From assembly GCA_027082975.1 (NCBI GenBank), contig JALWTH010000418.1, positions 1 through 33,050 of the forward strand: 33,050 nt of DNA, given 5' to 3'. The notes beneath the pieces were generated by a model. That model was not told the DNA's origin, ran no database searches, and saw nothing but the letters and a program-made list of their open reading frames with translations. Positions 1-33,050 of the stretch are shown here, piece after piece (positions within the stretch are counted from its first letter, which is position 1; the number at the start of each line of letters is the position of its first letter). Source of the stretch: Paracoccaceae bacterium. GTDB taxonomy: Bacteria > Pseudomonadota > Alphaproteobacteria > Rhodobacterales > Rhodobacteraceae. The translations under genes and the position numbers were made by a program.

Positions 1-867
1 GGGGCGGAGCTGGTATTCACCGCTTCGGCCACCGAGGCGGCGGCGCTGGCGCTGGCCGGGCGCGGGGTGGAATGCGCGGATGTGGAGCATGACGCGGTGC
101 GCGCCTGGTGCGAGGCGCGCCTGCCGGTGGACCGGCGCGGGCAGGTGGCGGTGCAGGAGCCCGCGCGCAGCGCCCTGCAGGCGGCCAACAGCGAGACCGG
201 GATATTGCAGGATCTGCCCGAGGGGCTGGCGCTGGTGGATGCGACCCAGGCCTTTGGCAAGGTGCCCTTCGGCTTCAACTGGTCGGGCGCGCGGATGGCG
301 ATCGTCAGCGCGCACAAGATCGGCGGGCCCAAGGGGGTGGGGGCGCTGGTGATGAAGCGGGGCACCGAGCTTGCCGCGCGGGTGATTGGCGGCGGGCAGG
401 AGATGGGCCGGCGCGCGGGTACCGAGAACGTGATTGGCATTGCCGGCTTTGGCGCAGCGGCCGAGGCGGCCGCGCGCGATCTGGAGGGGGACACATGGTC
501 GCGGGTGGCAAAACTTAGAACAATTCTGGAAAACGGGATTGCGGAATCGGCAAAAGAGACTATTTTTGTCGGGAATGACGTGGACAGGCTGCCGAACACC
601 TCCTGTTTCATCACCCCTGGCTGGAAGGGCGAGACGCAGGTGATGGTGATGGATCTCGCGGGTTTTGCCGTTTCGGCCGGCTCGGCCTGCTCCAGCGGCA
701 AGGTGCGGGCATCGAAGGTGCTCGGCGCCATGGGCTTTGGCGAGGGCGCGGCGGCGAGCGCGCTCCGGGTCTCGCTGGGGCCGGACACGACAGAAGAAGA
801 GGTCCTGCGCTTCGTGGACGCCTGGACCGGAGAATGGAACAAGTGGCGCGCGCGCCGGAGAGGGTAG
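1..867 (+). CDS. Cysteine desulfurase, class I (NifS/IscS-like), 5' truncated by window edge
   Basis: Frame open from base 1; PLP-Lys motif '[10 protein letters not shown]', catalytic Cys loop '[11 protein letters not shown]', 'RAGTENV' motif; directly upstream of sufB. Confidence 0.9.
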
Positions 868-869
868 AG

Positions 870-2405
<1,536 letters not shown>

Positions 2406-2408
2406 CCG

Positions 2409-2603
2409 ATGCGCGATCCGGTCCGCCTTTTCGCCGTCGCCCTGATGGGGCTGATCAAGGGCGCGGTGCTCTCGGCCGTTGCCCTGCTGCCCTTCTTCGG
2501 CCCCTGGGCGATGGCGGCCGGCGCGCTTGCCTTTTCCGCGCTCTGCCTCGCGCTGGCGCTCAAGCGCGGCAACACCACGCGCCGGAGCGCGGAGGCGGGC
2601 TGA
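2409..2603 (+). CDS. Small hydrophobic protein (64 aa), probable membrane protein
   Basis: ORF tightly packed between sufB and the next ORF; two hydrophobic stretches; TGATG overlap with downstream ORF. Confidence 0.6.
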   Translation: MRDPVRLFAVALMGLIKGAVLSAVALLPFFGPWAMAAGALAFSALCLALALKRGNTTRRSAEAG

Positions 2604-3043
2604 TGGCGATGCTGGTTGACCGATACCTGCGCCGGCTGCGCTCGAAGGCCAGAGGCGAGGGGAGCCGGGGCAAGGAGCGCCCGGCCCCCGGCGAGACCCT
2701 GACCGCGCGCGCGGACAATGCCGCCGTCCCCGCGCCCCTGCTGGCCGCCTTTCGCGCCGCCTGCGCCCGGCGCATCGACTGGGAGCCCGCCGGGGCCAAG
2801 GACGCGCTGATCTTTGCCGATTCCGGCCCCGTCAGCCAGCTTGCCGACGAGATCCTGGCGCTCGGCGACGATGGCGAGATGCAATACTGGCTGCTCACAA
2901 ACGACTGGTCGGGCTTTCCCGACCCGAGCGAATTCGTGCTGGTGGGCTTTGGCGCCGACGGCGACATCGCCGCCCTCGGCCATTTCGAGGACTGGCCCGA
3001 AGCCTGGCCGATGGAAGACTGGCTGCGCGCGCGGCTGACATAG
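2603..3043 (+). CDS. Conserved hypothetical protein (146 aa) within suf operon
   Basis: ORF in operon context, TGATG coupling with preceding ORF; acidic soluble C-terminus; no family recognised. Confidence 0.65.
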   Translation: MAMLVDRYLRRLRSKARGEGSRGKERPAPGETLTARADNAAVPAPLLAAFRAACARRIDWEPAGAKDALIFADSGPVSQLADEILALGDDGEMQYWLLTNDWSGFPDPSEFVLVGFGADGDIAALGHFEDWPEAWPMEDWLRARLT

Positions 3044-3070
3044 CCGCCACAGGACATGACGGAGAGAAAA

Positions 3071-3825
<755 letters not shown>

Positions 3826-3826
<1 letters not shown>

Positions 3827-5118
3827 TGGTGACGCCCGCTGTTTCCAACCCGGCGCCGAGCCTGCTGGATCGGCTGGTGCTGCCGACCTCCGGCGCCTGG
3901 GCGAATGATGCGCGCCGGGCCGCGCTCGCGCGTTTTCGCGACATGGGCTTTCCGGGCCGGCGCGACGAATACTGGCGCTTTGCCGGGGGCGAGGATTTCG
4001 CCGCGCCCGAGCCCGAGGAAGCGCCGATTCTCGACATGCAGGGCGAAGCGCCGGTCTTTTCCGGGCTCGAGCGGCTGAAATTCAGCTTCCGCGACGGCCG
4101 GTTCGAGGGCGATCTGCCCGCGCTGCCCGAGGGGCTGGAGGTGAGCCGGCTCTCGGATGCCGGGCAGCAGGATCTGCACTGGGCGCGCGATCTCTATGGC
4201 GTACTGGAAGCCGCGGGCCAGAGCCCGGTCGCCCGCCCCTTCGCCGCGCTCAACACCGCCTTTGCCGGCGACGGGCTGTTGATCCGGGTCACCGGCAAGG
4301 TCGCCCTGCCGCTCAGCCTGATCTATTGCCATGACGATCCGCGCTCGGACGCGATGCTGCACCATGTGCTGCGCCTCGAGCCCGGCGCCGAGCTCACGCT
4401 TCTGGAAAACGGCCCCGCCGCGGCCCGGCTGAATACGGTGCTCGAGGTGGATGTGGCCGATGGCGCGCGCTTTCACCATGTGCGCGCGCAGGGGCGCGAC
4501 CACGGCCGCCGGGCCATTACCCACCTGTTCGCGAGGCTCGCAAAAGAGAGCGTTTTCAAGAGCTTCACCCTCACGGTCAACGGCGCCCACACGCGCAACG
4601 AATCGGTGGTCGAATTCACCGGCGACGATGCGGTGGCGCATCTGGCCGGCGCGGCGATGGGGGACGGGCGGATGGGGGACTTTACCCATGACGACACCGT
4701 GTTCATCACCCACGGCGCGGAGAATTGCGAGAGCCGGCAGGTTTACAAGAAGGTGCTGATGAATGGCGCGGTCGGCGTCTTTCAGGGCAAGATCCTGGTG
4801 AAGGAGGGCGCGCAGAAGACCGACGGCTATCAGAAGAGCCAGGCGCTGCTGCTCGACGAAGACAGCACCTTTCTCGCCAAGCCGGAGCTCGAGATCTATG
4901 CCGATGACGTGGCCTGCAGCCACGGCTCCACCTCGGGCGGGATCGACGAAGAGGCGCTGTTTTACCTGCGCTCGCGCGGGGTGCCGGCGGCCGAGGCGCA
5001 GGACCTGCTGGTGCTCGCCTTCCTGTCGGATGCGATGGAGGAGATCGAGGACGCGGCGATCATCGAGGACATCACCAGCCGGCTCGAAGCCTGGCTTGCG
5101 CGCCGGCGCGCCGGCTGA
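3826..5118 (+). CDS. sufD: Fe-S cluster assembly protein SufD
   Basis: SufBD-fold C-terminus 'YADDVACSHGSTSGGIDEEALFYLRSRG'; ATG overlaps sufC stop (TGATG). Confidence 0.95.
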
Positions 5119-5120
5119 GC

Positions 5121-5612
5121 ATGTCGGTGGTCGCGGACATGGCCGCCACCTGGCGCGCGCCCGGCCGGGTGATCCGGCGCCGGGCCGGCACGGCGGCGCG
5201 TGAAGACAGGGCGCTCGTGGTGCTGATGCTGGCCTGTGCGCTGGTCTTCGTGGCGCAATGGCCGCGGCTTTTGCGCCTGTCCATCGAGAGCGGCCGGGAG
5301 CTGAACCCGCTTCTGGGCGGCGCGCTGTTCGGCTGGCTGTTCATCATGCCGCTGGTGCTCTATGCGCTCGGCAGCCTCAGCCACCTTGGGGCGCGCGCGC
5401 TTGGCGGGCGGGCGAGCGCCTTTCAGGCGCGTTTCGCGCTGTTCTGGGCGCTGCTTGCGGCCAGCCCCGCCTGGCTCGTCTGGGGGCTGGTGGCGGGCTT
5501 TGCCGGGCCGGGCCTGCTGATGCAGGCCACCGGCGCGCTGGCGCTCGGGGCGTTCCTGCTCTTCTGGGCGATGGGGCTCAGGGCGGTGGAATGGGGGCCG
5601 GATGCGCTTTGA
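5121..5612 (+). CDS. YIP1-like multi-pass membrane protein
   Basis: Several hydrophobic helices; operon position between sufD and sufS; similar in style to the following YIP1-like ORF. Confidence 0.7.
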   Translation: MSVVADMAATWRAPGRVIRRRAGTAAREDRALVVLMLACALVFVAQWPRLLRLSIESGRELNPLLGGALFGWLFIMPLVLYALGSLSHLGARALGGRASAFQARFALFWALLAASPAWLVWGLVAGFAGPGLLMQATGALALGAFLLFWAMGLRAVEWGPDAL

Positions 5613-6195
5613 GCCGGGATACCTGCTGGGCATGGCGTTGCAGACCATCCCCGAGCCGCGCAAGGTGGCGCGCGACGTGCTGAGCCTCGCTTACCTGCCG
5701 CGCGCCGCATTGTGGCAGGCTTTCGCGCTGTTCGCGGTGCTCTCGACCGGGCTCGGGGTGGCGGCGACGATCCTGTTTCCGCCCGATCCGATGCTGGCGG
5801 GCAGCCTGCTGGGCGACCCGCTGCGCATGGGGCTGGTCGAGAGCGCAAGCCTGGTGATCACGGTGTTCCTGATCTACTGGGTGGGGCGGGCCTTTGGCGG
5901 CCACGGCAGCTTCCCGCAGGCGATCCTGACCGTGATCTGGATGCAATATGTGGCGGTGCTGCTGCAATTCGTGGTGCTGGTGCTGGCGCTGTTCGCGCCG
6001 GGGCTCGCGGCGCTGGCGGCGCTGGTCTCGGTGGGGGTGAGCTTCTGGATCCTCAGCCATTTCATCGCCGAAATGCACGGCTTTCGCTCCGCCGCGCTGG
6101 TCTTTGCTACCATCGTGGTGCTGATCCTGGCGCTGGCGGTGGTGCTGAGCTTCCTGTTTGCGCTGATCGGTTTCGGCGCCGGCGGCCTTTCCTGA
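5602..6195 (+). CDS. YIP1 family membrane protein
   Basis: Multi-pass hydrophobic protein, 'P.P..VARDVLSLAYLPRAALWQAF' N-terminus as in alphaproteobacterial YIP1 proteins near sufS; overlaps preceding ORF. Confidence 0.7.
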   Translation: MRFEPGYLLGMALQTIPEPRKVARDVLSLAYLPRAALWQAFALFAVLSTGLGVAATILFPPDPMLAGSLLGDPLRMGLVESASLVITVFLIYWVGRAFGGHGSFPQAILTVIWMQYVAVLLQFVVLVLALFAPGLAALAALVSVGVSFWILSHFIAEMHGFRSAALVFATIVVLILALAVVLSFLFALIGFGAGGLS

Positions 6196-6210
6196 TGAAC
6201 GGGGTAACGC

Positions 6211-7431
6211 ATGTATGATGTCGAAAAGATCCGCGCCGATTTCCCGATCCTCGCGCGCAAGGTGCATGGCCAGAAGCTGACCTATCTCGATAACGGCGCT
6301 TCGGCGCAAAAGCCCCGAGCGGTGCTGGACGCGGTGATGCGCGGCTACGGCGAAGAATATGCCAACGTGCATCGCGGCCTGCACACGCTTTCCAATATCT
6401 CGACCGACCGTTACGAGGCGGTGCGCGGGATCATCGCGCGCTTTCTGGGGGCAAAAAGCGAGCGCGAAATCGTGCTCAATTCCGGCTCGACCGAGGGGAT
6501 CAACATGGTCTCCTACGCCTGGGCCGCGCCGCGGATGCGGGCGGGCGACGAGATCGTGCTGAGCCTGCTCGAGCACCACGCCAATATCGTGCCCTGGCAT
6601 TTCCTGCGCGAGCGCCTCGGGGTGAAGCTCGTCTGGGTGGCACCTGAGCCCGACGGGAGCTTGCCCGCCGAAAAGCTGCTCGCGGCCATTACCCCGCGCA
6701 CGCGGCTTGTGGCAATTACCCATGTTTCCAATGTGTTGGGGACGGTAGTTGATGTAAAGGCGGTGACCGAGGGCGCCCATGCCCGGGGCGTGCCGGTGCT
6801 GGTCGATGGCTCGCAGGGGGCGGTGCACATGCCGGTCGATGTGGCCGATATCGGCTGCGATTTCTACGCCATTACCGGCCACAAGCTCTACGGCCCCTCG
6901 GGCTCGGGCGCGATCTATATCCGCGCCGAAAGGCTCGCCGAGATGCAGCCCTTCATGGGCGGGGGCGACATGATCCGCGAAGTCACCCGCGACTCGGTGA
7001 GCTATGCCGATGCGCCGATGAAATTCGAGGCCGGCACGCCCGGGATCGTGCAGACCATCGGCCTTGGCGCGGCGCTCGAATACATGATGGATCTGGGGAT
7101 GGAGAACATCGCCGCCCATGAGGCAGACCTTGCCGCCTATGCGGCCGAGCGGCTCGCCGGGCTCAACTGGGTCACGGTCCATGGCAAGGCGCCGGGCAAG
7201 GCGGCGATCTTTTCGCTCACGCTCGAAGGCGCGGGCCATCCCCATGACATCTCTACCATCCTCGACAACAAGGGTATCGCCGTGCGCGCGGGCCACCATT
7301 GCGCCCAGCCGCTGATGGATTTCCTCGGCGTGCCGGCCACGGCGCGCGCCTCATTCGCGCTCTACAACACGCGCGAAGAGGTCGATACCCTGATCGAGGG
7401 GCTCGAACTCTGCCACCGGCTGCTGGGCTGA
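6211..7431 (+). CDS. sufS: Cysteine desulfurase SufS (class II)
   Basis: 'YLDNGASAQKP', 'TGHKLYGPSGSGAIY', active-site 'RAGHHCAQPLM'. Confidence 0.95.
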   Translation: MYDVEKIRADFPILARKVHGQKLTYLDNGASAQKPRAVLDAVMRGYGEEYANVHRGLHTLSNISTDRYEAVRGIIARFLGAKSEREIVLNSGSTEGINMVSYAWAAPRMRAGDEIVLSLLEHHANIVPWHFLRERLGVKLVWVAPEPDGSLPAEKLLAAITPRTRLVAITHVSNVLGTVVDVKAVTEGAHARGVPVLVDGSQGAVHMPVDVADIGCDFYAITGHKLYGPSGSGAIYIRAERLAEMQPFMGGGDMIREVTRDSVSYADAPMKFEAGTPGIVQTIGLGAALEYMMDLGMENIAAHEADLAAYAAERLAGLNWVTVHGKAPGKAAIFSLTLEGAGHPHDISTILDNKGIAVRAGHHCAQPLMDFLGVPATARASFALYNTREEVDTLIEGLELCHRLLG

Positions 7432-7441
7432 TGGGGCAGGA

Positions 7442-7489
7442 GCGGGGGCGCTGCCCCCGCACCCCCGGGATATTTGTGAACAGAAGAAG
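7442..7489 (+). repeat. Dispersed GC-hairpin repeat, copy 1 (GCGGGGGCGCTGCCCCCGC-ACCCCCGGGATATTTGTGAACAGAAGAAG)
   Basis: Perfect 8-bp stem GCGGGGGC/GCCCCCGC (7442-7460) plus conserved tail; related copies at 21571-21620 and 33010-33050. Confidence 0.8.
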
Positions 7490-7492
7490 GGG

Positions 7493-8110
7493 TCATTCGT
7501 CGGGTTTAATGAGGCCAAGGCCGCGCAGGTAGATGCCGATGCCGCTTTCGAGCAGGTCTTCGGGGGCAAACGGGCTTTTGGTGCCGGGGGAGCCGCGCGA
7601 GAAAAGCTCGACCACGCCGTGGCTCAGCGCCCAGATATGGGCCGAGACCATCGAGGCCGGGGGGCGCCGGTCGGGCGGGATATGGGCCGAGAGGTCGGCG
7701 GCGGCGCGCTCCAGCACCCCGAGCGCGCGGGCGGCGGCGGCGGCAAGTTCGGGGGAATGGTTATGGGAAATGCCGCTTTCGAACATTGCCACGTAATGGC
7801 CCGGGAACTTGCGGGCAAAGGCGAGATAGGCGCGTCCGGTGGCCTCGAAGGAGGCAAGGGCGGAAGGCTGCTCCTTGTCATAGGCATATTCGATCAGGTC
7901 GGCAAAGATCGTGTAGCCCTGCCGGGCAGCTTCGGCGATGAGGTCCTCGCGGCCGCGAAAGTGGCGATAGACCGCGGCCGGGGTGACGCCGGTCTGCTTG
8001 GCGGCCTCCGAGAGGGTGAAGCCGGTGGGGCCCTTTTCCTCGATCAGCTTCAGCGCCGTCTCGACCAGGGCCTGGCGCAGATTGCCGTGGTGGTAGCCGC
8101 GCTTGGCCAT
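7493..8110 (-). CDS. TetR/AcrR family transcriptional regulator
   Basis: N-terminal HTH 'RGYHHGNLRQALVETALKLIEEKGPTGFTLSEAAKQTGVTPAAVYRHFRGREDLIAEA'; start chosen at internal MAKRGYHHGN, one base after the stop of the upstream PPK2 gene. Confidence 0.92.
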   Translation of the reverse strand: MAKRGYHHGNLRQALVETALKLIEEKGPTGFTLSEAAKQTGVTPAAVYRHFRGREDLIAEAARQGYTIFADLIEYAYDKEQPSALASFEATGRAYLAFARKFPGHYVAMFESGISHNHSPELAAAAARALGVLERAAADLSAHIPPDRRPPASMVSAHIWALSHGVVELFSRGSPGTKSPFAPEDLLESGIGIYLRGLGLIKPDE

Positions 8111-8111
8111 G

Positions 8112-9005
8112 TCAGCTTTCGCCGCCTTGCCAGATTTCGGGGCCGGCGCAGATCCTTGCGTCCGCGGCGCGGGCGGCCTCGCGATCCTTGCCGGCATAGT
8201 CGAGGCGCGAGAGCACCGCGCGGATGGCGGCGATGCGGGCGCGGCGCTTGTCGTCGCTGCGGATCACCGTCCAGGGGGTGCGGTTGCGGTGGCTGTGGGC
8301 GAAGGTTTCGCGGATCGCCTCGCTATAGGCGTCCCAGCGCTTGAGCCCCTCCACGTCGATCCAGGACAGCTTCCACTGCTTGAGCGGGTCGCTTTCGCGG
8401 GCCAGAAACCGGCGCAGCTGCTCGGCGCGCCCGACATTGAGCCAGAGCTTGACCAGCGTGATGCCCTCGTCCACCAGCATGTCCTCGAATTCCGGCAACT
8501 GGCGGAAGAAGGCAGCGCGCTGGTCGTCGGTGCAAAAGCCGAATACCTTTTCCACCACGCCGCGATTGTACCAGGAGCGGTCGAACAGCACGATCTCGCC
8601 CGCCGAGGGCAGGTGGCGCACATAGCGCTGGAAATACCACTCGCCCGATTCGCGCTCGGTGGGCTTGGAGAGCGCCACCACGCGCGCGACGCGTGGATTA
8701 AGGTTTTCCCGGAAGCGCTTGATCGTGCCGCCTTTTCCGGCCGCGTCCCGCCCCTCGAACACCACCACGAGGCGCTTGCCGGTGGCCTTGACATCGGCCT
8801 GCAGGCGCACGAGCTGGCGCTGGAGCGCGGCCATTTCGGCCTCGTAAAGAGCGCGCTTCATGCGCCGGGGCCAGGGATAGGTGGGGTCGAGAATGTCGCC
8901 CTTGCCGGCGCGCTCGATCCGGGCGCGCAGCTCGGCCTGCTCCGGCGCGCGGTAAAAGGCGCTGATCGCGCCATCGAAGGGCAGGGGCGTGGCGGGCTCG
9001 GTCAT
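8112..9005 (-). CDS. ppk2: Polyphosphate kinase 2 family protein
   Basis: Walker A '[23 protein letters not shown]', Walker B/lid '[19 protein letters not shown]'. Confidence 0.94.
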
Positions 9006-9062
9006 GGCGTCCTCCTCGGGGCCAATATGGCCCCGGCGCGCAGGCTGCGCAACTCATGCGCG

Positions 9063-10001
9063 TCATTCGCGCCGGTCCTTCACCACCTCGCCGATCTGGT
9101 CGATGTCAAACGGCGTGGTCAGATACATCTCGCTGACCCAGTTCATGTAGAGCAGATGGGCATGGCTGCGCCAGCGGTTCTGCGGCGGGCGCGTCGGGTC
9201 GTCGCCGGGGTAGTAGTTCATCGGCACGTTGATCGGCTTGCCCCGGGCGATGTCGCGATCATACTCGTTTTTCAGCGTGTGTGAATCGTATTCGAAATGG
9301 TTGAAGATATAGAGCGCGCGGTGGGCCGGGTCCTCGACCAGGCAGGGGCCGGTCTCGCCCGCGCCCAGCAGGGTGACAAGGCCGGGATCCGCGTCCACAT
9401 CCTCCTGGGCGATCTCGGTCCAGCGGCTCACGGGGATCACGAAGCGGTCGGAAAAGCCGCGCAGATAGGGCGAGGCGGGGGCGAGGTTCTTTTGCGGATA
9501 GCAGCCGAAGGCCTTGGCCGGCAGCAGGCGCTTGTCGATGCCGTTGAAGTGGTACAGCATCGCCATGCCGCCCCAGCAGACGCCGAAGGTCATGTGCACA
9601 TTGGAGCGCGACCAGTCCATGATCTCGCGCATCTCGTCCCAATAGGTGACCTCCTCGTAAGGCAGGTGCTCGATCGGCGCGCCGGTGATGATGAGGCCGT
9701 CGAATTTCTGCCCCTTGATGGCCTGAAACGGCTGGTAATGGGCGCCGATATGGGCCTGGGAGGTGGTCTTGGAGATATGCTCGGTGGGGCGCACGAGGGT
9801 GAGCTCCACCTGCAGGGGCGTGGCGCCGATCAGCCGGGCGAACTGGGTCTCGGTCTCGATCTTCTTGGGCATCAGGTTCAGAAGCGCGATGCGCATGGGC
9901 CGGATGTCCTGGCGCGCGGCCTGGTCCTCGCGCATCACCATCACGCCTTCGCGCTTGAGCACGTCGGCGGCGGGCAGGGAGGCGGGGATCTTGATGGGCA
10001 T
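9063..10001 (-). CDS. metA: Homoserine O-acyltransferase MetA (predicted acetyl-CoA specific)
   Basis: '[20 protein letters not shown]', '[23 protein letters not shown]', nucleophile region '[14 protein letters not shown]'. Confidence 0.95.
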
Positions 10002-10021
10002 TTTCGGCTCCTGGGCTCCGG

Positions 10022-10885
10022 TCAGCGGGTGCGCTCAAGCGCGGTGGCGATGAGGGCGTCGAACCCCTCTGCGTCCTGCACCGCGGCCACCTCTTCGGCA
10101 CTCACCGTGACCCCATGGCGGGCCATGGCGCGATAGAGCGGCTGGCGGTGGGAAAGCGCTTGGCGGTAGGCGTGGCGGATGAAGTCATCCGGGTCAACTT
10201 CGCCTTCCAACAGGTTGTTTTCGCGCAGATATTCGCTCCAAACCCGGTCAAGGAAATCGGGCTGGTAGGCCATCGGCTTGGGGGCGCGGTCAAAGCGGCG
10301 GATCAGCTCTTCGGTATGCGCCTCGCTGCCCTCGATCCAGACCAGCAGGCAATGGCGGGAAAGCTCGGCCAGAAGCGCATCATCGGCGCCGGCCGCAGGG
10401 TCGATCCACTCGCAGATCGAGCCGCCGGTATCGCAGACGAAATGCGGATAGCCATAGATATCCCCGGCCCGGTCGATGAAACGCGCCGTATCCATCAGCG
10501 CGGCGATTTCGGCCTCGCGAAACTGCGCCTGCCGGCGGCGGTATTCCTCGATCGGCAGGCCGCCCTTTGCCGGGTCGCCGGGCTTGCCGAGATAGCTGGA
10601 GACCGGGGCGAGATTGTCGAAGGTGATGTTGGAGGCGATATGGATGGAATCGCTCAGCAGCAGATCGCGCAGGAACGGGTTCTTCATCGCCTCGCGCTTG
10701 GCGTTGTCGGCGATGTATTCGCCCATGTAGCGGGTGCCGATGCGGTAGTCCACCGAATAGTGAAACCAGTCGCCGGTGCGGCGCAACATGTTGGAAAGGT
10801 GGGTCTTTCCCAGCCCCGACATGCCAAAGAGCAGCACCCGCTTGTGGGGCGCCGCGTGCCATTCCCGTGCAGTCGAATACAGCAT
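10022..10885 (-). CDS. P-loop ATPase of unknown function
   Basis: Walker A '[16 protein letters not shown]'; 287 aa; start ATG preceded by GGGGCAGGTC. Confidence 0.75.
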
Positions 10886-11028
10886 GACCTGCCCCGTGAC
10901 CTGCCCCTTTTACCGCGCCGCAGGGTACGGTGTCGGGGCAGGGGGGTCAAACACTATTGGCGGGCGTCCGGCAGCGCTGCCATGCGCTGAGCGGTCGCTG
11001 GCGGCAATGGCAGAGCCGGGCGGCGGTG

Positions 11029-11340
11029 TCAGGAATGCGTGCCCCTGGGCGCGCTGCCCTTGACCAGCAGCGATTCCGCCATCAGCGCGATCAGCAGTTC
11101 CACATGGCGGGCGACCGAATATCCGGCGGCGCCGGTCTTGCGCCTGGATTCGGCCTCGGCCTCGGCTTCGAGCAGGCTGGTGAGCGCGCGGGCGGGCGGC
11201 GGCGGGGAGACCACGCGCATCAGCCGCTTCAGGTCGCGGTCGCGGTTGTAATCGGCGAGCCCGAAGCGGGCGGCGCGGATCAGCAGGCGCGGGCGGCGCA
11301 GGGATTTGAGGGCTTTCAGGGCGGTTTCGGTTTGCGACAT
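11029..11340 (-). CDS. DUF6477-like small protein (MSQTETALKALKSLRRPRLLIRAARFGLADYNRDRDLKRL...)
   Basis: Characteristic 'LRRPRLLIRAARFGLADYNRDRDL' segment; RBS GGAGGT before ATG at 11340; family name from recall. Confidence 0.7.
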   Translation of the reverse strand: MSQTETALKALKSLRRPRLLIRAARFGLADYNRDRDLKRLMRVVSPPPPARALTSLLEAEAEAESRRKTGAAGYSVARHVELLIALMAESLLVKGSAPRGTHS

Positions 11341-11429
11341 CGGGACCTCCATGGTGATTCCCTGCACGATTGCACAACCTGAGGGAGTGTTGCGTGAAAC
11401 TGTCGGGGGGCGTACGCAGGTTTGGGATT

Positions 11430-11438
11430 TTATCCACA
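11430..11438 (+). promoter_or_regulatory. Perfect DnaA-box consensus TTATCCACA
   Basis: Exact match to TTATCCACA. Confidence 0.7.
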
Positions 11439-11494
11439 AAATGGAAACAAAGATTGGAATAAGCCGAAATAATTAACTTTTCGGTAACCTTTGC

Positions 11495-11503
11495 TGTGGA
11501 TAA
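11495..11503 (-). promoter_or_regulatory. Perfect DnaA-box consensus (TGTGGATAA on + strand), inverted relative to 11430
   Basis: Exact reverse complement of TTATCCACA; abuts a TTGACA hexamer at 11505-11510. Confidence 0.7.
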
Positions 11504-11518
11504 GTTGACATTGGATTA

Positions 11519-11533
11519 ACAACCACGGGTTGT
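11519..11533. promoter_or_regulatory. Palindrome ACAACC-ACG-GGTTGT upstream of the DUF6456-like gene
   Basis: Perfect 6-bp arms with 3-nt spacer, 9 bp downstream of TTGACA. Confidence 0.5.
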
Positions 11534-11583
11534 GCATTGCCAGTCCACTCCTGGTCGCACCCCGTAACCACGAGGGGGATGGT

Positions 11584-12729
11584 ATGGAACATGCAACCTC
11601 TTGCCTGCGCACAGGCCGGGACATGCCCGAGTGGGTATCGGAGGAGGTGCTCCTGTACCTGGACCATGTGGAGGGGGGGCAGTCGATCCGTGCCCTGGCC
11701 CGCAGGGCCGGGGTCCATGCGTCAACGATTCTGCGCAGGGTTCGCAAGACCGAATCCCGCCGCGACGACCCGCTGGTGGACCGCGCCCTCCTGCAACTGG
11801 GCGGGCTGATGCGCCGGCAGCGGGACGAAAGCGGCGCTCTACAGGAGACGCAGCCCGAGATGAGAGAGCTTCCCCAGGATGAAAAGACCCTGCACCGCGA
11901 TGCCAGCCGGATCCTGCGCGCATTGATGCTGGAAGGCGCGGTTCTGGCGGTGGTGCCGGAGGTGGAAACCGCGGTGGTGGTGGTCGAAAGCGCCGATGGC
12001 CGCCCACGCCAGGTGGCCGCCGTGGCGCGCCGCGTGGCCGAGGCCATGGCGCTTCAGGGCTGGATCGAGAAGGCACGCGAGGGGCGGGTGGTGCGCTACC
12101 GCATCTCGGCCGCCGGGCGGCGCAAGCTGCGCGAATTGCTGGCCGAGGCCGAAAGCGCCAATGCCGCGGCGATGGGCGACGACCGGGTGGCGGCCCATGC
12201 CGATGGCATACCCCGCAGCGCCGACCTCCACAGCCTGCACGCGGTTCGGCGCAAGCGGCGCCCGGCCGGTGCCGACAGCCCGCTGCAGGTGCTGGCCCGG
12301 CGGCGCGACAAGTCCGGCGCGCCCTATCTGTCGCCAGAGCTGCTGCGGGTGGCCGAGCGTCTGCGCACGGATTACGAACTGGCGCGCCTCGAAGGCCCGC
12401 TGGGCGAGGACTGGCAGTCGATCACCGGCGCCGAGGCCAGCGCTGTGGCGCAGGGCGGCGATACGGGAGGCAGAGATACGGGAGGCAGCGAAACGGGAGC
12501 CGGGGCGGCGACCGCCCGCCAGCGCCTGCACGCGGCACTGCGCTTTCTCGGCCCGGAGCTCGGCGACATGGCGCTGATGACCTGCTGCCTGCAACGGGGC
12601 ATGGAAGAGGCCGAGAAGCAGCTTCACATGCCGGCGCGGGCGGGCAAATATGTGCTTCGCATCGCGCTCAACATGTTGCTGCGCCATTATGGCAAGGCGG
12701 CGCAAGATGAGAACGATCTGATATACTAG
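11584..12729 (+). CDS. DUF6456-like DNA-binding protein (N-terminal HTH, central winged-helix-like segment, C-terminal conserved domain)
   Basis: HTH 'QSIRALARRAGVHASTILRRVRK'; C-terminal 'LGDMALMTCCLQRGMEEAEKQLHMPARAGKYVLRIALNMLLRHYG'; ATG at 11584 with upstream GAGGGGG. Confidence 0.78.
   Translation: MEHATSCLRTGRDMPEWVSEEVLLYLDHVEGGQSIRALARRAGVHASTILRRVRKTESRRDDPLVDRALLQLGGLMRRQRDESGALQETQPEMRELPQDEKTLHRDASRILRALMLEGAVLAVVPEVETAVVVVESADGRPRQVAAVARRVAEAMALQGWIEKAREGRVVRYRISAAGRRKLRELLAEAESANAAAMGDDRVAAHADGIPRSADLHSLHAVRRKRRPAGADSPLQVLARRRDKSGAPYLSPELLRVAERLRTDYELARLEGPLGEDWQSITGAEASAVAQGGDTGGRDTGGSETGAGAATARQRLHAALRFLGPELGDMALMTCCLQRGMEEAEKQLHMPARAGKYVLRIALNMLLRHYGKAAQDENDLIY
12460..12504 (+). 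repeat. 15-bp tandem repeat x3 in frame within the DUF6456-like gene
   Basis: GATACGGGAGGCAGA / GATACGGGAGGCAGC / GAAACGGGAGCCGGG, encoding DTGGR-DTGGS-ETGAG. Confidence 0.85.
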
Positions 12730-12994
12730 GCTCAGGACCCATCAATCCCGCGCTCACAGCGGTGCAGGCGCGAAATATCAGGGGTTTTTTGCCCGCCGGA
12801 CAGGGTGGGTCCCCTTTCCAAGGGCAAAAGGCCCCTGAGATGAAGCGCCTGCGCCGCCCGCAGGGCTCAGGCGGATTTGCTCCCTGACTGCGTTGCAAGA
12901 TCTTGAAATAGATTACTATTCCTGCGGTCTTGCGCCTGTTCAGGAAACAAATCCGCCGGACTGTGAGCGCGGGATTGATGGGTCCTGAGCCTAG
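12726..12994. mobile_element. MITE-like non-autonomous element with perfect terminal inverted repeats and CTAG (or TA) target duplication
   Basis: CTAGGCTCAGGACCCATCAATCCCGCGCTCACAG at 12726-12759 is the exact reverse complement of 12961-12994 (34/34 including CTAG); no substantial ORF inside. Confidence 0.75.
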
Positions 12995-13440
12995 AACTTC
13001 AGGATAACAGACAGAACAATCAGGATCATCAGCAGCGTGGGAACCTCGTTCATCAGCCTGTAGCTGCGGCCGGAACGCGAATTGCGCCCCTCGGCAAAGT
13101 CGAGCCGGCGCAGATACAGCCAGTAGTGCATCCAGGTCATGCCCAGGACCGACACCGCCTTGACCCAGGGCCAGAACATCCCCCAATCGACGATCCCGGG
13201 AGTAAAGACCATCACCAGCCCGAACAGCCAGGTCGAAATCATCGCCGGACGCATGATCAGCCTTTGAAGCTTCAGCTCCATCTTCTGAAAGAGAAGATCC
13301 GTTTCACTGCCTGTCTCGACTTCTTCCGCATGATAGACAAACAGACGTGGCAGATAGAAAAGCCCTGCCATCCATGACAGGACGGACATGATATGCAGGG
13401 CCTTTGCCCATGGATAAAACCAGGTCAGAAAATCAGCCAT
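12991..13440 (-). CDS. hemJ: Protoporphyrinogen oxidase HemJ (CopD-like, UPF0093)
   Basis: 'YPWAKALHIMSVLSWMAGLFYLPRLFVYHAE' and C-terminal 'YRLMNEVPTLLMILIVLSVILKF'. Confidence 0.93.
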   Translation of the reverse strand: MADFLTWFYPWAKALHIMSVLSWMAGLFYLPRLFVYHAEEVETGSETDLLFQKMELKLQRLIMRPAMISTWLFGLVMVFTPGIVDWGMFWPWVKAVSVLGMTWMHYWLYLRRLDFAEGRNSRSGRSYRLMNEVPTLLMILIVLSVILKF

Positions 13441-13817
13441 TTCGCTCCCTTTTCGCCCTGAATAAAGAAAAAGAAAGAAGAAGAAAATGTGGTTGATTCA
13501 GGGCTTGTGGATTATGTGGATTGACAAATCATCCTGAGATATATCCATATCGCAGCTTGGTGGAAAATATTTTCCACATGGGTGGAAAAGAATATAAATC
13601 ATTATTTTTCAAGATATTAGAGTATATCTTTCTGTGGAAAAACCGAGGATGGATGATATCACGTCAGCATGTGGGTGAATAGGGCACAATTACCAACATG
13701 GGACAAAACTTCCCGAGACATCTGTAAAATGCACCCGATCTGTGAAAATGTCTGCCTGAGTCATTTTCGCCCAGTATCCCACACCGGAACAAACACGAAT
13801 TTTCCACAGGTACATAC
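13441..13817. other. Putative chromosomal replication origin (oriC)
   Basis: AT-rich intergenic region in a GC-rich window, between hemJ and maf-aroE-coaE-dnaQ; relaxed DnaA boxes (TTTTCCACA at 13570-13578 and 13800-13808; TGTGGAAAA at 13633-13641), TGTGGATTA/TGTGGATTG tandem at 13506-13523; GANTC at 13495 and 13758. Confidence 0.72.
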
Positions 13818-14414
13818 ATGAAACAGCCTCTCATTCTGGCTTCCGGCTCGGAAATCCGCGCCAGGCTTCTGCGCTCGGCGCGGCTTGATTTCGAGGTGGT
13901 CCCTGCCTCGGTCGATGAGCGCGCCATTCAGCAGGAGATGCAAGCCGCCGGCGCCGAGCCGATACAGGTGGCTGAAGCTCTCGCCGCGGAAAAGGCCGGA
14001 GAAGTGGCCGCGGCCCGGAGTGATACTCTGGTCCTCGGATGCGATCAGGTGGCGGCGCTGGGCCGAGAAATCCTGACCAAGCCCCGGGACAAGGCGCACG
14101 CCCGCGCCCAGCTGCGCGCCCTCTCGGGAAAGGAGCACAGGCTGTATTCCGCCGCCACGCTTTATCGGGACGGTGTCCGTATCTGGCACCATGTCGGAGA
14201 GGTAAGGATGCGGATGCACGAGCTTTCGGACAGCTATATCGACAGCTATCTTGAGCGAAACTGGCACTCCATCGGCCATGCGGTCGGCTGCTACAAGCTC
14301 GAGGAAGAGGGCGTGCGGCTGTTTTCTGCCGTGGAGGGGGATTATTTTCATGTGTTGGGTTTGCCCCTGATCGAACTGCTGACATATTTACGGGACCAGG
14401 GAGAGATAGAATGA
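13818..14414 (+). CDS. maf: Maf family nucleoside triphosphate pyrophosphatase
   Basis: '[17 protein letters not shown]' N-terminus, '[28 protein letters not shown]'. Confidence 0.93.
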
Positions 14415-15253
14415 TCAGCGAGGAAGCAAGGATACCTCTTGCCGGGGTGATCGGGCATCCGATCGAGCACAGCAAATCTCCGCTGCTCCATGCCCATTGG
14501 CTGAAAGCGCTCGGGTTGCCCGGCCATTACGTCCCCATGCGGGTGGAGCGCAACGATCTGAAAACGGTTCTGCGGACCTTGCCCAAGGCCGGGTTTGTCG
14601 GGGTGAATGTCACCATTCCGCACAAGGAATACGTGCTGGAGCTCGCCGATCTGGTCACCGACCGGGCAGCGCTGATCGGTGCGGCCAATACGCTTATCTT
14701 CCGCAAGGACGGCAAGATCCATGCCGATAACACCGACGGCTACGGTTTCATCGAAAACCTCCGCCACGGCGCGCCGGGATGGAACCCTGTCGCGGGGCCT
14801 GCGGCGGTCTTTGGTGCCGGGGGCGCGGCGCGGGCCGTGGTGGCCTCTCTGCTCGAAGTGGGCGTGCGCGAGATCCGCATATCGAACCGCACCCGGACCC
14901 GCGCCGATGCCCTGCGCGCCGATTTCGGCTCCAGGCTTGTCGTTCATGACTGGGTGCAGGCGGGAAACATGCTCGAAGGCGCCGCGACCGTGGTCAACAC
15001 CACCTCGCTGGGCATGGTCGGCAAGCCCGCATTCCGCGTGCCGCTGGATGGCCTCAGCCCCGGCGCCGTGGTGACCGATCTGGTCTATACGCCGCTGATC
15101 ACACCGTTTCTCGAAACCGCGGCGCAGATGGGCTGTATCACCGTGGACGGGCTGGGGATGCTGCTGCACCAGGCCACGCCGGGCTTTGAGCGCTGGTTCG
15201 GCAAGCGCCCGCCGGTGGACGAAGCAGCGCGCGCGGCGGTGCTGGATTCGTGA
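14411..15253 (+). CDS. aroE: Shikimate dehydrogenase
   Basis: '[21 protein letters not shown]', '[10 protein letters not shown]', 'NTDGYGF', '[12 protein letters not shown]'; 4-bp overlap with maf. Confidence 0.96.
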
Positions 15254-15843
15254 GCAGCCGGCCTTTCCTGATCGGGCTCACCGGCTCCATGGGCATGGGC
15301 AAGAGCACCACGGCGCAGATGTTTCGCGACGAGGGGATCCCGGTATGGGATGCCGATGCTGCTGTCCACCGCCTGTATGCAAGGGGCGGCGCTGCCGTGG
15401 CGCCGATTGCCCGGATATATCCTGACGCGCTGGTGGACGGTGCCGTGGACCGCGCCAGGCTGAAGGAGCGGATCGCGCAGGACCCCGGCGCCCTTGCCAG
15501 GATCGAAGCCGTGGTGCATCCCTTGCTTGCCAGGGACAGAGAAGCTTTTCTGGCTGGATTGGAGACTGATATAGCCGTGCTTGACTTCCCGCTCCTGCTG
15601 GAAACGGGCGCCGATCGGCTGGTGGACATGGTACTGGTCGTGTCCGTACCCGAAGATGTGCAGAAGCAGCGTATTCTTGCGCGAGGGACCATGGATTCGG
15701 CCATGTTAGAGACCATATTGTCCAGGCAGATGCCGGACAGCGAAAAGCGCGCCCGCGCCGATGTGGTGATCGAGACGAGAGATATGAAAACAGCCCGCCG
15801 CGCCGTGCGGGAACTCTTGAGAGAGATACGGGAAAATGCGTGA
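15250..15843 (+). CDS. coaE: Dephospho-CoA kinase
   Basis: '[18 protein letters not shown]', '[11 protein letters not shown]', 'HPLL', 'LLLETG'; GTG start overlapping the aroE stop. Confidence 0.95.
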
Positions 15844-16528
15844 GATCGTGCTGGATACGGAGACCACCGGGCTGGACCCGGAGAGCGGGGACCGGATCGT
15901 GGAGATCGGCGCGGTCGAGCTTGTCAACCACATGCCCACCGGGCGCACCTATCACCAGTATATCAACCCGGAGCGCACCATGCCGCAGGAGGCGTTCGAG
16001 GTGCACGGTCTGAGCGACGAATTCCTTGCCGACAAGCCGAAATTTGCGGCTATCGCCGGGGAATTCATGGAGTTCATCGGCGATTCGCGCTTGGTGATCC
16101 ACAATGCCGCCTTTGACATGAAATTTCTCAACGCCGAGCTTAAATGGGCCGGTTACGCGCCCCTGCCCTGGGAGCGGGCGCTGGACACGCTGGCGCTTGC
16201 GCGCAAGAAATTTCCCGGCGCGCCGGCTTCGCTCGATGCTTTATGCCGGCGCTTCGGTATCGACAATTCGAGCCGCACCCTGCACGGGGCCCTTCTGGAC
16301 AGCGAGATACTGGCCGAGGTCTATCTGGAACTGATCGGCGGACGCCAGCCCGACCTGGTGCTGAGCGAGCGCCGCGTCGTGGCGGATGCCGTCAGCACGG
16401 ACGACGACTGGCGCCCGACGCCACGGCCAGCGAAGCTGCCACCGCGCCTGACGCCGCAAGAGGCCGAGGCACATGCGGCCTTTGTCGAAACCCTGGGTGA
16501 GGATGCGCTGTGGCGCAAATTCAGCTAG
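15836..16528 (+). CDS. dnaQ: DNA polymerase III epsilon subunit
   Basis: '[28 protein letters not shown]', '[14 protein letters not shown]', '[18 protein letters not shown]'. Confidence 0.96.
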
Positions 16529-17033
16529 CGGGCGCCTGGCCCCCCTCGCCCGCGGCGGCACGCCGGGCGATTTCCTGCCGGTAGAGCGCGAGGAAATCCA
16601 CCGTGTCGAGATTGAGCGGCGGAAAGCCCCCGTCGCGGGTGATGTCCGAGACGATGCGGCGCACGAAGGGGAAGATCATCCGCGGACATTCGATCATCAG
16701 GAAGGGGTGCAACTGCTCTTCCGGCACGTTTTCCACATGAAAGATGCCGCCATATTCCAGCTCCAGCAGGAACAGCGGCTCGCCGCCCTCCTGGTTCTTC
16801 GAGTTGATCTTGAACTTGGTGATCACCTCGAACTGGTGCTCGGCGCTGCGCTTCTTGGCGTCCAGCGCCACTTCGACATTGATGGCGGGCTTTACCTCGC
16901 CCTCGACACCCTTCTGCACCAGCGCGTTTTCAAAGGAAAGATCGCGGATGAACTGGCCCAGAACGCTCATCCTGGGTTGCGCCGGTGCGCCGGCTGCGGC
17001 GCCGTTTTCGTTGGGGGTGGCTTCGTCGGCCAT
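16521..17033 (-). CDS. secB: Protein-export chaperone SecB
   Basis: '[13 protein letters not shown]', '[60 protein letters not shown]'. Confidence 0.96.
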
Positions 17034-17090
17034 TGGAAAACTCCTGTAACATGTGCTTCGCGCCGTGCTTAGCAGAGCGGTGCGCGGGGC

Positions 17091-17600
17091 TCAATGGCGG
17101 GTAAGACCGGCCGGCGGGTGGGTCGGGCCCCTGTCCGGCGTGACCTCGGTGAATTCGGCGTCAACAATGTCGTCGCCACCGCCATTCCAGGTCTCGCGCA
17201 CCCCGCAGCGCGGCCCGTCTTCCGGGCGCATCCGGGCGGCGGTGAAGCTGGCGATATGCACCTTGCCGCGCAGGTAGCGGAAAACCGCCCGGCGAACGGG
17301 GGGAAACAGCAGCAGAAAGCCGACCGTATCGGTAAAGAAGCCGGGGGTCAGCAGAAGTGCGCCGGAAAACAGGATCATCGCCCCATGTGCCAGCGGCTCG
17401 CTCGGGTCTTCGAGCGCGTTGAACCGCTGCTGCATTTCCCGCAGCGCATTCGCCCCCTGCACCCGTATCATCGCGGTGCCGACAATGGCGGTGACGACGA
17501 CGATCGCCAGGGTGGGCCAGAGGCCGATCGCCCCGCCGATCTGGATGAACAGGGCGATTTCGATGATCGGAACCGCGACGAAAAGCGCAAAAAGCCACAT
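17091..17600 (-). CDS. FxsA family membrane protein
   Basis: 'IEIALFIQIGGAIGLWPTLAIVVVTAIVGTAMIRVQG' and 'LLLTPGFFTDTVGFLLLFPPVRRAV'. Confidence 0.9.
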   Translation of the reverse strand: MWLFALFVAVPIIEIALFIQIGGAIGLWPTLAIVVVTAIVGTAMIRVQGANALREMQQRFNALEDPSEPLAHGAMILFSGALLLTPGFFTDTVGFLLLFPPVRRAVFRYLRGKVHIASFTAARMRPEDGPRCGVRETWNGGGDDIVDAEFTEVTPDRGPTHPPAGLTRH

Positions 17601-17702
17601 GGCACCCTCTGGATTGTTCGCGGGCGTGGACTTGATAACGCCCCTCCTCTACATATGTGCCTGTTGCGCAGTTTTCCATCCCGCGTCTGAAACGAGGTCC
17701 AA

Positions 17703-18365
17703 ATGAACTCACCCTTCCTGCAGCTTCTGGTGCTTGCCGGCATAGCGATCTTTCTGATTCTGAAGCTCAGGAGCGTGCTGGGCACGCGCGAAGGCTTCGA
17801 AAAGCCGGTAATCGCCCAGAGGTCGGCCCGTCCGGTCGCCGATGGCGGGCACCTCAAGGTGATTGAGGGGGGGCCGGATGCGGATATCGTGGACCATGTG
17901 CCTGCCGACAGCCCCGCGGCCAGGGCCCTGGCCGAGATGAAGGCGGTGGACGGGAACTTTACCGTCAGCGATTTTCTCGCCGGGGCGCGGGGGGCATATG
18001 AGATGATCCTGATGGCCTTCGAGGCGGGGGAGCTCGAGCGGATCAGGCCGTTTCTTTCGCGGGACGTTTACGAGAGCTTTGCCGCCGCGGTGGAGGCGCG
18101 CGAAAAGCAGGGGCTGACGGTCGAGGCGAAATTCATCGGTGTGCGGGAGCTGAAGCTGGTCGATGCCGAGTTTGATCCCGAGACGCGCGAAGCCGAACTG
18201 ACCGTGCGCTTCGTCGGCGAACTCACGTCGGTGGTGCGCGACAAGGCCGGCGAGATCGTCGAGGGCAACCCCAACGAGGTCAAGCGGCAGAAGGATGTCT
18301 GGACCTTTGCCCGGATCATGGGTTCGGATGACCCCAACTGGCAGCTTGTCGCCACCGGAGGCTAG
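17703..18365 (+). CDS. Tim44/TimA-like domain protein
   Basis: N-terminal TM followed by Tim44-like 'FLAGARGAYEMILMAFEAGELERIRPFLSRDVYESF...DVWTFARIMGSDDPNWQLVATGG'. Confidence 0.9.
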   Translation: MNSPFLQLLVLAGIAIFLILKLRSVLGTREGFEKPVIAQRSARPVADGGHLKVIEGGPDADIVDHVPADSPAARALAEMKAVDGNFTVSDFLAGARGAYEMILMAFEAGELERIRPFLSRDVYESFAAAVEAREKQGLTVEAKFIGVRELKLVDAEFDPETREAELTVRFVGELTSVVRDKAGEIVEGNPNEVKRQKDVWTFARIMGSDDPNWQLVATGG

Positions 18366-18368
18366 GCG

Positions 18369-19394
18369 GTGCTGCGCGCCGTGCTGATCTGTCTCGCCGT
18401 CCTGGTCGGACAGGGGGCCTGCGCGGGGCTGGACGAGGCGGAAATCTCGATCCTTTCCTTCGACGATCTGCGTGGCTGGCAAGAGGACGACCATGACGAG
18501 GCGCTTGCGGTATTCCTCAATACCTGTGCCGCGCTCGACGATCCGCAATGGCGCCCGATCTGCAGGCTGGCCGAGGGGCAGAAGAGCGCCCGCACCTTTT
18601 TCGAGCTGTTTTTCGTGCCGGTGCTGATCGAAGACGGCAGGGAGCCGCTGTTCACCGCCTATTTCGAACCGGTGCTGAATGGCGCGCGGCGGCCGGGCGG
18701 GAAGTATCTTTATCCGGTGCATTCCCGCCCGCCTGGCCTGCGGCGCGGAGAGGCCTGGCTGACCCGGCGCCAGATTTTCGAAAGCGGGGCGCTGGACGGG
18801 CTGGAAATCGCCTGGGTGGCTGACCCGGTGGCGCTGCAATTCATGCAGATACAGGGCTCGGGCCGCATCCGTCTGCGCGATGGCAGCGAGATCCGGCTTG
18901 GCTATGCGGGCTCGAACGGCCACCGCTTCCGCTCGCTGGGCGATGCGCTGGTGCGCCGGGGCATTTATGACCGCAGTCAGGTATCGGCGGCGGTGATCAG
19001 CGCCTGGGTGCGGCGCAATCCTGTCGAGGGGGCCGAACTGCTCCTGAGCAACCCGAACTACGTCTTTTTCCGCGTGATCGGCCGGGTGCCGGCGGGGACC
19101 GGCCCGCTCGGTGCCATGAACCGGCCGATCACATCGCTGCGTTCGCTGGCGGTCGATCCGCAATATGTGCCGCTCGGCGCGCCGGTCTGGCTGGAAAAGG
19201 GCGGGGCCGAGCCTTTTGCCCGACTGATGGTGGCGCAGGATACCGGCTCGCGGATAAAGGGCGCGCAGCGGGCCGATATCTTCATGGGCACCGGCGAAGA
19301 GGCCGGCAGGCGCGCCGCGAAAATCCACGACCCGGGGCGCATGGTGCTGCTGCTGCCGATCCAGCAGGCCTATGCGCTGGCGCCGGAAGGCTGA
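18369..19394 (+). CDS. mltA: Membrane-bound lytic murein transglycosylase A (MltA)
   Basis: 'FTAYFEPVLNGAR', 'QFMQIQGSGRIRL', C-terminal 3D-type 'VAQDTGSRIKGAQRADIFMGTGEEAG'; GTG start. Confidence 0.92.
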   Translation: MLRAVLICLAVLVGQGACAGLDEAEISILSFDDLRGWQEDDHDEALAVFLNTCAALDDPQWRPICRLAEGQKSARTFFELFFVPVLIEDGREPLFTAYFEPVLNGARRPGGKYLYPVHSRPPGLRRGEAWLTRRQIFESGALDGLEIAWVADPVALQFMQIQGSGRIRLRDGSEIRLGYAGSNGHRFRSLGDALVRRGIYDRSQVSAAVISAWVRRNPVEGAELLLSNPNYVFFRVIGRVPAGTGPLGAMNRPITSLRSLAVDPQYVPLGAPVWLEKGGAEPFARLMVAQDTGSRIKGAQRADIFMGTGEEAGRRAAKIHDPGRMVLLLPIQQAYALAPEG

Positions 19395-19397
19395 GCC

Positions 19398-19970
19398 ATG
19401 CGCAAGCCCCGCCATCTCAGCCCCGAAGAGCGCGCCCTGTGGGAGCGCGTGGCCAGCCAGGCCGAGCGCCTTCACCCGGCGCGCAGGGCAGAAATGCCGG
19501 TGAGGAAGACGATCGGGAAAACGGTGAAAAAAGTCTCTGATCCTGCCCAATCACGCTCTATCACTGCCTTCCGAATTGGCGAGAAGGCAATGAGCACAGC
19601 CCCCGCCCCGAGAGAAAAGCCCGCGCGCCCCGCCATGGATCACAAGGCCTTTCGCAAGATGAAACGGGGCAAGCTTGCCCCCGAAGCCCGGCTCGACCTG
19701 CACGGCCATACGCTGGAGCAGGCGCATCCACGGCTTGCCGGCTTCATCGAGAACAGCGCCCGGCGGGGATTGCGCCTGGTGCTGGTGATTACCGGCAAGG
19801 GGCGCAGCCGGCGGGGCGACGGTCTCTTTCAGTCGCAGCCCGGGGTGCTGCGCCGGCAGGTGCCGCATTGGCTTCAGGCCATGCCCGCGGTGCTGCAGGT
19901 GGCCGAAGCCAGCCGCAAACATGGCGGCGAAGGTGCGCTCTATGTTTACCTGCGCCGGCGACGGAGTTGA
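19398..19970 (+). CDS. Smr/MutS2-type domain protein
   Basis: 'ARLDLHGHTLEQAHPRLAGFIENSARRGLRLVLVITGKGRSRRGDG'. Confidence 0.9.
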   Translation: MRKPRHLSPEERALWERVASQAERLHPARRAEMPVRKTIGKTVKKVSDPAQSRSITAFRIGEKAMSTAPAPREKPARPAMDHKAFRKMKRGKLAPEARLDLHGHTLEQAHPRLAGFIENSARRGLRLVLVITGKGRSRRGDGLFQSQPGVLRRQVPHWLQAMPAVLQVAEASRKHGGEGALYVYLRRRRS

Positions 19971-20040
19971 TCCGCCGATACGTTGGCACTACACCGGAAG
20001 GACAAGCCACAAAGGCGCTGGCAGTGCGAGGAGCAGTAAC

Positions 20041-21537
20041 ATGGGCAAACCCCTGACCGAAGTATCCGAAAACACCTGGAGCTTTTTGCGTGACGCGATG
20101 ATCACGCCCACGGGCTTTCGCGAATACGATGCGCGCTGGCAGTTTCCGGGCGAGATCAACCTGCCCGGCATTACCGCCCTCGGGCTCGGCCTCGGCACCC
20201 AGATGCACCGGCGCGGGATCGAGCCCGTGATTGCGGTGGGCAACGATTACCGAGATTATTCGCTCAGCGTGAAAAACGCCCTGATCCTCGGCCTCATGCA
20301 GGCGGGCGTGCGGGTCAAGGATATCGGTCCGGCACTCAGCCCCATGGCCTATTTCGCCCAGTTCCACCTCGACACACCAGCCGTGGCAATGGTGACCGCC
20401 AGCCACAACCCAAATGGCTGGACTGGGGTCAAGATGGGCTTCGAGCGACCCCTGACCCATGGGCCCGAAGAAATGGCCGAGCTGCGCGACATCGTGCTGG
20501 GCGGCGAGGGCGAGCCGCGCCCCGGTGGCGGCTACGAATTCGTGGACGGGGTGCGCGAGGCCTATCTGGATGACCTCGTGGGCGATTTTCGCATGTCGCG
20601 CCCGCTCAAGGTGGTTTGCGCCACCGGCAACGGCACCGCAAGCGCCTTTGCCCCGGAGCTTTTCGAGCGCATGGGGGTGGAGGTGGTGCCGCTTCACACA
20701 GAGCTTGACTACACCTTCCCCAATTACAACCCGAACCCGGAAGACATGCACATGCTCCATGACATGGCGGCAGCCGTGCGCGCCTCGGGCGCCGATCTCG
20801 CCATGGGGTTCGATGGCGATGGCGACCGCTGCGGGGTGGTGGATGACGAGGGCGAGGAGATATTCGCCGACAAGATGGGCGTGATCCTGGCCCGCGACTT
20901 CGCCCGCCTGCATCCGGGGGCGACCTTTGTGGCCGATGTGAAGAGCACCGGGCTGTTTGCTTCTGACCCGGAACTGAAGGCGCTGGGCGCAAAGGCGGAC
21001 TATTGGAAGACCGGCCACAGCCACATGAAGCGCCGGGTCAAGGATATCGGCGCGCTGGCCGGATTCGAGAAATCGGGGCACTATTTCCTCGCCGAGCCGA
21101 TCGGGCGCGGCTATGATTGCGGCCTGCGCGTTGCGGTGGAGATCTGCAAGATGATGGACCGCCACCCGGACAAGAAGATGTCGGACCTCTACAAGGCCCT
21201 GCCCCGGACGTTCTCCAGCCCCACCATGTCGCCCTATTGCGCCGACGGGGTGAAATATGAGGTGCTGGCGCGGCTGGTGGAGAAGCTCGAGAAGCTGGGG
21301 GCCGAGGGCGGCAGCCTTGGCGGGCAGAAGATCGCCGAGGTGATCACGGTGAACGGTGCCCGGGTAATGCTGGAAAATGGCGGCTGGGGGCTGGTGCGTG
21401 CGTCAAGCAACACGCCGAATTTGGTGGTGGTGTGCGAAAGCCCGGAGAGCGAGGAGGAGCTGAGGGCGATCTTTGCCGATCTCGATGCGGTGATTCGCAC
21501 CGAGCGGGAAGTGGGCGATTACGATCAGACGCTGTGA
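20041..21537 (+). CDS. Phosphomannomutase/phosphoglucomutase
   Basis: Catalytic 'VTASHNPNGWTGVKMG', metal loop 'MGFDGDGDRCGVVD', sugar loop 'GFEKSGHYF', phosphate loop 'VRASSNTPNLVV'; start at MGKPLTEVSE. Confidence 0.93.
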   Translation: MGKPLTEVSENTWSFLRDAMITPTGFREYDARWQFPGEINLPGITALGLGLGTQMHRRGIEPVIAVGNDYRDYSLSVKNALILGLMQAGVRVKDIGPALSPMAYFAQFHLDTPAVAMVTASHNPNGWTGVKMGFERPLTHGPEEMAELRDIVLGGEGEPRPGGGYEFVDGVREAYLDDLVGDFRMSRPLKVVCATGNGTASAFAPELFERMGVEVVPLHTELDYTFPNYNPNPEDMHMLHDMAAAVRASGADLAMGFDGDGDRCGVVDDEGEEIFADKMGVILARDFARLHPGATFVADVKSTGLFASDPELKALGAKADYWKTGHSHMKRRVKDIGALAGFEKSGHYFLAEPIGRGYDCGLRVAVEICKMMDRHPDKKMSDLYKALPRTFSSPTMSPYCADGVKYEVLARLVEKLEKLGAEGGSLGGQKIAEVITVNGARVMLENGGWGLVRASSNTPNLVVVCESPESEEELRAIFADLDAVIRTEREVGDYDQTL

Positions 21538-21570
21538 CAGAGGGATTTCGCCGGCTGCCGCCGGCGACCG

Positions 21571-21620
21571 GCCGGGGGGCGCTGCCCCCCGAACCCCCCG
21601 GAGTACTTCTGGAAAGATGA
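21571..21620 (+). repeat. Dispersed GC-hairpin repeat, copy 2
   Basis: GGGGGGC-GCT-GCCCCCC stem (21574-21590) followed by GAACCCCCCGGAGTACTTCTGGAAAGATGAAA. Confidence 0.8.
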
Positions 21621-21625
21621 AAGGG

Positions 21626-22933
21626 TTACAGGACGTAGCGGCTGAGATCAGTGGATTTGGCAAGCTCGCCGAGATTTTCCTGCACAAAGCCCTCGTCTAC
21701 CGTGACCTTTTCACCGGAGCGGTCGGGGGCGGTGAAGCCGAGCTCCTCGAACACCCGCTCCATTACCGTGTAAAGCCGGCGCGCACCGATATTTTCGACG
21801 CTCCGGTTGACCTCGGCGGCGATTTCGGCAAGCGCCCTGATACCGTCTTCGGTAAAGGTGACGGTGACGCCTTCAGTGCCCATGAGGGCGGTGTATTGGC
21901 GGGTGAGGGAATTGTCGGTCTCGGTGAGGATGCGCACGAAGTCGTCAACGGTGAGCGCCCTGAGCTCGACCCGGATCGGCAGGCGGCCCTGTAGCTCGGG
22001 CAGGAGGTCCGAGGGCTTGGCCACATGGAAGGCGCCCGAGGCGATGAACAGGATGTGGTCGGTCTTGATCGGCCCGTGTTTGGTGGAAACCGTGGTGCCC
22101 TCGATCAGCGGCAGCAGGTCGCGCTGCACGCCCTCGCGCGAAACATCGGCGCCGCGGGCATCGGCGCGGGCGCAGACCTTGTCGATCTCGTCGAGGAAAA
22201 CGATGCCGTTCTGCTCCACCGCTTCCAGCGCGGCGCGGGTGACGGCCTCGTCGTCCAGGAGCTTGTCGGCCTCTTCGCCGATCAGAACGTCATAGCTGTC
22301 GGCCACCCGCATCTTGCGCCGCACCGTGCGCCCGCCGAAGGCCTTGCCGAAGATCGCGCCGAGATCCATCACCCCCATCGAGGCACCGGGCTGGCCGGGA
22401 ATGTCGAAGGTAGGCATGGGGTTCGAGGTGTCAACCAGATCGAGCTCGATCTCCTGATCGGCCAGCTCGCCCGCGCGCAGCTTCTTGCGAAACATCTCGC
22501 GGGTGGCCTCGCGGGCGTCGCTGCCGGCGATGGCTTCGATCACCCGATCCTCGGCGGCGCGCTCGGCGCGGGCCCTGACCTCTTCGCGCATCCGGGCGCG
22601 GGTCTGCAGAATCGCCGAATCCACCAGGTCGCGGATGATCTGCTCCACATCGCGGCCCACATAGCCGACCTCGGTGAACTTGGTGGCCTCGACCTTGATG
22701 AAAGGCGCGTTGGCGAGGCGGGCCAGGCGGCGGCTGATCTCGGTCTTGCCCACGCCGGTGGGGCCGATCATCAGGATATTCTTGGGATAGACCTCCTCGC
22801 GCAGGTCGGCGGGCAGCTGCTTGCGCCGCCAGCGGTTGCGCAGCGCCACGGCCACGGCGCGCTTGGCATCGCGCTGGCCGATGATGAAGCGGTCCAGCTC
22901 CGAGACGATCTCGCGGGGGGTGAGGTCGGTCAT
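21626..22933 (-). CDS. hslU: ATP-dependent protease ATPase subunit HslU
   Basis: '[40 protein letters not shown]', '[17 protein letters not shown]', C-terminal 'YVL'. Confidence 0.97.
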
Positions 22934-23487
22934 TTGGCGATTTTCTCCACGGTCAGATTGCCGTTGGTATAGACACAGATATCGGCCGCGATCTTCATGG
23001 CGCGCCGGGCGATCTGCTCGGCGTTGCGGTGACCGTTCATCATCGCGCGGGCGGCGGCGAGCGCGTAATTGCCGCCCGAGCCGATTGCGGCCACGTCATG
23101 CTCGGGCTCGAGCACGTCGCCGGCGCCGGTGATGACGTACAGCTCGGCCCCGTCGGTGACGATCAGCATGGCTTCGAGCTTTTGCAGGTATTTGTCGGTG
23201 CGCCAGTCCTTGGCAAGCTCCACGCAGGCGCGCTGCAGCTGGCCCGGCGTGGCCTCAAGCTTGGCCTCGAGCCGCTCGAGCAGGGTAAAGGCATCGGCGG
23301 TGGAGCCGGCAAAGCCCACTACCACCTCCTGCCCGCCGGGGCTGAGGCGGCGCACCTTGCGCGCCGTGCCCTTGATCACCGTCTGGCCGAGGCTCACCTG
23401 CCCGTCGCCGGCCACCGCCACCTCGCCATCCTTGCGCACGGCGATGATCGTGGTGCCGTGCCAGCCGGGGAAATCGGTCTCGCTCAT
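22930..23487 (-). CDS. hslV: ATP-dependent protease subunit HslV
   Basis: '[40 protein letters not shown]', '[16 protein letters not shown]'; start at MSETDFPGW. Confidence 0.97.
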
Positions 23488-23584
23488 GCTGCCCTCCTTT
23501 GACCTGCGCATATATGGCGTCAGCCGCGCGCCCTTACAACCGCTTTGGCTTGTTTCGGCCGGTGGGCGCAGGTAGGCTCGCCCC

Positions 23585-24502
23585 ATGTCGGTGGCGCGCA
23601 TCCTCAGAATCTATCTGGAAAAGGCCGAAGTCGAGCGGGCGCGGGACGGCAGTTACAACCTGATGAACCGGATCAAGTCGGCCTTCGAGTGGCAGGGCTT
23701 CCGGGTCGAATTTGTGCGAAACACGCTGGAACAGAGACTGAAAAGCGCCGGGCGCAGGGGCTACAGTCTTTTCTTCATGCAGGACCCGTTTCACGACCGG
23801 GCGCTTAATCTGCGCCTGGCTTACTACTTCCCCTTCTGGCGGATCGAAAACACGAACGAGCGCTGGGCGTTTGATGTGGCGCGGAAAACCTTTGATCCGG
23901 CAGGATTAGAGACTGATATCGCCCGAAAATGGGCGAACAGGTGGCGCGGATTTCTGTTCAGAGGCAAGGCCGCTGGTCCCGTGCGTGAAGGCGTGGTTTA
24001 CGTCCCTCTGCAGGGGCGGCTTCTGGAGCGGCGCAGCTTTCAGCATGCTTCGCCGGTGGAGATGATCGAGACAGTTCTGGCACAGGACAAACACCGAAAG
24101 GTTGTACTGGGCCTGCATCCGAAAGAAGCGTATTCAGAGACTGAATTGGCAGCGTTAGAGACACTTTCGGGAAAGAACGCGCGACTGTCCATCGCCCGGG
24201 GCGGCATGGAAGAGGCCTTGCGAACTTGTGACTATGTGGTGACGGAAAACTCTTCTGTCGCGCTGTCGGGCATGTTCTTCCACAAGCCGGCGATCCTGTT
24301 TGCCAAGGTTGACTTTCACCACATTGCGCTCAATGTCGCCCAGATCGGGGCAGAGGAGGCCTTTGCGCGGGTGGCGGCGTGGCAACCGGATTTCGACACT
24401 TACCTGTACTGGTTCATCGCGCTCAATTCGATCAAGGCCGATACCGAGGATGCAGAGGCGCAGATACTGGCGGCGGTGCGCAGGCATGGCTGGCAGATCT
24501 AG
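23585..24502 (+). CDS. Capsule polysaccharide biosynthesis/export-like protein (KpsS/LipB-like), orphan
   Basis: '[45 protein letters not shown]' and '[22 protein letters not shown]' resemble capsule synthesis proteins. Confidence 0.6.
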
Positions 24503-24527
24503 CCGGAGGATCAGGGGAGAAAAGCAA

Positions 24528-25727
24528 ATGGCAGAACAAGAGAAGCCGGCACAGGGACCGCTGGCCGGGATCCGGGTGCTGGACCTGTCGCGCATCCTCG
24601 CGGCCCCCTTTGCCACCCAGTATCTCGGCGATCTCGGCGCCGATGTCATCAAGGTCGAGCGTCCCGGTCGGGGCGACGACACCCGCGCCTGGGGGCCGCC
24701 CTTTGTGCCGGGCGAAGACGGCAAGCCCACCGGCGAAAGCGCCTATTACCTCTCGGCCAACCGCAACAAGCGATCCATAACCATCGACATGGCCGATCCG
24801 AAGGGCGCCGAGACCATCCGCCGGCTGGCGGCGAAATGCGATGTGCTGGTGGAGAATTTCAAGGTCGGGGGGCTCGCGAAATACGGGCTCGACTACGAAT
24901 CGATCCGGGCGGTGAACCCGTCGATCGTCTATCTTTCGATCACCGGCTTCGGCCAGACCGGCCCCAATGCCCACCGCCCCGGCTATGACCTGCTGGCGCA
25001 AGGCGCGGGGGGCATCATGAGCCTCACCGGCGAGCCGGAGGGCGAGCCGATGAAGGTGGGCGTGGGCATCGCCGACATCATGTGCGGCATGTATGGGGTG
25101 AGCGCGCTGCTGGCCGCACTTCTGCATCGCGAGCGCACCGGCGAAGGGCAGCATATCGACGTGGCGCTGCTGGATACGCAGGTGTCCTGGCTGGTGAACG
25201 AGGGGGTAAATTACCTGCTCTCCGGCGAGGCGCCGAAGCGGCGCGGCAACCAGCACCCCAATATCGTGCCGTATCAGGTGTTCGAATGCGCGGACGGGCA
25301 CGCCATCGTCGCGGTGGGCAACGACGCGCAATTCGCCCGCTTTGCCGAGCTGATCGGCCTGCCGGAGCTGGCCGAGGACCCGCGCTTCATCAGGAACAGC
25401 GACAGGCTGGCGCATCGCGAAGCCCTGATCCCGCTGCTTGCGGCCCGGCTCAGGGAAATGCCCAAGGGCGAGCTTGTTGCCGGCATGGAGCGCGTGGGCG
25501 TGCCGGGGGGGGAGATCAATACCATCCCCGAAGTCTTTGCCAGCCCGCAGGTCGCGGCGCGCGGGATGAAAATCGCCATGGACTACCCCGGCAGCGCCGC
25601 GGGCAAGGTCGATCTGATCGGCAACCCGGTCAAATTCAGCCGCACTCCGGTCAGCTACCGCCGCCCCCCGCCGCGCTGTGGCGAGCACACCGACGAAATC
25701 CTGCGGGAGCTTCTGGGCGAGGAGTAA
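24528..25727 (+). CDS. CaiB/BaiF-type CoA-transferase (family III)
   Basis: 'GIRVLDLSRILAAPFATQYLGDLGADVIKVERPGRGDDTRAWGPPF', 'YYLSANRNKRSITIDM', 'RPGYDLLAQGAGGIMSLTGEP'; start at MAEQEKPAQGP. Confidence 0.94.
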   Translation: MAEQEKPAQGPLAGIRVLDLSRILAAPFATQYLGDLGADVIKVERPGRGDDTRAWGPPFVPGEDGKPTGESAYYLSANRNKRSITIDMADPKGAETIRRLAAKCDVLVENFKVGGLAKYGLDYESIRAVNPSIVYLSITGFGQTGPNAHRPGYDLLAQGAGGIMSLTGEPEGEPMKVGVGIADIMCGMYGVSALLAALLHRERTGEGQHIDVALLDTQVSWLVNEGVNYLLSGEAPKRRGNQHPNIVPYQVFECADGHAIVAVGNDAQFARFAELIGLPELAEDPRFIRNSDRLAHREALIPLLAARLREMPKGELVAGMERVGVPGGEINTIPEVFASPQVAARGMKIAMDYPGSAAGKVDLIGNPVKFSRTPVSYRRPPPRCGEHTDEILRELLGEE

Positions 25728-25866
25728 GGCTTGCGAGGCGGATCGTGCATACCTGCCTGGGACCCTCCGGGGTGGGAACGCTTCAATCCCGCCCCCGAGA
25801 AACGGAATATTCAGGGTTCACAAGTGTGAAAACCGTGCTACCATTCGGCTTTGTACCGACTTGACC

Positions 25867-25902
25867 GTTTCGGATTCACCGGAGGTTGTATAAATCCGAA
25901 AC
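25867..25902. promoter_or_regulatory. Perfect 10-bp inverted repeat GTTTCGGATT-N16-AATCCGAAAC in the TRAP leader
   Basis: Arms 25867-25876 and 25893-25902; loop contains GGAGG and TTGTATA. Confidence 0.5.
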
Positions 25903-25928
25903 AGCAAACTTCAATCAGGGAGAAAAAG

Positions 25929-26891
25929 ATGAAATTCAGCAAGATCGCAGCCTTGACCGCATCGCTGGTCCTGGGGGCCTCGGGCGCCATTGCCGGCGGA
26001 GATCAGTTCATCTCGATCGGCACCGGCGGCGTTACCGGCGTGTATTATCCGACCGGTGGCGCCATCTGCCGCCTGGTCAACAAGATGCGCAAGGAGACCG
26101 GCATCCGCTGCTCGGCCGAATCCACCGGCGGTTCGATCTACAACATCAACACCATCCGCTCCGGCGAGCTGGAATTCGGCATCGCCCAGTCCGACTGGCA
26201 GTATCATGCCTATAACGGCACGTCGAAGTTCGAGGAGCAGGGGCCGTTCGAGGATCTGCGTGCGGTGTTCTCGGTGCATCCCGAGCCGGTGACCATCCTC
26301 GCCCGCGACGACAGCGGGATCCAGAACCTTCCCGACCTGCGCGGCAAGCGGGTGAATATCGGCAACCCGGGATCGGGCACGCTGGGCACCTGGGAGGTGA
26401 TCGAGCAGACCATGGGCTGGAGCCGTGACGACCTGGCGCTGGCGGCGCAGATGAAGTCCTCCGAGACTTCCGCGGCGCTCTGCGACAACAAGATCGACGC
26501 CTATTTCTGGCTGGTCGGCCACCCGTCGGCGCTGACTCAGGAATCGATCGCTTCCTGCGCCTCGCACCTGGTCAATGCCTGGACGCCGGAGATCGAGAAG
26601 CTGGTTGCCGATACGCCCTATTACCGCCGCGCGGTTATCCCCGCCGGGATGTATAACAACGAAGAAGACATCGTGACCTTCGGCGTGGGCGCCACCTTTG
26701 TCACCCGTGCCGATGTGCCGGAAGACGTGGTTTACACGGTGGTCAAGGCGGTCTTCGACAACTTCGACCAGTTCAAGAAGCTGCACCCGGCATTCGCCAA
26801 CCTGAAGCCCGAGGAAATGATCCGCGACAGTCTGTCGGCGCCGCTGCATCCGGGCGCGGTCAAGTACTACAAGGAGCGCGGCTGGATGTAA
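25929..26891 (+). CDS. TAXI family TRAP transporter solute-binding protein
   Basis: Signal peptide MKFSKIAALTASLVLGASGAIA; 'ISIGTGGVTGVYYPTGGAICRLVN', 'ESTGGSIYNINTIRSGELEFGIAQSDW'. Confidence 0.95.
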   Translation: MKFSKIAALTASLVLGASGAIAGGDQFISIGTGGVTGVYYPTGGAICRLVNKMRKETGIRCSAESTGGSIYNINTIRSGELEFGIAQSDWQYHAYNGTSKFEEQGPFEDLRAVFSVHPEPVTILARDDSGIQNLPDLRGKRVNIGNPGSGTLGTWEVIEQTMGWSRDDLALAAQMKSSETSAALCDNKIDAYFWLVGHPSALTQESIASCASHLVNAWTPEIEKLVADTPYYRRAVIPAGMYNNEEDIVTFGVGATFVTRADVPEDVVYTVVKAVFDNFDQFKKLHPAFANLKPEEMIRDSLSAPLHPGAVKYYKERGWM

Positions 26892-27105
26892 CCGGCCCAC
26901 CACGCGAACCGGGCTGGCGGCGCCTGTCGCCAGCCTGTCAGTCAAGTACCGGCGCCGGCAGAGAATGGTCGCAACAGCGGCAGACAACAACATGGCGCAA
27001 TGGCGCGGGCACGACCATGCCTCGCGCAGATACGCCAGCCCCGCAGGCGCTGAATAACAGGGAAGCCGCGCACCCCCTTGGCCGCGGTGTATCAGGGAGG
27101 AAACC

Positions 27106-29766
27106 ATGTCCGAGACAAATGCGTCTCAAGCCGAAGGCGTGTCCAAAGCCGAAGAGCTCGCCGCCGAAGTGGAAACCGGCGCGCGCAATCCGCAGGGCTG
27201 GCAGCGCTGGCTGATTCCGGTGATCTGCTTCGTCTGGGCGCTTTACCAGCTTTACATCGCCTCGACCCTGCCTTCGGACCTCACGGTTGCCACCGGCATC
27301 AAGTTCTTCCAGTTCATCGGCAACCTCTCGATTTCGCGCAAGATCCACCTGATGTTTGCCCTGACGCTGGCGATCATGTCCTACCCGCTATGGAAAAAGG
27401 CCAGCCGCACCACGATCCCGATCTATGACTGGGCGATGATCGCGCTCGGCGCCGGCGCGATCCTCTACATGATCGTGATGGACAGCAATATCGCCAACCG
27501 CGCCGGGGATTTCTCGCACCCCCAGGTGCGCTATGACATGATCGTTGCGGTTACCGGCATCGCGATCCTCGCCATTTCCGTCTATCGCTCGCTCGGCCTG
27601 CCGCTGGTGGTGGTCGCGGGCGTGCTGATGGCCTACGCCTATATCGGCGGGGGCAATTGGGGCGGTGCTTCCTTCACCAAGGGGACCTGGCATTTCTGGA
27701 TGCAGGAAGAGGGCGTGTTCGGCAAGCCGCTGGCGGTCTCGACCCAGATGATCTTCCTCTTCGTTCTGTTCGGCGCGGTGCTCGAAAAGGCCGGGGCCGG
27801 GGGCTATTTCATCAAGATCGCCTTTGCCCTGCTCGGCCACCTGCGCGGCGGCCCGGCCAAGGCGGCGGTGATCGCCTCGGGCCTTTCGGGGCTCTATTCC
27901 GGCTCCTCGATCGCCAACGTGGTGACCACCGGCACCTTTACCATCCCGCTGATGAAGCGCACGGGCTTTCCGGCCGAAAAGGCCGGCGCGGTCGAGGTCG
28001 CCGCTTCCACCAACGGCCAGCTCACCCCGCCGGTCATGGGGGCCGCGGCCTTCCTGATCGCCGAATTCACCGGGGTCGAATACACGACCCTGATCAAGCA
28101 TGCGCTGGTTCCGGCGCTGGTCAGCTATATCGCGCTGGTCTATATCGTCCACCTCGAGGCCTGCAAGCTGGACCTCAAGGGCCTGCCCAGGCACCCCTCC
28201 TCCGTGACCTTCCTGCAGAAGCTCGCGGGCACCATCGGCGGCTTCATCGGTGTCGCCTTGCTGATCCTCGCGGCCAATTACGTGATGACCTGGGTCGGTC
28301 CCTACCTGCCGGGCACCAGTTTCATGGCGGCGGCCCTGCTGGCGCTGCTCGCCTACCTGGTGCTGCTGTGGCTGGCATCGCGCCGGCCTGATCTCGAGCA
28401 GGACGACCCGGAGGCGCCGATCACCGAGCTGCCCAAGGCCGGTGAGACGGCGATGACCGGGCTCTATTTCCTGCTGCCGATCCTGATCCTGCTCTGGGCC
28501 ATCCTGCCGACGCCAGACAAGCTCTCGCCGGCGCTTTCGGCCTTTTATGCCTGCCTCGCGATGATCTTCATCGCCCTCACCCAGCACGCGATCAAGGGCA
28601 TCTTCCGCGGCAAGCCGAATATCGGAGCCGATCTTGCCCGCGGGCTCAAGGAGACGGTTGAAGGCATGATCGCCGGCGCGCGCAACATGATCGCCATCGG
28701 CATCGCCACCTCGGCGGCGGGCATCATCGTCGGGGCGATCTCGCTCACCGGCGCCCATGCGATGGTCGGCGCGCTGGTCGAATATCTCTCTGGCGGCAAC
28801 CTGCTCGTCATGCTGATCCTGGTGGCGCTGATGTCGCTGATCCTCGGCATGGGCCTGCCGACCACGGCCAACTACCTGGTGGTGTCGAGCCTGATGGCTC
28901 CGGTGATCGTGGCGCTGGGCGCCAAGTCGGGCCTGCTGGTGCCGCTGGTGGCGGTGCACCTGTTCGTGTTCTACTTCGGCATCCTTGCCGACGACACGCC
29001 GCCGGTGGGGCTTGCGGCCTATGCGGCGGCGGCGATCTCGCGGGGTGATCCGATCAAGACCGGCCTGCAGGGCTTCGGCTACGATATCCGCACCGCCCTG
29101 CTGCCGTTCCTGTTCATCTTCAACACTGATCTGCTGCTGATCGACGTGGGGCCGATGAAGGCAATCTTCGTCTTCATCATCGCGGTGATCGCCATGATGC
29201 TCTTTGCCGCCGCGACCCAGGGCTGGTTCATCACCCGCAGCCGCCTGTGGGAGACGGTGGCGCTCTTGCTGATCGCCTTCACCCTGTTCCGCCCCGGCTT
29301 CTGGCTCGACATGATCTCGCCGCCCTTCGAAGCGCGCTCCGGGGCCGAGACGATCCAGCTGCTCGAAGAACTGCCCGAGGGCGAGACCATCCGCCTCAAG
29401 CTGGTCGGGCCGGATTTCGACAACCCGGACCAGATGACCCAGACCAATATCGAGATCGAGCTTGGCGCGCCCGGCGGCAGCGGCGAGGACCGGCTGTTTG
29501 ACGTGGGGATCGACGCCATGGAAGAGGATGGCAGGCTGGTCTTCAACGGCTTTGCCTGGAACTTCCCCGACGCGGCCCTGAAAAAGCGCTTCGACGACGA
29601 GTTTGACGCGCTCGACCCGGACAACCCGGTGGTGATCGAACAGATCCTGACCCGGCGCGACCGGATGCCCAAGGAGATCTTCTACATCCCGGCGCTTCTG
29701 CTTCTGGGGCTGGTCGTCCTGTTGCAGAAAGGCCGGGCCAGAAGCGTCGGTACGGCGGCAACCTGA
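27106..29766 (+). CDS. TRAP transporter permease, fused 4TM/12TM subunits with C-terminal DUF3394-like region
   Basis: 'LSGLYSGSSIANVVTTGTFTIPLMKRTGFPAEKAGAVEVAASTNGQLTPPVMGAAAFLIAE', 'LGMGLPTTANYLVV'. Confidence 0.95.
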   Translation: MSETNASQAEGVSKAEELAAEVETGARNPQGWQRWLIPVICFVWALYQLYIASTLPSDLTVATGIKFFQFIGNLSISRKIHLMFALTLAIMSYPLWKKASRTTIPIYDWAMIALGAGAILYMIVMDSNIANRAGDFSHPQVRYDMIVAVTGIAILAISVYRSLGLPLVVVAGVLMAYAYIGGGNWGGASFTKGTWHFWMQEEGVFGKPLAVSTQMIFLFVLFGAVLEKAGAGGYFIKIAFALLGHLRGGPAKAAVIASGLSGLYSGSSIANVVTTGTFTIPLMKRTGFPAEKAGAVEVAASTNGQLTPPVMGAAAFLIAEFTGVEYTTLIKHALVPALVSYIALVYIVHLEACKLDLKGLPRHPSSVTFLQKLAGTIGGFIGVALLILAANYVMTWVGPYLPGTSFMAAALLALLAYLVLLWLASRRPDLEQDDPEAPITELPKAGETAMTGLYFLLPILILLWAILPTPDKLSPALSAFYACLAMIFIALTQHAIKGIFRGKPNIGADLARGLKETVEGMIAGARNMIAIGIATSAAGIIVGAISLTGAHAMVGALVEYLSGGNLLVMLILVALMSLILGMGLPTTANYLVVSSLMAPVIVALGAKSGLLVPLVAVHLFVFYFGILADDTPPVGLAAYAAAAISRGDPIKTGLQGFGYDIRTALLPFLFIFNTDLLLIDVGPMKAIFVFIIAVIAMMLFAAATQGWFITRSRLWETVALLLIAFTLFRPGFWLDMISPPFEARSGAETIQLLEELPEGETIRLKLVGPDFDNPDQMTQTNIEIELGAPGGSGEDRLFDVGIDAMEEDGRLVFNGFAWNFPDAALKKRFDDEFDALDPDNPVVIEQILTRRDRMPKEIFYIPALLLLGLVVLLQKGRARSVGTAAT

Positions 29767-29777
29767 AGGAGGAAACC

Positions 29778-30203
29778 ATGAGCAAGACCATACTTCTGGC
29801 CGTCGATCTCAATCACGAAAGCTCCTGGCGCAAGGCCCTGCCCGAGGCGGTTGCCCTGGCGTCAGGAGGCGGCTCGCTGCATGTGCTGACAGTGATCCCT
29901 TCCTTCGGGACTTCCCTGGTCGGCTCGTTCTTCCCGTCGGATTTCGCCGACAAGGCCGAGGCCGAAGCCAGATCCGCCCTTGCCGATCTGGTCGCGCAGC
30001 AGGTGCCCGAGGAGTTGGGGGCGCAGATACGTGTCGCCCATGGCACGATCTACAAGAAGATCATCGAGGAAGCCGACAAGGTGGGCGCCGAGCTGATCGT
30101 CATGGCCGCGGCACGCTCGGAGATGCAGGATTACCTGATCGGCCCCAACGCCGCCCGGGTGGTGCGCCACGCGAGCCAGTCGGTCTATGTGGTGCGGGAG
30201 TAG
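29778..30203 (+). CDS. Universal stress protein (UspA family)
   Basis: 'KTILLAVDLNHESSWRKALPEAVALA', C-terminal 'YLIGPNAARVVRHASQSVYVVR'. Confidence 0.92.
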   Translation: MSKTILLAVDLNHESSWRKALPEAVALASGGGSLHVLTVIPSFGTSLVGSFFPSDFADKAEAEARSALADLVAQQVPEELGAQIRVAHGTIYKKIIEEADKVGAELIVMAAARSEMQDYLIGPNAARVVRHASQSVYVVRE

Positions 30204-30230
30204 GCCGCGCCCACAAGGAAAACCTGCAAG

Positions 30231-30258
30231 CGCCGCCCGCTCCCGGGCGGCGTTTTTC
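30231..30258 (+). terminator. Rho-independent terminator after the TRAP-usp operon
   Basis: CGCCGCCCG (30231-30239) / CGGGCGGCG (30244-30252) perfect 9-bp stem followed by TTTTTC. Confidence 0.9.
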
Positions 30259-30288
30259 TTTGGCCGTGATTGACTTTCCCTCGGGCTT

Positions 30289-30308
30289 ATTTTACCAATT
30301 GATAAAAT
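30289..30308. promoter_or_regulatory. Near-palindromic operator candidate ATTTTACCAATTGATAAAAT upstream of preT
   Basis: 20-bp near-perfect palindrome centred on CAATTG, 46 bp upstream of the preT start. Confidence 0.5.
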
Positions 30309-30353
30309 TTCTTGCCTGTGGCAGGTTTCGACAAACAGACAGGGGAGGCTTCG

Positions 30354-31667
30354 ATGTCACAAGATGCACAGGCTCCGGGCATTGCCGCCGGGCGGCTCTC
30401 GCCGGAGGAATACGCGGCCAATTTCGGCGACCTGCACCCGCCGCTGAGCGACCACGAGGCGCTGGTGGCGGCGGATCGCTGCTATTTCTGCCACGACGCC
30501 CCCTGCATGGAGGCCTGCCCGACCAGTATCGACATCCCGCTTTTCATCCGCCAGATCGCGACTCACACGCCCGAGGCGGCGGCGCGCACCATCCTGACGC
30601 AGAACATCCTCGGCGGCATGTGCGCCCGGGTCTGTCCCACCGAAACGCTGTGCGAAGAAGCCTGCGTGCGCATGACCGCGGAAGAACAGCCGGTCGAGAT
30701 CGGCCGCCTGCAGCGCTATGCCACCGACCGGCTGATGGCCGCCGGCCCCCAGCCCTTCGAGCGTGCCGAGCCCACGGGCAAGCGCGTCGCCGTGGTCGGC
30801 GCCGGCCCCGCGGGCCTCAGCGCCGCGCACCGGCTGGCCATGTATGGCCATGAGGTGACGGTATACGACGCCCGCCCCAAGGCTGGCGGTCTCAACGAAT
30901 TCGGCATCGCTTCCTACAAGGCGGTGGACGGCTTTGCCGCGCGCGAGGTGGAGTGGCTTCTGGGCATCGGCGGCATCACGCTCGCGCTCGGCAAGGCGCT
31001 GGGCAAGGATCTGAGCCTTGACGCGCTGGTGGAGGAATACGACGCGGTGTTCCTCGGCCTCGGCCTCACCGACACCAACAAGCTCGGCATCCCCGGCGAG
31101 GATCTCGAGGGCGTGGTGGACGCGGTGGACTGGATCGCCGACCTGCGCCAGGCCGACGACCTCGCGACCGTGCCCGTGGGCCGCAATGTGGTGGTGATCG
31201 GCGGCGGCATGACCGCGATTGATGCCGCCGTTCAGGCCAAACTGCTGGGCGCCGAGAGCGTGACGCTCGCCTATCGGCGGCGGCGCGAAGACATGCCCGC
31301 GTCTCGGTTCGAGCAGGACCTTGCCGCCGCCAAGGGGGTCTGCCTGCTGTTCAATGCGACGCCGGCGGAAATCCGCGGCGAGGGCGCCGTGGCCGAGATC
31401 GAATTCACCCGCACCGGCAGCGATGCGCGCTTCACGCTCACCGCCGATCAGGTGATGAAGGCCATCGGCCAGAAGCTCGGCGATACGCTGGGGCTCGAGA
31501 CCGATGGGCGCAAGATCGCCGTGGACGGCACCGGGCGCACCTCGCGCGAAGGCGTCTGGGCCGGGGGCGACTGCGCCTCGGGCGGCGATGACCTCACCGT
31601 GACCGCCGTGGCCGAGGGCCGCGACGCCGCCGAAGATATCCACGCCACGCTGATGGGGGAGGGCTGA
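30354..31667 (+). CDS. preT: NAD-dependent dihydropyrimidine dehydrogenase subunit PreT (GltD-like flavoprotein)
   Basis: 'CYFCHDAPCMEACPTSIDIPLFIRQI', 'GKRVAVVGAGPAGLSAAHRLAMYGHEVTVYDA', 'RNVVVIGGGMTAIDAA'; adjacent preA. Confidence 0.92.
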   Translation: MSQDAQAPGIAAGRLSPEEYAANFGDLHPPLSDHEALVAADRCYFCHDAPCMEACPTSIDIPLFIRQIATHTPEAAARTILTQNILGGMCARVCPTETLCEEACVRMTAEEQPVEIGRLQRYATDRLMAAGPQPFERAEPTGKRVAVVGAGPAGLSAAHRLAMYGHEVTVYDARPKAGGLNEFGIASYKAVDGFAAREVEWLLGIGGITLALGKALGKDLSLDALVEEYDAVFLGLGLTDTNKLGIPGEDLEGVVDAVDWIADLRQADDLATVPVGRNVVVIGGGMTAIDAAVQAKLLGAESVTLAYRRRREDMPASRFEQDLAAAKGVCLLFNATPAEIRGEGAVAEIEFTRTGSDARFTLTADQVMKAIGQKLGDTLGLETDGRKIAVDGTGRTSREGVWAGGDCASGGDDLTVTAVAEGRDAAEDIHATLMGEG

Positions 31668-31670
31668 GAC

Positions 31671-32993
31671 ATGGCTGACCTGACAACCGACTTCCTGGGC
31701 ATCAAGTCCCCGAACCCCTTCTGGCTCGCCTCCGCCCCGCCCACCGACAAGGAATACAACGTGCGCCGCGCCTATGAGGCCGGCTGGGGTGGCGTGGTCT
31801 GGAAGACCCTCGGCGAGGCGGGCCCGCCGGTGGTCAACGTCTCCGGCCCGCGCTACGGCGCCATTCACGGCCCCGACCGGCGGCTGCTGGGGCTCAACAA
31901 TATCGAGCTCATCACCGACCGCCCGCTGGAAGTGAACCTTGAGGAAATCGCCCGGGTCAAGGCCGACTACCCCGACCGCGCCCTCGTCGTCTCGCTGATG
32001 GTGCCCTATGACGAAAAGGCCTGGCAGGAGATTCTCGCCCGCGTCGAAGAGACCAATGCCGACGGGGTCGAGCTCAATTTCGGCTGCCCCCACGGCATGG
32101 CCGAGCGCGGCATGGGCTCCGCCGTGGGCCAGGTGCCGGAATATGTGGAGCAGATCACCCGCTGGGTGAAAAAGCACTACCAGCGCCCCTGCATCGTCAA
32201 GCTCACGCCAAACATCACCAATATCCTCGCTCCGGCCCGAGCGGCGAAGAATGGTGGTGCCGATGCGGTGAGCCTGATCAACACGATCAACTCGATCACC
32301 TCGGTCGATCTCGACAATATGGCCCCCGAACCCACCATCGACGGCATGGGCACCCATGGCGGCTATTGCGGCCCGGCGGTCAAGCCCATCGCCATGAACA
32401 TGGTCGCCGAAATCGCCCGCAGCCCCGACACGGCCTGCCTGCCGATCAGTGGCATCGGCGGCGTCACCACCTGGCGCGACGCGGCCGAATTCATGGCGCT
32501 GGGCGCGGGCAATGTGCAGGTCTGCACCGCCGCCATGACCTATGGCTTCAAGGTGGTGCAGGAGATGATCTCGGGCCTCGCCCAGTGGATGGACGAAAAG
32601 GGCTACAGGAGCACCGCCGATTTCGTCGGCGCGGCCGTGCCCAGGGTGACCGACTGGCAGAACCTCAATCTCGATTACGTCACCAAGGCCGAGATCGACC
32701 AGGACCTCTGCATCAAGTGCGGCCGCTGCTACGCCGCCTGCGAGGATACCAGCCACCAGGCCATCGCCATGAGCGAAGACCGCACCTTTACCGTCAAGGA
32801 CGAGGAATGCGTGGCCTGCAACCTCTGCGTCAATGTCTGTCCGGTGGAGGGCTGCATCACCATGCGCGAACTCAAGCCCGGCGAGGTGGACCCCCGCACC
32901 GGCATGACCATCCCCGAGGACAAGCGCACCTGGCTTCAGCATCCAAACAACCCCGGTGCTGACCCGCTGGCCTGCATTGTCCGGGGTCAGTGA
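31671..32993 (+). CDS. preA: NAD-dependent dihydropyrimidine dehydrogenase subunit PreA
   Basis: DHODH-like barrel 'MADLTTDFLGIKSPNPFWLASAPPTDKEYNVRRAYEAGWGGVVWKT', 'NFGCPHGM', C-terminal ferredoxin 'CIKCGRCYAACEDTSHQ...CVACNLCVNVCPVEGC'. Confidence 0.95.
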   Translation: MADLTTDFLGIKSPNPFWLASAPPTDKEYNVRRAYEAGWGGVVWKTLGEAGPPVVNVSGPRYGAIHGPDRRLLGLNNIELITDRPLEVNLEEIARVKADYPDRALVVSLMVPYDEKAWQEILARVEETNADGVELNFGCPHGMAERGMGSAVGQVPEYVEQITRWVKKHYQRPCIVKLTPNITNILAPARAAKNGGADAVSLINTINSITSVDLDNMAPEPTIDGMGTHGGYCGPAVKPIAMNMVAEIARSPDTACLPISGIGGVTTWRDAAEFMALGAGNVQVCTAAMTYGFKVVQEMISGLAQWMDEKGYRSTADFVGAAVPRVTDWQNLNLDYVTKAEIDQDLCIKCGRCYAACEDTSHQAIAMSEDRTFTVKDEECVACNLCVNVCPVEGCITMRELKPGEVDPRTGMTIPEDKRTWLQHPNNPGADPLACIVRGQ

Positions 32994-33009
32994 AGAGCGG
33001 AAAACCCCT

Positions 33010-33050
33010 CTTCATCTTTCCCCCAATACTCCGGGGGAGCGCGAGGGGGC
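33010..33050 (-). repeat. Dispersed GC-hairpin repeat, copy 3 (truncated by window edge)
   Basis: Reverse complement GCCCCCTCGCGCTCCCCCGGAGTATTGGGGGAAAGATGAAG matches the tail of copy 2. Confidence 0.7.

What the first reader, a model, noticed from the sequence alone, without database searches (positions are those of the whole stretch)
12726..12994. MITE-like element inserted exactly at the shared CTAG stop site of two convergent genes
Bases 12726-12759 and 12961-12994 are a perfect 34-bp inverted repeat: 30-bp TIRs (GCTCAGGACCCATCAATCCCGCGCTCACAG) each bounded by CTAG. The left CTAG supplies the TAG stop of the DUF6456-like gene; the right CTAG supplies the TAG stop of hemJ on the other strand. 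Collapsing the element to one CTAG gives ...ATATACTAGAACTTC..., in which both stop codons overlap in the same tetranucleotide, so the target duplication would have preserved both proteins unchanged. The interior has no meaningful ORF. A CTAG/YTAR or TA duplication is consistent with IS5-type (or IS630-type) mobilisation; that family attribution is inference.
Basis: partly seen in the sequence, partly recalled or inferred. Interest (0 to 1): 0.75.

Follow-up and report, generated by a model that had tools for sequence, protein, structure and literature searches.

The report
Fold-back mini-transposon with interchangeable ends
It is a short mobile DNA element without a gene of its own, moved by the enzyme of another jumping element; related elements across the bacterial family Rhodobacteraceae, and probably more widely, keep the same folded core of about 263 letters while exchanging the outer ends that the moving enzyme should recognise.

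Summary
The MITE reading is right; the headline (one insertion at a stop site shared by two convergent genes) probably is not. The element is 263 bp (12729-12991) with 31-bp perfect inverted repeats; the duplication is TA, not CTAG. About 40 copies and fragments lie in this genome. In a relative's genome similar ends bound an intact 847-bp IS5-family transposon resembling the IS427 group. Targets are YTAR in 61 of 64 insertions with TA on both sides. In relatives hemJ is followed by rho. Here rho lies on another contig that ends inside a copy of the element; the rho-side and hemJ-side flanks together rebuild the congener's empty site, with TA duplicated. So the DUF6456-element-hemJ join is most likely an assembly chimera through the repeat, or else a rearrangement. 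Insertions sit on stop codons because YTAR sites outside coding interiors often are stops (13 of 22 observed, about 9 expected). Unexpected: the interior (two hairpin arms) keeps its length and fold across Rhodobacteraceae genera (62 of 101 pairs with double compensatory changes), and a structure model also matches in other Alphaproteobacterial families. In one genome copies share 80-83% of the core but only 35-45% of the end sequence: a conserved core with swapped ends.

The parts
12727..12728 (.). left copy of the TA target duplication (within CTAG; TAG at 12727-12729 is the stop of the DUF6456 gene)
   Evidence: 22 of 30 own-genome copies with both ends have TA on both sides, and 42 of 43 copies compared in other genomes, IS included
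12729..12991 (+). 263-bp non-autonomous element (MITE), arm A first
   Evidence: about 40 copies or fragments in the genome; same length in other genera
12729..12759 (+). left terminal inverted repeat, GGCTCAGGACCCATCAATCCCGCGCTCACAG
   Evidence: outer ~20 bp resemble the ends of IS5-family elements
12961..12991 (-). right terminal inverted repeat, perfect complement of the left
12760..12856 (+). hairpin arm A
   Evidence: columns 32-130 of alignment A1: helices 2-4, most pairs with compensatory changes
12857..12866 (+). small 3-bp hairpin between the arms
   Evidence: columns 131-140 of A1
12867..12960 (+). hairpin arm B with conserved apex CTTGAAATAG(N)CTATTCCTGCGG
   Evidence: columns 141-237 of A1: helices 6-8
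12992..12993 (.). right copy of the TA duplication (CTA at 12991-12993 is the TAG stop of hemJ on the - strand)
12991..13440 (-). hemJ, the true host locus of the right flank; ancestral 3' neighbour is rho
   Evidence: relatives' order hemJ-rho; empty site in L189
11530..12729 (+). DUF6456 gene (start codon uncertain); its join to hemJ through the element is probably chimeric

Best explanation
[quoted passage not shown] The transposase should recognise the outer ~20 bp of the ends, cut at GG...CC, and insert at the TA of a YTAR site, duplicating TA. The element begins with G, so an insertion into the TA of a TAG or TAA stop rebuilds TAG and leaves the protein unchanged. In a GC-rich genome YTAR is rare inside genes and common at stop codons, so tolerated insertions pile up on stops without any special targeting. 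The copy beside hemJ entered hemJ's stop, between hemJ and rho; the join to DUF6456 was made through the repeat, most likely by the assembler. Shown from sequence: copies, TA duplication, YTAR, ends shared with an intact IS in other genomes, empty site, fold. Inferred: which transposase acts, and the chimera. The two arms probably serve transposition at the DNA level (fold-back bringing the ends together); that last step is a guess, about 0.4.
For: About 40 copies or fragments in the own genome; target CTAG/CTAA/TTAG/TTAA in 21 of 22 own copies with TA on both sides and YTAR in 40 of 42 such copies in other genomes, IS included. G003 carries four equal IS5-type matches; the one read in full is 847 bp with ends GGGTCAGGACCCATTAATA / GGCTCAGGACTCATTGATT, TA duplication and two overlapping ORFs, plus MITEs with matching ends. 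The homologous two-ORF transposase in L120 matches DUF4096, DDE_Tnp_1 and NCBIfam transpos_IS5_3. Trap-captured IS427-group elements of Paracoccus are 832-865 bp with 2-bp duplications in most cases (PMC3281130). Empty site: G299 GAGTCAATCGCCTAGAATTTCAGG against own GAGTCAATTGCTTA|element|TAGAACTTCAGG. Stop-codon control: 30% of YTAR sites outside coding interiors are stops, 50% for CTAG; 13 of 22 insertions at stops against 8.9 expected.
Against: No transposase with matching ends was found in the own assembly; its two IS5 matches have different ends, so the mover may be lost, unassembled or foreign. Group assignment to IS427 rests on length, 2-bp duplication and ORF layout, not on ISfinder. 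No transposition was observed. The chimera cannot be proved without reads.
Confidence: 0.86

Rival explanations
1. Real genome rearrangement: the element first inserted between rho and hemJ, and recombination with another copy beside DUF6456 then swapped flanks, so the window is correct DNA.
For: Many near-identical copies in both orientations are substrates for inversion; rho also sits next to a copy.
Against: Contig C252 ends 99 bp into an element part identical to the window's; C189 also ends with exactly 99 shared bp, the ends of C278 and C210 share exactly 127, and the C210 copy contains a 10-N gap: signs of graph or scaffold ambiguity at these repeats. It needs one more event than an assembly error.
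Confidence: 0.22
2. One reading: one insertion into a CTAG shared by the stops of DUF6456 and hemJ.
For: Both stops do coincide in the contig; the DUF6456 end lies close to where its ortholog in G069 ends.
Against: hemJ is followed by rho in the congeners G299 and G298 and in other relatives whose 3' flank was read; own rho carries the missing flank on another contig.
Confidence: 0.04
3. A stop-codon-targeting element: the transposase or a host factor prefers stop codons beyond its YTAR preference.
For: 25 of 87 flanks have a likely gene ending exactly at the junction TAG, only 5 run in elsewhere; 13 of 22 complete copies are at stops.
Against: YTAR preference plus loss of gene-breaking insertions already predicts 8.9 of 22; the excess is not significant at this sample size.
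Confidence: 0.1
4. The arms are maintained at RNA level: transcribed from the upstream gene as a 3' structure that stabilises or shields the message and lowers the cost of insertion.
For: Elements often follow stop codons; strong fold; compensatory changes; the A-first strand folds slightly better in 19 of 24 members; MITE RNAs are RNase III substrates in Neisseria (PMC2229807).
Against: The energy difference between strands is small (mean 5 of ~150 kcal/mol), and orientation of the distant members was chosen by an RNA model, which biases it; no terminator-like site; gene stops occur on either side of the element.
Confidence: 0.3
5. The compensatory changes reflect template-switch correction of long palindromes during replication, not selected function.
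For: Long imperfect palindromes are known to be self-correcting (general knowledge).
Against: It does not explain the constant length of 262-266 bp and constant position of the arms across genera while the ends are exchanged.
Confidence: 0.25
6. Conserved terminator or structured RNA gene, not mobile.
For: Very stable fold.
Against: Tens of copies with TA duplications at unrelated loci, an empty site, no terminator-like site, and no Rfam family at its gathering score.
Confidence: 0.01

Closest known systems
IS5-family insertion sequences of the IS427 group (e.g. Paracoccus ISPaes1, ISPbe2, ISPze1; PMC3281130)
   Same: Outer ends of the element resemble those of an 847-bp IS5-family element in a relative; 2-bp duplication; two overlapping transposase ORFs; DUF4096 plus DDE_Tnp_1
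   Different: Element has no transposase; inverted repeat is 31-34 bp instead of 13-21; the two-arm interior does not resemble the IS
RUP of Streptococcus pneumoniae, ERIC/RU-1, Correia/NEMIS elements (PMC2229807, PMC2759123)
   Same: Short, intergenic, multicopy, TA at the ends, TA duplication, stem-loop fold, presumed trans mobilisation
   Different: These are 107-168 bp; RUP depends on an IS630-type element; here the mover looks IS5-type and the core fold recurs with exchanged ends across genera
MITEPye1 of Paracoccus yeei (PMC11578231)
   Same: MITE in a Paracoccus (Rhodobacteraceae) genome that folds into long stem-loops
   Different: Ends match IS1182-family elements; 1-3 copies per chromosome
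Caulobacter CIR repeats (PMC2229807)
   Same: Alphaproteobacterial intergenic repeat folding into two independent stem-loops
   Different: Described there as only partly MITE-like and without the enclosing 5'-3' end stem, which is present here

Membership tests
MITE (non-autonomous transposon) | short, terminal inverted repeats, no transposase gene | tested here: met
   263 bp, 31-bp perfect TIRs, only mechanical ORFs
MITE (non-autonomous transposon) | many dispersed copies with target duplication | tested here: met
   about 40 copies or fragments; TA on both sides in 22 of 30 copies with both ends
MITE (non-autonomous transposon) | empty orthologous site | tested here: met
   hemJ-rho junction in G299 against own split flanks
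MITE (non-autonomous transposon) | autonomous partner with the same ends | tested here: met
   IS5-family element in G003, also ends in G205; not found in the own assembly
MITE (non-autonomous transposon) | observed transposition in trans | not testable with these tools
   needs a trap-plasmid experiment
IS5 family, IS427 group (as the mover) | DDE transposase of IS5 type in two overlapping frames | tested here: met
   DUF4096, DDE_Tnp_1, transpos_IS5_3 on L120; two overlapping ORFs in L143
IS5 family, IS427 group (as the mover) | length near 830-865 bp and 2-bp duplication | tested here: met
   847 bp, TA; group values from PMC3281130
IS5 family, IS427 group (as the mover) | placement in ISfinder by transposase phylogeny | not tested
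   ISfinder not available
IS630 family (as the mover) | DDE_3 transposase present | tested here: not met
   no match in the own genome
Rfam RNA family | score above a curated gathering threshold | tested here: not met
   best hits far below threshold

The most novel reading that the evidence does not exclude
A long-lived lineage of non-autonomous elements whose fixed-length, double-hairpin core (about 263 bp) is conserved across Alphaproteobacteria and changes partners among IS5-type transposases by exchanging only its outer ~20-bp ends. The core itself would then be the replicating unit, supplying a transposase-independent function such as fold-back synapsis or insulation of the host gene.
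Probability: 0.45. Interest if true: 0.75.

Novelty: new variant of a known kind. Interest (0 to 1): 0.58.

Why it matters
MITEs are usually explained as short-lived deletion derivatives of one IS. Here copies in the same genome share 80-93% of their core while their ends differ (35-45% identity in G222, 65-70% in G003), and length and fold persist between genera. That makes a testable case that the interior of a MITE is under selection and that MITEs can switch transposases. It also gives a plain account of why such elements sit on stop codons (YTAR plus a terminal G that rebuilds TAG), and a warning that such repeats create false gene neighbours in short-read assemblies.

Tried and rejected
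IS630 as mover: DDE_3 search empty in the own genome, although one copy (C365) has what reads like a decayed IS630-type fragment next to it (by eye). Terminator role: no terminator-like site. Rfam: nothing near threshold. Special stop-codon targeting: looked striking (25 of 87 flanks) but is mostly explained by YTAR sites outside genes. My CTAG row was counted twice; the true counts are coding 21, stop 8, intergenic 8, and those were used. The exact apex motif as a class-wide signal: found in no other genome of a 385-genome class sample, so distant membership rests on the covariance model and weak sequence-only support: core-only nhmmer E 1e-6 for G001, about 1e-3 to 0.02 for six other distant or end-swapped genomes, after preselection, none for G434, G526 or G415. 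RNA-strand polarity: weak and biased. Literature searches found no description of this family, but the library holds only open papers.

Full report
OBSERVATION. The perfect inverted repeat is real. The element is 12729-12991 (263 bp) with TA on both sides; 'CTAG' is C-TA-G of the target with G and C supplied by the element's ends. Folding as RNA or DNA is far beyond shuffles (RNA z -16.5, DNA z -14.9).

COPIES. The own genome holds about 40 copies or fragments at 78-100% identity, including forms with only arm A (C184), only arm B (C13, C333) and a 44-bp insert in the loop of arm B (C315, C54, C34, C396, C346). Of 30 copies with both ends, 22 have TA on both sides, with targets CTAG 9, CTAA 6, TTAG 4, TTAA 2, CTAC 1. 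In other genomes 42 of 43 copies compared have TA on both sides and 40 of those 42 are YTAR (the 43 include three IS copies).

MOVER. A TIR pattern search over 249 Rhodobacteraceae genomes found the outer end in 72, often as single ends rather than close pairs. L120 carries a two-ORF transposase with DUF4096, DDE_Tnp_1 and NCBIfam transpos_IS5_3. In G003 an intact copy is 847 bp with ends GGGTCAGGACCCATTAATA / GGCTCAGGACTCATTGATT, TA duplication and two overlapping ORFs, in the same genome as MITEs with similar ends. Trap-captured Paracoccus IS427-group elements have the same size and mostly a 2-bp duplication (PMC3281130). The own assembly has two IS5 transposase matches with different ends and no intact partner.

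THE WINDOW JOIN. Where the 3' flank of hemJ was read in relatives, congeners G299 and G298 included, rho follows hemJ (the rho ORF itself was read in G299). Own rho is on C252, and C252 ends 99 bp inside a copy of the element. Own rho side GAGTCAATTGCTTA plus window hemJ side TAGAACTTCAGG rebuild the congener's GAGTCAATCGCCTAGAATTTCAGG with TA duplicated. Thus the insertion at hemJ's stop is real and its other neighbour was rho. The window joins DUF6456 instead. The window copy shares 126 bp exactly with C148 and 99 with C252; contig ends C252 and C189 stop after exactly 99 shared bases, C278 and C210 overlap by exactly 127, and the C210 copy contains ten Ns. I judge assembly chimera about 3:1 over true rearrangement.

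STOP CODONS. 25 of 87 flanks have a likely gene ending exactly at the junction TAG. Control: in 382 kb of the own genome with a simple gene caller, YTAR sites outside coding interiors are stop codons in 25 of 84 cases, CTAG in 8 of 16 (after correcting a double count). Expected 8.9 of 22, observed 13. The placement is thus mainly a passive result of target choice and selection against gene damage.

THE CORE. A search with this copy found full-length relatives at 65-70% identity in other genera, 262-264 bp in most. Alignment of 12 copies (the window, one MAG, and ten copies from nine other genera) gives 101 pairs: a 31-bp end stem, arm A, a 3-bp hairpin, arm B; 62 pairs show changes on both sides; observed covariation exceeds all 500 shuffles and every slid version (relatedness inflates the first control). 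A covariance model matches 25 of 298 Rhodobacteraceae genomes and 10 of 289 genomes of the class, 8 of them in other families, mostly over the full model at 262-270 bp. Sequence-only support outside the family is weak, so homology there is probable, not proved.

SWAPPED ENDS. In G222 the outer 20 bp of two copies are 35-40% identical while the cores are 80% identical; a second pair gives 40-45% and 83%. In G003 ends are 65-70% and cores 91-93% identical; shuffled cores give 51%. TA flanks are kept in 42 of the 43 copies compared, so whichever transposase acts, the same target rule holds. How ends are exchanged is unknown; no IS with the alternative ends was found in the stretches held.

HOW IT LIKELY WORKS. 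Ends bind an IS5-type transposase supplied in trans; insertion at YTAR duplicates TA and rebuilds TAG. The arms are most likely a cis-acting fold-back helping different transposases pair the ends, or an RNA-level device that makes insertions harmless; the data do not decide.

VERDICT.

Noticed in passing
L102, L103, L092, L097, L099, L091 (own genome), also flanks of C52, C139, C220: A second short palindrome, GATTTTTC(T/G)GCGAAAAATCG, recurs near ends of the element at many own-genome loci; it looks like a separate repeat family (seen by eye in the output).
   Followed up: no
L088 1168-2256 (C13) and L144 1037-1945 (C149): IS5-type elements with ends GGTC(A/G)CATACCCATA sit directly against an end of this element family, sharing one CTA: nested or adjacent insertions at re-created YTAR sites. 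One end also abuts a remnant GGGCGTAGCCCCATAAAC.
   Followed up: partly
C148, C179, C54, C14 flanks: Two element ends lie back to back separated by 2 bp (GAGCC-CA-GGCTC or GAGCC-TA-GGCTC), consistent with repeated insertion at the flanking TA or with joined-end remnants; C146 and C396 have CA...TG instead of TA at both ends.
   Followed up: no
L102, L103, L092, L095, L096, L098, L100, L101, L104 (own genome): Many solo ends (about 30-45 bp of one terminal repeat, TA or CA outside) without a partner; how single ends arise is unexplained.
   Followed up: no
L104 about 1911-2170 (C218): A microsatellite of about 14 TTTTCCGG-like units follows a solo end.
   Followed up: no
L087 3960-4230 (JALTZY010000100.1): In another Rhodobacteraceae MAG a copy follows the TAG stop of an EamA-like gene; the convergent gene on the other side seems to read through into a TAA inside the terminal repeat.
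   Followed up: partly
L304 1501-1650 (G477): A 150-bp element in a 1.2-Mb alphaproteobacterial genome carries a single arm with TTGAAATATGAATAACTATTCCTGC, close to the arm B apex, inside unrelated inverted ends.
   Followed up: no
L288 1501-1557 and L291 1501-1549: Minimal elements of 49-57 bp: two facing terminal repeats with almost no interior, TA on both sides.
   Followed up: no
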